Shown here piece by piece: positions 1 to 64,000 of a stretch of DNA of 64,000 bases. The notes beneath the pieces were generated by a model, which searched no databases, was not told the DNA's origin, and saw only the letters and a list, made by a program, of their open reading frames with translations. The translations under genes and the position numbers were made by a program. Numbering within the stretch: the stretch's first letter is position 1; the number at the start of each line of letters is the position of its first letter. Source of the stretch: Cytophagaceae bacterium (GTDB taxonomy: Bacteria; Bacteroidota; Bacteroidia; Cytophagales; Flexibacteraceae); contig CANGYH010000001.1 in the NCBI GenBank assembly GCA_947458545.1, positions 1,302,001 to 1,366,000 on the forward strand. Reading direction: 5' to 3'.

Positions 1-56
1 CAGGCAGAAACGCTGGCGTAACAAAAGGTATGCTATGGTAAAGAGGCTGTTAACAA

Positions 57-3002
57 CTAAAGGCTGTAGGTAACGGTAAGCCTGATTGTACGACCGTAAG
101 TTGTACGGAAAAAGGGTATATCGGTACCTTTTCTATACATAGGTGTTCCTAAGAAATCGCGACGGATGGTTTGGTCTATGACGCTGAGGTCGTCGCCGTA
201 AATCTGGAAGATGGTGAGAGGCTGGGCCAGCAGATCGCCCAGGGTGCCTTTGATGGCCCAGCGGTCTTTGCGGTAGCTGATGCTGGCATCTATTACAGTA
301 CGGGGGGCCTCCCAGAGGCTGCTCAGGTAATTGTCGCCTACAAAGGCCAGGCGGGTGCCTGTTCTGTTGAGGGTAACGGTGCCCTCTAGGTTGGTGGGTT
401 TGTGGACGTAGGTGGCCCCGGTGTTGAGCGTATAAGGAGATTGGCCCTGCAAGGGCCGTAAGGGTGCCTCGCCATTGGGCAGCAGCTCGCGCACGCGGAC
501 CAGCGATTGGATCAGGGCGGCGTTGGCGAAAACCGTCAGGTTGTTGACGAAGGCGTTGGGGTTGGTGGGCTCGGTGGCAGAGAAGCGACGCAAGAGCTGA
601 CCCGGGGTGAGGCGGATTTCGCCCTCGATGCCGGCCACTGTTGCATCCTGCGCATTGCGGAAGGTGAAGGTGGGGAAAGAGGCTATGTTCTCGCGGGCAT
701 ACTCGATGGCCTGGTTGATGCGCTTGTAGTAGGGATTGAGCGAAAAGACGGCCCCCTCTTGTGGGTACCACTCAAGCTTGGCGTCGAAGTTGTGGATTTT
801 AGCGCGGACGATATCTGGGTTGCCGAATACGAGGTTGTTCTGGGTTGGGTCGTAATAGGCTGAGGGCGAGAGCTCGCGGAACTCGGGGCGGTTTACGCTG
901 GCAAAGTAGGCTCCGCGCAGGTAGAGGTTTTTGCGGATGGCGTATTGCAGGTTGAGGCTAGGCAGCCAATCTACCACGGTAGAGGTGGGGTTTACGGGTA
1001 CGCCGTCTAGCGTGGCGGAGCGGACGTTTTGCCAGTATCTCTCTACGCGAACGCCGTACACGAGGCGGAGGCGGTCGTCGGCGCCCACCTTCGTTTCTGA
1101 CATCAGGTAGCCAGCCCAAAGCCGGGCGGCAGCCTTGTAGAAATCAGAAGCGGCCGTCGTCTCGCGCAGGTAGATGAGGCCACCGCCCATGTTTTGGGGG
1201 CGGAAGATGCTGTCGGGCCCTTGCGTCAGGAGGGGGGCTACGGCTTCGGCGCTGCGCAGGTCGTAGCTGTAGTTGAAGTTGCGGCCGTCGTAGCTGCGTA
1301 AGCGGTCTTGAAAGTAGCCGCCGGTCTTAACCATGTTTTTGACCTTGCCGAAGTTGGCGGGATAGGCCAGATTGACGGCTCCGTTGAAAGACTCGTCGTA
1401 TAATGTAGAGAAGAACTTACCGGCGAAGTTGGGGTTGAACTCTCGGGTTACTGTGAGCAGGTTGACGCGGTACGGCTGGAGGGGGCCTTGGTCTGTTGCC
1501 TGGCGGCTGGTTACATACACAAGGCGGCGCTGGTCTGGCGTTGAGCGGTTGAGCAGGCTGATGCCCGTCAGCACTTCTATACGTCCGCCGTCTGTGCCGA
1601 GGACACGCTCGTAGGCAAGCTGGTGGGTATTTAGGCGGTTTTCGTCGTAAAAGTCGATAAAGGTTTTCCGGAAGTTGATGGCCGTTGCCTGGCCTTCTAC
1701 CTGTTTGCCATCGCCCTGGACGTAGAAGCTGTTGCCTGTTTGGCTAACCATGTTGCGGAAGCTGATTTTGCTGGCCGCATCGGGCCTGAAGGAGAAGTTG
1801 GCTACGCCAGACAAGGAGGCAACTACCCTGAAGCGGCGCTGGGCCAAGCTGTCGAAATCTACGATTTTGCGTTGGCCGGTTACGGAGTCTCGCTTGTCTG
1901 CAAGCAGGTTGAAGTTGAGAAAGTCGGAGAACTGCACCGTGCGATAGTAGTTGGCGCCCAGCACCATGCCGACTTGCTTGCCCCATAGGGTGCCCCTACG
2001 CCCCAAAAAAGCCTGGAAGTATAGGTTTGGCCCGGCGGGGTTGTTGCCCTGTGCGCCAAAGTTGTTTTGCTGCATGCGTGCCTGGCGGGCTTCTGTTTGC
2101 AGGCCGGGGTCTTGGGCAGCCTCTTGGCGGCTGTAGATGCCTTTGGGCAGGGCCCGGCTGCCGTTGTCGAATCCTAGAAAGTCTGTGGGGCTGGTTGTGC
2201 CGCTAAGAAACGTTTTGCCGGTGGTTAGCGAGTGTGTTTCGGCGCCTGCCGTTAAAGAGAAGGTATTAGAGAAGGGTATATCTACCGTTGTTACGCGTAC
2301 TACACCGCCGGCAAAATCGCCGGGCAGATCTGGGGTGCCTGTTTTGAACACGGTTACCTTGTCTACCAAAGCGGTGGGGAAGAGGTCTAGGGCAAAGGCC
2401 TTGCGGTCTGGCTCGGTGCTGGGCTGCTGCATGCCGTTTACCTGGCCTTGGTTGTAGCGCTCTTGCAGGCCACGTACTACGGCAAAGCGGCCGTCTCTGA
2501 TAGAGGTACCTGATACGCGACGCAGGCTCTCTGCCATGCTACGGTCTGGCGTGCGTGCCAGCAACTCGGCAGATACGGCACTGCTGACACCGGCGGCGGC
2601 GCGTTGGTCTGCCAAGACGCTGTTCTCGTTGTTTTTGCTGGCCGTTGCTACTACTTCTACTTCGGTCAGCTCTACGTCAGACGACTCTAGGGTGAAGCTG
2701 ACCAACTGCGTCTGCCCGGCACGTACGGCAACCTTAAGCACCCGCTTGCTGCGGTATCCGATGGAGCGGGCCTCCAGGTCGTAGGTGCCTGGCTCTACGC
2801 TAAAGGTGTACTTACCGTCGAGATCAGTAACGGCCCCACGGGTGGTACCTACGATGACGACATTGGCGCCGACGAGCTCCTCTCCGGTGCGGGCATCGGT
2901 TAGCCTACCGGCAAGCGTGCCGTTGGACTGGGCGAAGCTTAAAGATGGGGTAATAAAAATTGCACAAATGCAGAAAAGCAGGCGCAGACGCAACTTAGCC
3001 AT
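57..3002 (-). CDS. TonB-dependent outer-membrane receptor
   Basis: A 981-residue outer-membrane receptor that probably imports a ligand using TonB energy; the substrate cannot be read from sequence. A signal peptide (residues 1-24, ending LSFAQ) is followed by a carboxypeptidase-regulatory-like beta-sandwich (about 27-110, GTLAGRLTDARTGEELVGA), a plug domain (about 130-240, with DLPGDFAGGVVRV) and a long beta-barrel. This domain order is the common Bacteroidota one. No SusD-type partner is next to it, so a polysaccharide-utilisation role is not supported. The start ATG follows a CATTTTTG box by 5 nt. It is divergent from the lipoprotein gene at 3164, with 161 nt between them; a shared function is possible but unproven. 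Bases 1-56 downstream hold nothing recognisable. Confidence 0.92.
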   Translation of the reverse strand: MAKLRLRLLFCICAIFITPSLSFAQSNGTLAGRLTDARTGEELVGANVVIVGTTRGAVTDLDGKYTFSVEPGTYDLEARSIGYRSKRVLKVAVRAGQTQLVSFTLESSDVELTEVEVVATASKNNENSVLADQRAAAGVSSAVSAELLARTPDRSMAESLRRVSGTSIRDGRFAVVRGLQERYNQGQVNGMQQPSTEPDRKAFALDLFPTALVDKVTVFKTGTPDLPGDFAGGVVRVTTVDIPFSNTFSLTAGAETHSLTTGKTFLSGTTSPTDFLGFDNGSRALPKGIYSRQEAAQDPGLQTEARQARMQQNNFGAQGNNPAGPNLYFQAFLGRRGTLWGKQVGMVLGANYYRTVQFSDFLNFNLLADKRDSVTGQRKIVDFDSLAQRRFRVVASLSGVANFSFRPDAASKISFRNMVSQTGNSFYVQGDGKQVEGQATAINFRKTFIDFYDENRLNTHQLAYERVLGTDGGRIEVLTGISLLNRSTPDQRRLVYVTSRQATDQGPLQPYRVNLLTVTREFNPNFAGKFFSTLYDESFNGAVNLAYPANFGKVKNMVKTGGYFQDRLRSYDGRNFNYSYDLRSAEAVAPLLTQGPDSIFRPQNMGGGLIYLRETTAASDFYKAAARLWAGYLMSETKVGADDRLRLVYGVRVERYWQNVRSATLDGVPVNPTSTVVDWLPSLNLQYAIRKNLYLRGAYFASVNRPEFRELSPSAYYDPTQNNLVFGNPDIVRAKIHNFDAKLEWYPQEGAVFSLNPYYKRINQAIEYARENIASFPTFTFRNAQDATVAGIEGEIRLTPGQLLRRFSATEPTNPNAFVNNLTVFANAALIQSLVRVRELLPNGEAPLRPLQGQSPYTLNTGATYVHKPTNLEGTVTLNRTGTRLAFVGDNYLSSLWEAPRTVIDASISYRKDRWAIKGTLGDLLAQPLTIFQIYGDDLSVIDQTIRRDFLGTPMYRKGTDIPFFRTTYGRTIRLTVTYSL

Positions 3003-3163
3003 AGCTGCAAAAATGCCGTGCCGGCTATTGGGCCAATGTTAAGAAAGCGTATGGCTTAATTTAAGAAAGTAGGCCCTAAGGGGCGCATGGGGCACAACGC
3101 TTTACAAACAGGTAACATAGTACCAATGGCTGGGTTATAGGCTGCTTGTTGCTTTGTGGCCGT

Positions 3164-4801
3164 ATGGGCACTTTTAAGAAGCGTTGGGGTTTAAACGTCG
3201 GCAACTATCAGGCTGTGACGGTTGTGGCCCTGGCCATTTGGTGTTTTACAGCCGGTTGCCAGCGTAAGATTTATGAAGATCCTCAACCGGGGCTCTCTTC
3301 TACGGAGGCCACCACCTATACCCTGGATCTCGTGCTCGAAGAGGGTTTCTCGGGTAGTTTCGAGCTTACTCGCCAGCAAGATGGCACTGCCCTGGGTAGA
3401 TTGCAGGTGTCTGGCACGAAACCTGGCCGCACTTATTATGGTCTGATAACCTCTGGCGCGGCCAATGCCTTTGCCGGTGTGAGCATACCCATTGCTGACC
3501 TTAAAAAGCTTGATGCGGCTGGCGCCAGCACTACCTGGCTCTATGAAGACTATCGTAACCAGCCGATGCGCTTCGATAGCCTGCTTACGATAAATGCACG
3601 CGTGGTTGTGCTTGAGGTTACGCCTGGGGTCACGCGGCCTACCGAGGTACTGCGTGGAGACATAGGATCGAATGTGCTGCTGGCCGAGACGCGCAGCTTT
3701 GACTTGCTGCCTGTTGAAGCAGCGGGTTTGGCTGGGCGGGTCACTTTCCGCAGCAGGCGGAATGGCAATTTGCTTGTAACAACCCAGACGCAGGGCCTTG
3801 ACGCAACCACCACAGCCCCGATACGCCTGTGGCGTGGAGACTGGGCAGACGAGCAGGCGCGCTCTGTAGCAGACTTGCGCGCCGTAACGGCAACGCAGAG
3901 CACCACTACTACGGAGCTAGAAGGCTTTAGGGGTGGCCTGGCGGCGTTGGATACCTTCAGCGGTTTTATAGGACTATCGCGCAGCAACCAGGAGCTTACC
4001 ACCTTTCTGGCTGTGGCCCCGCTGGGCACCAAAAGGCTGAGCGGCATGCCTTTGACGGTACGGCTGCTTGATCCTAACGACTCTGGCCGGGTGGCGGCCA
4101 CTGTCTCTTGGCAGCCTACGCTGAATGGTACGGTGAGGGCCAATGTTAGCCTTAATGTTGATACAAACCGCTATGGGTTGCGTCCTTTCTATTTGACGTT
4201 ACACCGAGGCAGCGTATTGGGCGGCAACTTCCGCAAAGACAGTACATTGGTGGGGCTGTTGCCTGTGGCTATCAACGCGGGCGGGGCCTACCGGACGGGC
4301 AGCTTTCGCTGGAGCCGTGGTATTGCCGTTAGCTTGAATGACCTGACCAACGGAGACTACCACCTCCGCTTGCTTGCAGACACCTCGGCTGAGCTGGACG
4401 CCAGCATTGCTGCAGGAGCGGCAGACATTGGCAGCAACCAATTAACAGACAACGTAAAGTCGGTGACTTTGCAGCCGTTTATGGCCAGTGCCGCCACTTA
4501 CAGAGGCAAGGCAACCATCCGCGAGCGGCGCAACGGGAAAGCGGTGCTGTTTGTCCGCCTGAACAGGACGATGGCGGGTGGCGAGCATGCCATAAACCTA
4601 CGCGAAGGCGCCTTTTTGCCTGGCACCGTTCCGCAGCCGACTAGTCTTGTTACCCGGCTTCTTGTCGTCCAAGGGGGCGATGGATCGGCCACGTCTCAAG
4701 TGGCGGAGCCTGCCCTGCCTTTCGGAGCCTTTGCTACCGGGCGCAGCCTAGAAGTAGAGGAGGACGGCGGAGGCCCCCTTATGGGCGGCAATCTGCCCTA
4801 G
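3164..4801 (+). CDS. Repeat-containing lipoprotein, function unknown
   Basis: A predicted 545-residue lipoprotein. The N-terminus is basic and hydrophobic and ends in a lipobox (FTAGC, Cys 32), so export and acylation are expected. I chose the ATG at 3164; a TTG at 3146 in the same frame would only add six residues before the signal peptide. The rest appears to be about four diverged copies of a 120-130 residue unit. Each copy opens with a strand-rich segment such as SFELTRQQDG, VTFRSRRNG, VSWQPTLNG and ATIRERRNG (about residues 65, 191, 313, 450), and two are preceded by a DIGSN motif. The pattern recalls CHRD-type beta repeats, but I cannot assign the family. It is divergent from the TonB-dependent receptor and may be a surface partner (inference). 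Confidence 0.8.
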   Translation: MGTFKKRWGLNVGNYQAVTVVALAIWCFTAGCQRKIYEDPQPGLSSTEATTYTLDLVLEEGFSGSFELTRQQDGTALGRLQVSGTKPGRTYYGLITSGAANAFAGVSIPIADLKKLDAAGASTTWLYEDYRNQPMRFDSLLTINARVVVLEVTPGVTRPTEVLRGDIGSNVLLAETRSFDLLPVEAAGLAGRVTFRSRRNGNLLVTTQTQGLDATTTAPIRLWRGDWADEQARSVADLRAVTATQSTTTTELEGFRGGLAALDTFSGFIGLSRSNQELTTFLAVAPLGTKRLSGMPLTVRLLDPNDSGRVAATVSWQPTLNGTVRANVSLNVDTNRYGLRPFYLTLHRGSVLGGNFRKDSTLVGLLPVAINAGGAYRTGSFRWSRGIAVSLNDLTNGDYHLRLLADTSAELDASIAAGAADIGSNQLTDNVKSVTLQPFMASAATYRGKATIRERRNGKAVLFVRLNRTMAGGEHAINLREGAFLPGTVPQPTSLVTRLLVVQGGDGSATSQVAEPALPFGAFATGRSLEVEEDGGGPLMGGNLP

Positions 4802-4851
4802 TGCCTCTTTTGGATACCCCTCTTTAAACACACGCAACTTCTCAACCGGAT

Positions 4852-5073
4852 ATGTCTTTCTACTATCAATTTCCGCAGAATAAGCGCTATCGTGGCCGCC
4901 TCCAGAAAGAATATTTCTGGCGCTTGGTAGAGTATAAGGTTCGGAATACGATTCTTATTGCTTTGCTTGTGGGGGCCATAGGTACCCTTGTATGGCACAG
5001 CAAAGTAGGATATAACCTACGCTTTATGCTGACGAAGGGTATGCCTACCCGTATTGTAAAGTTACCTTTTTAG
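4852..5073 (+). CDS. Small single-pass membrane protein
   Basis: A 73-residue protein I do not recognise. The first 30 residues are rich in Tyr, Arg and Lys (YYQFPQNKRYRGRLQ), followed by one hydrophobic segment (about 33-48, TILIALLVGAIGTLVW) and a basic tail. That suggests an inner-membrane protein with a cytoplasmic N-terminus. It lies 50 nt after the lipoprotein gene on the same strand and could be co-transcribed. A hairpin follows the stop codon. The ORF is short but has a clear ATG and a believable composition. Confidence 0.55.
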   Translation: MSFYYQFPQNKRYRGRLQKEYFWRLVEYKVRNTILIALLVGAIGTLVWHSKVGYNLRFMLTKGMPTRIVKLPF

Positions 5074-5079
5074 GTGACA

Positions 5080-5105
5080 TCACATAGGGACTATCCTCTA
5101 TGTGA
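5080..5105 (+). terminator. Hairpin after the small membrane protein gene
   Basis: TCACATAG and CTATGTGA form a perfect 8-bp inverted repeat with a 10-nt loop, starting 7 nt after the stop codon at 5073. There is no T-run directly after the stem, so it may be a weak terminator, an mRNA 3' end structure, or a protein-binding palindrome upstream of the response-regulator gene. Confidence 0.4.
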
Positions 5106-5268
5106 CGTTAATGTTTAGTATATATTGTTAAAACAATTTTTTTGCGTAAATCGATAGTTAAAACATTAAAATTCATAAACTTAAGAGAATGCCCACTCTT
5201 ACTTGCCGCAAAATGGGTTAACCAAATTGCGGTTTCACACCCAGCTTCGTTCGAGTTGAATTTTTAAT

Positions 5269-5970
5269 ATGGTTGCCAAACCGCGAATCCTTTTGTTTGA
5301 CCCTCAAGACCGGTTCGGCAAGGAGATGATTCGCATTTTGGGGGGCATACATTTCAGCGTACGGTTGCAAGACCGGGCAGACCTGCTGCTGCGTATGATG
5401 CGCGAATTTGACCCTCAGGTGATTGTAGTGGGTGTGGGGCGCGCAGACGATGCAGGCCACCAAATGATGCGCCAACTGGCCAAGCGGCAGCGCGGGCCGG
5501 GCTTTGCTATGATAGCTGTGTTGGCAGAGGCCTCTGAGGCGCTGGAGGTGCTGGCCTTTGAGGCGGGTGCAGATTCTGTTTTGTCGGCGCCATTTAATCG
5601 CCGGGCGCTGCCGCTGCGGCTGCAAACGCTTACACAGCGACTGGCCTTGCGCCTGGGTGCTTACCGGTTGGAGGTAGGCCCTTTGGTGGTGGACAGACGC
5701 GACTACAGCGTGCAGTTTGCAGGCATGCCGGTGGCTTTGGGGCGCAGGGAATTTGAGCTGCTATATGTGTTGGCAAAAAATCCGGGCAAGCTCTTTACAA
5801 GGGCCGAGCTGCTGGAGAATATCGTGGGCCACGATGCCCCCCATAGCACACGCACCATAGATGTGCATATCTGTAATCTTAGAGAAAAACTGGCACCGGG
5901 GCTGATACACACCTTTAAGGGAAAAGGCTACCAATTACGCCCAGAAGCTGCCCTGGTGATGGCCAGTTAG
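5269..5970 (+). CDS. Atypical OmpR-type response regulator
   Basis: A 233-residue transcription factor with an N-terminal receiver-like domain (about 5-115) and a C-terminal winged-helix DNA-binding domain (about 135-228; GRREFELLYVLAKNPGKLFTR, STRTIDVHICNLREKL and GKGYQL are typical of the OmpR/PhoB family). The receiver is degenerate. The usual acidic pair after strand 1 reads FDPQ, and the segment that normally carries the phospho-accepting Asp (IxxDxxLP) reads VIVVGVGRADD, with Gly in the Asp position. Phosphorylation at the usual site is therefore not possible; control by protein level, another ligand or dimer contacts is inferred. No histidine kinase is nearby. The upstream 195 nt are markedly AT-rich. 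Confidence 0.85.
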   Translation: MVAKPRILLFDPQDRFGKEMIRILGGIHFSVRLQDRADLLLRMMREFDPQVIVVGVGRADDAGHQMMRQLAKRQRGPGFAMIAVLAEASEALEVLAFEAGADSVLSAPFNRRALPLRLQTLTQRLALRLGAYRLEVGPLVVDRRDYSVQFAGMPVALGRREFELLYVLAKNPGKLFTRAELLENIVGHDAPHSTRTIDVHICNLREKLAPGLIHTFKGKGYQLRPEAALVMAS

Positions 5971-6176
5971 GCTTAGAGGGTCAAACCCGCAAGCGCCTGC
6001 CATCAAGCTGTTTGTGAAAATGGAAAGTGGCAATGTTAGCACTACGGCTTGGCCCGCGTACTTACAGGCGCATGTAGTTGTGATTTGCAGAAGCGGTGGC
6101 TGCAAACGTGCAGGCAAAATTAGATGGCACCAGGCACGGGCAGTTAGCCCTTTGCCTTAACCATCATCCCGTATCT

Positions 6177-6272
6177 ATGGAGCCATCTAAGACACAGGCA
6201 TCGCGCAACGGCGTCAAACTGGTAGCTATTTTGCTAATAGTGTTGGCTACTTTATACGTGCCGAATTTATGA
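6177..6272 (+). CDS. Possible 31-residue membrane peptide
   Basis: A short ORF in the otherwise empty 304-nt gap 5971-6274. It encodes a basic/polar N-terminus (MEPSKTQASRNGVK) followed by a hydrophobic helix (LVAILLIVLATLYV) and ends 2 nt before the stop codon of the convergent gene at 6275. The amphipathic-to-hydrophobic layout is what a single-pass membrane peptide looks like, but chance is possible at this length. No promoter or ribosome-binding site was evident. Nothing else was seen in the gap. Confidence 0.25.
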   Translation: MEPSKTQASRNGVKLVAILLIVLATLYVPNL

Positions 6273-6274
6273 GC

Positions 6275-9200
6275 CTAAAAATCGTGGCCGAGGGTTAGGT
6301 AGAACCGCCGATTGAGTTGGTTGAAGTCTTGCTGGCCCAGGGCAAAGTCGAACTTGACGTAGTAGCCTAGCATTAGGGTACGCACCCCGGCGCCATAGCC
6401 TATCAAAAACGGGCTACGCGTGTTTACCGTGGTAATGACGAAGGGCGGCCGGGCTGTTACGTTGGTGTTTATGGAATTCTCGCGCCCGAGGAGGCTCTTG
6501 CCAGACCAAGCCGAGCCTACATCTGTAAAGCCGACGATTTGAAAGTTGCGTAAAAAATTGCTGGCGATGGGGCCTTTGTAGAGGTACTTGATGAGGGGCA
6601 ACCGCAACTCTGCATTGAAAACCACAAAGTTGGGCCCGCTCATAGCGTTGTAGTCGAACCCGCGCATGTTGGTTACAAATGGGTTGAAGAACCAGTCTAC
6701 CCGGCCCTCTGTGCTGAACTGGCCTGTGTTGGCTAAGGGATTGTCTGGCCCCTCTGGCCGGTCTGCAAACTGGTTAAAGAGCCAATTGTCCATACCGCCG
6801 ACCATATATTGTTTTTTGGCATTGCCCAAAAAGCGCCCGGCAGAGCCTCGTAGGGCCAGGGTAATTTCTTTGTGTATGCGCTGGTAGTGGCGCACGTCTA
6901 TATGCAACTGGCTCCAACTGGTGTTTGACGCGCGGAGGCCTGCATTACGCTCCACCATGAGCCGGGCCTTGGTGCCGGTGGTAATATTGGCACTGTTGGT
7001 AAAGCTGTTATCGTACACGAGCTCTAGCCTGCCGCCAAGGTAGCTGCGGCTCTTTTGGCCCACCTGGGTATTGTCGAAGAGGTCGTAAAAGTTGGTTTGC
7101 TGCACGTAGGGGTAAGCACCGACCCTGAAGGAGCGGCTTACGGGATAACTGGCCCCGACCTGGTACACGTACAGGAAGTTCTTTTGGGCGAAGTTGTCTT
7201 GGGCAAAAAAGAGGCTGTTGCGGCGGAAGTGGGCCGAAAAATCAACCCTGTGCTTTAGGTACAGATAATCTGCCGACAAGAGTGCCGAGCGCAGATCGAG
7301 GAAGGGCGTGGCGCGAACGGTGAAGCGGTGGTTTTCGAAGTAGTCTGCCATGCCTGCCTCGGCGATGAGCCCCCATCCACGAAAGGGATCTACGATGAAG
7401 CTGGTGGTGACGGAGGTACTGCTGAGTTTCTTGCCTGCTCCAAAAGGCCCCTGAATCATAATGGGCGGTTGGTAGACCTCTTTTTGCAGGAGCTTGCGGG
7501 CGTTGCGCATCTCTTGCAGGGTAGGCGTGCGAACTACTGGCGGAGCCAGGCCCGGTACGGTTACAGGGGGTGTGGCTGTAGTCGGGCTTGCGCCTCCGGG
7601 GCTTGGCAGGGATGCCTTTTCGTCTTCAAACTGATAGCGGCGGAAATCTACCTCTGGGTCTGCCTCTGCGGGCGGGCCGGATGCTGGAGGCGCCTGTTGC
7701 GCAACCGAAGGAGGCGTAGGCACTTGTGCCGGCTGGGGCACAGGTGATGAGGTTGGACCTGGGGTAGTATTGACGCTGGATGGTGCCGGGCTGGGCGCGG
7801 GCTCTGCTTTAGCAGATGTAGGGATAGCTGATTCTACAGACACCAACGGCCTGGCTTCTCGCCAAGGCGACTCTGGTACCTCTGGCTGTGGCAGCCTTTG
7901 CAGCGTATCTAGCCGGAGCAGACGTGTGCGGCCGTCGTACCGGACGAGGGCGGCGGCTCGGCCGCCCTTGCCTGCATAGGCCACGCGCTCGAGCGAAGTG
8001 GCGTAGCTTGTGAGGGGCCATGCCTGGCCAGCGTCGGTCTGCATCAGGTTGAGTGCGCCGCTTTGGTCTGAAAGCGCCACCAGGCCTAGGGTGGGGTGCA
8101 GATAAGGTGCAAACAAATTGCCGGGACCTTGAGCCACGCGCATGGGTTTGGCCTTGCCCGTCAGGTCTAACTTATAGATGCGCCAGCGCTGGGCAAGTCG
8201 GCGTGCCTGTTGGGTTGCCCCCGATGTGTCGGCCGGGGCTAACTGGGTGCTTGCGTAGTAAACGGTGCTGCCGTCTTCGTCTAGGCTGGGGTCTGCCTCG
8301 TCGGCCACGTCGTCTATCAGTTTACGGACCTTGCCTGAGCGGGGGTTGATCTGGTAGAGGTCTGTCTGGCCATGGTCTGAGCCGACCAGGACGCCCTTTT
8401 TGCCATCTTCAGAAAAGGCCAGGTACTGGACCTGGTCTATGTCGCCCAGGGGGTACCGCTCGAATACCTTACCGGAGACGGTGAGGATGAGCAGCTCCAT
8501 CTGCCCTTTGCGGTGGTGGACGGTAGCGACCTTGTCTGACCCGACGAAGGCTACTGGGCTGGTGGGTACAGCCTTGGTATCTTGGTGGCGCTCGCCCTGG
8601 CGCCAGAGCAGGCGCTGGCGGCCTGTCATGAGGTCTTTGATGCCTACACGAGTACGGCCTTCGTCGTGGCTGGCCCAGGCGGCAAACCTGCCAGAGGGAG
8701 ATAAGGCTACGCCGAAGATCTCGTCTTCTGCCCGTAGGCGCAGGCGCATCAGCTTATCCTCTGGTAGGGGCGAAAGTTGCTGCTGGGTCTGCTCGGCCAG
8801 GGTCAGGAAGTTTTGGCGCCAGTCTCGGACTACTTTGCCGTAGGGCACGCCGAGGGTAGAGCCGATGGCCGATTCTTCGTTGCGGATGATGCGTGTCAGG
8901 TTGAGGATGTTGCTGACGTTGGCGCGGCCGTAGCGGTCTGCCACAAAGGCCCAGAAGCTCTGGCCCAGCCGCTCTGCCTCTTGGCCCTGGCGGGCGGCCA
9001 GGCGGCGCATCCGCCCTGCAAGGGCTTCGTCTCGGGCCCAGTTATCCAGGTCGAGGCTCCAGCCGTCTGCGGCGTAGGCCACGGCCCCTTCGGTGAACCA
9101 CTCGGGCAGCATCATCAGGTAGCTGTTCTGCACGGCCTCCGTAAAGGAGCCGCCGTACATCATGTCGTACACCATGCTGCGGGCCAGGCCGCGGGCAATG

Positions 9201-9667
9201 TCTTGCCGCAAGCGCTCTTGGCTTTGGGTGTAGGCTACCTCGATGATGGACTTGAGAAAGCTGGTTTTGCCGCCGAGGATAGTCGGGGTGGCCTCCAGGC
9301 CTACGTTGCTTTCAGAAAGAAGCTGGGGCGAGTCGTAGAGGTAAAAGCGGATGCGGTTGTAGGGCGAGTAGCCTATAAGCTCTGTGATGCGCACATACTC
9401 AGACTCGGCCAGGGCGATGGCGCGCCGGGCATAGGCCTCGGAGTTACCTGCGTAAAAGACGTCGAAGTGGTTGGAGACCAGGTACTGCCACTGCAACTGC
9501 TGGTACTGTACGCGGTTGCGCCCAAAGCTTTGCTGGGCCATCTGGGCTATGGCCGGGCGGGGCATCGCCAGCAACGCCAGCCATACCAGCCCAAGGGCTG
9601 CCGTCCAGGATTTTGCAGTTCGTACCAAGCTCCGAAAGATAGTTGTGTGGATACGGCAAGAACGCAC
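6275..9667 (-). CDS. Large secreted propeller / outer-membrane barrel protein
   Basis: A 1,130-residue exported protein. After a signal peptide (ending RPAIAQ) comes a domain like the MA-clan peptidase fold (about 50-290): it has SNHFDVFYAG and the second motif MLPEWFTEGAVAYAA, but the expected HExxH helix reads ARGLARSMVYDMM, so it is probably an inactive pseudo-peptidase. A TolB/WD40-like propeller follows (about 305-600; LSPSGRFAAWASHDE, DEADPSLDEDGSTVYY), then a long Pro/Ala/Ser linker (about 615-720) and a C-terminal beta-barrel ending in Phe (YLTLGHDF), as in outer-membrane proteins. Related architectures occur in Bacteroidota with no firm role. The GTG start at 9667 is used here; a TTG at 9628, just after TATCTTTCGGAGC, would give a more compact signal peptide and is a real alternative. 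Confidence 0.82.
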   Translation of the reverse strand: MRSCRIHTTIFRSLVRTAKSWTAALGLVWLALLAMPRPAIAQMAQQSFGRNRVQYQQLQWQYLVSNHFDVFYAGNSEAYARRAIALAESEYVRITELIGYSPYNRIRFYLYDSPQLLSESNVGLEATPTILGGKTSFLKSIIEVAYTQSQERLRQDIARGLARSMVYDMMYGGSFTEAVQNSYLMMLPEWFTEGAVAYAADGWSLDLDNWARDEALAGRMRRLAARQGQEAERLGQSFWAFVADRYGRANVSNILNLTRIIRNEESAIGSTLGVPYGKVVRDWRQNFLTLAEQTQQQLSPLPEDKLMRLRLRAEDEIFGVALSPSGRFAAWASHDEGRTRVGIKDLMTGRQRLLWRQGERHQDTKAVPTSPVAFVGSDKVATVHHRKGQMELLILTVSGKVFERYPLGDIDQVQYLAFSEDGKKGVLVGSDHGQTDLYQINPRSGKVRKLIDDVADEADPSLDEDGSTVYYASTQLAPADTSGATQQARRLAQRWRIYKLDLTGKAKPMRVAQGPGNLFAPYLHPTLGLVALSDQSGALNLMQTDAGQAWPLTSYATSLERVAYAGKGGRAAALVRYDGRTRLLRLDTLQRLPQPEVPESPWREARPLVSVESAIPTSAKAEPAPSPAPSSVNTTPGPTSSPVPQPAQVPTPPSVAQQAPPASGPPAEADPEVDFRRYQFEDEKASLPSPGGASPTTATPPVTVPGLAPPVVRTPTLQEMRNARKLLQKEVYQPPIMIQGPFGAGKKLSSTSVTTSFIVDPFRGWGLIAEAGMADYFENHRFTVRATPFLDLRSALLSADYLYLKHRVDFSAHFRRNSLFFAQDNFAQKNFLYVYQVGASYPVSRSFRVGAYPYVQQTNFYDLFDNTQVGQKSRSYLGGRLELVYDNSFTNSANITTGTKARLMVERNAGLRASNTSWSQLHIDVRHYQRIHKEITLALRGSAGRFLGNAKKQYMVGGMDNWLFNQFADRPEGPDNPLANTGQFSTEGRVDWFFNPFVTNMRGFDYNAMSGPNFVVFNAELRLPLIKYLYKGPIASNFLRNFQIVGFTDVGSAWSGKSLLGRENSINTNVTARPPFVITTVNTRSPFLIGYGAGVRTLMLGYYVKFDFALGQQDFNQLNRRFYLTLGHDF

Positions 9668-9709
9668 CTAAAGGCGATAAAATTCTAGCCTAGGCGCAAA
9701 TAGCAGGCC

Positions 9710-9743
9710 AAAAAAAGCCCTGCTGCTGGAAGGCGGCAGGGCT
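9710..9743 (-). terminator. Rho-independent terminator of gcvP
   Basis: A 12-bp stem (two G-U pairs) closed by a GGAA-type tetraloop, followed on the minus strand by seven T residues. It lies 19 nt beyond the gcvP stop codon and so ends the gcvP transcript before the next minus-strand gene, which must have its own promoter. Confidence 0.85.
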
Positions 9744-9762
9744 GGAAAAGGGCTATCTCAAA

Positions 9763-12642
<2,880 letters not shown>

Positions 12643-12779
12643 GGAAGGGAATTGTGTGGTGGCAGAGATTAGCGCTAACCTGCCTATAGAATAACTGCTT
12701 TTAGCCTTGTGCTGTTCCGGCCCTTCAAATTTAAGTGACTGGGGCGGGCCGCAAGGGCATTTTTCTCTACCTTGCGCAA

Positions 12780-13322
12780 ATGATGCCAGCCCAATTGGCC
12801 GAGCGGCTGCAAGCCCCCATCAGCAAGGCTGAAGCTGGGGCATTGGCAGGGAATTTGCGCACGCGGCCGGCTGAACTTTTACAATTTTTGCCCCTGCTGG
12901 CGTCTGACCAACCCGGGGTTGCCTGGCGCATGGCATGGATTTTGGCTACGTTGGCCGAAAGGCGCTTCCGTCCACCAAAAGGCTATGCCGAGGGGCTAGC
13001 CCAAGCCTTGGCCAAGACGGCAGAGCCTGCTGTGGCAAGGTGCATCGGCAGGGCATTGTTGGCTTTGCCACCGTATGGACATGAGCTGGAAGGTATTGTA
13101 GCAGATGCCTGCCTGGCCTGGCTAGACGATCCGGGCGTTCCGGTTTCAACTGCCTCGATCATGATTGACCTCTACCTAGAGCTTTGCCATCGATACCCAG
13201 AGCTCTGGAGAGAACTTGAACCTCGACTTGAGCGCCTCTCGCGACACGATGGTACAGGCTGGACGGCAACTTTAGGCAAGGCGCGCCGGTTTTACCATTT
13301 GAATTTAGCCCATAAACGCTAG
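12780..13322 (+). CDS. HEAT-like helical repeat protein, unknown
   Basis: About 180 residues, predicted to be almost all alpha-helical, with repeated helix pairs resembling HEAT repeats ([42 protein letters not shown]). Proteins of this size and style occur in Bacteroidota and are sometimes mislabelled as adenylosuccinate lyase; no catalytic motif is visible. An upstream GTG at 12735 is in frame, but the ATG pair at 12780/12783 is preferred because a TACCTTGC promoter-like box lies just before it. It is followed after 3 nt by the next gene, suggesting an operon with 13326 and perhaps hrpB. Confidence 0.7.
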
Positions 13323-13325
13323 CCC

Positions 13326-14075
13326 GTGCCTGAATCCGATACCCGCCTAGTCCCCATATTACTCGTGGCACCTCGCATCAGCGATGAGGTACGCTTTTGC
13401 CTTGCTCAGATCAGACACGTTGAAGCCGAGCGGCCGGTGTACCTGTTGACATCTGACAAGGCGCCGGTGCCGAAGGGGGTTACATCCATTGCCGTTGAGG
13501 CCTGGGGACTGGCGCCGATTACAGAGGATTTGCCTAACTGGCCCGTGGTGGCGCAGGCGCTGGCCTTGTGCTGCCGACAAAGTGGGGCAGAGGCCGTTTG
13601 GTACTTGGCAGGCCAGACGCTGTTGTTTGACCAACTGGCCTGGGTGGAGCAGCGCCTGGCACAGGTAGAAATTGCCGCAGCCTCTGGCGACGATGGCAGG
13701 CCGACGGCGGTTTATGCCCAGGCCGGGGCGTTGGCCCAGGTACTGGCCACGGTGCCTATGCCAGCCCATGTGGAGGCCGCTGCAGATGCCCTAGAGCTAC
13801 TCTATGAGCCTCTGGAAGCTATCAGCTCTGGGCAGGTGTTTGATACAGGCTTAGACGCTACTGAGGGCTTCCGCTGCGAGGCGGGCAAATCTACCAAGGA
13901 GATTGTTTGGGTGCAGGGCAAGCCTTTCTTTGTGGAGGCCTCGTCGGGCCTAGTGGCAAGGGCCATTACGCTGCATTTGCCGGGGGCGCTGGCCCACAGG
14001 TTGCACCGGTACTATACAGGGCCGGGGATGCTGCTGCATAAGCTAAGAGCTGAGGCCAGGCTTTGGCTGAACTAG
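13326..14075 (+). CDS. Uncharacterised 249-residue protein
   Basis: I do not recognise this protein. It starts with GTG 3 nt after the stop of the helical-repeat gene, so the two are probably translated from one message. The N-terminal part alternates hydrophobic strands and helices (LVPILLVAPRISDEVRFCLAQI, PVYLLTSDKAP), like a Rossmann-type or glycosyltransferase-type fold, but no DxD or glycine-rich motif stands out. The C-terminus is basic (RLHRYYTGPGMLLHKLRAE). No signal peptide or membrane helix is seen, so it is probably cytoplasmic. Confidence 0.62.
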   Translation: MPESDTRLVPILLVAPRISDEVRFCLAQIRHVEAERPVYLLTSDKAPVPKGVTSIAVEAWGLAPITEDLPNWPVVAQALALCCRQSGAEAVWYLAGQTLLFDQLAWVEQRLAQVEIAAASGDDGRPTAVYAQAGALAQVLATVPMPAHVEAAADALELLYEPLEAISSGQVFDTGLDATEGFRCEAGKSTKEIVWVQGKPFFVEASSGLVARAITLHLPGALAHRLHRYYTGPGMLLHKLRAEARLWLN

Positions 14076-14121
14076 GCCAGCCCCCCAAACCATACCCGGC
14101 CATTGGCCGACCTTTGCATAT

Positions 14122-16641
14122 ATGACGACCGCTTTCTGGCAAGCTGCCGGAGACCTGCCCGTGAAGGAGGCCATACCAAAGCTGCAAGATGCCTTGGCTA
14201 AGGCTACTACGGTATTGCTGGAGGCACCGCCTGGCGCTGGTAAATCTACCTTGGTGCCGCTTTGCCTTTTGGATGAGCCATGGCTTGCCGGGCAAAAGAT
14301 CTTGATGCTAGAGCCTCGGCGCCTGGCCACTAAAGCTGTGGCCGCTCGGATGGCACAACTGCTTGGCGAGCCATTGGGGCAGACGGTGGGCTACCGCATT
14401 CGGTTTGAGGCCAAAGTGAGCGCCCAAACCCGCATAGAGGTAGTTACAGAAGGTATCTTGACGCGGATGCTGCAGGACGACAACGCGCTGGAAGGCGTTG
14501 GGACGGTGGTTTTCGATGAGTTCCATGAGCGCAGCTTGCAGGCCGACCTGGCCCTGGCCCTTGCCCGCGAGTGCCAGACCATCTTGCGGCCCGAGCTGCG
14601 GCTGCTGATCATGTCTGCCACGTTGGATGTGGCTGGGCTTTCTGCGTTGCTTGCCGGCAGTGCCGTGGTGCGCAGCCAGGGGCGGATGTATCCGGTGGAG
14701 GTCCGCTACCGGCCGGGCCTGCCCGATGCACCGGTGTGGGGCCAGGTGGCCGCTACCGTACGCGAGGCCCTGCGAGAGTTGCCGACCGGAGACGTCTTAG
14801 CCTTTTTGCCAGGCCAGGCAGAGATTGAGCGCTGCCGGCAAATCTTAGAAGAATCTCTGCCCGATGTGCTGACCTTACCGCTGTACGGAGACCTGCCCTT
14901 TGCAGCCCAGCAGCAGGCGTTGCTGCCCGTGGCTGGCAGACGTAAGGTTGTGCTGGCCACCTCAATTGCCGAAACGTCGCTGACGATCGAAGGCATCGTG
15001 GCGGTGGTGGATGCGGGTGTGGCACGGGTGCCTCGGTTTGACCCACGGTCTGGCTTTACACGGCTGGAGACGGCTCCTATTAGCCAGGATGCCGCCACCC
15101 AGCGTGCAGGCCGTGCCGGGCGTCTGCGGCCGGGGGTTTGCTACCGTCTTTGGGCAGAGGGCACCCATGCCCAGCGCCCGGCGCACCGCACGCCCGAGAT
15201 TTTGGAAGCAGACCTGGCCCCTACCCTGCTAGACCTGGCCGCTTGGGGCCATGCCGATGCCCAAGGCCTGGCCTGGCTGACGCCACCACCCAAGGGCCAC
15301 GTGGCCCAGGCACAAGACATGCTGCAAAGCTTGGGGGCGCTCCAAGGCACCAAGCTGACGGATACGGGCAGGCAAATGCTGCGCCTGCCCACCCACCCGC
15401 GCCTGGCCCACCTGCTGTTGGAGGGGGCTAAGCGGGGCTGGCATAGCCTGGCCGCCCAACTGGCTGCCTTGCTGGAGGAGCGCGACCCGCTGGCCAGCCA
15501 AGGCCGTCTTTCAGCCGATATTATGGACAGGCTCGATGTGCTCCAACAGCGCCGAGGCGCAGACCGGGGCACCCTTGACCGTATAGAGCGCCTGGCGCGG
15601 GAGTGGGAGCGGCAACTGAGCCGTCTGCATGGCATGCCCGCTGCGGTTAGCCTCTCGGTGGCCGACCAGGCCTACGCCGCCGGGGCCCTTCTGGCCGCTG
15701 CATACCCAGAGCGCGTAGCCCAGCAGCGACAAGGGCCAAGCTACAAAATGGCCAACGGCCGCACCGCCCGCCTGCCCGACCAAGACCCTTTGCAGCGGGA
15801 GCCCTGGCTGGCCATTGCCCATCTGGACGGTGGTGTGGGCGAAGGTCGCATTTATCTGGCTGCGCCGCTGGACCCCGAAGTACTATTGCCCCTGGCCACC
15901 CCGACCGACAACCTAAGCTGGGACGAGCGACAGGGCCGCCTGCTGGCCCAACGCGAATGGCGCTATGGCAACCTGGTGATAGCGGCCAAACCTTTGGCAG
16001 AGGTAGATGCCGACGCAAAAGCGGCCGTGCTTTGCCAGGCCGTGCGCCAGGCAGGGCTGGGTCTGCTCGGTTGGGACGATACCGCCCGCGCCTGGCAAGC
16101 CCGCGTAATGAGCCTACGGCACTGGCACCCGGCAGAGGGCTGGCCCGATGTATCTGACGAGGGACTGCTGGCCAGCCTGGAGACCTGGCTGGGGCCATAC
16201 CTTGGCCCGGTGCGCAAGGCAGAAGACTTTGCACGGCTGCCCATATTGAGCCTTGCCCAGGCCTTGCTGCCCTGGCCCCTCCCCCAGCAGCTTGATGAGC
16301 GCGCCCCCAAGACGGTAACGGTGCCTACAGGGAGCCAGATCGCCCTGCAATATCAAGCCGATGGGGCAGCCCCAATTTTGGCCGTGCGGTTGCAAGAGCT
16401 GTTTGGGCAGGCCGATACGCCAACCGTCGATAACGGGCGGCGGCCGGTGCTGCTGCATTTGCTGAGCCCCGGCTACCGGCCGGTGCAGGTTACGGGTAGC
16501 CTGGCCTCTTTCTGGGCCAATACCTATGCCGATGTGCGCAAAGACTTGCGCGGGCGCTATCCTAAGCATTATTGGCCAGACAATCCGATGGAGGCCCAGG
16601 CTGTACGCGGCACCAAAAAGCAAAACGGCATAACAGGTTAA
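14122..16641 (+). CDS. hrpB: ATP-dependent helicase HrpB
   Basis: An 839-residue DExH-box helicase of the HrpB family, thought to act on RNA; the cellular role in bacteria is poorly defined. Walker A (APPGAGKST, about residue 34), the DEFHER box (about 133), SATLD (about 164) and the QRAGRAGR motif VI are all visible, followed by the HA2/OB-like region and the C-terminal HrpB-specific domain. The length matches the family. The ATG lies only 5 nt after a GACCTTTG box, hinting at a leaderless mRNA. It is the last gene of a plus-strand group with two unknown proteins. Confidence 0.96.
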   Translation: MTTAFWQAAGDLPVKEAIPKLQDALAKATTVLLEAPPGAGKSTLVPLCLLDEPWLAGQKILMLEPRRLATKAVAARMAQLLGEPLGQTVGYRIRFEAKVSAQTRIEVVTEGILTRMLQDDNALEGVGTVVFDEFHERSLQADLALALARECQTILRPELRLLIMSATLDVAGLSALLAGSAVVRSQGRMYPVEVRYRPGLPDAPVWGQVAATVREALRELPTGDVLAFLPGQAEIERCRQILEESLPDVLTLPLYGDLPFAAQQQALLPVAGRRKVVLATSIAETSLTIEGIVAVVDAGVARVPRFDPRSGFTRLETAPISQDAATQRAGRAGRLRPGVCYRLWAEGTHAQRPAHRTPEILEADLAPTLLDLAAWGHADAQGLAWLTPPPKGHVAQAQDMLQSLGALQGTKLTDTGRQMLRLPTHPRLAHLLLEGAKRGWHSLAAQLAALLEERDPLASQGRLSADIMDRLDVLQQRRGADRGTLDRIERLAREWERQLSRLHGMPAAVSLSVADQAYAAGALLAAAYPERVAQQRQGPSYKMANGRTARLPDQDPLQREPWLAIAHLDGGVGEGRIYLAAPLDPEVLLPLATPTDNLSWDERQGRLLAQREWRYGNLVIAAKPLAEVDADAKAAVLCQAVRQAGLGLLGWDDTARAWQARVMSLRHWHPAEGWPDVSDEGLLASLETWLGPYLGPVRKAEDFARLPILSLAQALLPWPLPQQLDERAPKTVTVPTGSQIALQYQADGAAPILAVRLQELFGQADTPTVDNGRRPVLLHLLSPGYRPVQVTGSLASFWANTYADVRKDLRGRYPKHYWPDNPMEAQAVRGTKKQNGITG

Positions 16642-16660
16642 GGGTGCGGCGAGGGGCAAT

Positions 16661-16693
16661 AAAAAAAGCCTTCGCACTTAAGGCGAAGGCTTT
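16661..16693 (-). terminator. Terminator after tRNA-Leu (bidirectional hairpin)
   Basis: AAAGCCTTCGC and GCGAAGGCTTT form a perfect 11-bp stem with a 7-nt loop. On the minus strand it is followed by a T7 run, as expected for the end of the tRNA-Lys/tRNA-Leu transcript. On the plus strand it may also stop hrpB, although only three T residues follow there. Confidence 0.85.
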
Positions 16694-16704
16694 ATGACTA
16701 TCAG

Positions 16705-16788
16705 TGCCCAGGACTGGACTCGAACCAGCACCCCGAAACCGGGACTACCCCCTCAAAGTAGCGTGTCTACCAATTTCACCACCTGGGC
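16705..16788 (-). tRNA. tRNA-Leu (anticodon GAG)
   Basis: Read on the minus strand, the acceptor stem is GCCCAGG / CCTGGGC with discriminator A. It has a long variable arm, T-loop GGTTCGAGTCC, and a 7-nt anticodon loop TTGAGGG giving anticodon GAG, which reads CUC/CUU. The 3' CCA is not encoded (CTG follows). The class II size of 84 nt fits tRNA-Leu. It lies 78 nt downstream of tRNA-Lys. Confidence 0.95.
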
Positions 16789-16820
16789 GGGGGAGAGCGT
16801 CAACCCGTTTAGAAGAAGAA

Positions 16821-16840
16821 GCCCTTACCGAGGTAAGGGC
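16821..16840 (-). terminator. Hairpin between the two tRNAs
   Basis: GCCCTTACC and GGTAAGGGC form a perfect 9-bp stem with a 2-nt loop. On the minus strand it is followed by a T-rich but interrupted tract (TTCTTCTTCT). It could be a partial terminator or processing signal between tRNA-Lys and tRNA-Leu. Confidence 0.45.
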
Positions 16841-16866
16841 AGCTGCTTCGTTTCGTGTTAACCTCG

Positions 16867-16939
16867 TGAACCCTCTGGGGCTCGAACCCAGGACCCCAAC
16901 ATTAAAAGTGTTGTGCTCTACCGACTGAGCTAAGAGTTC
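16867..16939 (-). tRNA. tRNA-Lys (anticodon TTT)
   Basis: The minus-strand sequence folds into a standard 73-nt cloverleaf with acceptor GAACTCT / AGGGTTC, D-arm TAGCTCAGTCGGTAGAGCA, anticodon loop CTTTTAA (anticodon TTT) and T-arm GGGTTCGAGCCC. The discriminator is A and the CCA is not encoded. It is the upstream member of a two-tRNA group. Confidence 0.96.
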
Positions 16940-16987
16940 AGCGCATCTTTCCAACTTTTTAAGCTACCTTTTGGGTGGCCCGCTGGC

Positions 16988-16995
16988 TAGATTTG
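16988..16995 (+). promoter_or_regulatory. -7 promoter box (TAGATTTG) of the BatE-like gene
   Basis: An exact match to the Bacteroidota -7 consensus TAnnTTTG, 38 nt before the ATG at 17034 and in the gap between the divergent tRNA genes and this gene. A TTG 14 nt upstream is closer than the usual -33 spacing, so only the -7 box is confident. Confidence 0.55.
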
Positions 16996-17033
16996 CGGGT
17001 GCAAAAGTAAGCCCGGCGCAACGGTTGTAGCAA

Positions 17034-17807
17034 ATGAAGACCCCATTTTTTTTAGACTTTGCCGCAACTAACCGTCTGCTTGGGCTGCTGGCCGTGTTGG
17101 TGGGGGCGACACTTACACCCGGCCTGCCTGGATTTGCCGTGCCCGACAGGGTGGCGGCCATACGCCAGATGGAGGAAGCAGACAGGGCCTACAAGGCCAA
17201 TCGCTTTGACGAGGCGCTGCCCATTTACCGCCGCCTGCTGGAGCAAGAGCGGGTGACAAGCCCGCGCATGCTGAGCCGGCTGGCGCTCATAGAAGAGACG
17301 CGTGGCAAGGTACCCCAAACGCTCTATTACCTCAACCTGCTCTATACCCTAACGCCAGACGACGCCGTGCGCACGCGCATGGAAAGCCTGGCCCGCCAGT
17401 ACCAGTTAGAGGGCTACGACATGGACGAGTGGGACTTTTTCCGCAAGCTGCTGCGGCGGTTTGCGCCCCATTTGTTTGGGTTCTTTTGCTTGGGGGTAGC
17501 CATTTTGGTTGGCATACTTTGGTATAGGCGGTACAGAGGCAAGCCATTACGCCTGCTGCCGCTGGCCATTTTGTTGCTGCTTGGGCTGGCGTCGGCAGTA
17601 CTCAATCTTAATTACCGATACGGCAAGGCCATTGTGATAGAGGGTAAGGCGGCTTTGATGGAAGATCCGTCGGCAGCCAGCCATCTGCAGGCATTGGTGC
17701 CGGCAGGCACCCGCCTTACCGTATTGGGCGAAACCGAGGCTTGGATGCGGGTGGTTTACAAAGACAAGCAGGGATTTGTGAGCCGCAATGTGGTATGGTA
17801 CTTCTAG
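17034..17807 (+). CDS. BatE-like TPR and SH3-domain membrane protein
   Basis: A 257-residue protein with an N-terminal signal or anchor segment (LLGLLAVLVGATL), two or three TPR-type helices (about 40-120; ADRAYKANRFDEALPIYRRLLE), two transmembrane helices (about 145-165 and 175-192) and a C-terminal bacterial SH3-like domain (about 198-257; LVPAGTRLTVLGE, WMRVVYKDKQGFVSRNVVWYF). This order is that of BatE proteins from the Bat operons of Bacteroidota, but no batABCD genes are next to it, so the role is inferred from architecture only. It is followed by pyrR after 42 nt. Confidence 0.78.
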   Translation: MKTPFFLDFAATNRLLGLLAVLVGATLTPGLPGFAVPDRVAAIRQMEEADRAYKANRFDEALPIYRRLLEQERVTSPRMLSRLALIEETRGKVPQTLYYLNLLYTLTPDDAVRTRMESLARQYQLEGYDMDEWDFFRKLLRRFAPHLFGFFCLGVAILVGILWYRRYRGKPLRLLPLAILLLLGLASAVLNLNYRYGKAIVIEGKAALMEDPSAASHLQALVPAGTRLTVLGETEAWMRVVYKDKQGFVSRNVVWYF

Positions 17808-17849
17808 ACCAAGCTTGGCCCGGGGCCATCGTCTATCTTTACCGGCACC

Positions 17850-18377
17850 ATGGCAGAGCGTAAGCTTTTGGTTGCCGGCAGCCGCCTGGCCCTCACCTTA
17901 GAGCGGCTGGCGCTGCAATTGGCAGAAAACCCCGATGCGCTGGCCGATTTGTGCCTGATTGGGCTGCAACCCAGGGGCATCTACGTTTCAGACCGCATCC
18001 ACCGGCTCTTGGAGGCCGAAACAGGGCGAGCCATCCCTTACGGTAAGCTGGACATCACCTTTTTTAGAGATGATATCCGCGGCCGGGGCGACGTCTTACG
18101 GGCCAACCAGACGGATATCCGCTTTAGCACTGAGGGTAAGCGCATCGTGCTGATAGACGATGTACTCTATACAGGCAGATCTGTACGGGCAGCCTTAGAC
18201 GCCATTACGGCCTTTGGCCGCCCTGCCTGCGTAGAGCTGCTGGTGCTGGTAAGCCGGCGCTACACGCAAGAGTTGCCCATTGCCCCCACCTATGTGGGCA
18301 TGGAGGTGGACTCTGTCCGCGGCCAGCGTGTGGTGGTAGATTGGGCCGACGAGGCCGTTTATCTGATAGAAAACTAA
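17850..18377 (+). CDS. pyrR: PyrR pyrimidine regulator / uracil phosphoribosyltransferase
   Basis: A 175-residue PRTase-fold protein of the PyrR family. The PRPP-binding motif VLIDDVLYTGRSV is intact, and LDITFFRDDI and RGQRVVVDWADE are family signatures. In other bacteria PyrR binds pyr mRNA to cause attenuation and also has weak uracil phosphoribosyltransferase activity. No clear anti-terminator/terminator pair is visible upstream, so the regulatory mode here is open. A TATCTTTA box sits 8 nt before the ATG. The pyrB start is only 3 nt after the stop, making a pyrR-pyrB operon. Confidence 0.95.
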   Translation: MAERKLLVAGSRLALTLERLALQLAENPDALADLCLIGLQPRGIYVSDRIHRLLEAETGRAIPYGKLDITFFRDDIRGRGDVLRANQTDIRFSTEGKRIVLIDDVLYTGRSVRAALDAITAFGRPACVELLVLVSRRYTQELPIAPTYVGMEVDSVRGQRVVVDWADEAVYLIEN

Positions 18378-18380
18378 CCT

Positions 18381-19334
18381 ATGCCCCTAGCTGCACCACA
18401 CCTGACCGGCATCCGAGGTTTATCGACGGAAGATATCGAGCTAATACTGGAGACGGCCGTAGAGTTTAAGGACGTGCTGCAGCGGCCTGTCAAAAAAGTG
18501 CCGGCCCTGCGAGATTGTACGATTGCTAACCTCTTCTTTGAGAACAGTACTCGGACGCGCCTGAGCTTTGAGCTGGCGCAGAAACGGCTCTCGGCCGATA
18601 CCATCACTTTTGCGGCAGCGCAGAGTTCGGTAAAAAAAGGAGAAACGCTGCTAGATACGGTACGCAACATTTTGGCCATGAAGGTGGACATGGTCGTGAT
18701 TCGCCACGAGCATAGCGGGGTACCTCACTGGCTCTCGGGCAAGATTAAGGCCCGTGTCATCAACGCTGGCGACGGCTTGCAGGAGCATCCTACCCAGGCC
18801 TTGCTGGATGCCTTTACGCTGCTGGAGCGCTTTGGCTCGCTGCGGGGGCTGCGGGTGGCCATCGTGGGCGACATTGCCCACAGCCGGGTGGCTAAGTCTA
18901 ATCTGGAGCTTTTGCGGCGCATGGGTGCCGAGGTGCGGGTTTATGGGCCTACGGTGTTTATGCCAAGCGGCTTGCAAGAGGCTTTTGGCGTGCCAAAGCC
19001 CAGCCCCCGCGTGGCCGACGCTTTGGCCTGGGCAGATGCTGTGATGGTGCTCCGCATCCAATTGGAGCGAATGGATACCAAGTATTTTGAACCTCACGAG
19101 TACCGCAGCCTGTACGGCATAACGCGTGCACGCTACGAGGCAGCCCCGCAGAAGCCGGTGATTATGCACCCCGGGCCCATCAACCGCGGCGTAGAACTGT
19201 CGTCGGACATGGCAGATCTGGAAGGCAAGAGCCTGATACTAGACCAGGTAGAGAACGGCGTGGCCGTGCGGATGGCGGTGATGTTCTTACTGGGCAGTAA
19301 GGGTGCCTTGCAGGCCCCTACCCCTATGTATTGA
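18381..19334 (+). CDS. pyrB: Aspartate carbamoyltransferase, catalytic chain
   Basis: A 317-residue ATCase catalytic subunit that joins carbamoyl phosphate and aspartate in pyrimidine synthesis. The carbamoyl-phosphate motif FFENSTRTRLSFELA (about residues 52-66), the HPTQALLDAFT motif and the HPGPINRGVE motif near the C-terminus are intact. It is co-transcribed with pyrR. No regulatory chain gene pyrI is adjacent, so it may act as the simple trimer or with an unlinked PyrI or PyrC. A hairpin terminator follows. Confidence 0.97.
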   Translation: MPLAAPHLTGIRGLSTEDIELILETAVEFKDVLQRPVKKVPALRDCTIANLFFENSTRTRLSFELAQKRLSADTITFAAAQSSVKKGETLLDTVRNILAMKVDMVVIRHEHSGVPHWLSGKIKARVINAGDGLQEHPTQALLDAFTLLERFGSLRGLRVAIVGDIAHSRVAKSNLELLRRMGAEVRVYGPTVFMPSGLQEAFGVPKPSPRVADALAWADAVMVLRIQLERMDTKYFEPHEYRSLYGITRARYEAAPQKPVIMHPGPINRGVELSSDMADLEGKSLILDQVENGVAVRMAVMFLLGSKGALQAPTPMY

Positions 19335-19355
19335 CAGGCACGGCTTACTTACGCA

Positions 19356-19390
19356 AAGAGCGCCCCCTGTATGTGAGGCGCTCTTCGTTT
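19356..19390 (+). terminator. Terminator between pyrB and the TPR gene
   Basis: AAGAGCGCC and GGCGCTCTT make a 9-bp perfect stem with a 12-nt loop, followed by CGTTT on the plus strand. The gap separates convergent genes (pyrB and the TPR protein), so the hairpin may serve both. The T-tract is short. Confidence 0.65.
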
Positions 19391-19404
19391 AATGGACTGA
19401 CCTC

Positions 19405-22400
19405 CTACTCAGGCGTTGTGGCGGGGGTTGCCAGGAGGGCATCTAGCCGGGTTTGGGCGGCGTCTTTGGTCTTTTTGTCGGGGCTTTCGGCTATGATGGA
19501 CTTTAGGGTTGCCGTGGCCTGGTACTTGTCGCCCAGGGCAGAGAAGTTGTCGGCAATGAGCAGAAAACCGCGGTCTTTCCAGCGTTGGTACTGGGGGAAG
19601 TTCTGGTTGAGGCGGTAGAGGGCATCGAGGCTTTCGCGGTGCTTTTTCTCTTTGTAGAGCACCTCGCCCAGCAGGTATTGCGCCTCGGCACCGCTGGCAT
19701 CCTTGGCCGTGTTGAGCGTGGCCAGAAACTCTTCGGTGGCGCGCTCGTAGTCATTTTGGGCCATGGCCACTTTGCCTCTGAACAAGGTAGCCTTGTTTTG
19801 CTGATCTAGCGGGGGGTTATCGAGTGCCAGAATCTGGTCTGCCAGAGTGGCTGAGCTGTCGTATCGGCCCAGGTCGAAGTAGTTTTCCATCAGGCCTGCC
19901 AATGCGCCGGCCTGTTCTTTTTTGTTGCGGGCCAGGCGGAGCAGGTTGGCAAAGTAGCGATTGCTTTCGGCATAGTCGCCGCCGGTGTGGGTCATCTCGC
20001 CCATGCGTTGCAGCGAGCGCGTCAAGAAGGCGGAGCGGCCATCTGCCACAACGGCCTTGTGGGCGGCCATGGCCTTGTCGCGGTCGTTTAGGCGGTAGTA
20101 GCTCTCGCCGGTGTAGAAGCTGGCCTCTGTTACCTGGGCGTTTTGGGGGTAGCTTCTTACGAAGGCCTCTAGCGCGGGGGCTGCCTTGGCATACTTCTGG
20201 CTGAAGTACAGGCCTTTGGCTGTCTCAAACTCCAGGCCTTCTGTGCTGCCTGCATCTGGGTTTTGGGCTTTGTAGCGGGCCAGGTAGTCGTAAAATTCCT
20301 CGGTCTTGCCTTCGGCATTCAAGCTCTCTTGCAGGCCTACAACGGCATTGTCGGCAGCGGCGGACTGTGGATAGTCGTTGAGGATTTTGCGGTAGTCGGC
20401 CGAGGCTTTTTCGGCCTCTTTGAGGTTTGAATATGCAACGGCCCGCTTGAGGTAAGCAAAGGGCGCGATGCCGGGGTCTTGCGTAGCAGCAATGACTTGG
20501 CTAAAGCCCTGCACGGCCTCTGCATACCGGCCACCGTCTAGGTTGAGCTGGGCTTGCTGGTAAAGGGCCTGGTCTTTGAAGCGGGAGCTGGGGTAGTCTC
20601 GCAGAAGGCGGGCAAGGCTGGCAGCGGCATCTTCTGACTTGCCTTGGCTGGTTGCCACCAACGCCTTTTGGTAGAGGATGTACTCGGTATCGCCCCCTTT
20701 GAGGGCCAGGGCTTTGTCGTAAGTGGTGCCGGCGCGGGCGTAGTCTTTGGTGGCGTAGTAACAGTCTGCAAGGCGCAACAGGGCCTGGGGATAGAACTCG
20801 CGCGAGGCTTGGCGAGACTCTTGGCGCTCTGTGTACTCGCGGAAGTGGGGCAGCGCCTTGGCATACTGGCGCTGGTTGTAGTAGGCATACCCGATGCCGA
20901 ACCGGGCAGGCAAGTAAAGCTCGGCCCGCTCGGCACCGGGCTGTTGGAAGTAGGCCGCATACTGCTTTTGTGCCTCGGCATATTGGCGGTTGGCGTTGGC
21001 TGCCTCGCCGGCCCAATAGCGGGCGGCGAGGGTAACTTCTGGCCGCTGGGCCTGCTCGGCCGCCTGCACTAAGAGGGTGTAGGCCTCGGCGGGCTGGCCC
21101 TCGTTGTAGAGGCGGATGCCTTTGTTGTAGAGAATACGCTGGTAGGCCGCCAGCACCTTGGGCGAGCGTGAGCGCATGCGTTTGAAGTGCTCCAGGGCCA
21201 GGTCGTAGTCGGTGCCGTAGAGGTAGCTTTCTGATATGGTTTCGTCGGCGGTTTCTTCCAGCTTACTGTCTGGGTAGGCGGCCAAGAAGGCCTCCATCGT
21301 TTGGCGGGCGGCATCATAGCGCTCTTGGGCCAGCAGCATGAGGCCGGAGTTAAGGTAGGCCCGCTCTTGAATACTGTCTACACCGCGGGTTTGCCGTGCC
21401 TGTAAGAAGGCATTATAGGCAAACGGATAGTTCTTTTTGCCAGCATAGGCCAGGCCCAGGTGGTATCCGGCAGATTGGGCTATTGTATCGGCTTTGCCGC
21501 CGGCAGTATCTACGGGTTGGGCTGCGGCGGCCAACTGGGTAATGGCCTTATCTGTTTGGCCGTTGGCCAGGGCCGCGAAGCCAAAGTGCAAGGCAGTGGG
21601 CTTGCTGGGCGTGGTGCGAACCCGGGCCTGGTAGGCGGTGTACGCTTTGAGGGCGGCCTTCATGTTGCCCTGGGCAAAATGGGCTTCGCCTTCTAGCAAC
21701 TGAATATCCTCTAGCCCGGCTAGTTTGGTGTCGGTGGCGGCTTCTGCGCTTTTGGCTTCTGCCAGCACTTGATCGTACTTGCGCTGGCGGTAGTAGAGGT
21801 TAGCGCGCAGCAGGGGTATGTAGGGCTTTAGGGCGCGGTCTGCTTCGGCCTTGCGGAGGTAGGTCAGAGCCTCGTCGTAGCGGGCGGAGCGCAGGCCCAG
21901 GTAAGCGGCATAATAGGCGGCTTGCGCGGCATAAGGATGGTTGCCCTCGGCGGCGAGGCGCATGGGGGGCTCGGCCTTTTCAAAGTCTTTAAGTGTTAGA
22001 TAGCTGTATCCCAGGTAGAAAGCGGCCTGGCCCTGCTCTGCCCCGGCTAGTTCTTTCAACTCCAGCTTAGAGAGGTAGCGGACGGCCCGCTCGTGCTTCT
22101 TCTCGTCAAAGCTTTGTTTGCCTAGCTCCAGGTAGGCCAGGGTACCGTATGCGCCGCCCTGCGATTCGGCGAAGGCCTCTAGCGTGGGGGCCACGGTGGG
22201 GTCGTTGCTGCGTAGGCGGCCAACGAGGGCATAAAACTGCGCTTCTGCCCGCGCGGCGGGGGTCAACTGATGTGTGGGCAGATGATCTAGATACTGCTGA
22301 TAGTGCAGCCCTGCCGCAGCCCATTGGCCCTGGCTACGCAGTTGCTGGGCCCGCAGCAGGTAAAAGTCTGGCGCTTGGCCGCTGGGCATGTTTTGCGCCC

Positions 22401-22473
22401 AGGCCGTAGCACTGGCCAGCAGCGTAACGCCCAACAAAAAAGTATGCCGCAGGGCAGATAAGAGACTGTGCAT
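19405..22473 (-). CDS. Large periplasmic TPR-repeat protein
   Basis: About 1,022 residues with a signal peptide (LLGVTLLASATAWAQ) and then tandem tetratricopeptide repeats over nearly the whole length (YLELGKQSFDEKKHERAVRYL, GIGYAYYNQRQYAKALPHFREY, and AQYLLGEVLYKEKKHRESLDAL are examples). Such proteins are common in Bacteroidota envelopes as scaffolds; no enzyme domain is present. I use the ATG at 22473. A TTG at 22500 in frame lies inside the promoter box TACCTTTG (22498-22505) and so cannot be the start of an mRNA made from it. The gene appears to be a single-gene transcript. Confidence 0.88.
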   Translation of the reverse strand: MHSLLSALRHTFLLGVTLLASATAWAQNMPSGQAPDFYLLRAQQLRSQGQWAAAGLHYQQYLDHLPTHQLTPAARAEAQFYALVGRLRSNDPTVAPTLEAFAESQGGAYGTLAYLELGKQSFDEKKHERAVRYLSKLELKELAGAEQGQAAFYLGYSYLTLKDFEKAEPPMRLAAEGNHPYAAQAAYYAAYLGLRSARYDEALTYLRKAEADRALKPYIPLLRANLYYRQRKYDQVLAEAKSAEAATDTKLAGLEDIQLLEGEAHFAQGNMKAALKAYTAYQARVRTTPSKPTALHFGFAALANGQTDKAITQLAAAAQPVDTAGGKADTIAQSAGYHLGLAYAGKKNYPFAYNAFLQARQTRGVDSIQERAYLNSGLMLLAQERYDAARQTMEAFLAAYPDSKLEETADETISESYLYGTDYDLALEHFKRMRSRSPKVLAAYQRILYNKGIRLYNEGQPAEAYTLLVQAAEQAQRPEVTLAARYWAGEAANANRQYAEAQKQYAAYFQQPGAERAELYLPARFGIGYAYYNQRQYAKALPHFREYTERQESRQASREFYPQALLRLADCYYATKDYARAGTTYDKALALKGGDTEYILYQKALVATSQGKSEDAAASLARLLRDYPSSRFKDQALYQQAQLNLDGGRYAEAVQGFSQVIAATQDPGIAPFAYLKRAVAYSNLKEAEKASADYRKILNDYPQSAAADNAVVGLQESLNAEGKTEEFYDYLARYKAQNPDAGSTEGLEFETAKGLYFSQKYAKAAPALEAFVRSYPQNAQVTEASFYTGESYYRLNDRDKAMAAHKAVVADGRSAFLTRSLQRMGEMTHTGGDYAESNRYFANLLRLARNKKEQAGALAGLMENYFDLGRYDSSATLADQILALDNPPLDQQNKATLFRGKVAMAQNDYERATEEFLATLNTAKDASGAEAQYLLGEVLYKEKKHRESLDALYRLNQNFPQYQRWKDRGFLLIADNFSALGDKYQATATLKSIIAESPDKKTKDAAQTRLDALLATPATTPE

Positions 22474-22497
22474 GAAGGGGAAGTGTCCGGCTGTCTG

Positions 22498-22505
22498 CAA
22501 AGGTA
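22498..22505 (-). promoter_or_regulatory. -7 promoter box (TACCTTTG) of the TPR gene
   Basis: An exact TAnnTTTG match on the minus strand, 24 nt before the ATG at 22473. It decides the start choice for the TPR gene, because the upstream in-frame TTG overlaps it. No matching TTTG is seen about 20 nt further upstream. Confidence 0.65.
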
Positions 22506-22640
22506 ACTTTTGCCTTGTGCAGCTATGGGCTTAGAACGCAGCCGGCGCGTGGTTATTCGCAACGGAGGGCGTCAGGCTGCCGTAAGCCCCTGTGCTGACG
22601 CCGTGCACCATGCGAGCCTTTTTCGCGTTAACTTGCTGCC

Positions 22641-22850
22641 ATGCGGCCCGATGAGCGCAAGATTCAGGTTTTTAACTCCTTTGAAGAGATGGAGCGGGCA
22701 ACGCTGTGTATGCTCGATGATCTGACGGATGAGGAAAAGGTATATCGTTTCTTTGCAAAAAGACGCGAATGGCTAACATTATTAGGCGAAGATCCCAATG
22801 CGCTGGTTAGAGAACGTAAGATTGTGGCTATCAAACATTGGCTCGAATAA
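22641..22850 (+). CDS. Small partner protein of the nucleotidyltransferase
   Basis: A 69-residue, charged, mostly helical protein (KIQVFNSFEEMERATLCML, then DDLTDEEKVYRFFAKRREWL). Short proteins beginning with a 'FxSFEEME' segment commonly precede MNT-type nucleotidyltransferases in Bacteroidota, and this one ends 46 nt before such a gene. It could be the partner in a toxin-antitoxin-like pair; that is inference from gene order. The start ATG directly follows CTTGCTGCC. An 8-bp inverted repeat (22568-22575 / 22595-22602) lies 38 nt upstream. Confidence 0.65.
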   Translation: MRPDERKIQVFNSFEEMERATLCMLDDLTDEEKVYRFFAKRREWLTLLGEDPNALVRERKIVAIKHWLE

Positions 22851-22896
22851 GAGAGCTAACGCAAATGAAACTAGAGCCACCAGCCATATCACAGAT

Positions 22897-23379
22897 ATGG
22901 CGACACGAGAGTTTCTAGCATTTGCCAAAGCATCTGAAAAAGCGAAAGTTCAATATCTTATTTTAGGTGGGGCTAATCTCACCTTTAGGGGCTTAGCAAG
23001 AATAACTTACGATATTGACATATGGGTTAACCCTACGGCCGAAAATATGAAGGCGCTAGAGCGGTGTCTTATTTCGCTAGGATACAAAGAATTAGAAACA
23101 CTGAGAGATTATATGCCTCCGGCGCCAAGGTTTTGGCACATCTCTGGACCCATTGACATTATGACGGTTTGTCATCAAGCTTTTGATTTTCAATCCTGCT
23201 ATAATAGAAGATCTGATATCGTATTTGAGGGTCAGATTCTTCCTCTTATGCATATTCTCGACGTAAAAGATCTTAAGCTGCGGGCCCGGCGCGATCAGGA
23301 TTATCGGGATGCAATCTTGATAGACAATTTTTTGCGGGCTCACGGACAGCCGACGGAGTGGCCTGATGGCCAGGCCTAA
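22897..23379 (+). CDS. MNT-type nucleotidyltransferase
   Basis: About 160 residues with the minimal nucleotidyltransferase signature: LILGGANLTFRG followed by YDIDIWV, giving the GG and DxD motif, and a later acid in GPIDIMT. Such proteins transfer nucleotides to a partner; some act as antitoxins or toxins in two-gene modules. I use the ATG at 22897; the longer in-frame start at 22798 would overlap the preceding gene and add a segment that does not look like the family. The gene is visibly less GC-rich than its neighbours, which suggests transfer. It overlaps the convergent DinB gene by 4 nt at the stop codons. Confidence 0.78.
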   Translation: MATREFLAFAKASEKAKVQYLILGGANLTFRGLARITYDIDIWVNPTAENMKALERCLISLGYKELETLRDYMPPAPRFWHISGPIDIMTVCHQAFDFQSCYNRRSDIVFEGQILPLMHILDVKDLKLRARRDQDYRDAILIDNFLRAHGQPTEWPDGQA

Positions 23380-23834
23380 TCTTGCCCGCGCTTGATGGTG
23401 AGCATGGCCTGCCCGATGTGGTAGGCGTTGTGATACATGATGAGCCCAAAGACCTCTGCCCGGGTGAGGGTACCCCAGAACTTTGTATCTACCGAGGTGC
23501 CCAGCTGCTCGTCTGAGAGCGACTTCAACACCGCCTCTGCGTGGGCGTACGCCTTAGATATCAACCCTTGGATGTAAGCTGCATCTCCGGCCTGGCCTTC
23601 GTCTTTGGTGCCGCGGGTGGTGCGGAGTATTACATCCTCAGGCATCGGGGTGCCCACGGTATGATGCAAAATGGGGTAGATAGACTCTGCCAGGTGTTGG
23701 AGCATGAAGCCTGCGCTGGCGCTTTCTGGATTGAGGCGGCGGTGGCGGTTTTCGTCCGTAAGTTGGGCTACGGCACGCTGGGCCATTTGGTGGTTTTGCG
23801 CCCACAACTTTTGTATTAAGGCATTAGCGGTCAC
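23376..23834 (-). CDS. DinB-family putative metalloenzyme
   Basis: A 152-residue four-helix-bundle protein of the DinB/YfiT superfamily. The metal-binding histidines appear in FMLQHLAES and YHNAYHIGQ, giving the usual three-His arrangement. Family members include thiol-dependent S-transferases, but the substrate cannot be inferred. The gene lies between a nucleotidyltransferase pair and a toxin-antitoxin pair, without an obvious partner. The ATG at 23834 gives the standard N-terminus (WAQNHQMAQRAVAQL). Confidence 0.85.
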   Translation of the reverse strand: MTANALIQKLWAQNHQMAQRAVAQLTDENRHRRLNPESASAGFMLQHLAESIYPILHHTVGTPMPEDVILRTTRGTKDEGQAGDAAYIQGLISKAYAHAEAVLKSLSDEQLGTSVDTKFWGTLTRAEVFGLIMYHNAYHIGQAMLTIKRGQD

Positions 23835-23848
23835 GGAGACGTATGGAT

Positions 23849-24187
23849 TTAATCGATAGAAGTAGGCAACTCTAGGAAAGTTGGGCCAGGTTTATGGGGG
23901 TTCAGAAGCACTTCATGTAGGATTGGGATAAATGGAGCCAAATGTTCCAGCTTGTTGGAGCGTGCCCTCAAAATGATAATGGACACAGGGGACTGCTCAT
24001 AATTCTGTTGAAAGGCCAGGCCCTTATCGACACTAATTAAGCAATGAACGCCAGCTTCTACCATGGTGCTGATAAGGCGACCGTTCTTTATCCCTGCCCA
24101 CCCCATTTGTTGAACCGTAATTACCTGATGCCCTATAAGGAGCTTTCCAAACTGCCTCGGCAAGTTTTCATCCAGCAATACTTGCAT
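23849..24187 (-). CDS. DUF5615 PIN-like toxin candidate
   Basis: A 112-residue protein with the DUF5615 (Mut7-C-like PIN fold) pattern: the N-terminal LLDENLPRQF with acidic residues, and CLISVDKGLAFQ carrying the second acid. PIN-fold toxins are RNases. It overlaps the DUF433 gene upstream by 20 nt in another frame, the classical layout of a translationally coupled antitoxin-toxin operon. Activity on a specific RNA is not predictable. Confidence 0.82.
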   Translation of the reverse strand: MQVLLDENLPRQFGKLLIGHQVITVQQMGWAGIKNGRLISTMVEAGVHCLISVDKGLAFQQNYEQSPVSIIILRARSNKLEHLAPFIPILHEVLLNPHKPGPTFLELPTSID

Positions 24188-24425
24188 GAAAATTCTCTAG
24201 GCGGCCTGCCTGAAAAACTTGCTCTAGTTGTGCAAGAAGTTCTTGAACCTGGGCTGGTGACACGGAAGGAAACTCGTCCAGAAACACTTCAATACCATTC
24301 ATATCAGGCAAGTACTGAAATAGTATTTCAACAGGTACACGCGTACCGGCAAAAACAGGTACCCCCCCTAATAATTCGGGGTCAGCTATGACCACACCGC
24401 CAAAGTAACTTTTTATCCCTGTCAT
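24168..24425 (-). CDS. DUF433 antitoxin candidate
   Basis: An 85-residue DUF433 protein. The signature ADPELLGGVPVFAGTRVPVE followed by a small helix-turn-helix-like region (SPAQVQELLAQLEQ) is characteristic. DUF433 proteins typically precede DUF5615 PIN-like toxins and are thought to neutralise them and repress their own operon. The gene is first in the pair, as usual for the antitoxin. The upstream region to 24462 is AT-rich; no perfect -7 box was found. Confidence 0.85.
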   Translation of the reverse strand: MTGIKSYFGGVVIADPELLGGVPVFAGTRVPVEILFQYLPDMNGIEVFLDEFPSVSPAQVQELLAQLEQVFQAGRLENFHASIAG

Positions 24426-24462
24426 ATAAGTAAATATACATACAAACTAACTTCTGGGATAC

Positions 24463-24491
24463 AAAAAAGCCCCTCTTTGCAGAGGGGCTTT
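24463..24491 (-). terminator. Rho-independent terminator of tuf
   Basis: AAAGCCCCTCT and AGAGGGGCTTT make an 11-bp perfect stem with a TTGC loop, followed on the minus strand by T6. It lies 25 nt after the tuf stop codon and separates tuf from the DUF433/DUF5615 pair. Confidence 0.92.
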
Positions 24492-24516
24492 CTGTAATTG
24501 GGTCGAGAGTCCTCGC

Positions 24517-25704
24517 TTAGGCGATGATCTCGGTTACCTGACCGGCACCTACGGTACGGCCACCTTCGCGGATAGCGAAACGGAGACCTTTGTCCATAGC
24601 TACGGCGTTGATCAGCTTCACCGTGATGGTGATGTTGTCGCCAGGCATTACCATTTCTATGTCAGCTGGGAGTTGGATCTCGCCAGTTACGTCTGTGGTA
24701 CGCATGTAGAACTGAGGGCGGTACTTGTTGAAGAACGGCGTATGACGGCCACCTTCTTCTTTGCTCAGTACGTACACCTCGGCCTTGAACTCGGTGTGAG
24801 GCTTCACAGAGCCGGGTTTGCAGATAACCATGCCACGGCGGATGGCTTCTTTCTCGATGCCGCGGAGGAGCAGACCTACGTTGTCGCCAGCCTCGCCACG
24901 GTCAAGGATTTTGCGGAACATCTCAACACCGGTTACTACCGACTTGAGGTTCTCTGCACCCATACCCAGGATCTCCACAGGATCGCCAGAGTTGATGATG
25001 CCAGCCTCGATACGACCGGTAGCCACAGTACCACGGCCCGTGATAGAGAACACGTCCTCTACGGGCATCAGGAAGGGCTTGTCGGTCATACGCTGAGGGA
25101 TGGGGATGTAGTTGTCTACAGCATCCATCAGCTCTTCGATGGTGGCAACCCACTTGGGCTCGCCGTTCAGACCACCGAGGGCAGAACCTTTGATTACAGG
25201 GATGTCATCGCCAGGGAACTCGTAGAAAGAGAGAAGCTCGCGGATCTCCATTTCTACCAGCTCGAGCAGCTCGGGGTCATCCACCATGTCCACTTTGTTC
25301 ATGAACACAACCAGCGCAGGTACACCTACCTGACGAGAGAGCAGGATGTGCTCGCGCGTTTGGGGCATAGGGCCGTCTGTGGCTGCTACTACGATGATGG
25401 CGCCGTCCATTTGGGCAGCACCGGTTACCATGTTCTTCACATAGTCAGCGTGGCCTGGGCAGTCCACGTGAGCGTAGTGGCGCTTTTCGGTAGCGTACTC
25501 TACGTGTGAGGTGTTGATGGTGATACCACGCTCGCGCTCTTCAGGAGCGTTGTCGATGGAGCCGAAGTCACGCTTCTCGGCAAGGCCTTTTTCGGCCAGC
25601 ACTTTGGTGATAGCGGCGGTGAGGGTGGTTTTGCCGTGGTCAACGTGGCCGATGGTGCCGATGTTGACGTGCGGCTTGGAACGGTCGAAATTCTCCTTAG
25701 CCAT
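24517..25704 (-). CDS. tuf: Translation elongation factor Tu
   Basis: A complete 395-residue EF-Tu, the GTPase that brings aminoacyl-tRNA to the ribosome. The G1 motif GHVDHGKTT, the effector region [15 protein letters not shown], the G3 [11 protein letters not shown] and the G4 NKVDMVDD motifs are intact, as are domains II and III. It is preceded on the same strand by tRNA-Thr, tRNA-Gly and tRNA-Tyr, all apparently read from the promoter at 26234-26266. In many Bacteroidota tuf is followed by tRNA-Trp, secE and nusG; here a terminator and a toxin-antitoxin pair follow instead. Confidence 0.99.
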
Positions 25705-25828
25705 GAGAAAAGGTCAGAGTGTTGAGTATCCGGTTTTTAATCAAAAAGCCGATACCCAAACTCCATGCCTCCGCAGTTTCTCCGCCAGTCTGGCAGAGGC
25801 AGCGGCCGGGCATGGCCTGGTTACCGGT

Positions 25829-25903
<75 letters not shown>

Positions 25904-25938
25904 TTGTATGTATTCAAAGCCAAAAGCGACTTGAATCG

Positions 25939-26011
25939 AGCGGGAGACGAGGCTCGAACCCGCGACCTACAGCTTGGAAGGCTGTCGCTCTACCAACTGA
26001 GCTACTCCCGC
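25939..26011 (-). tRNA. tRNA-Gly (anticodon TCC)
   Basis: Cloverleaf on the minus strand: acceptor GCGGGAG / CTCCCGC, anticodon loop CTTCCAA (anticodon TCC), T-arm GCGGGTTCGAGCCTCGT. The discriminator is T and the next bases are CGA, so CCA is not encoded. It is 35 nt upstream of tRNA-Thr in the same cluster. Confidence 0.96.
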
Positions 26012-26088
26012 AAGCGTTCTTACGAACGTTATTTGAAGCATGCCTTGTATAACGCTACTGCAAAACAGTAAGGCTATCGGCAATTGCC

Positions 26089-26174
26089 TGGTGGGGAGAG
26101 AAGGATTCGAACCTTCGAAGTCGTAAGACAACGGATTTACAGTCCGTCCCATTTGGCCACTCTGGTATCTCCCC
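26089..26174 (-). tRNA. tRNA-Tyr (anticodon GTA)
   Basis: A class II tRNA on the minus strand with acceptor GGGGAGA / TCTCCCC, anticodon loop CTGTAAA (anticodon GTA), a long variable arm and an encoded 3' CCA after discriminator A. It is the first gene of the Tyr-Gly-Thr-tuf transcript. Confidence 0.96.
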
Positions 26175-26233
26175 GGCCTTGTTTTCCGCCTCATATCATC
26201 CACCTACGGGCGGTGGTTGTCAGAAACGGACTG

Positions 26234-26266
26234 CAAAGGTACAAGACGCGGGCGAACTTTTCAAAA
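26234..26266 (-). promoter_or_regulatory. Promoter of the tRNA-Tyr/Gly/Thr-tuf operon
   Basis: Both Bacteroidota promoter elements are present on the minus strand: TTTG (-33, part of TTTTG at 26262-26266), a 20-nt spacer, and TACCTTTG (-7, 26234-26241). It is 60 nt upstream of tRNA-Tyr, the right place for a strong stable-RNA promoter. It is the best-formed promoter in the window. Confidence 0.85.
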
Positions 26267-26314
26267 CCTTGCGCCAACTTCTAAAAAAATGCCTTTGTGT
26301 CGGCCGTTGCGGGT

Positions 26315-27391
26315 TTATTGCGCCTTTGCCAGGAGCACAAAATCTGCCACCACCAGCAGGGCCATAGCCTCTACAATGGGCACGGCGCGTGGTACTACGC
26401 ATGGGTCGTGCCGGCCGCGGGCAGGTAAGGTAACCGGCTTGCCTGTAGCGTCTATGCTCTCTTGAGGCTGCAAGAGGGTAGCCACTGGTTTGAAAGCAAC
26501 TCTAAAGGGTATTGCTTCTCCATTGCTGATGCCCCCTTGAATGCCGCCGCTGTGGTTGGTGCGGGTGCGGATTTGGCCTTCTGCATCCTGGTAAAAAGAA
26601 TCGTTTAGAGCGGAGCCTCGGGCTGCGGCAGCGGCAAACCCGGCCCCATACTCGAAGCCTTTGGCCGCGTTTATCGTCAGCATGGCCTGTGCCAGGCGGG
26701 CATGGAGCTTGTCGTGCAGGGGCTCGCCGAGGCCTACGGGTAATCCTTGGATACGGGCAGAGATCACCCCGCCGATGGTGTCGCCCTCGTCGCGCACTTG
26801 GGTAATGAGGGCCTCCATGCGGGCTGCCGTATCCTTGTCTGGGCAGCGGACGGGGTTTTGCTCACGAAAGACCAGCGCTTCGGTGCCCGGCACATACCCT
26901 GCAGGCAACGCCAGCGGGCCTACCTGGCTGACCCAGGCGTCTACCGTTATGCCTTGCTGGCCGAGCCAAGGCCGTACCAGCGCAGCAGCGGCCACCCAGG
27001 CTGCGGTGGCGCGGGCACTTGCACGGCCGCCACCGCGTGGGTCTCGCACACCATATTTGGCCTGGTAGGTGTAATCGGCATGGCTGGGGCGGAAGGCCTC
27101 TGCCAAGGCAGCATAGTCTTGGGGGCGGGCGTCTTGGTTGCGAATAAACAAAGTAAGAGGCGCGCCGGTGGTGCGTCCGTCGTATAGGCCAGACAGCACT
27201 TCTACCAGGTCGGCTTCTCGGCGTTGGGTAGTGATGTTGCTCTGCCCTGGGCGCCGCCTGTCTAACTGGTGCTGAACAGCCTCTAAATCGATTGGCAGGC
27301 CCGCCGGGAGCCCATCTACCACGCAGCCAATGCCGGGGCCGTGGCTCTCGCCAAAAGTGGTAACGCGGAGGAGGCGACCGAGGGAGTTCAC
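26315..27391 (-). CDS. aroC: Chorismate synthase
   Basis: A 358-residue enzyme that converts EPSP to chorismate using reduced FMN, the last shikimate-pathway step. The family motifs GESHGPGIGCVVDG, RRRPGQSNITTQR, and RASARATAAWVAA (N-terminal half) and FEYGAGF plus THSGGIQGGISNG-type sequence (NHSGGIQGGISNGE) are intact. I use the GTG at 27391, which gives NSLGRLLRVTTFGESHG, the standard N-terminus; a TTG 15 nt upstream is less likely. The upstream gap is filled by a heptad-repeat palindrome that begins 3 nt before the start codon. Confidence 0.96.
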   Translation of the reverse strand: MNSLGRLLRVTTFGESHGPGIGCVVDGLPAGLPIDLEAVQHQLDRRRPGQSNITTQRREADLVEVLSGLYDGRTTGAPLTLFIRNQDARPQDYAALAEAFRPSHADYTYQAKYGVRDPRGGGRASARATAAWVAAAALVRPWLGQQGITVDAWVSQVGPLALPAGYVPGTEALVFREQNPVRCPDKDTAARMEALITQVRDEGDTIGGVISARIQGLPVGLGEPLHDKLHARLAQAMLTINAAKGFEYGAGFAAAAARGSALNDSFYQDAEGQIRTRTNHSGGIQGGISNGEAIPFRVAFKPVATLLQPQESIDATGKPVTLPARGRHDPCVVPRAVPIVEAMALLVVADFVLLAKAQ

Positions 27392-27393
27392 GA

Positions 27394-27530
27394 GTTGAAT
27401 TAACAATTAAAAATTAAAAATTAACAAATGGTCACTAACTTGGGTAGCTATTAACCCATAGCAACGGAAGGTTGTAAGCAGTGCGCCCATTTTTAATTCT
27501 TAATTCTTAATTCTTAATTCTTAATTCAAC
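27394..27530 (-). repeat. AT-rich palindromic element with heptanucleotide arms
   Basis: The gap between aroC and the ABC permease is filled end to end by an inverted-repeat element. The outer ends GTTGAATTAA (27394-27403) and TTAATTCAAC (27521-27530) are exact inverted copies. The right arm has five perfect tandem copies of TTAATTC (27493-27527); the left arm, read in reverse, has four copies of TTAATTN with variable last base. Both arms end internally at CCATTT / AAATGG. Between them is about 55 nt of ordinary sequence. The arrangement resembles a mobile palindromic repeat or the heptanucleotide repeats known from cyanobacteria. It may supply the promoter or 3' end structure of the flanking genes (inference). 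Confidence 0.8.
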
Positions 27531-27531
27531 C

Positions 27532-28764
27532 TCAGCTTCTGATGGCTTCTACCGGATCCATCCGGCTGGCTTTAAGGGCCGGGAGCGTGCCGGCAGCCAA
27601 CCCTACAGCGGCAGAAACCAGCAGGCCGGTGCGGATGTTGCCAAGGGTTAGCTCTAGCCGGAGGTAGTCTTGCGGGATGGTGGTGCAGAGATAGACGATG
27701 CCGATGCCCAGGATGCCGCCTGCCAGCGAAAGCAGCATGGCCTCGAACAGGAACTGCCACAGAATAAACTCTCGGCGCGCGCCTAATGCTTTTTGGATGC
27801 CTATCTGGCTCTGGCGCTCGCGGACAGAGACGAACATGATGTTGGCAATGCCAAAGCCCCCCACCAGGATACTGAAGCTGCCGATGATGGCGCCTGCCAC
27901 CGTGAAGACGGCAAAAATGGCGTCTATGGCAGAGGTAATCATCTCGGGTTTGTTGATTGAAAAATTATCTTCTTGGCTGGGGCGCAGGTTGCGCCGGGCG
28001 CGCATCAGCAGCCTTACCTCCTCTTGCAGGCGCACCATGCCTGGGTCGTCTGCGCGGGCTTTCATTACGACCATCGGATCTACGCCGCCGTTGCCAATCT
28101 TTTGTACCCGCTTAAAAAAGCCGAAGGGCACGTAAATGCTGTTGTCGTTGCTGGGCGTACCGATGAGGGTTTTGCCTTCGCGGCGCATTACGCCAATAAC
28201 CTGTAGCGGCAAACCTCGGTAATAGACGACCCGCCCAACGGCGCCCAGGCCTGGGTACAGGGTGGCGGCAACCTCTGCACCGATGATAGCGACGGGCGCA
28301 CCGGATGCGGCCTCGGCCACAGAAAAGTACCGCCCCTGCGCTACGGGTATGTTGGTGGTGCGGTTGGCCGTGTAGGTGCCGCCCTTCAGGCTTGCGATGA
28401 TGGTGCGGCTGCCTGCCTTAAACTCCCGGTCTTCTCGCCAGGCTACCAGGGCCAGGGCGGCGGCTTGGGTGACGTTACGCTCCAGGTAGAAAAAGTCGTG
28501 CTCTTTGACGGTAGGGCGGTTGAGGTAGCGCCACCAGGCAAATCCCGGCTTAAAGTTCCAAGGCCATTTCTGCACGTAGATTACTTCGTCTCCCAGAAAA
28601 GCCATGGAGCTTTTTATCTCTCTCTTAAGGGAGTCTATGGCCGTAAATACCATGACGATGGCAAAGATGCCGACTGTCATCCCGAGCAGGCTTAGCAGGG
28701 TACGCACCACGTTTACGCGCAAGGCGTGGAGCGCAAACCGAAAAGCCTCTAGCCACAAAAACAT
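27532..28764 (-). CDS. ABC transporter permease, MacB/FtsX family
   Basis: A 410-residue permease with one N-terminal transmembrane helix (about 18-42; LLSLLGMTVGIFAIVMVFTA), a large periplasmic domain of the MacB type (about 45-280; VAQGRYFSVAEAASGAPVAI, IIGAEVAATLYPG), and three C-terminal helices of the FtsX fold (from FSILVGGFGIANIMFVSVRE to the end, LKASRMDPVEAIR). Such proteins couple ATP hydrolysis to periplasmic work, for example efflux or lipoprotein release. No ATPase gene is adjacent, so the partner must be elsewhere. I use the ATG at 28764; the upstream TTG at 28782 adds nothing typical. Confidence 0.9.
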   Translation of the reverse strand: MFLWLEAFRFALHALRVNVVRTLLSLLGMTVGIFAIVMVFTAIDSLKREIKSSMAFLGDEVIYVQKWPWNFKPGFAWWRYLNRPTVKEHDFFYLERNVTQAAALALVAWREDREFKAGSRTIIASLKGGTYTANRTTNIPVAQGRYFSVAEAASGAPVAIIGAEVAATLYPGLGAVGRVVYYRGLPLQVIGVMRREGKTLIGTPSNDNSIYVPFGFFKRVQKIGNGGVDPMVVMKARADDPGMVRLQEEVRLLMRARRNLRPSQEDNFSINKPEMITSAIDAIFAVFTVAGAIIGSFSILVGGFGIANIMFVSVRERQSQIGIQKALGARREFILWQFLFEAMLLSLAGGILGIGIVYLCTTIPQDYLRLELTLGNIRTGLLVSAAVGLAAGTLPALKASRMDPVEAIRS

Positions 28765-28853
28765 GGCCCTAAGGTAAGGCAAAGAGCGGCTGACGCAGGT
28801 ACACTCGGGGCAAACGGCCTGGCCTGGTGCTAGCGCCTACCCCCGCCGGGCGG

Positions 28854-28861
28854 TACCTTTG
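28854..28861 (+). promoter_or_regulatory. -7 promoter box (TACCTTTG) of hemE
   Basis: An exact TAnnTTTG match, 12 nt before the hemE ATG at 28874. An in-frame TTG at 28859 lies within the box, so it cannot be the start if this is the promoter. The expected 5' leader would be only about 5-8 nt. Confidence 0.65.
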
Positions 28862-28873
28862 CGGCCGTACTTT

Positions 28874-29938
28874 ATGGCCGCTATACCTACTACCCCCGCC
28901 TCTGCCCCTCTGCAAAACGATTTGCTGCTGCGTGCCGCCCTCGGCCAGCCGACTGAGCGTGTGCCCGTCTGGCTGATGCGCCAGGCTGGCCGCATTCTGC
29001 CTGAGTATCGGGCTGTGCGCGAGCGGTTGTCGGGCTTTAAGGAGTTGGTAGAAACGCCCGAGCTGGCGGCTGAGGTTACCATACAGCCGGTGGATTTGCT
29101 GGACGTAGATGCGGCCATCATCTTCTCAGACATTCTGGTGGTGCCCGAGGCTATGGGTTGCACCTACCTGATGGAAGAGCGCCGCGGCCCGGTGTTCCCG
29201 CAGCCCTTGCGTAGTGCCGCCGATGCCGAGCGCCTGCAGGTGCCCGATGTGGACCAGGCGCTGGGCTATGTACCGGCGGCCATCCGTATCACCAAAGAGC
29301 GGCTGGCGGGCCGTGTGCCTCTGATCGGCTTTGCCGGGGCCCCTTGGACGCTACTGGCCTACATGGTAGAAGGCGGCGGCAGCAAGACTTTTAGCCGGGC
29401 GCGGGCCATGCTGGTAAACGAGCCTGCCTTAGCCCATGGTATTTTACAGAAGGTTACCGACACGACCATTGCCTACCTGAAGGCGCAGATAGCCGCCGGG
29501 GCCAACCTGGTGCAGTTGTTCGACTCTTGGGCGGGTATCCTATCACCCAGCCTATACGAGGAGTTCTCTCTGCGGTATCTGCGGCAGATTGTGGAGGGGC
29601 TGCAAGACACAGGCGTACCAGTTACCGTTTTTGCCAAAGGGGCCTTTTTTGCGCTTGAGGGTATTGCGGCAACGGGTTGCCACACCGTTGGCATTGACTG
29701 GAACACCACGCCAGCCATGGCCCGGCAGCTCTGCGGCCCCAACGTTACCCTGCAGGGCAATCTTGACCCTGCCGCCCTGCTGGGCCCAGATGCGCATGTG
29801 GTGGCCGAGGCAGAGCGGATGCTGGCAGCGTTTGGCACGCAGCGATACATTGCCAACCTGGGCCACGGCGTATATCCAGAAACAAATCCAGACCGGGTAC
29901 GCACCTTTATCCGCACGGTAAAAGCCTGGCAGGGCTAA
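28874..29938 (+). CDS. hemE: Uroporphyrinogen decarboxylase
   Basis: A 354-residue enzyme that removes four carboxyl groups from uroporphyrinogen III to give coproporphyrinogen III in haem synthesis. The motifs [16 protein letters not shown] (about 31-46; substrate-binding Arg residues), [34 protein letters not shown] and [11 protein letters not shown] are intact. Length is typical. The start is fixed by a promoter box just upstream. A glycosyltransferase gene follows after 15 nt and is probably co-transcribed. Other haem genes are not in the window. Confidence 0.98.
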
Positions 29939-29953
29939 ACACGAGGTACGCTT

Positions 29954-30733
29954 ATGCAAATGCCCGGCAAGCTGCCCCTGACCGCCGTCCTCATTACGTA
30001 CAACGAGGCCGATAGGCTAGAGGCCTGCCTGCAATCGCTCTGGTTTTGCCAGGCCATTGTGGTGGTAGATAGCGGCAGCACCGATGGCACACAGGCACTT
30101 GCGGCCCAAGCTGGCGCTAAGGTGCTGCAGCGGCCCTTTGATGGTTTTGGGCCACAGAAGGCCTGGGCCGTTGCTCAAGCCCAGACAGATTGGGTGCTTT
30201 GCCTGGATGCCGACGAGCGCGTAACCCCGGCGCTGGCGTCTGCCATAGGCAAAGCCTTTGAGGCAAGCCTGCCCAAGGTGGCGGGCTTTCGGCTACGGCG
30301 GCGGTTTTTCTTTTTAGGCCAGGAGCTTAAACACGGCGGTGAGACGCGGCAGGGGTACATCCGCCTTTTTGACAAACGGCGGGGCAATTACAACCAGGCC
30401 CGGGTACACGAGCAGGTTGAGTTGGATGAGGCTGGGCCGCTGCTTGAGGGCTATCTGCTGCACGAGAGCTACCGCAACCTGCAAGACTACCTTGAGCGGT
30501 TTAACCGCTACACCACGGCCGGGGCGCAGGCCTTGTATGAAAAGGGCAAGCCTGCGCCTTGGTATCAGATTTACCTGCGCTTTCCGTTTAACTTTTTGCG
30601 TTTGCTGCTGGGCAAAGGCCTGCTGCTAGACGGCTATGCGGGGTGGGTATGGGCATTTTTGTCGAGCGTGTATCCGGTGGTAAAGTATGCCAAGCTCCGT
30701 GAGCTATACCGAGGCACCGAGCCTAAAACTTGA
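29954..30733 (+). CDS. Family 2 glycosyltransferase (KdtX/WaaE-like)
   Basis: A 259-residue GT-A fold enzyme. TAVLITYNEADRLEACLQSL opens the nucleotide-binding domain, VVVDSGSTDGT and LCLDADERV (the DxD-type motif) follow, and the C-terminal part (FRLRRRFFFLGQELKHGG, RVHEQVEL) matches the group containing WaaE/KdtX, which adds glucose or a similar sugar to lipopolysaccharide core. The C-terminal hydrophobic stretch (FNFLRLLLGKGLLLDGYAG) may touch the membrane. It follows hemE by 15 nt. It overlaps the convergent PorT-family gene by 11 nt at the 3' ends. Confidence 0.88.
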   Translation: MQMPGKLPLTAVLITYNEADRLEACLQSLWFCQAIVVVDSGSTDGTQALAAQAGAKVLQRPFDGFGPQKAWAVAQAQTDWVLCLDADERVTPALASAIGKAFEASLPKVAGFRLRRRFFFLGQELKHGGETRQGYIRLFDKRRGNYNQARVHEQVELDEAGPLLEGYLLHESYRNLQDYLERFNRYTTAGAQALYEKGKPAPWYQIYLRFPFNFLRLLLGKGLLLDGYAGWVWAFLSSVYPVVKYAKLRELYRGTEPKT

Positions 30734-31439
30734 CGCCGAGATCTAGCGCTACGACGTCTGTACGGATGGTGTAGCGGTCTCGGGCGGGGCCGATTTTCTC
30801 GTCGAAAGCACCGAAGTTGGTTACCAGGTTGCGCAGGCCCCGGTTGTAGCTAAAGCCGCCAAAGAGGGTGGTAGATTCGGCCACACGGTACTCTAGGCCG
30901 GTGCCGAACCATAAGCCGATATCGACGGGCTGGAAGGGTGCCCCTTCAGGCTCTTGCCCCGGACCCTCGTAGCGCACCCGCTTTTGGGTGATGATGATAT
31001 CTGCCGTAGCACCAAGCTGGAAGTACAGCTTGATATCCGGGGCGATCTCGTTGGTAAAGAGCTTTACGGTAGCGGGTATCTGAATCTGTTGCAGGTTCCA
31101 GACGATAGAGGAATTGTCTGTCCGGTTCTCTATGCCGGCACGTTTCACCGTGTAAAACAGGCCTGAGCTTATGGCATAGTTGGTTCTGAAGAGATAGTCA
31201 ATCAGTACTCCGCCAGAGAAATTTAGCCCGGCAGGCTTACTGCCGTAGGCAATATCCTGTGGGTTACCGTTGGCGTCGTTGATGTCTCGGCGGGTGAGGT
31301 CTTTGACGCGGGTAAAGGCTACGGTAGGCGCGGCGCGCAGGCCGAGTCTTAATTGCGCTTGTGCGGGTTTGGCACAAAAAGCCAGAAGCACGCAGAGGGC
31401 CAGGGCTACTTTTGCAGGGTTGGTAACAATGAGTCGCAT
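30723..31439 (-). CDS. PorT-family outer-membrane beta-barrel protein
   Basis: A 238-residue protein with signal peptide (ALALCVLLAFCAKPAQA) and an eight-strand-type barrel of the PorT family, ending in LGVKF with C-terminal Phe. PorT (SprT) is needed for type IX secretion in gliding or periodontal Bacteroidota; many paralogues in this family do other things, so the exact role is uncertain, but the neighbour is gldB. I use the ATG at 31439 because it precedes the signal peptide; the longer ORF upstream is the shadow of gldB. The start codon overlaps the start of gldB on the other strand. Confidence 0.85.
   Translation of the reverse strand: MRLIVTNPAKVALALCVLLAFCAKPAQAQLRLGLRAAPTVAFTRVKDLTRRDINDANGNPQDIAYGSKPAGLNFSGGVLIDYLFRTNYAISSGLFYTVKRAGIENRTDNSSIVWNLQQIQIPATVKLFTNEIAPDIKLYFQLGATADIIITQKRVRYEGPGQEPEGAPFQPVDIGLWFGTGLEYRVAESTTLFGGFSYNRGLRNLVTNFGAFDEKIGPARDRYTIRTDVVALDLGVKF
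31407..31414 (+). promoter_or_regulatory. -7 promoter box (TACTTTTG) of gldB
   Basis: An exact TAnnTTTG match on the plus strand, 14 nt before the gldB ATG at 31429. It lies inside the coding sequence (signal peptide region) of the divergent PorT-family gene. Confidence 0.55.
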
Positions 31440-32454
31440 ACGATTGAAGGCAAACTGGGGCATTGCGCTGCTGGCGCTGTCTGCCCTAGTTACGCAAAGC
31501 TGCCATAAAGGTGAAACATCGCGCTGCAAAAATGCGCCAGAGGCCGCTGCCCTGCCTGTTAGCATTACCCGGCTAGAGGCAAGGATGGCAAAGATTGAAG
31601 ACTCGGCCCAGGGGCGAGATTTTCTGGCGCAAGAGCCAGAGCTGGCCACAGCCGTGTTTTATGCTGACCTGGGCCCCGGGGCTGACACCGCTCAGGTTTG
31701 GCAGTTGCTTGCCGCACAGGCGAAGGACCCATACATGGATACCCTGCGCCAAGACGTGCTGCAGACCTACCCTAGCCTGGCCCAGCTTGAGGCCGATCTG
31801 GGCCAGCTCTACGGAAGGGTGCAAAGCGCATACCCCGGCTTTACCCCCCCGGCCAAAACGTATACGCTTGCCAGCGGATTCCGTATTGACCTTTTGTATT
31901 TAGACTCGCTGCTGTTGATTGGTCTGGAGCATTTTATGCCTGACAATGCGCATTACGAGCCGCCCTCTATTCCGCGTTATATCCGCCAGCGGATGCGGCC
32001 CTATGCCATTGTGCCGGGGGTGGCCAAGCTACTGGCAGACAAATACGTGAAAACGGATTTTAACCCCGAACAGGCCATGGTTGAAGAAATGGTGCGCTGG
32101 GGCAAGATTCTTTACTTTCAGGAGCAAATGCTGCCCTGCACGCCAGACACGGTTCTGATTGGCTACCCTGCCGCTGCCTTGGCAGACGTAGAAAAGAATG
32201 CCCCCATGATTTACGCCCACTTTGTAGATAGGGGGTTGTTCTTCTCGACAGACCATTTGCTGCGGGCCAAGTACGTGGGCGAGCGCCCCACCATAACAGA
32301 GATTGGCCCTGCCTGCCCTGGCCGCATTGGCCAATGGATGGGTTGGCAGATTGTGCGCAAATGGGCCAAGGATAAAGCCCTGAGCCTACCCCAGGTGATG
32401 GCCGAGCCGGATGGGCGCAAAATCTTTAACGAGGCGCGCTGGAAGCCAGAATAG
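31429..32454 (+). CDS. gldB: Gliding-motility lipoprotein GldB
   Basis: A 341-residue lipoprotein. The signal peptide ends in a lipobox (LVTQSC, Cys 25). The C-terminal half is typical of GldB (KILYFQEQMLPCTPDTVLIG, CPGRIGQWMGWQIVRKW). GldB is an envelope protein needed for gliding in Flavobacterium; the fold resembles zinc peptidases but without full catalytic residues in most members. The start overlaps that of the divergent PorT-family gene by 11 nt. A strong terminator follows after 31 nt. Confidence 0.88.
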   Translation: MSRIRLKANWGIALLALSALVTQSCHKGETSRCKNAPEAAALPVSITRLEARMAKIEDSAQGRDFLAQEPELATAVFYADLGPGADTAQVWQLLAAQAKDPYMDTLRQDVLQTYPSLAQLEADLGQLYGRVQSAYPGFTPPAKTYTLASGFRIDLLYLDSLLLIGLEHFMPDNAHYEPPSIPRYIRQRMRPYAIVPGVAKLLADKYVKTDFNPEQAMVEEMVRWGKILYFQEQMLPCTPDTVLIGYPAAALADVEKNAPMIYAHFVDRGLFFSTDHLLRAKYVGERPTITEIGPACPGRIGQWMGWQIVRKWAKDKALSLPQVMAEPDGRKIFNEARWKPE

Positions 32455-32485
32455 GGTTTGGGAAGAGGCAGATATGGGCACAAAC

Positions 32486-32513
32486 AAAAAGACCTGCTAC
32501 GGCAGGTCTTTTT
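32486..32513 (+). terminator. Rho-independent terminator after gldB
   Basis: AAAAAGACCTGC and GCAGGTCTTTTT form a 12-bp perfect stem with a TACG tetraloop. The T-run is part of the stem, and it is symmetrical, so it can also stop minus-strand transcripts (TTTTTGTTTG follows on that strand). Confidence 0.93.
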
Positions 32514-32584
32514 GCGAATCCTTTAAAACAAAAACCACTATTTATCCTTTGCACGGCCCCTCCCCCCCCGGGTTCGGGACCGCA
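32488..32584 (-). ncRNA. Candidate small RNA on the minus strand
   Basis: The 440-nt gap 32455-32894 has no gene. On its minus strand a perfect -7 box TATATTTG (32588-32595) lies about 100 nt before the bidirectional terminator at 32486-32513, which would give a transcript of roughly 95 nt, GC-rich at the 5' end (an 8-G run) and AT-rich in the middle. I could not match it to a known RNA family, and the -33 element is not evident. The remaining part of the gap (32600-32850) holds no recognisable feature; AATGGG/CCCATT around an A/T loop (about 32855-32875) may be a weak terminator for the minus-strand genes. Confidence 0.25.
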
Positions 32585-32894
32585 GGACAAATATAGACAG
32601 TAGCTATAACAAGCACGCAAGCCCAACTGCGTATTACTTAAAGACCATTCTATTGAAGCTGAGGCGGTAATCATCTGATTACTATACGCAATACGCATAA
32701 GGAGCCTTGATAATGTTGGGGTAACAAGGCCTGGCATGGGGCAAGATATCTAGCCCTATTTCTGCCAACTATGGGTTTTTTTCGGCGAATTGCCGGATTT
32801 GCTCCCTTATCCGCAGGGCAACAAGCCTAGATCAACGATTTGAAGCTGTCTTAAAATGGGATTTTTTTGCCCATTGACCTGCCTGACACAGAGG

Positions 32895-33108
32895 CTATTT
32901 GCGCAACCAACCCAAAAGCAAGGACAGCAGCAGGCTTACCAGCAAAGAGGTAGCCAAGGGGGCATAGAGCGTAAAGCCAGGCCTGCGGATGGTAAAGTCG
33001 CCAGGCAGCTTGCCTAGCCAAGGGATGCGGCGGGCCATAGAGCACCACAAGGCCTGCCAATAAGAGCATTAGCCCTGTGGCTATTAATAGCTTGCCCATG
33101 GGTTGCAT
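32895..33108 (-). pseudogene. Frameshifted DUF2905 membrane protein gene
   Basis: The first part reads MGKLLIATGLMLLLAGLVVLYG, the N-terminal helix of DUF2905 proteins. The rest of the family sequence (IPWLGKLPGDFTIRRPGFTLY, then APLATSLLVSLLLSLLLGWLRK and a stop at 32895) is present but in another reading frame; the switch is needed near 33032-33042 (CTATGGCCCGCC). As sequenced, the first frame runs on into an unrelated tail to 32851. A single-base change or sequencing error would explain it; no homopolymer that would favour programmed slippage is present. The gene starts 6 nt after the upstream gene on the same strand, so it is the last gene of a two-gene operon. Confidence 0.82.
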
Positions 33109-33114
33109 AATGGT

Positions 33115-34272
33115 TTACTCGCAAAAATGGCGCTCTAACAACAGCCCAAGCGCAAACGACGGTGAGCTGAATCGAACAATCTGCCAAGGCCTCGGGGCTA
33201 CGGCCTGGGCCAGCCAAAGGCGGTACTCGGCCCCGAGCGGAAAGCGATACAGGGCAAAGTCGGCTGCCTCTTGAACGCTGAAGGCAGGCACAGGGCCGGG
33301 CCGATGGCCCAGCATGGCCTGCGAGACTTGCACCACCAAGCGCTCGAAGCCTGTTAGACCTTGGCTAGCCTCTAGCTTGCACAAGGTAGCCAACAGGCGG
33401 GGGCGGTGCTCAACCACAAAGTCGTGGGCCGGGTGCGCCGCCATAAAACGGGCCAGGGTATAGCCCAGCCCTACGGCATGGGCATAGTAGGGTGCAATTC
33501 GGTAAGCATCGGTCAAGATCAAGTCTTGGCTTATGACGTCTGCCAGGATGTGGAGACTGTCCTCGTCGTGCCGGTTGAGGGGGCCGCCGAGGGTCAGGAC
33601 CCAGTTCATGACGTTGGCCAGCACGCCGACGTCGAAGCTGAGCGGCATATGTTCAGAGAAAAACGTGGTGTAAGCCGCCAGGCCCTGCCACGCCGGGCGG
33701 GTATGGGGCACCGGGCCTGCCACCTGCCCTGCATGGCGTGGAAGTTTGATATGGCGCAGCCATGCCTGCTGCTCTGGGGTGTGGGGCAGCGTCAGGTATA
33801 TGAGTGCCGTATCGTCTGGATCGTCTGGCGGGCGGAAGTGCTCGGCTTGACTGAAGGCGCGGCCGAAAGGGAACCACCGCTTTTGCGGCCGGGTCTGGTA
33901 AAAGGCATAGCTCCACAAGCCGGGCACCGATCGGTAGTGTTGGTATTGGGCTGTGATACCGCTTGCCAATTGGCGCCAGGCCTGGGCAAAAGGCTCTGCA
34001 GGGTGGCGGGCAGCGAGCCTTTGGAGCAGATAGGCAAGGTTGGCAGGGTAAAAGGCAGAGTCGTCTGCACGGTCGTACCCGAAGGCACCATGCCTCCGGC
34101 TGGCGGGCCAGCCGGGCCGTATGCCCTCTGGCGGGGCCATTAAAAACTGCTGCAAGAGCCTGGTGGCCGCCTGGGCAAAGCCTGGGGTGCCGGCCAGCGG
34201 CAGTGCGGCAAGCGCCCGGGCCTGGGCATGCACGTCGGCTAGGGTAAACAATTGCGTAACAGTGAGGCGCAA
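33115..34272 (-). CDS. Unknown protein with a DxDDTA motif
   Basis: About 385 residues, mostly alpha-helical, without signal peptide. Residues 150-156 read DDPDDTA, which matches the DxDDTA acid motif of squalene-hopene and class II terpene cyclases, where the central Asp protonates the substrate. The surrounding sequence (GLWSYAFYQTRP, FDVGVLANVMNWVL) is not obviously a cyclase, and the length is shorter than the usual 600 residues or more, so the match may be structural or chance. The start is TTG at 34272; it overlaps a CTTTG box, so translation may begin further in, for instance at 34251 or 34233. It is divergent from purH and followed by the DUF2905 gene. Confidence 0.75.
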   Translation of the reverse strand: MRLTVTQLFTLADVHAQARALAALPLAGTPGFAQAATRLLQQFLMAPPEGIRPGWPASRRHGAFGYDRADDSAFYPANLAYLLQRLAARHPAEPFAQAWRQLASGITAQYQHYRSVPGLWSYAFYQTRPQKRWFPFGRAFSQAEHFRPPDDPDDTALIYLTLPHTPEQQAWLRHIKLPRHAGQVAGPVPHTRPAWQGLAAYTTFFSEHMPLSFDVGVLANVMNWVLTLGGPLNRHDEDSLHILADVISQDLILTDAYRIAPYYAHAVGLGYTLARFMAAHPAHDFVVEHRPRLLATLCKLEASQGLTGFERLVVQVSQAMLGHRPGPVPAFSVQEAADFALYRFPLGAEYRLWLAQAVAPRPWQIVRFSSPSFALGLLLERHFCE

Positions 34273-34334
34273 AGTTGCAGGGTAGGCTGTCCATCGGGCC
34301 AGGCTGGCCTTGGGGGCTGCCCTATCTTCGGCCC

Positions 34335-35945
34335 ATGAAAAGGCGTATCAGCTCTGCACTCATCTCTGTTTACCACAAAGACGGCCTGGAGCCTGTAGTG
34401 CGGGCTTTGGCCGCCAAAGGAGTGCGCCTCATCAGTACGGGCGGTACGTACGACTTTATTACCGGCCTTGGCCTGGCGGCAGACCGGGTAGAAGACCTCA
34501 CGCAGTATCCAGCCATCTTTGGCGGACGGGTGAAAACGCTGCACCCGGTGGTATTTGGCGGGATTCTACAACGAGACGGCCATGCCGCGGACGCTGCCGA
34601 GGCCTCACAATATGCGATACCTGCCATAGACCTGGTGGTGGTTGACCTCTACCCCTTTGTGGATACGGTGCAGAGTGGTGCAGACCATACCGCCATCATC
34701 GAAAAGATTGACATTGGTGGCATATCGTTGCTGCGGGCCGCTGCCAAAAACTACGCCAGCGTGCTTACCATAGCCCACAGAGATTATTATGATGAACTGG
34801 TAGAGCTCATTAAGGCCGGCGGTACAACAACCTTACAAGAGCGGAGACGCTTTGCAGCGCTTGCCTTTGGCGAGGTGCTCAATTATGACGAAGCCATTGC
34901 TGATTACATGACCGAACAGGCTATGGCTGATCTGGACCTTGAGGCACAACCCGAGGCAGAGGAAGACGAGGAGTTAGAAGACCTGAACGATCAGGAGCCA
35001 GACCAGGACGATGACCTGGACGATGAGCCCATAACCGAGCTTCGGTATGGAGAAAACCCGCACCAGGCCGCCCAGTTTGAAGGAGATTTGGCAGAGATCT
35101 TTACCCAACTGCATGGCAAAGAGCTGAGCTACAACAATCTGCTTGATCTGGATGCTGCCCTGAACCTGATTACGGACTTTGACCTTGAGCTAGAGCATGG
35201 GCAGGTGTGTTGTGCCATTATCAAACACAATAATGCCTGTGGCATTGCGCTGGCCCAAGACGGGCTGACGGCTTGGCAACAGGCCTTGGCGGCAGACCCC
35301 GTGTCGGCCTTTGGCGGGGTGATAGCCTTTAACACCACCGTAGATGCCCATTTAGCACAAGCGATAGACGGTATCTTCTTCGAGATTTTGGTAGCACCAG
35401 GCTACAGTGCCGAGGCCTTGGAGGTACTAAAGCGCAAAAAGAACCGGATTCTGCTGGAGCTGCATGCCTACACGCCGCAGGCATGGGTAGGCCGCGCTGC
35501 GTTGAATGGCTACCTGTGGCAAGATGCAGACCAGGCCGTTGAGACGGAGGCAGACCTAAAGACGGTATCGGCCAAGGCCCCGACGACCGAAGAGATTACA
35601 GCGCTTTTGTTTGCCGCCCGTGTCTGCAAGCATACCAAGAGCAATGCCATTGTGTTAGCCAAGGGTACGCAAATGCTGGCCAGCGGCATGGGCCAAACCA
35701 GCCGAGTTGATGCTCTGCGGCAAGCCATTGCCAAGGCGCAGAGCTTTGGTTTTGGCCTGCAGGGGGCTGTTATGGCCTCAGATGCCTTTTTCCCTTTTCC
35801 GGATTGTGTTCAGATTGCTGCCGAAGTAGGCATTGCGGCCATCGTACAGCCTGGGGGCTCTATCAAAGACCAAGATTCTATCGACGCTGCCAACCAAGCT
35901 GGGATAGCAATGGTCTTTACGGGTAAGCGCCACTTTAAGCACTAG
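34335..35945 (+). CDS. purH: Bifunctional AICAR transformylase / IMP cyclohydrolase
   Basis: A 536-residue enzyme for the last two steps of IMP synthesis. The N-terminal MGS-like cyclohydrolase domain (about 1-195; ALISVYHKDGLE, STGGTY, GGRVKTLHP) is followed by the transformylase domain (from LRYGENPHQ; IKHNNACGIA carries the catalytic KH pair; GMGQTSRVDA). Between them lies an unusual acidic linker, about residues 200-230, in which 19 of 31 residues are Asp or Glu. I chose the ATG at 34335 that precedes KRRISSALISV; a TATCTTCG box lies 4 nt upstream. The ORF extends upstream to 34275 without coding-like sequence. Confidence 0.97.
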   Translation: MKRRISSALISVYHKDGLEPVVRALAAKGVRLISTGGTYDFITGLGLAADRVEDLTQYPAIFGGRVKTLHPVVFGGILQRDGHAADAAEASQYAIPAIDLVVVDLYPFVDTVQSGADHTAIIEKIDIGGISLLRAAAKNYASVLTIAHRDYYDELVELIKAGGTTTLQERRRFAALAFGEVLNYDEAIADYMTEQAMADLDLEAQPEAEEDEELEDLNDQEPDQDDDLDDEPITELRYGENPHQAAQFEGDLAEIFTQLHGKELSYNNLLDLDAALNLITDFDLELEHGQVCCAIIKHNNACGIALAQDGLTAWQQALAADPVSAFGGVIAFNTTVDAHLAQAIDGIFFEILVAPGYSAEALEVLKRKKNRILLELHAYTPQAWVGRAALNGYLWQDADQAVETEADLKTVSAKAPTTEEITALLFAARVCKHTKSNAIVLAKGTQMLASGMGQTSRVDALRQAIAKAQSFGFGLQGAVMASDAFFPFPDCVQIAAEVGIAAIVQPGGSIKDQDSIDAANQAGIAMVFTGKRHFKH

Positions 35946-36161
35946 AATTTGGAAAAGCGGCGCGGTACAGCGATGGCCAATCTTTAGATGTTATTTGGTC
36001 ATTATTACACTTTAACCACTTTTGGCGGATTAATTGGGGCAATTGGCGTAATATTCGTGCGCAAATCCAAAAAATGTGCAAACTTTGTGGCTCAACCCAA
36101 CTGCTGTAATTACTGTCTAATGGCAGTGTTGGGCCGTACGATACTGCTCCAGCTTTCCTAG

Positions 36162-37181
36162 GTGGTTTCAAATTCAATACTTATCAGCAGAACCGATGCC
36201 ATCGGTGACGTAATGCTGACGCTGCCCCTGGCAGGGATTTTACGTAAGCACCTACCCAACGCCAAGATTTACTGGCTTGGGCAGCCCTATGCCCGGCCTG
36301 TGGTAGAGGCTTGCCAGTACGTGGATGGGTTTTTGGAGCGGGCAGTTATGTTGCAAAAGCCCGAGGAGTGGGCCAACCTGCGGATTGATACGATTTTGCA
36401 TGTGTCGCCAGACCATGCCGTGGCCACGTTGGCAGACAGGCTAAAGATTGCCAACCGGATAGGTACCTCGCACCGGAGCTTTCATTGGTTGCGGTGCAAC
36501 CACCTTGTGAACCTGGGCAGAAAAGGCAGCAACCTCCACGAGGCGCAACTGAATGCCAAGCTACTTGGGCCGATGGGCCTGCCAGATACGTTTACCTTAG
36601 AGGAGCTATCTGCCTACTATGGTTTGGTGGTGCCTCCATACCAAGGCAGTGTTGCCGTACCGGCAGATAAGTTTAAGCTTGTTTTGCATCCGAAAAGCTC
36701 GGGGTCTGCCAGAGAGTGGCCGCTTGCCAACTTTTTGTCGCTTGCTCAAACGCTGCCGCAAGATCGTTTTGAGATCTACGTATCTGGCCTGGCAGGCGAG
36801 GGAGAGCTCGTTAAGGCAGCCATCCCGGCGCTGTTTGAGCTGCCGAACGTACACGACATCACCGGGCAGATGAGTTTGCCGGAGTTCATCTCTTTTGTGC
36901 AGGCAGCCGATGGGTTGTTGGCCGCCAGTACGGGGCCGCTGCACATTGCTGCCGCCTTGGGCAAAAAAGCACTGGGCCTCTACCCGCCCATCAAACCCAT
37001 GCACCCTGGCCGATGGGCACCCGTTGGGCCAGAGGCAGGCTACCTGGTACGCGAGCTAAACTGCCGCGCTTGCCGGTACACACCCGAGCAATGTGCCTGT
37101 ATGGCGCACATTTCTGTAGATAGTGTAAGCAGGACCTTGCTAGACTGGCTACAGGTGCCCATTGAGGAGCGGCGGGCATAG
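36162..37181 (+). CDS. Family 9 glycosyltransferase (heptosyltransferase-like)
   Basis: A 339-residue GT-B fold enzyme of family GT9, which adds heptose or related sugars to lipopolysaccharide core. The N-terminal ILISRTDAIGDVMLTLPLAG, the central LVLHPKSSGSAREWP and the C-terminal AASTGPLHIAAALGKKALGLYPP motifs are characteristic. The start is GTG at 36162, directly before the conserved strand. Four Cys/His near the end (LNCRACRYTPEQCACMAH) could bind a metal. It stands alone, 216 nt after purH; no other feature was seen in that gap. Confidence 0.93.
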   Translation: MVSNSILISRTDAIGDVMLTLPLAGILRKHLPNAKIYWLGQPYARPVVEACQYVDGFLERAVMLQKPEEWANLRIDTILHVSPDHAVATLADRLKIANRIGTSHRSFHWLRCNHLVNLGRKGSNLHEAQLNAKLLGPMGLPDTFTLEELSAYYGLVVPPYQGSVAVPADKFKLVLHPKSSGSAREWPLANFLSLAQTLPQDRFEIYVSGLAGEGELVKAAIPALFELPNVHDITGQMSLPEFISFVQAADGLLAASTGPLHIAAALGKKALGLYPPIKPMHPGRWAPVGPEAGYLVRELNCRACRYTPEQCACMAHISVDSVSRTLLDWLQVPIEERRA

Positions 37182-37273
37182 CGTTGCCCTCTCGATGACG
37201 CTCTACAGCGTTTTGCAAAAAAGCTGGCTGAATTTTTAACACCTTTGCAGGCAAAGTGGCGTTATTGTAACCG

Positions 37274-38785
37274 ATGGGCAACGGTAAACTCTTTTTGCTT
37301 TTGGTGTTGGCGGCGGTGCTGGGCGGAGGCGTGGTTTGGGTGGCAGGCCGCATGGCTACGCCAGCAGATGCGACCTATAGCAGCTTTGAGGCAAGGCAGA
37401 AAAGCTGGCTCTCTGCTTTCGGGCTTGGGGGTAGTACTAAGGCGATGGCTGGGTCAGACTTTACGATGGCCTCGCGGCTTGTGCGGCCGGCCGTTGTCCA
37501 TATCCAAACCAAGTATGGACGCAGCAAGGGCAGACTGCTAGATCGGTTCCGGCAAGAAGAGTCTGAAGATATGGAAGGGCTGTTTGGCCAGCCCGACGAG
37601 GGGTACCGCAACTTTCACAACTTTGAGGGCCAGCCTGCAGAAGCGAGCGGATCGGGGGTGATAATCTCTGACGACGGGTATATCGTTACCAACAACCACG
37701 TTATCTCACAAGCCTCTGAGATTACGGTGGTGCTTGACGACAAGCGCCGCTACAAGGCCAAGTTGGTAGGTGCTGACCCAACCACAGACCTGGCCCTGCT
37801 ACGCGTCGAAGGGCGCGACCTGCCCTTTGTCCGTTATGGCAACTCAGACTCGCTCCAGATAGGTGAGTGGGTGCTGGCCATTGGCAACCCCTTCGAGCTT
37901 ACCTCTACCGTTACGGCGGGGATTGTATCGGCCAAGGCGCGCAACATCAACATCCTTGGCCGCGACAATATGGCCGTCGAGAGCTTTATCCAGACGGATG
38001 CCGCCGTGAACCCGGGCAATTCGGGCGGGGCCTTGGTAAACCTGCGGGGCGAGCTGATCGGTATCAACACTGCCATTGCCAGCAGCACGGGCACCTATGC
38101 GGGTTACAGCTTTGCTGTGCCGGTTACCCTTGTGAAAAAGGTAATGGACGATTTGCTGCGCTATGGCGAGGTGCAGCGCGCCTTGCTGGGTGTATCTATC
38201 AGAGACGTTGATGCAGAGCTGGCCGAAGAAAAGAGCATACCCGATACACGCGGGGTGTATGTTGCCGGGGTGCTAGAGCGAGGTGCTGCGGGCAATGCTG
38301 GCATCCAAGAGGGAGACGTAATCCTGAAGGTAAACGGCATAGAGGTGAACTCTGTGAGTGCCTTGCAAGAGTATGTGGCCCGCTACCGCCCCGGCGACAA
38401 GCTGAAGCTTACCTACGAGCGCGGCTCACACATGCGCGAGACGCAGCTGGTGTTGCGCAATGCGGCAGGCTCAGACAAGATAGCAAAGGCAGAACCTCGG
38501 CGGCCTGTAGAAGTGCCCGCCTTGGGCGCCACCCTGCTAACCTCGAGCACGGCTTTGCGCGCGGTGCTGGGTGTAGAAAACGGGGTTGAAGTAGTGGAGC
38601 TAGCTGAAGGCTCTATACTAGAGGCGGCGGGTATGCAGACGGGCTTTGTGATGCTGTACATAGACAAAAAGCCCGTACGCAAACCTAAAGACGTTGAGAC
38701 GATCCTTAAAAACAGCAAAGGCGGCGTATTAATCGAGGGCATGTACCCCGATGGCCGGCGTGCCTATTACGCGCTTGGCATGTAA
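37274..38785 (+). CDS. HtrA/DegP-type periplasmic serine protease (first paralogue)
   Basis: A 503-residue trypsin-like protease with an N-terminal membrane anchor or signal (LFLLLVLAAVLGGGVVWVAG), a protease domain (about 65-290) with the triad His142 (VTNNHVI), Asp172 (TTDLALL) and Ser250 (NPGNSGGAL), and one clear PDZ domain (about 300-395; GVYVAGVLERGAAGNAGIQEGD) plus a second PDZ-like segment to the end. These proteases remove misfolded envelope proteins. A CACCTTTG box lies 28 nt before the ATG. A second HtrA paralogue is at 50788-52332. Confidence 0.95.
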   Translation: MGNGKLFLLLVLAAVLGGGVVWVAGRMATPADATYSSFEARQKSWLSAFGLGGSTKAMAGSDFTMASRLVRPAVVHIQTKYGRSKGRLLDRFRQEESEDMEGLFGQPDEGYRNFHNFEGQPAEASGSGVIISDDGYIVTNNHVISQASEITVVLDDKRRYKAKLVGADPTTDLALLRVEGRDLPFVRYGNSDSLQIGEWVLAIGNPFELTSTVTAGIVSAKARNINILGRDNMAVESFIQTDAAVNPGNSGGALVNLRGELIGINTAIASSTGTYAGYSFAVPVTLVKKVMDDLLRYGEVQRALLGVSIRDVDAELAEEKSIPDTRGVYVAGVLERGAAGNAGIQEGDVILKVNGIEVNSVSALQEYVARYRPGDKLKLTYERGSHMRETQLVLRNAAGSDKIAKAEPRRPVEVPALGATLLTSSTALRAVLGVENGVEVVELAEGSILEAAGMQTGFVMLYIDKKPVRKPKDVETILKNSKGGVLIEGMYPDGRRAYYALGM

Positions 38786-38854
38786 GCTAGGTATTGCGAT
38801 AAGGCTCTGTCAGAGAATTTGTATTTTATTTTGGTGTATGTTTCATTTGCAGGT

Positions 38855-40627
38855 ATGAACGCACCCATACGCTCCACCTTCCGCCTTGTATGGACCTGGT
38901 TTTTTGCACTGCTGGTGCTTGCCTCGCAACCAGGCTGCCGCGACAAGCCCGACCCTAGCCCTGGGATGGTAACTCAAACGGCGCTGACGGGTGTCGTTAT
39001 TGACGAGCAAAATCGGCCAATTGCAGACGCTGCCGTATCCGTTGGTACTGCTACAGCCACCAGCGATGCTTTTGGTCGCTTTAGCATAGCCCAAGCTGCC
39101 GTGGCCGATGGCCGCTGTGTGGTTAGCGCCAGCAAGACAGGCTACTTTACAGCCGTACGCGGCATGGCGGTGTATTCTAGCACAGCATCCACCATGGTTA
39201 TGTTGGTGGCCAGGGGTACGCCACAAAACGTATCGGGCCAGGCCGGCGGCAGCACTACCAACCGCAACCTGCGTATTGATTATCCGGCGGCTGGATTTGC
39301 CCAAAACGGCACGGCCGTGACAGGCACGGTGCAGGCTTATGTGCGGTACATATCGCCTACTGACCCTAACCTGAGCAACCTGATGCCCGGCGGCGACTTT
39401 GCTGGTACCACTACCGAAGGTGCCCGCAGGCAGTTGGTCACCTTTGGAGCTGTATCGGTGGATTTGGAAGCCAACGGGCAGCCTGTGCAACTGGCGGCGG
39501 GCAAAACGGCCACCATAAGCTTTCCGGCCGGCACCTCTACGGCGCCCCGCATACCGCTTTGGCATTTAGACGAGGCTACCGGAATCTGGAAGCAAGAGGG
39601 GGAGGCCGTCTTGCAGGGCAACCAATATGTGGGCACCGTGGGCCGCTTCTCGGCCTGGAATTTAGATATTCCGGAGACGGGCACTGCGGTAGAAGGTATC
39701 CTGACAGACTGTAATAATCAGCCGATACGCTCTGCCCAGGTGCGGATTGGGCAGCAAAGTGCCTATACCAGCCCACAAGGGCAGTTTGCCTTGCAAGCGG
39801 TGGCGGGGCAGCCACAAGAGTTGTCTGTTTTTGATGGCACCAGCTTTGTGCGTGCGGCTAGCCTGGATGCTTTGACAGAAGGCGAGCGGAAGAATCTGGG
39901 CAAGGTCTCAATTTGCCTGCCGACCATTACAGGGACGCTGGTAGGCTGCAACGGTGCCGAAGGGGTGGCCGATATACAGGTGCTGGGGCCTAACAATAAC
40001 CTATTAGGGCTGACACAGAGCGCCAGAGGAGCCTTCAACGTGTTTGGGCAGGCCGGGCAGACGGTTACCATTCGGTTTATCAAATCGAACGATGAGGTGG
40101 TAACCCGCCAGGCTACCTTTCCGGCCTCTAGCGCGCAGCCTGTAAACCTTGGGCAAATTGATGTATGCGTACAAGGCAGTACGGGCGGGCGGCAACTGGT
40201 TGGCTTTACTATCAACGGCGATGGCTGGAGCAACCAGCGCATCCGCATGCAAGACGACCCCATCTTCTCTGGGCAGCCGCAAGGTTCTAAAGATGGTACG
40301 CAAACCATCATCGTACTGAGCCGGACGACTGACCAAGGGCAGGTAACCTTGGGCATAGATGTGCCAGGTACGACCACGGGCACCTATACCACCGATGCTA
40401 CTTTAACCGTGTTTATTGCCAGGGCACCGTCTGGGGCGCAATCGAACTACATGCCTACCGACAACAACGACGTTACGGTAAACATTACACAATACGATGC
40501 CGTAGGCGGGCGCATTAAGGGAACTTTCTCTGCAAGACTTGCCAAGATAGATGGCAGCACGGTTACCCCGAACGCCGTTACGATTACCCAAGGAGAGTTT
40601 GACGTATTGCGAACCCCCGATTTGTAG
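38855..40627 (+). CDS. Lipoprotein with carboxypeptidase-regulatory-like repeats
   Basis: A 590-residue lipoprotein. The signal peptide ends in LASQPGC. Three carboxypeptidase-regulatory-like segments are visible: LTGVVIDEQNRPIADAAVSV near the start, VEGILTDCNNQPIRSAQVRI in the middle and ITGTLVGCNGAEGVADIQVL after it. A beta-rich C-terminal region follows (TINGDGWSNQRIRMQDD, GRIKGTFSARL). It is likely a surface or periplasmic lipoprotein; no enzyme motif is seen. I use the ATG at 38855; the TTG at 38819 lies in frame but only adds a non-typical stretch before the signal peptide. Confidence 0.85.
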   Translation: MNAPIRSTFRLVWTWFFALLVLASQPGCRDKPDPSPGMVTQTALTGVVIDEQNRPIADAAVSVGTATATSDAFGRFSIAQAAVADGRCVVSASKTGYFTAVRGMAVYSSTASTMVMLVARGTPQNVSGQAGGSTTNRNLRIDYPAAGFAQNGTAVTGTVQAYVRYISPTDPNLSNLMPGGDFAGTTTEGARRQLVTFGAVSVDLEANGQPVQLAAGKTATISFPAGTSTAPRIPLWHLDEATGIWKQEGEAVLQGNQYVGTVGRFSAWNLDIPETGTAVEGILTDCNNQPIRSAQVRIGQQSAYTSPQGQFALQAVAGQPQELSVFDGTSFVRAASLDALTEGERKNLGKVSICLPTITGTLVGCNGAEGVADIQVLGPNNNLLGLTQSARGAFNVFGQAGQTVTIRFIKSNDEVVTRQATFPASSAQPVNLGQIDVCVQGSTGGRQLVGFTINGDGWSNQRIRMQDDPIFSGQPQGSKDGTQTIIVLSRTTDQGQVTLGIDVPGTTTGTYTTDATLTVFIARAPSGAQSNYMPTDNNDVTVNITQYDAVGGRIKGTFSARLAKIDGSTVTPNAVTITQGEFDVLRTPDL

Positions 40628-40700
40628 GCGAATGCCTACCTGGCCTATCAAACTTGCGGCCTGGCCCTTTGTAAGAGGCCGGGCCGCGCAGTTTTTTACC

Positions 40701-41099
40701 TCAGCCTGCGGGTGGCGTATAAGTTACCCGCATGCTCGGACTGCCGAACATTTTGGTCTGAAAAATGGTGGCGATGTTGGTGGCCTTTTGCAGGGCTTCG
40801 TCGGCTTTGGGGCCGGCAAAATTCTCGTTGACGGTTTGCTCGAAAAGTTGGAGCCAGCGCCCGAAGTGTTCGGGCGCCACGGGCAGGTTGACGTGCTTCA
40901 GAAAGGGTTGGCCCCGGTAGCTGTGCTCATCCAATAGCATAGAGCCCCAGAACCTGTACATGACAGGCAGATGGTGTGGCCAGCTTACCCGGATAATATC
41001 GTTAAATACGGGCCCAAGAAGGGCATCAGCGTTGACTTTGTCGTAGAAGCGATCTACCAGGGTACGGATGTCTGCAGGGGTTGCGATGTCTTGCGGCAT
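40701..41099 (-). CDS. Group III truncated haemoglobin
   Basis: A 132-residue truncated globin of group III (TrHbP). The helix B region VDRFYDKV with Tyr, the WGSMLL segment, and the FLKHVNLP / HFGRWLQLF helices are characteristic; the proximal His lies in the latter region. Group III globins bind O2 or NO and are often tied to nitrosative or microaerobic stress. I use the ATG at 41099; the longer ORF upstream to 41300 is non-coding leader. A near-perfect palindrome like an FNR/DNR site lies 80 nt upstream. Confidence 0.9.
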   Translation of the reverse strand: MPQDIATPADIRTLVDRFYDKVNADALLGPVFNDIIRVSWPHHLPVMYRFWGSMLLDEHSYRGQPFLKHVNLPVAPEHFGRWLQLFEQTVNENFAGPKADEALQKATNIATIFQTKMFGSPSMRVTYTPPAG

Positions 41100-41178
41100 G
41101 GTTTTAGATTTTGCCTCTATAAGCGGGGCAGGGTGGCAAAAGTGCCCTTGCGGGGTCTGCACGTCCCACAAGCACAGA

Positions 41179-41196
41179 CACTGATAATTGTCAGTG
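41179..41196 (-). promoter_or_regulatory. Candidate FNR/DNR-type operator upstream of the truncated globin
   Basis: CACTGATAATTGTCAGTG is palindromic except at two internal positions. The core CTGAT-N4-GTCAG resembles the FNR/DNR site TTGAT-N4-ATCAA, with three differences. It lies in the 272-nt gap between the globin gene (minus strand) and secA (plus strand), 80 nt before the globin ATG. A role in oxygen or NO control of the globin is inferred. Confidence 0.4.
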
Positions 41197-41371
41197 CGGG
41201 GCTGCGTAATGGCAAGTGGGCAGTTTGGGGGTAAATACGGGGTCAATATTTGGGAAGCCTGCCATACCACCCCCTCGGGGCCCGATATTTGCAGAACCAT
41301 ATCTGGCCCAGCGCATGTTGGGTTTTACGTTGGAGGTGTGCCCCTGGCGCTGCCTCCGCTGCCGTGTTGTC

Positions 41372-44300
41372 ATGTCCAACTTAATTACCAAGGCGCTTTC
41401 TTCCATTTTTGGCTCTAAGGCCGAGCGAGACCTTAAAGAACTGCGCCCTTACGTGGGTCTCATTAACGCCGCTTGGGAGAGCTTGCGGCAAGAGCCGGAT
41501 GCCGCCCTGCGCTCCCGCTCTGCAGCTCTGAAAGCCCAAATCGCAGAGGGCCTGAAAAGCGTTGATGCCCAGGTGGAGGACCTGCGCCTGAAGGCCCAGG
41601 CTGAGGGCACCTCTCTGGGCGAGAAGGACCGCCTGTTTGACCAGATAGACGCCCTGGACAAAGAGCGCAACAAGCAACTGGAGGCCATCCTGCTCCAGAT
41701 TTTGCCAGAGGCCTTTGCCTTGATGAAGGAAACGGCCCGCCGCCTGGCCCACAACGGGCAATTGGTGGTGCCCGCCTCAGACTGGGACGTAGTGTATGCC
41801 CAAACGCACCCCCACGTACAACTGGCCGACGGGCAGGCCGTTTGGCCCAACAAGTGGCTGGCCGCAGGCACCGAGATAACCTGGGATATGGTGCACTACG
41901 ACGTGCAACTGATTGGCGGCGTGGTGCTCCACCAGGGCAAAATCTCGGAAATGGCCACTGGAGAGGGAAAGACGCTGGTAGCTACGCTGCCTGCGTTTTT
42001 GAATGCCCTGGCCGGCCGCGGCGTCCACATCGTGACGGTGAACGACTACCTAGCCAAGCGCGACAGCGAGTGGATGGGGCCCCTGTTTGCCTTCCACGGG
42101 CTGCGGGTAGATTGTATAGACAAGCACGAGCCGAACAGCGAGGCCCGTCGGCAGGCTTATGAGGCCGACATTACCTACGGCACCAACAACGAGTTTGGCT
42201 TCGACTACCTGCGCGATAACATGGCCCGCGAGGTTGAGGAGCTGGTGCAGCGCAAACTGCACTACGCCATGGTGGACGAGGTGGACTCTGTGCTGATTGA
42301 CGATGCGCGTACGCCCCTCATTATCTCTGGCCCGATGGCCCAGGGAGACCGGCAAGACTTTGAGGCGCTGAAGCCACGGGTGTCTCGCGTGGTAGAACAG
42401 CAAAAGGTTTTGGTGAACCGCCTGCTGATAGAGGCCAAAAAGCTGATTGCCGACGGCAATGAGAAAGACGGTGGCCTGGCCCTCTTCCGCGCCTATAAAG
42501 GCCTGCCCAAGAGCAAGCCCATCATCAAGTTCTTGTCTGAGCCAGGCATGCGCGTCATCTTGCAGAAGACGGAGAACTTCTACCTGCAAGACAACGGCCG
42601 CCAGATGCCCGAGGCGGTAAAGCCGCTGTACTTCGTCATAGACGAAAAAAACAACTCGGTAGACCTGACCGAAAACGGCCTGGAGTTCATCACGGCGGCC
42701 AACGAGGATCCGCAGTTCTTCATCCTGCCCGACATCTCGACGGGGTTGTCTGCCATCGAAGCCGACAAGGCCCTGTCAGAAGATGAGAAGCTGCAGCATA
42801 AAGACCAACTGCTGGATGAGTACTCGGCCAAGAGCCAACGCATCCACACCATCCACCAGTTGCTGAAGGCCTACTGCCTATTTGAGCGGGAGGTGGAGTA
42901 CATCATCGTGGAGGGCAAGGTTAAAATCGTAGATGAGCAGACGGGCCGCATCATGGAGGGCCGCCGCTACTCAGACGGGCTGCACCAGGCCATCGAGGCT
43001 AAAGAGAGCGTGAAGGTGGAGGATGCCACCCAGACGTACGCCACCGTCACGCTGCAGAACTACTTCCGGATGTACCACAAGTTGGCCGGCATGACTGGTA
43101 CGGCCGAGACAGAGGCTGGCGAGTTCTGGACGATTTACAAGCTAGACGTGGTGCAGATACCCACCAATAAGCCGGCCGTCCGCAAAGACCAGCAAGACAA
43201 GGTCTATAAGACCGTGCGCGAGAAATACAACGCCGTGGTGGACGAAATCGTCAGCCTGGTAGAGCAAGGGCGCCCGGTGCTGGTGGGTACGACCTCGGTA
43301 GAGAACTCGGAGATCTTGAGCCGCCTACTGAAGGTGCGCAAGATCAACCACCAAGTGCTGAACGCCAAGTACCACCAGCGCGAGGCCGAGATTGTAGCCG
43401 AGGCCGGTAAGCCCGGCACTGTGACCATTGCCACCAACATGGCAGGCCGTGGTACAGACATTAAGCTGACGCCAGAGAGCCGCGCCGCGGGTGGCCTGGC
43501 CATCATCGGTACCGAGCGCCACGAGAGCCGCCGGGTAGATCGGCAGTTGCGTGGCCGCTCGGGCCGGCAGGGAGATCCGGGCTCGTCGCAATTCTTTGTC
43601 TCGTTAGAAGATGGGCTCATGCGCCTATTTGGCTCTGAGCGTATATCAAAGCTGATGGACCGCATGGGTATGCAGGAGGGCGAGGTTATCCAGCACTCTA
43701 TGATTACCAGCTCCATCGAGCGGGCGCAAAAGAAGGTAGAGGAGAACAACTTCGGCATCCGCAAGCGCCTGCTTGAGTATGACGATGTGATGAACTCGCA
43801 GCGGGAGGTGATTTACCGCCGCCGCCGCAACGCGCTCTTTGGCGAGCGGCTGGAGCTGGATATTCAGAACATCATCTACCAGTCTATCGTGGAGGCGGCC
43901 CAGGCCAACCCAGGTGCCGAGAACGCCGAGCGGTTCCACCTGAGGTTGGTGCATTTGTTTGGCTTTAACCCCAGCATGGACAAGGGTGACTTTGGCCGGC
44001 TGAAGCCCAATGAAACCGGCAGCAAGGTGTACCAAGAGGTGGCCCGGCGCTACCGTGCCCACACCGATGAGCTGGCACAGCAGGCTGTGGAGGTTATAGA
44101 GACAATACGTGCCCAACATGGCCAAGGTGTTGACGTAGTTGGCATCCCCTTCAGCACCAATAAAGTGGGTATGCAGATTCCGGTGCAGGTAGAAGATGCC
44201 CTGAACGGAGGTAGCCGAGCCGTGCGCCACGGCCTGGAGCGGTTCTCGACCCTGGCCATGATTGACCAGGCCTGGAAAGAGCACCTGCGCGAGATGGACG

Positions 44301-44791
44301 AGCTGCGCCAGTCTGTACAGAACGCCGCACTGGAGCAGAAAGACCCGCTGCTGGTGTACAAGTTTGAGGCGGTGAAGCTGTTCCGCAGCTTTTTGGCCGA
44401 CGTGAACGAGCAGATCATCACGTTCTTATTCCGCGCTGAGATGCCTCCGCTGCAGTTGGACGCCCCTATGGCCATGCCGCAGCAGGTGCAGCAAATACCT
44501 GCGCCACAAGGGGCAGCTGCAGGCCAAGAGGTACACAACGAGCTAGACGGGCTGCTGAATGCCCTGCGCACCCAAGCCGCAGGCCCCGCCCACGATACCG
44601 ATGTGCTAGACGAAGAGGCGGCAGATGCCATGCGGCCACGCCCTCAACCGGTGCGGGCAGCTAAAGAGCCTAACCGTAACGACAAAGTGACGGTGCGCTA
44701 CTTTGCTACCGGAGAAATCCGCCAGGCCAAGTTCAAAGCGGTGGAGGAGGACATCCGCCGCGGGCTGTGCATGGTTGTGGATATGGCTTAA
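41372..44791 (+). CDS. secA: Protein translocase ATPase SecA
   Basis: A 1,139-residue SecA, the ATPase that drives proteins through SecYEG. The Walker A motif MATGEGKTLVATLPAFLN, the DEAD-type box VDEVDSVLIDDARTPLI, MAGRGTDIKL, and SGRQGDPGSSQFFVSLED are intact. It is longer than the E. coli protein, as in other Bacteroidota, because of an insertion after the first helicase domain. The C-terminus lacks the usual CxCxSGKKxKxCH zinc motif and ends in RNDKVTVRYFATGEIRQAKF and a short tail instead. I use the ATG at 41372 (MSNLITKALSSIFGSK); the ORF opens earlier but the upstream part does not resemble SecA. A terminator follows. Confidence 0.98.
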   Translation: MSNLITKALSSIFGSKAERDLKELRPYVGLINAAWESLRQEPDAALRSRSAALKAQIAEGLKSVDAQVEDLRLKAQAEGTSLGEKDRLFDQIDALDKERNKQLEAILLQILPEAFALMKETARRLAHNGQLVVPASDWDVVYAQTHPHVQLADGQAVWPNKWLAAGTEITWDMVHYDVQLIGGVVLHQGKISEMATGEGKTLVATLPAFLNALAGRGVHIVTVNDYLAKRDSEWMGPLFAFHGLRVDCIDKHEPNSEARRQAYEADITYGTNNEFGFDYLRDNMAREVEELVQRKLHYAMVDEVDSVLIDDARTPLIISGPMAQGDRQDFEALKPRVSRVVEQQKVLVNRLLIEAKKLIADGNEKDGGLALFRAYKGLPKSKPIIKFLSEPGMRVILQKTENFYLQDNGRQMPEAVKPLYFVIDEKNNSVDLTENGLEFITAANEDPQFFILPDISTGLSAIEADKALSEDEKLQHKDQLLDEYSAKSQRIHTIHQLLKAYCLFEREVEYIIVEGKVKIVDEQTGRIMEGRRYSDGLHQAIEAKESVKVEDATQTYATVTLQNYFRMYHKLAGMTGTAETEAGEFWTIYKLDVVQIPTNKPAVRKDQQDKVYKTVREKYNAVVDEIVSLVEQGRPVLVGTTSVENSEILSRLLKVRKINHQVLNAKYHQREAEIVAEAGKPGTVTIATNMAGRGTDIKLTPESRAAGGLAIIGTERHESRRVDRQLRGRSGRQGDPGSSQFFVSLEDGLMRLFGSERISKLMDRMGMQEGEVIQHSMITSSIERAQKKVEENNFGIRKRLLEYDDVMNSQREVIYRRRRNALFGERLELDIQNIIYQSIVEAAQANPGAENAERFHLRLVHLFGFNPSMDKGDFGRLKPNETGSKVYQEVARRYRAHTDELAQQAVEVIETIRAQHGQGVDVVGIPFSTNKVGMQIPVQVEDALNGGSRAVRHGLERFSTLAMIDQAWKEHLREMDELRQSVQNAALEQKDPLLVYKFEAVKLFRSFLADVNEQIITFLFRAEMPPLQLDAPMAMPQQVQQIPAPQGAAAGQEVHNELDGLLNALRTQAAGPAHDTDVLDEEAADAMRPRPQPVRAAKEPNRNDKVTVRYFATGEIRQAKFKAVEEDIRRGLCMVVDMA

Positions 44792-44796
44792 ATTCG

Positions 44797-44834
44797 AAGG
44801 GGAGGCTTCTATTCTAGGAGTTTCCCCTTTTTTG
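44797..44834 (+). terminator. Rho-independent terminator of secA
   Basis: AAGGGGAGGC pairs with GTTTCCCCTT (10 bp, two G-U pairs) around a 13-nt loop, and a run of T residues follows. It starts 6 nt after the secA stop codon. Confidence 0.8.
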
Positions 44835-44840
44835 GGCTTG

Positions 44841-44870
44841 ACAAAGGTAAACCAATTAGTTTACCTTTGT
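44841..44870 (+). promoter_or_regulatory. Palindromic promoter/operator before the DUF4160 pair
   Basis: ACAAAGGTAAAC and GTTTACCTTTGT form a perfect 12-bp inverted repeat around CAATTA. Each arm contains a -7 box TACCTTTG (plus strand 44862-44869, minus strand 44842-44849). A TTG at 44838-44840 is 21 nt before the plus-strand box. The design suits an operator where a bound dimer blocks the promoter; the HTH protein encoded just downstream is the likely binder (inference). Confidence 0.7.
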
Positions 44871-44922
44871 GTGCATCAAGACTTTTAAAGTTATCTATGT
44901 GCTTTAGTATGGTGCTACGCTA

Positions 44923-45171
44923 ATGCCAACGGTATATACAGATGGAGCTTTGGCCATTAGGCTAAATGCCAGAAATGAGCACAATCCTCCTCATGTTCAT
45001 GTTTATTATGCCGAGCATGCCGTACGCATAGAGATTGTGACTGGAAGCGTGATTGACGATCCTAAGGGCTTTCCTAAAAGTCATCTGGCGAAAGCTCAAG
45101 CCTACATAAAGCAAAACCGAGAAACCCTTCTAAACAAATGGAACCAACTCAATCCAAATCTTCGGGGCTAA
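44923..45171 (+). CDS. DUF4160 protein (toxin-antitoxin-like)
   Basis: An 82-residue DUF4160 protein. The signature NEHNPPHVHVYYAEHAVRIE, with the two His residues, is diagnostic. DUF4160 genes are usually paired with DUF2442 genes in what are regarded as toxin-antitoxin-like modules; biochemical function is not established. It is 53 nt after the palindromic promoter and overlaps the next gene by 34 nt in another frame, implying coupled translation. GC content is lower than in flanking genes. Confidence 0.88.
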   Translation: MPTVYTDGALAIRLNARNEHNPPHVHVYYAEHAVRIEIVTGSVIDDPKGFPKSHLAKAQAYIKQNRETLLNKWNQLNPNLRG

Positions 45172-45686
45172 AGCTGGCCCAGCGCTTTCCGATACCTGTC
45201 AATATTTTATCTGTGGGACGGTTTACTATTACTGCTCTATGGAATACAGGTGAAATACGGGAGAATGATTTTTCTGGGGAAATGGCCGACTGGAAAGCTG
45301 ATCCTGTTCTTGCCCCATTAACTGATTTAAAGGTCTTTAGTAGCGCTATTCTTTTAGACCAAACCTTTGCCTGGCAAGAGCCTGCCTTTTACTTTGAGGA
45401 AGAACCAGGGACTCCGTATCCACGAACCATAGATCCTGTGCGCTGCTATCGGGAGAGTAGAGTTGTGAAAGCATTTGACCCTCCCAAGTACCTAGCGCAG
45501 ATTATCAAGTCTGAGCGCACCAAAGCGGGTTTAACACAAGTTGAGTTAGGGAGTCGGATTGGCTACTCATCCAAATACATTTCTAAGATAGAGCGGGGTA
45601 TTTCTGATGTTCAATTTGGCGTTTTTGAATATATCCTCCGGGTAGGTTTTGCCAAAGACATCAAGATTGAGCCTCTTGTGGCATAG
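45138..45686 (+). CDS. DUF2442 domain fused to an XRE-type HTH
   Basis: A 182-residue protein with two parts. The N-terminal 95 residues match the DUF2442 pattern (VGRFTITALWNTGEIRENDF, FSSAILLDQTFAWQ). The C-terminal part (about 115-182) is a helix-turn-helix of the XRE/Cro type (IIKSERTKAGLTQVELGSRIGYSSKYISKIERGIS). It is therefore a good candidate for the self-repressor of this operon, binding the palindrome at 44841-44870. It overlaps DUF4160 by 34 nt. Usual DUF2442 proteins are shorter (about 80-100 residues) and lack the HTH in many cases. Confidence 0.85.
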   Translation: MEPTQSKSSGLKLAQRFPIPVNILSVGRFTITALWNTGEIRENDFSGEMADWKADPVLAPLTDLKVFSSAILLDQTFAWQEPAFYFEEEPGTPYPRTIDPVRCYRESRVVKAFDPPKYLAQIIKSERTKAGLTQVELGSRIGYSSKYISKIERGISDVQFGVFEYILRVGFAKDIKIEPLVA

Positions 45687-45709
45687 GTTTCCTTGGCAAG
45701 CGAACAAGC

Positions 45710-45717
45710 TATCTTTG
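45710..45717 (+). promoter_or_regulatory. -7 promoter box (TATCTTTG) of the methyltransferase gene
   Basis: An exact TAnnTTTG match 18 nt before the ATG at 45736, in the 49-nt gap after the DUF2442-HTH gene. It indicates independent transcription of the methyltransferase gene, and it supports the ATG at 45736 over the in-frame start at 45649. Confidence 0.6.
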
Positions 45718-45735
45718 TTTGATCTAAGTTGTATA

Positions 45736-46473
45736 ATGGCTGTATCATCCTCACCTGCCACCGAGCGCAAGTTTGACAACTTTGATGCGTTTGCCTCAGA
45801 TTATCGGGCCATTCACACCAAGACGATCAAGATAACGGGGGGGGACAGCGATTACTTTAGCGAGCACCGCGCTTTAGAAGTTAAGCGTCGCCTGCAAGAG
45901 AAAGGCATAGACCTGCGTCAGCCGCTACGCATTCTTGATATTGGCTGCGGCGATGGCAATGCAGACAGGTTTTTTGTGCAACACCTGCAGGCGGTGCGTT
46001 GCGAGGGTATTGATATTACAGAGCCTGTCATAGCGTCTGCGCAGGCGCGCAATCTGCCGCATTGCCGGTTTCAGGTTTATGACGGTGAGCATATCCCCTT
46101 TGCAGACAACAGCTTTGACATCGTTTTTTGGGCCAATATTCTGCACCATGTGGAGCATCGCTACCACGCGGGCTTATACGCCGAGGCGCAGCGGGTAACC
46201 AAGCCGGGCGGGCTGCTTTTCAACTTCGAACACAACCCCTGGAACCCGGTTACGCGTAAGCTTGTCAAAGACTGTCCCTTTGATACGGATGCCGTGCTGC
46301 TGCCTCCTCCCTACCACCGCAGTTTGGCGCTTGGCGCTGGTTTTGCCAATGCAGCGGTACGGTTTACCTTGTTTTTCCCTCGTTTTGCGGCTTTTAAGCC
46401 TTTGTTGGGGTTAGAGAAGTATCTGCATAGCCTCCCTTTGGGCGGGCAGTACTATATAGAAGCTACCAAGTAG
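45736..46473 (+). CDS. SAM-dependent methyltransferase (class I)
   Basis: A 245-residue methyltransferase. Motif I is ILDIGCGDGNADRFF (about residue 66), then motif II GIDITEPVIASAQARN and motif III PFADNSFDIVFWANILHHVEH, which are typical of small-molecule or lipid-type class I enzymes. No target can be inferred. A long basic C-terminal part (FTLFFPRFAAFKPLLGLEK) may touch membranes. The gene stands between the DUF4160 module and convergent priA. Confidence 0.85.
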   Translation: MAVSSSPATERKFDNFDAFASDYRAIHTKTIKITGGDSDYFSEHRALEVKRRLQEKGIDLRQPLRILDIGCGDGNADRFFVQHLQAVRCEGIDITEPVIASAQARNLPHCRFQVYDGEHIPFADNSFDIVFWANILHHVEHRYHAGLYAEAQRVTKPGGLLFNFEHNPWNPVTRKLVKDCPFDTDAVLLPPPYHRSLALGAGFANAAVRFTLFFPRFAAFKPLLGLEKYLHSLPLGGQYYIEATK

Positions 46474-46483
46474 GCCGAGCCAT

Positions 46484-48955
46484 CTACATAGGGTCAACGT
46501 CTACGGTTATGCGCAGGTCTGCTGCGCTTTTAAACTTGGGCATTTGCAGCAGTGCCTCTTGCAGCATTCGCTTGGCATAGGGCAAATCGGTGCCCTCTCT
46601 GGGTAGCTTTATGTGGAGCTCCGTCAGGTACAGAGACCGGATACGCTCTACGGGTGGAGGCTGGGGGCCCAGCACAGACTTTTCTGACAGGCTCTGCCGC
46701 AAGCGCAGGGCCAGCCATTGGGCCGGTGCCTCAAGTGCCTCTCTCTCTGCATGCCTAAGCGTTAGTTTGATGAGGCGCATAAAGGGGGGGTAGTGGTACG
46801 TTTGCCGCTCTACCAGCTCTGCATCGTAAAAGGCGCGGTAGTCTTGCTCTACAATCTGGCGCATGAGGGGGTGGCCCGGGTTGCTTGTCTGGATAAGAAC
46901 CGTGCCTGGCTGGCCATGGCGACCGGCACGGCCAGCCACCTGGGTCAGCGTCTGGAAGGTGCGCTCAAAAGACCTAAAGTCCGGAAAGTGCATCAGCCGG
47001 TCCACGTCAAACACGCCCACCAGGGTTACGCGCTCAAAGTCTAGGCCCTTGGTTACCATTTGGGTACCTACCAGCACATCGGCTTCGCCACGCTCAAAGG
47101 CGGTAATAATGTCGGCTAGCGCATTTTTCCGGCGTGTGGTGTCTTGGTCCATACGGAGCACACGGGCCTCGGGCAGCAGCAAGGCGGTATCTTCTTCTAG
47201 CCGCTCGGTGCCTAGGCCTACGGGGCGCACCTCGGGGCTGCTGCAGGCGGGGCAGCGGGCCGGCAGGGGCTCGGCATGGCCGCAATAGTGGCAGCGGATT
47301 TGCCTTGCGGCCTGGTGGTAGGTTAGGGAGACGTCGCAGTTCTCGCACTTGGGTATCCAGGCACAGGCCTTGCAGCTTAAAAAAGGTGCATATCCGCGCC
47401 TGTTCTGAAAGAGGATGGCTTGCTGCTTATGGCCTAGCGTCTGCTGCAACCTGTCTAGCAAAGCCTGGCTAAAGACCCCGCGCAGTGTTTTGCGCTTGCG
47501 CTCGTCTCGCAGATCTACCAGTTCTAGCTTGGGCAACTGGGCCTGGCCGTAGCGCTGCAGCAGCTCTACCAGGCCATAGCGGCCTTGTTGAGCAGCATAG
47601 TAGCTCTCTATGCTGGGCGTAGCCGAACCTAGCAATACGCGGGCGCCTTGCTGGTGCGCCAGCATGATGGCGGCGTCTCGGCCGTGGTACCGCGGGGCGG
47701 GCTCAGACTGCTTGTAGGTGGCCTCATGCTCCTCGTCTACCACGATCAGCGTCAGGTTGCTGAAGGGCAGCAGGACGGCAGAGCGCACGCCTACGATAAA
47801 GCTAAACCGCTGCTCGAGCAGGCCTTGCCAGACTTCTACACGCTCGTTGTCTGAAAAGCGGCTGTGGTACACCCCCACACTGTTGCCGAAGATGGCCTTT
47901 AGGCGGGCCACCATTTGCGTGGTGAGGGCAATTTCGGGCAGCAGGTACAGCACCTGCCCACCTGCATCCAGGGCCTGGCGGACCTGGTCTAAAAACACTT
48001 CTGTCTTGCCTGAGCCTGTTACGCCGTGCAGCAGCACTACGCGCTTGCCAGCCTGGTAGTGGGCCGTAACCTGGGCAGAGGCAGCGGCTTGCGCCGCAGA
48101 GAGGCGGCTGGGGGCAGGCACAGGGCCGTCTGCCAGGTTTAGACGAGAGACGACGCGCTCTTCTTCTAGCAAGATTCCGTCGTCTATCAGTGCGCGCAAG
48201 GCGGCGGAGGCCACGGTGCCGTCTATGGTTAGCCGGGTACGCTCTACCCACACGCCGCCAGCTTGTTGGTAGGGTACGAGGGCCAAAAATGCCGACAATG
48301 CCTCTAGCCTGCGCGGTGCACGGCGCAAGCGCTCCAGCGTTTCGGCCATCTTCTCTGCATCGGCCACCAAGGCAGGCGCAAGGGCCAGTACTTTTACCTT
48401 GCGCGGGGTGTAGCGCTCGCGCACTTGCTCGTAGGCCAGCACGAGGCGCTTGGCAAGCAGCCTGCGGACGGTCAGCGTGAGGTTGTCGTCGGGGATGAGC
48501 CGGGCCAGCTCCTCGTAGCTGAGGGTTTCGTGTTGCTGGATGGCCTCGTACACCTGAAGCTCGGCCGGGCCCAGGTCCGAAAAGACGACTTCTGCATCGG
48601 GGTTTAGCTGGAGGCGGCTCTCGGAGCTGAGCTTGAGGCCTGAGGGCAGCGCCGCAAAAATGACTTCTCCTAAGGCGCAGCAATAGTAGGCTGCCATCCA
48701 GTTGAAGAAGCTGAGCTGGGCATCATTTAGGCTGGGGGCTTGCTCAAGCACGTCTAAGAGCGGGCGCGCTTCGTACTCGGCCGGGGGCTGGGTATGGATG
48801 GAGAGCACTACGCCCGTCAGCACGCGCTTTTTGCCAAACTGCACCACCACCCGGCACCCTACCCCAAACGTACCTGCCAAATGCTGGGGCACCCGGTAGG
48901 TATATGCCCGGGGCAAAGGCAAGGGCAAGGCAAGATCGACAAAGTAGGTCTGCAT
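46484..48955 (-). CDS. priA: Primosomal replication-restart helicase PriA
   Basis: An 823-residue helicase that reloads the replisome at collapsed forks. N-terminal DNA-binding domains are followed by Walker A (GVTGSGKTEVF), DEEHEATYKQ, and the zinc-binding Cys pairs (CKACAWIPKCENCDVSL, CHYCGH, CPAC), all intact. The final PTH-like region is as in the family. The promoter box TACCTTTG sits 10 nt before the start ATG. Confidence 0.97.
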   Translation of the reverse strand: MQTYFVDLALPLPLPRAYTYRVPQHLAGTFGVGCRVVVQFGKKRVLTGVVLSIHTQPPAEYEARPLLDVLEQAPSLNDAQLSFFNWMAAYYCCALGEVIFAALPSGLKLSSESRLQLNPDAEVVFSDLGPAELQVYEAIQQHETLSYEELARLIPDDNLTLTVRRLLAKRLVLAYEQVRERYTPRKVKVLALAPALVADAEKMAETLERLRRAPRRLEALSAFLALVPYQQAGGVWVERTRLTIDGTVASAALRALIDDGILLEEERVVSRLNLADGPVPAPSRLSAAQAAASAQVTAHYQAGKRVVLLHGVTGSGKTEVFLDQVRQALDAGGQVLYLLPEIALTTQMVARLKAIFGNSVGVYHSRFSDNERVEVWQGLLEQRFSFIVGVRSAVLLPFSNLTLIVVDEEHEATYKQSEPAPRYHGRDAAIMLAHQQGARVLLGSATPSIESYYAAQQGRYGLVELLQRYGQAQLPKLELVDLRDERKRKTLRGVFSQALLDRLQQTLGHKQQAILFQNRRGYAPFLSCKACAWIPKCENCDVSLTYHQAARQIRCHYCGHAEPLPARCPACSSPEVRPVGLGTERLEEDTALLLPEARVLRMDQDTTRRKNALADIITAFERGEADVLVGTQMVTKGLDFERVTLVGVFDVDRLMHFPDFRSFERTFQTLTQVAGRAGRHGQPGTVLIQTSNPGHPLMRQIVEQDYRAFYDAELVERQTYHYPPFMRLIKLTLRHAEREALEAPAQWLALRLRQSLSEKSVLGPQPPPVERIRSLYLTELHIKLPREGTDLPYAKRMLQEALLQMPKFKSAADLRITVDVDPM

Positions 48956-48965
48956 GAGTGGCGGG

Positions 48966-48973
48966 CAAAGGTA
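48966..48973 (-). promoter_or_regulatory. -7 promoter box (TACCTTTG) of priA
   Basis: An exact TAnnTTTG match on the minus strand, 10 nt before the priA ATG at 48955, in the 21-nt gap after the upstream minus-strand gene. The expected leader is only about 5 nt. Confidence 0.6.
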
Positions 48974-48976
48974 GGG

Positions 48977-50224
48977 CTAGGTCTCTGCCAGTGGTTGGCG
49001 GGTGCGGCTGCCGAGCATGGCCCACATAAGGCTGAAGAAGACGATGCCCTTTTGCGCGTCTAGGTAGCACTCGGTAACCATGGCTATGGCGGCCACAAAA
49101 AAGACGGTAGCGGCCACGCCGTCTCGCAGGCGCAGGCCTTGCCAGAGGCCAGCGGCAAGCAGCAGCAGCAGAACGGCAAGCCCTGGGTAGCCAAGGTCTA
49201 GCAACATAGCCAGGTATTGGTTGTGTGGATCCAGCACGTCGGCAGAGGCCACTTTGAAATCCATGGCCAGGTAATGGTCTTGCAGTTTAAACCTGGCCGC
49301 TCCGCCACCGTAGCCGTGCCAGGGCGCGTTTTGCAGCTCGGTTTGGGCCGTCTTCCAGACCCAGTAGCGGATCTGCATACTGTCCTTACCATCCACCGTT
49401 TGAGGTGTGCCCCAATCTGTGCGGATCAGGTGGAAGTCTGTCAGTATCTGCCGGGTATAGGGAATAGAAAGCGCCAATGCGGCTGCCGACACAAGCGTAC
49501 CTGCAAGTACCAGGGCCGTCTTGCGCTTGCCCTTTAGCAAGAGCAGGGTAGCATAGGCACAACCGAGCAACAAGAGGTTGAGGGCCATAAGCCTACTGGC
49601 CAGCACGGCAATAAACAAGACCAGCAGCAACTGCCAGAGCCTGTACCAGATGCCTTTGGCCCAGGCACGCCCCTCTAGCGTTAGCAGCACAAGCGCCACC
49701 AAGGTATGCACCGATAGGTAAACCCGGTGCAGCCCAAAAGGCACCAGCAAGCTAGAGCCTACAAAGAAGTATCCATGCGGCTCGCGCATGTATTGGACAA
49801 GGGCAAACACCTCGGCTAGGATGGCCAACAGCGATATGGACATCACAAACCAGAATGCGGCAATGTCTTGCTCGGCACGGCTGGGCGGCGCTGCCCAAAA
49901 AGCGAGCGGAAATGCCAACAGGGCCAGGCGTGTCTCTAGGTTGGGCCATAGCCATTGCATATCTGTATAACAGTAGCTGGCCAGGTACAAAAAGAAGAGT
50001 AGGGCCATGAGCCCCGGTACGGCCGCACCAAAGCCGGGCCTGGGCAAGCTGGCCTTGGCTCTGGCCAAACCTAGCCCCAAAGAGGCCGCCACCAAGCCAA
50101 TGATTGCCCCGCCGTTTAGCGCAATGTTGAAGGGCATGGCCACTGTGGCCGCTACCACCACCAGAAAAAAGGTGCGTGCTGCCAGCAGCCTTGCTGCCCA
50201 CTTGGGCCAAAGTGAATCAGGCAT
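48977..50224 (-). CDS. O-antigen-ligase-like membrane protein
   Basis: A 415-residue protein with about ten transmembrane helices (examples: FFLVVVAATVAMPFNIAL, GLIGLVAASLGLGL-like segments, LLLVLFIAVLASRLMALNLL). A periplasmic loop contains the ligase signature VLDPHNQYLAMLLDLGYPGL, typical of the WaaL/O-antigen ligase/polymerase family that transfers polysaccharide to lipid A core or polymerises it. It is upstream of priA on the same strand. I use ATG 50224, before the first helix. Confidence 0.85.
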   Translation of the reverse strand: MPDSLWPKWAARLLAARTFFLVVVAATVAMPFNIALNGGAIIGLVAASLGLGLARAKASLPRPGFGAAVPGLMALLFFLYLASYCYTDMQWLWPNLETRLALLAFPLAFWAAPPSRAEQDIAAFWFVMSISLLAILAEVFALVQYMREPHGYFFVGSSLLVPFGLHRVYLSVHTLVALVLLTLEGRAWAKGIWYRLWQLLLVLFIAVLASRLMALNLLLLGCAYATLLLLKGKRKTALVLAGTLVSAAALALSIPYTRQILTDFHLIRTDWGTPQTVDGKDSMQIRYWVWKTAQTELQNAPWHGYGGGAARFKLQDHYLAMDFKVASADVLDPHNQYLAMLLDLGYPGLAVLLLLLAAGLWQGLRLRDGVAATVFFVAAIAMVTECYLDAQKGIVFFSLMWAMLGSRTRQPLAET

Positions 50225-50376
50225 GTGGTACAAAAATGCGCCCAAGATTACTCTTTGGCCCAGGGTAGCCTTTGCCCCGCCGCTTGGGGTTGGGCATTTA
50301 TCGAAAAGTGCGGTTACGCATGGCGGGGCGCGCCGTATTCAACCAGGCATTAAATCTTCTTCCAATTCCTTTCCCT

Positions 50377-50727
50377 ATGGCAAGCATCATAAGCATGGCC
50401 GGGCTTTGGCTAGGTTTGGTATCGGGCCCGCCAACTGCCGGAGGCCCGCCCGAGGCCTCTTGCCACGAGCGCTATCTACCAGAGATTACCAGCCGTGGGG
50501 CCTGGTGCGTGCTGGGCAGCGGCAGACAAGCCGTGGCATTTTGCCACAGGCCACCCGCAGGGCCGCTCTATGTGGTAGATGGTGCAGGGCACAAGGCTAG
50601 GTTGGTTTACCACCACCAGCCACAACAGATTGTAGCCGAGGTGGCAGCCCTACCCGCCGGCTTGTATGCTGTATGCACAGAAGACGGCACCTACTTGGGT
50701 TGCCTGGCCTTGGGGCCCAAAGAGTAG
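50377..50727 (+). CDS. Small exported protein, unknown
   Basis: About 116 residues, not recognised. The N-terminus (MASIISMAGLWLGLVSG) could be a signal peptide, and the mature part contains four to five Cys residues and Pro/Gly-rich strands (GAWCVLGSGRQAVAFC, LYAVCTEDGTYLGCLALG), consistent with a small secreted or envelope beta protein with disulphides. The start is uncertain; ATG at 50377 or 50323 is possible and the reading frame extends to 50272. It is convergent with the second HtrA gene. Confidence 0.45.
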   Translation: MASIISMAGLWLGLVSGPPTAGGPPEASCHERYLPEITSRGAWCVLGSGRQAVAFCHRPPAGPLYVVDGAGHKARLVYHHQPQQIVAEVAALPAGLYAVCTEDGTYLGCLALGPKE

Positions 50728-50787
50728 CCATAAACAGCACGGGCCAGGCGCATTGCCCCGGCCCGTGCATGCGCCTTAACGTAAAAG

Positions 50788-52332
50788 CTACTCTGCCCCG
50801 CCGCCGAAGGCGTAGTACTGCGTGCCAGGAAAGTCTGGATAGACGCCCTCTACCAATACGCCGTCTTTGGCGTTTTTGAGTGCTTCGGCTGCCTCTTTTA
50901 CAGACCTGACGGGTTTTTTATCAACCTTGGTAATGATAAAGCCGGGGCGCATATCGGTCTGGTCTGCAACGATGCCGGGGTTGATTTTTTCGACCTTAAC
51001 GCCAAAGCTGGCCCCCGTGCCCGAGAGGTCTTTGGCATCTACGTTCTTAAGCTCCAGGCCAAGGGCCTGTGGGCCTGCGTTTGCCTCAGAGAGCGTAGGC
51101 TTCTTGATGATGTCGGTAGAGCCCTGCACGTTTTTGAGCGTGACGGCCAGCGTTTTGGTAATCGGCTCGTCGCTCTTGCCTTTGCGGGTAAGTGTTACGT
51201 TTACCTTGTCGCCCGGGCGGTGGCGGGCAATGGCCTCTTGTAAGGCGGCCGAGCTTAGGGTGGGTACACCGTCAACGGATGTGATGACGTCTCCGGCCTT
51301 GATGCCTGCATCCTCGCCGGCGGAGTTGTCGCCGACAGACATAACGTAGACGCCGTCGTTGGTACCGAGGTTTTTCTCTTTTTTGAGCTGTGCGTTTACA
51401 TCTACGATGCGCACGCCAAGCACCCCGCGCTGGGCCACGCCGTAGCGGATCAGGTCTTCTACGATTTTGTTGACGATGTTGCTGGGTACGGCAAAGGCGT
51501 AACCCGCAAAGGCCCCCGTCGGGCTGGCGATGGCGGTATTGATGCCGATCAGGTTGCCGTCTAGGTTAACGAGCGCACCGCCGGAGTTGCCAGGGTTTAC
51601 GGCGGCATCCGTCTGGATAAAGCTCTCTATGGCCAGTGAGTCTTGCAAAATGCGAAGGTTGCGGCCCTTGGCCGACACAACCCCAGCCGTTACTGTACTC
51701 TCGAGGTTGAAGGGGTTGCCGATGGCCACCACCCACTGGCCCGCCTTTACCTGGTCTGAGTTGGCAAAGGCCATGGGGGTCAGGTTTTCTTCATTTATCT
51801 GGATCACGGCAAGGTCTGTAGTGGGGTCTGTGCCGATGATGCGTGCCTTGGCCGTGCGCTTATCGTTTAGGATGACTTCTATCTCGCTGGCACCGCCCAC
51901 CACGTGGTTGTTGGTCACGATGTAGCCGTCTTTAGAGATGATAACGCCCGATCCAGAGCCCTTCTGGGGGCGCTGGGGCCCTTGCCTAAACTCGAAAAGG
52001 TTGGGGCCGTCTGGCCCAAAGAACTGGCGGAAAGGGTCTGGCAGCTCTTGGGGCATGTTGCGGCGCTGGGCTTGGGGCGCGGCAGGCTTGCCAAACGTAG
52101 CCATGATGTGGACCACCGATGGCGATGCCTTCTCGGCCGGAAAGGTAAAATCTAGCGCAGCCTCGGCATAGCGGCCGGCGGCTACCGTGCGCGTTGGGCT
52201 TTGCGCAGGTGCAGACACACGCTCTAGCGTGACGACGCGCGGGGCACCGGGTTGGCCCAGGTAGTTGTAAGCGCCTAGGGTGAGGGCCGAGCCTACGGCA
52301 CCGGCCAACAGGGCAGAAAGAATCTTAGCCAT
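50788..52332 (-). CDS. degP: HtrA/DegP serine protease (second paralogue)
   Basis: A 514-residue DegP-type protease-chaperone. After an N-terminal signal or anchor (ILSALLAGAVGSALTLGAY) comes the protease domain with the triad His143 (VTNNHVVGG), Asp173 (TTDLAVI) and Ser250 (NPGNSGGAL), then two PDZ domains (about 320-410 and 425-514; GVYVMSVGDNSAGEDAGIKAGD, PGFIITKVDKKPVRSVKEAAE). It is closer to canonical Do proteases than the paralogue at 37274. Both catalytic sets are intact, so they are not a protease/pseudo-protease pair. Confidence 0.95.
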   Translation of the reverse strand: MAKILSALLAGAVGSALTLGAYNYLGQPGAPRVVTLERVSAPAQSPTRTVAAGRYAEAALDFTFPAEKASPSVVHIMATFGKPAAPQAQRRNMPQELPDPFRQFFGPDGPNLFEFRQGPQRPQKGSGSGVIISKDGYIVTNNHVVGGASEIEVILNDKRTAKARIIGTDPTTDLAVIQINEENLTPMAFANSDQVKAGQWVVAIGNPFNLESTVTAGVVSAKGRNLRILQDSLAIESFIQTDAAVNPGNSGGALVNLDGNLIGINTAIASPTGAFAGYAFAVPSNIVNKIVEDLIRYGVAQRGVLGVRIVDVNAQLKKEKNLGTNDGVYVMSVGDNSAGEDAGIKAGDVITSVDGVPTLSSAALQEAIARHRPGDKVNVTLTRKGKSDEPITKTLAVTLKNVQGSTDIIKKPTLSEANAGPQALGLELKNVDAKDLSGTGASFGVKVEKINPGIVADQTDMRPGFIITKVDKKPVRSVKEAAEALKNAKDGVLVEGVYPDFPGTQYYAFGGGAE

Positions 52333-52588
52333 GGTTGGGTACGAAACAATCGGTGGGTGTTAGGTAAAAACCGACGGGTAAAAGTCTTAGCAGGGTAAGG
52401 CAGAGTTTTAAGTTGCAGTACTGGCCAGGCAAGCCTGAGGAAGGTATGTTAGCCTCAATAACTGTTGGCCTGTGCCTCATAGTATGGCAGCCCGGTTGGA
52501 TTTTTACAAAGGGAATGCCAGCACATGCCAACGGAAATTTTGGCGGTTGTGTGGTGACAAACTTTCAGCCCGGTTGGGCAGCTTGGTA

Positions 52589-53191
52589 TCAGGCCGTAGT
52601 AGCTGCGGCTACCTCCCATGAGCGGAGCAGGAATTTGCCTACTAGGTCAAACTCTAGGTTGACGGGCTGGCCGGGGGCAAGGTCTTGCAGGTTGGTATGG
52701 GCCCAGGTGTAGGGGATGATGGCTACCTGAAAGGTGTTGCCCTGCAGGCCGAAGACCGTCAGGCTCACACCGTTTACGCAGCAGGAGCCCTTCTCTACCA
52801 ACAGGCGGGCGTACGTGGGTGGATAACTGAAGCGCAGCAGCCAACTGCCATCACGGTCGTCCACAGACTCTAGCTTGCCGAGGGCATCTACGTGGCCCTG
52901 TACGATGTGCCCGTCGAAGCGGCCGCTGGCAGGCATAGACCGCTCCAGGTTGATGCGGCTGCCCACCTGCCATTGGCCCAGATTGGTGCGGGCCAGCGTC
53001 TCTTCTACGGCTACGACTTTATAGCGGTCGTCTTGTTTGTCTGCCACCGTTAGGCAGGCCCCGTTGTGCGATACGCTTTCGTCCACGCGCAGCTCGGCAC
53101 TAAAGGGGCAGGTCAGCCAAAAGGCTGTGCCAGACCCGGCAGTTTCTATGGCCTCTACACGGCCCAGCGCCTCTACGATTCCGGTAAACAT
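52589..53191 (-). CDS. ribE: Riboflavin synthase, alpha chain
   Basis: A 200-residue enzyme that dismutates two 6,7-dimethyl-8-ribityllumazine molecules to riboflavin. The two lumazine-binding halves are visible: MFTGIVEALGRVE and SVSHNGACLTV in the first, DGHIVQGHVDALGKLESV and CCVNGVSLTVFG in the second. A GACCTTTG box lies 4 nt before the ATG, suggesting a leaderless message. It follows ribF on the same strand. The 256-nt gap after it (52333-52588) shows nothing recognisable. Confidence 0.96.
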   Translation of the reverse strand: MFTGIVEALGRVEAIETAGSGTAFWLTCPFSAELRVDESVSHNGACLTVADKQDDRYKVVAVEETLARTNLGQWQVGSRINLERSMPASGRFDGHIVQGHVDALGKLESVDDRDGSWLLRFSYPPTYARLLVEKGSCCVNGVSLTVFGLQGNTFQVAIIPYTWAHTNLQDLAPGQPVNLEFDLVGKFLLRSWEVAAATTA

Positions 53192-53218
53192 GGGGCAAAG
53201 GTCGTACTGCCGCCGGAG

Positions 53219-54148
53219 TTAGGCCGATAGGAGCGCACGGGCCTTGGCTACGTCTTGGGCCATTTGTTCTTTAAGGGCATCCAGACCATCGAAACGAAGT
53301 TCGTCTCGCAGGCGGTGGCAGAAGTGGATGCGCACCAGGGCATCGTAGGCGTCGCCTGTATAGTCTAGCAGAAAGACCTCGCAGCTCCAGCCTTTACCCT
53401 CTACGGTGGGGTTGTAGCCTATGTTGAGCGCCCCCATGTAGCGCTCGCCACGCAGATCTACCCACACGGCGTACACACCTGTGTAGGGCAAGAGTTTGTA
53501 TGGGCTATCTGGTTGCACGTTCAGCGTAGGGTAGCCCAGGGTGCGGCCCAGCTTTTTGCCATGCACCACCGTGCCGGCCAGGCTGTATGGCCGCCCCAAG
53601 AAAGCTGCCGAGGCCACGACATCGCCTGCCTGTAAAGCATGGCGAATCTTAGAGCTTGAGACGGTGGCCTGATCCACCATGTGGGCAGGTATCTCCTCCA
53701 GGGCAAAGCCTTTTGAGGCTGCCACGGTTTGCAGGGTGGCAAAGCTGCCTGCCCGCCCGTTGCCAAACTGGTGGTCGTAGCCGAGCACGAACACCCCGGC
53801 TTGCAGCGCACCGACGATGACACGGTCTACATACTCGGTGTAGGTCCAGCGAGAGAATGCCTTGGTAAAAGGCAGTACCAGCAGCGCATCTACGCCGGCA
53901 AGGCGGAGCTGCTCGGCCTTTTCGGCCAGGGTAGTAAGCAGGCGCAGGTCTTGCTGCTCGGGGAAGAGCACCAGCCGGGGGTGCGGGTCGTACGTTACTA
54001 CCACCGCCGCCTTTTGCCTGCGGCGGGCCTCTGCCACAACACCGCTCAAGATGGCCCTGTGACCCAGATGCACGCCGTCGAAGGTGCCTGCCGTTACGAC
54101 GCAGCCAGCCAGGTCGGGCAAGGCCTCTAAAGAATGATATATCTGCAC
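53219..54148 (-). CDS. ribF: Bifunctional riboflavin kinase / FAD synthetase
   Basis: A 309-residue enzyme that phosphorylates riboflavin to FMN and adenylates FMN to FAD. The adenylyltransferase N-terminus (VVTAGTFDGVHLGHRAIL, TYDPHPRLVLFP) and the kinase C-terminal region (GRTLGYPTLNVQPD, GYNPTVEGKGWSCEVFLLD) are intact. I use the GTG at 54148 (QIYHSLEALPDLAG), the family N-terminus; the ORF extends to 54292 but that would overlap the divergent thioredoxin gene. It is upstream of ribE on the same strand, a riboflavin operon. Confidence 0.95.
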   Translation of the reverse strand: MQIYHSLEALPDLAGCVVTAGTFDGVHLGHRAILSGVVAEARRRQKAAVVVTYDPHPRLVLFPEQQDLRLLTTLAEKAEQLRLAGVDALLVLPFTKAFSRWTYTEYVDRVIVGALQAGVFVLGYDHQFGNGRAGSFATLQTVAASKGFALEEIPAHMVDQATVSSSKIRHALQAGDVVASAAFLGRPYSLAGTVVHGKKLGRTLGYPTLNVQPDSPYKLLPYTGVYAVWVDLRGERYMGALNIGYNPTVEGKGWSCEVFLLDYTGDAYDALVRIHFCHRLRDELRFDGLDALKEQMAQDVAKARALLSA

Positions 54149-54226
54149 CGGTTGGGTAGCGGCCTTGAGGCCGTTGGCAAAATTGGGGGCTAGGCCTGCA
54201 ATAGGCCTTGGGTTTAACTTAGCATT

Positions 54227-54943
54227 ATGAAGCTGATGCTCGCTTTTTGGATTTGTTTGGCCCTGGGCCTGGGCCAGGCTTGCTCGGGGCAAGACGGGAT
54301 TACCTCTCTACCGCCTGCAAGCTTCAAAAAGTTGCTTGCTCAAACTGGGCAACCCCAACTGATAGACGTTCGCACACCTGAAGAGTACGCCCTTGGCCAT
54401 CTGGCTGGCGCAACACTTATCAACATAAGGGAAGGCGATGCCCTGCCTCGACTTGCTGCTCTGGATAAGCGCAGGCCTGTTCTGGTGTATTGCCTGGCAG
54501 GGGGCCGCAGCCTGGAGGCTGCCCAATACCTGCAAAAGCAAGGCTTTGGCCAGGTGTATGAGCTCAAAGGCGGTGTCTTGGCCTGGGAGCGCGAAAAATT
54601 GCCGTTGACAAAACCGGAGGATCCGGCCCGGGCCTCGAGGGCAGGTGTATTTACCTGGACACGCGCCGAGATAGAGAAAGCAGCCAAGGAGCATACCGCC
54701 GTGCTGGTTGATTTCTACGCCCCCTGGTGCGGCCCTTGCAAAAAGATGGAGCCGTATCTGGCGGCGCTGGCCAAAGAGGGTAAAATCAATGTTGTGCGCA
54801 TTAACGTAGATACCCACCGGGCACTGGCGGCCGAGTATGCCGTCACAGAGATTCCGGTGGTGTTGGCCTTTAAGCAGGGCAAACAGGTGCTGCGGCTAGA
54901 GGGCTACCAGACAGAGGAAGCCTTGCGAGACGCGGTACGGTAA
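54227..54943 (+). CDS. Rhodanese-thioredoxin fusion lipoprotein
   Basis: A 238-residue protein combining a lipoprotein signal (lipobox LGLGQAC, Cys19), a rhodanese domain (about 27-125; active Cys89 in VLVYCLAGGRS) and a thioredoxin domain (about 140-238; WCGPC at 167-171, followed by TEIPVV with cis-Pro). It is probably an envelope-anchored thiol or sulphur-handling protein. The fusion of the two domains as a lipoprotein is uncommon. It is divergent from ribF with about 78 nt between starts. Confidence 0.9.
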   Translation: MKLMLAFWICLALGLGQACSGQDGITSLPPASFKKLLAQTGQPQLIDVRTPEEYALGHLAGATLINIREGDALPRLAALDKRRPVLVYCLAGGRSLEAAQYLQKQGFGQVYELKGGVLAWEREKLPLTKPEDPARASRAGVFTWTRAEIEKAAKEHTAVLVDFYAPWCGPCKKMEPYLAALAKEGKINVVRINVDTHRALAAEYAVTEIPVVLAFKQGKQVLRLEGYQTEEALRDAVR

Positions 54944-55053
54944 GCAAGGGCAATTGCCAAGCAGTTTTGCACCTTTGTGGCACTGGGCGGTGCGGCAGCT
55001 TACGTACTTTGTAAGCTGGTAGGCCACGCCACCCGCCTGATACTTTGAGTAGG

Positions 55054-56043
55054 ATGCAAAGAACCAAGGCCTGTATTACGGCCGTCGGGGGGTACGTACC
55101 CGACTATGTGCTGACCAACCACGAGCTGGAACGCTACGTGGAAACCAACGACGAGTGGATTGTATCGCGCACGGGCATCCGAGAGCGACGTTTACTTAAA
55201 GACCCCGATAAGGCCACCTCTTACATGTGCATAGAGGCCGCAAGGCAGGTGTTGGAAAAATCTAACACCCGGCCCGAGGAGGTTGATATGGTCATCTGCG
55301 CAACGACTACGCCAGACTATGTTTTTCCGGCCACGGCCAACATCGTAGCAGATGCCATGGGCATGAAGAACGCCTTTGGCTACGACGTTTCTGCCGCGTG
55401 CTCGGGCTTTTTGTATAGCCTGGCAACGGGTGCGGCCATGGTAGAGAGCGGCCGCTACAAAAAAGTGCTGGTGCTGGGGGCCGACAAAATGAGCTCCATC
55501 CTAAACTTTAAAGACCGCGCCACCTGCATCATTTTCGGAGACGGGGGCGGTGCTGTGATGCTGGAGCCCAGCCAAGAAGGCTACGGCATAGAAGACATGG
55601 TGCTCAAGTCTGACGGGTCTGGCTTTCCGTACCTGCACCAAAAAGCTGGGGGCAGCCGCCGCCCCGCCAGCCACGAGACGGTTGATCAAGACATGCACTA
55701 TGTCTATCAAGAGGGGGCTACCGTTTTTAAGTTTGCCGTAACCAATATGGCCCAGGCCGCGGCCGACATTATGGACCGCAACCAACTGCAGCCCGACGAC
55801 GTGGCCTGGCTGGTGCCCCACCAGGCCAACCGCCGCATCATAGAGGCTACGGCCAACCGCATGGGCATCGGCATGGAAAAGGTAATGCTCAACATAGACA
55901 GGTATGGCAACACCACCAATGGCACCATACCCCTCTGCCTGTGGGAGTATGCACCCCAGCTAAAAAAAGGCGATAAGCTGGTGCTGGCCGCCTTTGGCGG
56001 CGGCTTTACCTGGGGCAGTATTTACCTGACCTGGGGTATCTGA
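55054..56043 (+). CDS. fabH: 3-oxoacyl-ACP synthase III (KAS III)
   Basis: A 329-residue FabH that condenses acetyl-CoA (or branched starters) with malonyl-ACP to begin fatty-acid synthesis. The catalytic triad is intact: Cys116 (DVSAACSGFLYS), His256 (VPHQANRRI) and Asn286 (YGNTTNG). I use ATG at 55054; the in-frame TTG at 55045 lies within a TACTTTG box and is unlikely. The alpha/beta hydrolase gene follows after 19 nt, so the two are probably co-transcribed. Confidence 0.96.
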   Translation: MQRTKACITAVGGYVPDYVLTNHELERYVETNDEWIVSRTGIRERRLLKDPDKATSYMCIEAARQVLEKSNTRPEEVDMVICATTTPDYVFPATANIVADAMGMKNAFGYDVSAACSGFLYSLATGAAMVESGRYKKVLVLGADKMSSILNFKDRATCIIFGDGGGAVMLEPSQEGYGIEDMVLKSDGSGFPYLHQKAGGSRRPASHETVDQDMHYVYQEGATVFKFAVTNMAQAAADIMDRNQLQPDDVAWLVPHQANRRIIEATANRMGIGMEKVMLNIDRYGNTTNGTIPLCLWEYAPQLKKGDKLVLAAFGGGFTWGSIYLTWGI

Positions 56044-56062
56044 TCGAGCCTGCCTGGGGCAC

Positions 56063-57001
56063 ATGGGTAACAAAAAGCAAGCAGAGGCGGGCAAGCCCAG
56101 CAACGCTACGTTGCTGGGCTTGCGTCTATACTTCGGGCTGTGGGGAAGGCTAGCCCCTGCCGCAACCGCGCAACGGATGTTGCGGCTGTTTGCCCATCCG
56201 CCCAAAAACAAGCTAAAGCCGCCGCACCTGGAGCTCTTGGCCCGGGCCCAGCCCTTTAGCCTGCGCCAACAAAGCCAGATAGAGCAAGACCAGTGGATTA
56301 ACCTGGCTGGCTACCGGTGGAGCGCCGCGCCTGGCAAACGCCGTGTATTGCTGCTGCATGGCTGGCGGGGCAAGGCGGCAGACTACTACAAACTGGTGCC
56401 GATGCTGGAGGATTGCGGCTTTTGCGTAGATGCGCTAGACTTTGCCGCCCACGGGCGCAGCGAGGGCACCCTTTGCTCTGAGCCCGACATGGAAGCTGCC
56501 CTGCGGCTCTACCTGGCACAAGAGGGTATGCCCTACGCTATTGTGGCCCACTCTTTGGGTGCAGCGGCCGTGGCGCTGGCCCTGTGCGGAGCAGGCAGGC
56601 CTGCCACAGACGATTTGCCTGCCAAGCTGGTTTTGCTGGCCCATCCGGTGCGGCTGCGCCATGCGTTTGAGGCAAGCTTTAGGATGTTGGGGATTCCGCC
56701 CGCCACGCAGCGGGCCGTTTATGCCTACACCGAGGCCCGGTTTGGTTTCACCATGAGCCAGATTGATTTGACCCAACTGGCCCGCCCCCTTCCGGCCCAG
56801 ACCCTGAGCCTATACGTGCCCGACGATGAAGAAGTGCCTATTGAGCATACACTAGACTTTGGCCGGGCGCATCCGCATGTTGAGTTGGCTTGTGTTGCGG
56901 ATGCCACCCACAACCGCATCATGCGTAACCTAGAGGCGAGGCAACGCATTGTGCTGTTTTTGACGGATAACAACCCGCCGGCCGCTGCGTTGCTACGTTA
57001 A
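56063..57001 (+). CDS. Alpha/beta hydrolase
   Basis: A 312-residue alpha/beta-hydrolase-fold protein. The oxyanion motif LLLHGWRGKAADYY, the nucleophile elbow VAHSLGAA (Ser164), and a late His (CVADATHNRIM) fit the catalytic triad. The N-terminal 70 residues are basic and not part of the hydrolase fold (LRLYFGLWGRLAPAATAQRM). No substrate can be named; proximity to fabH suggests lipid metabolism (inference). It follows fabH by 19 nt and precedes the M50 protease gene by 56 nt. Confidence 0.85.
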   Translation: MGNKKQAEAGKPSNATLLGLRLYFGLWGRLAPAATAQRMLRLFAHPPKNKLKPPHLELLARAQPFSLRQQSQIEQDQWINLAGYRWSAAPGKRRVLLLHGWRGKAADYYKLVPMLEDCGFCVDALDFAAHGRSEGTLCSEPDMEAALRLYLAQEGMPYAIVAHSLGAAAVALALCGAGRPATDDLPAKLVLLAHPVRLRHAFEASFRMLGIPPATQRAVYAYTEARFGFTMSQIDLTQLARPLPAQTLSLYVPDDEEVPIEHTLDFGRAHPHVELACVADATHNRIMRNLEARQRIVLFLTDNNPPAAALLR

Positions 57002-57057
57002 GGGAAATACCTAAGCATAGACAAGACACGCGCCCTTGCCCAAAACACCCCCAAACG

Positions 57058-58278
57058 ATGGAGGCACCCCTAGCACCTGACACCCGGCCGCAAGACCTTT
57101 TAGGCCCTGACTGGCAAACGGGTGTAGAGCCTACGCCCAAGCCCGTCAAACCCAAGTACTGGCTCCATTTACTACTCTTTGCCCTGACGGTTGTAACCAC
57201 AACCCTAGCCGGGCTGGAGTGGATGGCGCCCGCAAACGCCACGCGGCTGTCGGAGGGCTCGCTGACCTGGGCGCAGTTCAGCCAGGGGTTTTGGTTTTCT
57301 CTGCCGTTTTTGGGTATCCTAACTGTGCACGAGTTTGGGCACTACTTTACGGCCCGGGCATACAAAGCGCAGGTTACGTTGCCTTACTACATCCCCATGT
57401 GGCTGGGCTGGCTGAGCTCATTTTCGATTGGTACGATGGGGGCCTTCATCCGGATAGGATCGCCCTTTAAGGCGCGTTACCAACTTTTTGACGTTGGCGC
57501 GGCAGGGCCGCTTGCGGGGTATGTGGCTGCCGTGGGGGTGCTTGTTTGGGGGTATCTGACGCTGCCTTCGGCTGATTTCATCTTTACCATACACCCTGAG
57601 TATCTGCCCCTGGGGCCAGATTATGCCAAGTACGTTTACCAAAACCTTGGAGCAGGCAACCTGAGCCTAGGCAACAACCTTACGATGCAGCTGCTGGCCC
57701 ATCTGGCAGATCCTGCGCGCTTGCCCAATAGCTATGAGCTGATGCATTACCCGCTGCTTTTTGCGGGCTTTATGGCGCTTTTTTTTACGGCGCTCAACCT
57801 CTTCCCCATCGGGCAGCTAGACGGTGGGCATATCTTATACGGCCTTGTTGGGCCCGTCTGGCACAGACGGATTTCGCCTCTGCTGTTTCTGTGCCTGGTG
57901 ATGTACTCGGGCATGGGCGTGCCCCAGCCTATGCTGGGCAGTGGCGACCCCGCCTTTGCAGACAATCTGCAGTGGAACGCGCTGTACCTGTTGTTTCTCT
58001 ACATCACCTTCTCGCGCACGGTGCCGGGTTGGCGCAACATTCTGATGTTGGCCGTTGCGGTATTCGGGTTGCAGTATGGGCTAGGTATGTATGCGCCCTT
58101 GTTGCAGGGCTACAACGGCTGGCTGGTGTTCTGCCTGGTGTTGGGGCGTTTTCTGGGCATTTACCACCCCCCTACCCTTCAAGATGAGCCGCTATCGCCC
58201 GGCCGTAAAGTGGTGGGCATCGTGGCGTTGGTAGTGTTTATCCTGAGTTTTTCTCCTCAGCCGTTTGTGTTTGAGTAG
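57058..58278 (+). CDS. Site-2-type membrane metalloprotease (M50)
   Basis: A 406-residue intramembrane zinc protease. The HEFGH motif is at about 91-95 (ILTVHEFGHYFTARAYKAQ), and the second metal-ligand motif NLFPIGQLDGGH lies near residue 250, both within transmembrane helices. Six or more helices are visible. The location of the soluble loop between them (GLGTMGAFIRIGSPFKAR region) is as in RseP-like relatives that cleave anti-sigma or other membrane proteins. No PDZ domain is apparent. It is the last gene of the plus-strand fabH group. Confidence 0.92.
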   Translation: MEAPLAPDTRPQDLLGPDWQTGVEPTPKPVKPKYWLHLLLFALTVVTTTLAGLEWMAPANATRLSEGSLTWAQFSQGFWFSLPFLGILTVHEFGHYFTARAYKAQVTLPYYIPMWLGWLSSFSIGTMGAFIRIGSPFKARYQLFDVGAAGPLAGYVAAVGVLVWGYLTLPSADFIFTIHPEYLPLGPDYAKYVYQNLGAGNLSLGNNLTMQLLAHLADPARLPNSYELMHYPLLFAGFMALFFTALNLFPIGQLDGGHILYGLVGPVWHRRISPLLFLCLVMYSGMGVPQPMLGSGDPAFADNLQWNALYLLFLYITFSRTVPGWRNILMLAVAVFGLQYGLGMYAPLLQGYNGWLVFCLVLGRFLGIYHPPTLQDEPLSPGRKVVGIVALVVFILSFSPQPFVFE

Positions 58279-58289
58279 GTTGGGCAATC

Positions 58290-59507
58290 CTACTTGAGCA
58301 CTTCTTCTTCTTGAGCGGCATAACCGGCCAGGTATTGGTATGCTGGCATCAGGTAGCCATTTTGGGCGATGGTAGCCCGTCGGGCTATGGGCCCATCGGC
58401 CAGCATGTCGTCTAAGAAGCTATCCAATAGCTGTCGGCCAAAGTGGCGCGTGGCTTCGGCGGGCATCTCTGTGGGCAGGTTATCGATGGTCATCATCGTC
58501 ACCGTGTGCGCACCCGAGAAAGCCGGCAGCTCGTGGCCGGTGCAGGGGTCAATGTCGAAGTAGGGAGCCTCTATGGTGCTGGCGCGCCTGGTGCAAGGCA
58601 CTGCACCTTCCATATCGCAGCTTACGTCTGCAATCAGGCGGAGGCGGCAGCTCAGCGCAGCAAGGTCTTCGGTCGCAAACAAACGGGGGTAACCAGGGCC
58701 CCAAAAAGCGCCCGTTATGAGCAGATCTGTCTGTTGCAAATAGGGCGCAAACCGGCCCACATACTGCTCGGGGTTGGCATAGAAGCTGGCAGACCCTTGC
58801 CAGGCAGATCCATCGGCAGGGGCGTACAAGTCTTGGCTGCTAAGCTGGGCAAACACAGGGCCTTCACCCTCTCCGGCTAAGAAGGCAGCCGGGGGTAGTT
58901 TGGTAAAGCCTGCCCCTATAAGCACCTGAGCGGCTCCGCTGGCGACGCGACCCGTGCCCGTTAGCACTACGCGGACGCCTTGCAGGTCTGCACCGTCCAG
59001 GTCTTTGAGGGCATCTTCCAGATTGCCATAGTCCTTTGGTGCCTTTAGGTCGAATTTACCCAATCTGATGCCCACCATCCGAAGGCCGTGCAAGGCTCCG
59101 ACAACACCGGCAAAGTATCCAAAGGCAACCAGGCGCAGGCCTTGGTCGTTGGTGATGGTTTCGTAGTCTGTAAGCCTGGCCCCACGCTCTAGCACGGCTT
59201 GCAGCAAGCGGCGGTTGGCAGGCTGCTCTTTGATGGTGTGGCTAAAGATGTGGTAATGACCACCCGGTGCGATGGTATCTGGCTTGCGCTCTTTGATGCC
59301 AAGCAAAAAATCGGCACCGGCCAAGTCTTCTCTCACTATGGCACCCGCGGCCTCGTACTCGGTATCGGCAAAGCAGCGGTTGGGGCAGGGCTGCACCCAA
59401 ACAGCCAGGTTGGGCCTGCGCGAGAGCATCTCTGCCACTTGCTTGGGCGACAGCGGGGCCCTACGCTCTGCGGGCTCCTTTTGCTCGCGCAAGATGGCAA
59501 TGACCAT
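58290..59507 (-). CDS. Saccharopine-dehydrogenase-like oxidoreductase
   Basis: About 406 residues. The N-terminal AlaDH/PNT-like domain (MVIAILREQKEPAERRAPLSP, GIKERKPDTIAPGGHYHIFSHT) is followed by a Rossmann dinucleotide-binding region (VVLTGTGRVASGAAQVLIGAG). This is the lysine-ketoglutarate reductase / saccharopine dehydrogenase type of NAD(P) enzyme; substrate assignment (lysine degradation or synthesis) is inferred from family only. I use ATG at 59507; the TTG at 59555 adds a non-typical leader. The 211-nt gap upstream has a TATCTTTA box (59625-59632, minus strand) and an ATCTTT/AAAGAT inverted repeat. Confidence 0.88.
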   Translation of the reverse strand: MVIAILREQKEPAERRAPLSPKQVAEMLSRRPNLAVWVQPCPNRCFADTEYEAAGAIVREDLAGADFLLGIKERKPDTIAPGGHYHIFSHTIKEQPANRRLLQAVLERGARLTDYETITNDQGLRLVAFGYFAGVVGALHGLRMVGIRLGKFDLKAPKDYGNLEDALKDLDGADLQGVRVVLTGTGRVASGAAQVLIGAGFTKLPPAAFLAGEGEGPVFAQLSSQDLYAPADGSAWQGSASFYANPEQYVGRFAPYLQQTDLLITGAFWGPGYPRLFATEDLAALSCRLRLIADVSCDMEGAVPCTRRASTIEAPYFDIDPCTGHELPAFSGAHTVTMMTIDNLPTEMPAEATRHFGRQLLDSFLDDMLADGPIARRATIAQNGYLMPAYQYLAGYAAQEEEVLK

Positions 59508-59718
59508 ATGGCGTGCAGTATTAGCCTGCTGAGAAAGCGGAGAGGTAGAAATCAAGGTGTAAGCGGGCTAGCGTGTGTAGGCGTGTCGGGCCAGGTGCGC
59601 CTTTAGTTGCATCTTTCCCTGTGGTAAAGATACCTACAGCCAGGCAAGGCTGCAAGGGCCAACGCAGCTCGTTCTCACAACCATCATACCAGCACAGATG
59701 GCCAAGGCAACTCTTAGG

Positions 59719-60861
59719 TCAGCCCTCTATGGCAGATATGGCTAGCGGCACCAATTTGTCTTTGGCAAAGCGGGCAGATAGCGCGATGGCAGCCTGCTGT
59801 AGGCGCGGCTGGTCGGCTGCCATCAAGGCCTGCAGAGCTGCGCAATCAGCGTTGTAATCAGCCAGCACCACGCCGCATCCGCTCTGGCGGACAGCCTCGG
59901 CCAGCCAGCCCTCTACCCCCAAGAGCAGGGGTACACCGGCAGCCAGTGCATCAAAGAATTTATTGGGGCTGTTTTGCTGCAATACAGGCTCGGGCCTAAA
60001 GCCTACATAGGCCGCATCTGCCGTAGCCAGCAGGCGGGCAACCCCGGCATTGCTCAACTGCGGCAGCATGGTTACCGTTTGCCTTAAGCCGTGGGCGGCA
60101 ATAAAGTTGGCAATGGCCTCTTGCTCTGCACCCTGGCCTGCCAGGGTAAAGCGTACGGGCATGCCTGCCTGCCGGGCGGCAAGGGCAAGGGCCAGCAGGC
60201 GGTCCAGATGGTTGGCGTAGCCCAGGGTACCAGCATACACAACGTGGTAGATGGACGCAGCCATGCCTGTACGCTCCAACAGGTAGGTGGCAGGGTCTGC
60301 AAGGTTAGGAATTAAGGCTATCGGCTTGCCCGGTGCCTTGGCGGCCACATGGGCCTGCAAGGGGGGGCTAAGCACCACCAATCGCCTGGCCTGCCTGTAA
60401 ATGAGGCGCTCTAGCCAGCGCAAGGCGGCTGCATAGGCGCTGCCCTTTACGTAGCCGAGCTGGATGGGAGCCTCAGGCCAATTGTCGCGCACCTCAAACA
60501 CGTAGGGTACGCCATGGACCGCCTTTAGCAGTAGAGCCGTAAGGCCAATGGTGAGCGGGGTAGATGTGGCAAACACACGGCCGGCAGGCAACCAAGCCCT
60601 TGCGACCCGATAGCTGCCCCAGACAAAGGCCCAAAACGCGCGAACGCGTGCGCCTTTGCCCAAATGATTGCCGTAGGCAATGGGCAGGTAGGTAATCAAC
60701 AATCTCCCATTGCGCTCTACGCGCCTGGCCGGGCCATCCCAGGTAGTAACTACGTGTACCTGATGCCCTGCCTCGGCCAACCCATGCGCTATATGGTAAC
60801 TGCGTACGCCACCGCCCTCGCATGGGGTACGGTAATACTGGTGCAGGTAAAGGATACGCAT
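59719..60861 (-). CDS. Family 4 glycosyltransferase
   Basis: A 380-residue GT-B enzyme, GT4 type (MRILYLHQYYRTPCEGGGVRSY, VFEVRDNWPEAPIQLG, the acceptor-binding segment; VVYAGTLGYANHLDRLL and the nucleotide-binding loop LQQNSPNKFFDALAAGVPLL). This WcaI/WbuB-like set makes surface polysaccharides. The start is the ATG at 60861; a CATCTTTG box lies 8 nt upstream. It follows lnt on the same strand with a 47-nt gap. Confidence 0.93.
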   Translation of the reverse strand: MRILYLHQYYRTPCEGGGVRSYHIAHGLAEAGHQVHVVTTWDGPARRVERNGRLLITYLPIAYGNHLGKGARVRAFWAFVWGSYRVARAWLPAGRVFATSTPLTIGLTALLLKAVHGVPYVFEVRDNWPEAPIQLGYVKGSAYAAALRWLERLIYRQARRLVVLSPPLQAHVAAKAPGKPIALIPNLADPATYLLERTGMAASIYHVVYAGTLGYANHLDRLLALALAARQAGMPVRFTLAGQGAEQEAIANFIAAHGLRQTVTMLPQLSNAGVARLLATADAAYVGFRPEPVLQQNSPNKFFDALAAGVPLLLGVEGWLAEAVRQSGCGVVLADYNADCAALQALMAADQPRLQQAAIALSARFAKDKLVPLAISAIEG

Positions 60862-60908
60862 GTACCGGGCAAAGATGCCGGCCCTCCTTGATTCTCCAAA
60901 ACCACCAT

Positions 60909-62564
60909 CTAGGATCTGCGAAGCCATGCTTCGCCTATTGGAAAACTGGCACGCCCTAACCAAAAGCAAACTGCCGCTATCGCCAACAGAAGGCCCCAAT
61001 CTCCCCAAAGGAGATAGCCGGTCGTTTGGTCTGACAAACCGATGGAGTGGCGCCTGGCACCCATCTTGCCGTAGCCAAGTATGTCTATCAGGTTGCCGGC
61101 AGGGTCAATAAAGCCAGAGATACCTGTATTGGCTGAGCGTGCCACCCACCGGCGCTCCTCGACGGCACGTAGGCGGGCCAGCAGCAGATGTTGCTGGTGG
61201 CCCGCCGTGTTGCCCCACCAGGCATCGTTGGTGATGATGGCGATGGCCTGGCCGCCCTGGCGGGCAAAATCGGCCATAAAATCACCAAAAACAGACTCAT
61301 AGCATACGGCAGGGGCCAGGCGCTGTTTGCCGTCGGCGGTGGCAAATACTTCGCGCTCGGGCTGGCGGCCCAGCCCACCCGAGGTGCCCCCTAGGTTGAT
61401 GGCCAGGTTGTTGAGCAGGCTTAAAGCGGCTGGATAGGGTATGCCTTCTACGCCCGGCACCAGTTTGCTTTTGTGGTAAATACCGATCTGCGGGTTGCCC
61501 GCTTGCAGGTGTAGGGCGGTGTTGTAAACGTCGTATCTGTCGCCTTGGGGCGAGCGGCGTGCGCCGGGCGGAGCAGAATCTGCCGGATAGACGTGGTAGG
61601 TGGTGGCTCCCACAACCAGATTGAGGCCGGGGTGGCTATCTACCCAGGCGTGCAACTGGCGCAAGAGCGGCTCGGCATGGGGGGCATCCTCGCTTAGGCT
61701 GGCATCGAGGGCTGTTTCGGGCCAGAGTACCCAGCGCGTCTTGGGGGTTATCAGGCTGTCGGAGAGCCGCTGCATCCGGGCAATTTGCTGGGCGTAGGGG
61801 ATGAATCGGGGGCTGCCCTCAAACTTCTCTTGGTAGGGGTCTATGTTGGGCTGTACGGCCACAACCTCTGTGCGGGGCAGGTGGTCTATGGCAAAAGGTG
61901 CCATGGAGAGGGAGACCGTGAGCAGAAGCAGCACCACCGCCGTGGCCCAGCAAACGGCCTTGGCCAGGTGCTTGCGGTCGGCATGGCAAAAACCCAGAAA
62001 GAGAATGGCATTGACCCACCAAACCCAGGCTGATCCGCCCAGGTGCCCTGTGATGCTGTACCACTGCACCCAGCTGACGCGCGTGCAGAAGACGTTGCCC
62101 AGCGTAAGCCAGGGCCAAGAGAGCTCCCAGCCGAGATGCACCTTCTCGAAAAGCAGCCAGGCGGGCAACAGGGTGCATAAGCCCGCCACCACGCCCCAGC
62201 GCAAGCGGGCCCTGAAGTACACCGCCAGGGGGATCGTCATCAGGGCAGCGTTGAGGATGATGGCCGCTGCAGCACCTTCTACGGTGGCATTCTTGATCCA
62301 CCAGGTCGTGATGAGGTTGAACAGGAAAAGCGCCAGGTAAGCATGGCCCCAGAAACGCCAGCCCCGGCGCTTGCCGCCTTGCAGGGCAATGTCTTCACCG
62401 GCCAGCAAAAGGGGCACAAAAGCCAGAAAGATGAGCAAGGTGGCACTGACCGGGTGCCAGGCCAGTGAGGCCAAGAGCCCCGTAGCGGAACCTAATCCCA
62501 GCTTCTGCCAGCGGCTAAGCGGCCCCTTGTACCACCAATACGAGCTCTCCACGGATAGATTCAT
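60909..62564 (-). CDS. lnt: Apolipoprotein N-acyltransferase
   Basis: A 551-residue inner-membrane enzyme that adds the third acyl chain to lipoproteins. It has at least six N-terminal helices (to about 200) and the periplasmic nitrilase domain (about 225-510). The catalytic Glu-Lys-Cys set is visible in WPETALD, YHKSKLVPGVE and VCYESVFGDF. The start overlaps the 3' end of rsmI by 50 nt; the first ATG is the only good candidate. Its presence agrees with the several lipoproteins in the window. Confidence 0.95.
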   Translation of the reverse strand: MNLSVESSYWWYKGPLSRWQKLGLGSATGLLASLAWHPVSATLLIFLAFVPLLLAGEDIALQGGKRRGWRFWGHAYLALFLFNLITTWWIKNATVEGAAAAIILNAALMTIPLAVYFRARLRWGVVAGLCTLLPAWLLFEKVHLGWELSWPWLTLGNVFCTRVSWVQWYSITGHLGGSAWVWWVNAILFLGFCHADRKHLAKAVCWATAVVLLLLTVSLSMAPFAIDHLPRTEVVAVQPNIDPYQEKFEGSPRFIPYAQQIARMQRLSDSLITPKTRWVLWPETALDASLSEDAPHAEPLLRQLHAWVDSHPGLNLVVGATTYHVYPADSAPPGARRSPQGDRYDVYNTALHLQAGNPQIGIYHKSKLVPGVEGIPYPAALSLLNNLAINLGGTSGGLGRQPEREVFATADGKQRLAPAVCYESVFGDFMADFARQGGQAIAIITNDAWWGNTAGHQQHLLLARLRAVEERRWVARSANTGISGFIDPAGNLIDILGYGKMGARRHSIGLSDQTTGYLLWGDWGLLLAIAAVCFWLGRASFPIGEAWLRRS

Positions 62565-63177
62565 CTTTGATTTGCTCGGCAGCCTGGCCGAGGGTTAGGC
62601 GGATGCACTCCTGGTGCATTTTGCTGATCTCGCGCGCAATGACGATACGGCGCTCGGGTCCTAAAACCTCAGCCATTAGGGCTAAGGTTCTGCCGATGCG
62701 GTGCGGACTTTCGTAAAAAATGAGGGTGCGGGGCTCGGCCACCAGTTTTTGCAGGCGGCCCGTCTTACCCTTAGGCGGCAAAAAGCCCTCGAACAAAAAC
62801 CGGTCTGCAGGCAGGCCGCTCATCACCAAGGCGGGCACAAAGGCGGTGGCCCCGGGCAGGCAATCTACTTCGACCCCGGCCTCTACGCAGGCGCGTACCA
62901 GCAAAAAGCCAGGGTCTGAGATGCCTGGCGTGCCAGCATCTGTGCAGAGGGCCAGTTTGGCGCCCTTTTGCAGGCGCTCCACCAGGCCCCGCACGCGTTG
63001 GTGCTCGTTGTGGGCATGGAAGCTCTCCATCGGTGCTTTGATCTGGTAATGGTCTAGCAGAATGCGTGTTTTGCGCGTGTCTTCGGCCAATACCGTCTCA
63101 GCCTCCCGCAGCACGTCTAGGGCGCGCAGCGTGATGTCTTTCAGGTTTCCGACGGGGGTGGGTACAAGGGTTAGCAA
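62515..63177 (-). CDS. rsmI: 16S rRNA 2'-O-ribose C1402 methyltransferase
   Basis: A 220-residue tetrapyrrole-methylase-fold enzyme that 2'-O-methylates C1402 of 16S rRNA. The motifs LVPTPVGNLKDITLRALDVL, LAEDTRKTRILLDHY, CTDAGTPGISDPG and the segment LPGATAFVPALVMSGLPADR are characteristic. I use TTG at 63177 (LTLVPTPVGN), the family N-terminus; the frame is open to 63213 with no better start. A CACCTTTG box lies 7 nt upstream of that TTG. lnt starts before this gene ends. Confidence 0.93.
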   Translation of the reverse strand: MLTLVPTPVGNLKDITLRALDVLREAETVLAEDTRKTRILLDHYQIKAPMESFHAHNEHQRVRGLVERLQKGAKLALCTDAGTPGISDPGFLLVRACVEAGVEVDCLPGATAFVPALVMSGLPADRFLFEGFLPPKGKTGRLQKLVAEPRTLIFYESPHRIGRTLALMAEVLGPERRIVIAREISKMHQECIRLTLGQAAEQIKDESIRGELVLVVQGAA

Positions 63178-63214
63178 GCGGCTGCAAAGGTGGCAGATGG
63201 GGCAGCAAAACAAA

Positions 63215-63241
63215 GGCGCTGCCCAAACGATGGGCAGCGCC
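63215..63241 (-). terminator. Rho-independent terminator of eno
   Basis: GGCGCTGCCC and GGGCAGCGCC make a perfect 10-bp stem with a 7-nt loop; on the minus strand TTTGTTTTGC follows. It lies 29 nt after the enolase stop codon, just before the rsmI promoter. Confidence 0.88.
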
Positions 63242-63270
63242 TAGAAAGGGGTAGAGCAAGCCTACCAGGC

Positions 63271-64000
<730 letters not shown>

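Follow-up and report, generated by a model that had tools for sequence, protein, structure and literature searches.

A predicted DhiTA-like toxin–antitoxin pair with a helix-turn-helix antitoxin behind a palindromic operator conserved among its relatives

Behind secA, the window (the whole 64-kb stretch of DNA that was analysed) carries a DUF4160 gene and, directly after it, a gene for a DUF2442-type protein fused to an XRE helix-turn-helix (HTH) domain; the pair lies behind a palindrome that is a diverged form of an operator conserved in front of related HTH-type pairs (Table 1). With a probability of roughly 80%, we read this locus as a type II toxin–antitoxin module of the DhiTA kind, with the toxin gene first and its expression repressed by the antitoxin through the palindrome, where binding, repression, toxicity and neutralisation are all predicted. 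A preliminary description of this DNA had proposed that the module regulates itself and that its HTH protein might recognise the palindrome, a prediction strengthened by the conservation of the operator with HTH-type pairs. It had also called the activity unknown, which holds only in part, as the family includes a published toxin–antitoxin system (DhiTA).

Table 1. Features of the gene pair and its upstream region (positions in the window).
Feature	Position	Strand	Remarks
secA	3' end at 44791		directly before the terminator-like hairpin
Terminator-like hairpin and T run behind secA	44796-44833	+	16-bp stem; inverted repeat
TTG of the -33 element	44838-44840	+	21 nt before TACCTTTG
Palindromic operator (predicted)	44841-44870		diverged form of the HTH-pair family operator; covers spacer and -7 box
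-7 element TACCTTTG	44862-44869	+	matches TAHHTTTG of Flavobacterium (PMC6847099)
DUF4160 gene; putative DhiT-related toxin	44923-45171	+	82 aa; PF13711
Antitoxin/repressor gene (predicted)	45138-45686	+	182 aa; DUF2442-related N-terminal domain and XRE HTH
DUF2442-related domain, predicted toxin-binding/neutralising	45189-45473	+	PF10387 in relatives; role by analogy with DhiA and the Thermus module
XRE helix-turn-helix domain	45480-45674	+	PF01381, PF13560; fold like that of HipB and C proteins
Recognition helix SKYISKIE	45570-45593	+	diverged from family R(F/T/N/H)YISRIE

In Dickeya dadantii, the toxin and antitoxin of dhiTA have been demonstrated in both Dickeya and E. coli, and the antitoxin represses the dhiTA promoter, an effect that is stronger with the toxin–antitoxin complex (PMC8198452). 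The window pair resembles this self-repressed operon in having a DUF4160 gene first, a DUF2442-type gene second and an overlap between them, but the overlap is 3 bp in DhiTA (PMC8198452) against 34 nt in the window, the length that had been given earlier and that the coordinates of the open reading frames bear out. Unlike DhiTA, the window antitoxin carries an XRE HTH domain, and the window toxin falls below the cut-off of the DhiT model; the terms 'palindrom' and 'operator' are absent from the main text of the DhiTA paper (PMC8198452). The 'Persistence Enhancing Module' of Thermus shows the same order, DUF4160 then DUF2442, with the second gene required when the first is present, and no transformants were obtained in Thermus with a plasmid that carries the DUF4160 gene but lacks the DUF2442 gene (PMC12724237). 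In E. coli, by comparison, plasmids from which either Thermus gene had been deleted were maintained stably, and this host may be insensitive (PMC12724237). The Thermus module differs in being plasmid-borne and in the size of its DUF2442 protein, which at 92 aa is roughly half as long as the HTH-fused protein in the window (PMC12724237).

The DUF4160 protein scored 54.5 bits against PF13711 (gathering cut-off 23) and 49.6 bits (4.6e-13) against NF048015, the equivalog model of DhiT, whose curated cut-off of 100 it does not reach, so that the window toxin counts as related to DhiT rather than as DhiT; each of the 37 proteins in the toxin alignment matches NF048015 at E <= 0.001. Its structure was predicted confidently from 37 sequences (pLDDT 89.6, pTM 0.80) as five short strands and two helices. 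The residues H20, P22, P23, H24, H26, N77 and P78, invariant or nearly so in the family, are all retained, and the histidines may form a catalytic or metal centre. Against solved structures, one sequence search with the toxin returned nothing up to E 5 and another gave two matches at chance level. Foldseek with the toxin model returned nothing at E <= 0.001 (its best match stood at 0.88), and the best of its rows on re-examination (Z 5.2, rmsd 3.6, 78 aligned) lies in a range that the tool calls common and points to no function; PADLOC had no match for the toxin.

The HTH protein scored 32.1 bits against HTH_3 of Pfam (cut-off 23), while its first 110 residues were unseen by Pfam, with no PF10387 (DUF2442) up to E 1. 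Since PF10387 matches 17 of the 43 aligned proteins at E <= 0.01, we regard the N-terminal part as DUF2442-related through these relatives; of the DUF2442–XRE fusion first proposed, the HTH half is seen in the window protein and the DUF2442 half by way of the relatives. The ATG at 45138 is the sole ATG, GTG or TTG in the frame of this gene before the conserved part, and the overlap with the DUF4160 gene suggests, from the arrangement of the two frames, that their translation may be coupled. The best Foldseek match, and the nearest two-domain structure, was PDB 2auw, which is the protein NE0471 from Nitrosomonas europaea (given as unpublished in PMC9410881); it has the same domain order but only 16% identity to the window protein, and no description of an operator or partner was met for it; the match (E 2e-6) has a TM of 0.34 and an rmsd of 13.9 over both domains, and the domains are therefore placed differently in the two proteins. 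The HTH domain alone shares its fold with HipB-type XRE antitoxins and with the C proteins of restriction–modification systems (Z ~9-11), and the DUF2442-related domain had no counterpart in these matches. Both HipB-type antitoxins and C proteins have palindromic operators over their own promoters, and their partners are other than DUF4160. PADLOC matched the HTH protein only to HTH proteins of other systems, and no relative of it was found by tblastn (E <= 1e-3) in plasmid and phage collections or in a viral scan. The window pair is remote from its relatives, with a highest identity of 36% and a long branch in the tree.

The 12-bp inverted repeat reported upstream of the pair proved to be real but longer, a palindrome (ACAAAGGTAAACCAA/TTAGTTTACCTTTGT) with arms of 15 nt, 14 of 15 pairs complementary (93%) and no spacer. 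It scores highest (12) of all spacerless palindromes in the 64 kb; a single further one reaches 9, and scores exactly that. The -7 box seen earlier on each of its strands is perfect on both, TACCTTTG recurring on the minus strand at 44842-44849. If the start geometry is as in Flavobacterium, where the T lies at -12 and the G at -5 (PMC6847099), transcription would begin near 44874 and the leader would measure about 49 nt.

Two coinciding divergent promoters had been read from this symmetry, the minus one possibly giving RNA antisense to the end of secA. We consider it very unlikely that both work since, for all that TACCTTTG stands on both strands within the palindrome, the TTGs before the minus-strand box stand only 27 and 3 nt away, with none at 19–21 nt; moreover, of 37 operators from the window, four extra loci and the best 80 of at least 479 relatives, just two (the window and L111) have a -7 box on the minus strand within 40 nt, neither with a TTG at 19–21 nt. 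A palindrome laid over a -7 box yields a mirror-image second box, and the second box of the window is most simply explained as such a by-product. The hairpin at the secA end (-22.7 kcal/mol, z -3.9) was equalled by none of 200 shuffles; a consensus terminator scanner listed no terminator over 44700-45900, this hairpin included.

Conservation of the palindrome beside homologous pairs, proposed as a check in the preliminary description, was followed in a contig scan whose loci are the best 80 of at least 479 relatives. A full-length HTH-type antitoxin is present in 55 of these, of which 53 are titled as Bacteroidota, one (L096) as Neomarinimicrobiota and one (L107) only as 'bacterium', a spread biased by a query that itself comes from Bacteroidota. 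Promoter regions were compared from -130 to +15 around the toxin start, beginning with 58 toxin rows with an HTH partner and 44 without. Two copies (L003 of L063 and L002 of L072) were dropped, as was the second row in L085 and in L106; on the HTH-less side, two rows starting within 60 bases of the locus edge were also removed, which left 54 and 42; removal of rows with a promoter identity of >=80% then gave 53 promoters with an HTH partner, taking in the window and four extra loci (L005, L006, L008 and L014), and 34 in which none was detected. These 34 control promoters belong to DUF4160 genes taken irrespective of a DUF2442 partner, and they come from the best-scoring DUF4160 matches and from other taxa, so a control within the loci was added.

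A related palindrome is indeed conserved in front of the HTH-type pairs, of which GTATCTAATTAGATAC is an example. In this sample (the window, the four extra loci and the best 80 of at least 479 relatives), the octamer CTAATTAG occurs in 25 of the 53 HTH-type promoters (mean 0.19 and maximum 2 in 200 shuffles), and it is found in 0 of the 34 promoters of DUF4160 genes without a detected HTH partner. Within the loci themselves, it was counted 25 times in 7,685 promoter bases as against twice in 252,917 other bases. The relaxed form was defined as CTAnnTAG, allowing no more than one mismatch, with three of four outer pairs complementary; it was detected in 37 of the 53 HTH promoters when the window is counted (1.9 in shuffles), a clear site being missing in the other 16, and in 1/34 control promoters (0.68 in shuffles). 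Without the window, the exact and relaxed forms stand at 25/52 and 36/52, the HTH counts again coming from the best 80 of at least 479 relatives and the four extra loci. Palindromes scoring >=8 were similarly distributed, with 19/53 in the HTH promoters of this sample (shuffles 1.19) and 2/34 in the control (0.48). Full forms of the operator are represented by TGTTATCTAGATAGATAACA in L075 and ATGTATCTAATTAGATACAT in L006. The window site, GGTAAACCAATTAGTTTACC, has a core (CCAATTAG) one letter off that of the family and an outer half shifted outwards by one base.

The operator overlaps or abuts the span from -33 to -7 in 29 of its 37 sites in this sample, the remaining eight having no -7 box within 40 nt. 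The plus-strand -7 box starts at -16, +5/+6, +12/+13 or +15 from the operator centre, and the commonest TTG spacing in this HTH set is 20 nt (19 of 30 counted TTGs). The site is also found where the toxin is missing: of six toxin-less antitoxin genes among the best 80 of at least 479 relatives, five have an operator site directly before their start, a count without shuffle control that covers the mutual near relatives L066, L067 and L117 as well as L077 (CGAATTAG) and L100, whereas L068 had no such site before its start. From this retention it seems that the site goes with the HTH gene and not with the toxin.

These observations also bear on the rival idea that some other regulator reads the palindrome, or that it works as an RNA hairpin, and that it is not the operator of this HTH protein; we give this hardly any credence. 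The 20-bp core has no second copy within three mismatches in its own genome, the second DUF4160–DUF2442 pair of that genome included (the backward-read core pattern, as a control, had one place), and a single site offers no target set from which to name a reader. Against this, the motif accompanies the HTH partner and not the DUF4160 genes without a detected one (0/34), it is retained with solo HTH genes (5/6), it stands at only a handful of fixed distances from the -7 box, and it lies partly upstream of the presumed transcription start, as a DNA site would.

The palindrome is thus most likely a DNA switch by which the antitoxin lowers its own promoter, as far as position and conservation can tell. 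The 82-aa DUF4160 protein would be the toxin and the 182-aa protein the antitoxin, the DUF2442-related domain of which may cap the toxin while its XRE domain, as a dimer, would sit on the 30-bp palindrome. As the palindrome fills the gap between the TTG and the -7 element of the sole predicted promoter and covers the -7 box, the bound dimer, alone or with the toxin, would shut out RNA polymerase and hold the operon low. The toxin–antitoxin complex would be expected to repress more strongly, as published for DhiTA, and loss of the antitoxin would open the promoter and leave free toxin to slow growth.

The window combines its diverged operator with a diverged recognition helix (YSSKYISK, compared with T(S/T)R(F/T/N/H)YISR in the family). 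Among the relatives of the promoter sample, phenylalanine at helix residue 146 goes with an outer T (TGTTATC-type half-sites) in 16/16 cases, and threonine, asparagine, histidine or tyrosine with an outer G (mostly GTATC-type half-sites) in 18/20, the other two having an outer T. In the tree this association is clade-bound, with one independent pair on the starred branches and two on all, and with so few independent changes its Fisher value is not independent evidence; the pairing of helix residue and operator in the relatives is suggestive only. A further-reaching and rather doubtful reading, offered tentatively, is that an operator code of their own sets the HTH-fused DUF2442 antitoxins apart as a branch, in which the window pair has a further, co-diverged helix and operator, and that the toxin is a small enzyme with an H-x-P-P-H-x-H centre, no clear solved relative and an activity not catalogued so far.

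Toxin genes are not always kept beside these antitoxins. In the 55 loci with a full-length antitoxin (best 80 of at least 479 relatives), an intact toxin gene lies directly upstream in 37, one flagged as partial in 12 and none in six; two of those flagged as partial (L102 and L108) look whole at 76 aa, bringing the damaged genes nearer to 10 than 12, and the reverse loss is invisible in loci picked by their antitoxin. The six missing and up to 12 partial toxin genes beside intact antitoxins in this sample would fit a pair that no longer works as a toxin–antitoxin system, the toxicity of the DUF4160 protein being lost and the HTH protein kept as a local repressor only, and the window toxin does deviate at the nearly invariant positions E33, L35 and G48. 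We nevertheless think this unlikely for the window, whose toxin gene is open throughout its length and encodes a confidently modelled protein (pLDDT 89.6) that retains all seven of the conserved residues from H20 to P78 listed above.

Both genes are less GC-rich than secA, as had been stated at the outset (0.44 for the DUF4160 gene and 0.45 for the HTH gene versus 0.59), and DUF4160 genes are present in four of the 11 genomes searched in the bacterial family, its own genome counted; together, these observations fit a gene pair that comes and goes. In six family loci, secA did not turn up in the short flanks (~1.5 kb) beside the methyltransferase homologue, so that no empty site could be shown. 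No direct repeats were found flanking the pair, the one imperfect 15-nt pair nearby lying inside the genes. Contig C5 of the same genome carries the second DUF4160–DUF2442 pair (L031 1238-1716, minus strand), which is without an HTH domain and in which both domains were confirmed. Rfam detected only tRNAs over the 64-kb window, among them two minus-strand clusters at 16705-16939 (two genes) and 25832-26174 (three genes).

Pairs of this type are already known as toxin–antitoxin systems; for the operator of the HTH-fused DUF4160/DUF2442 variant, we found no description in the open-access literature, subscription papers being mostly outside the search. DUF4160 is common, with matches at E <= 0.001 in 152 of 395 genomes sampled from the phylum, and yet it is still named a 'domain of unknown function'. 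Within the phylum, one family has many such genes per genome, with at least 15 matches in one genome. Through its operator, the self-regulating, HTH-fused branch of the DUF4160 pairs can be recognised by sequence, and the variants of helix and operator among its members offer a natural set in which a change of specificity in XRE antitoxins could be tested.
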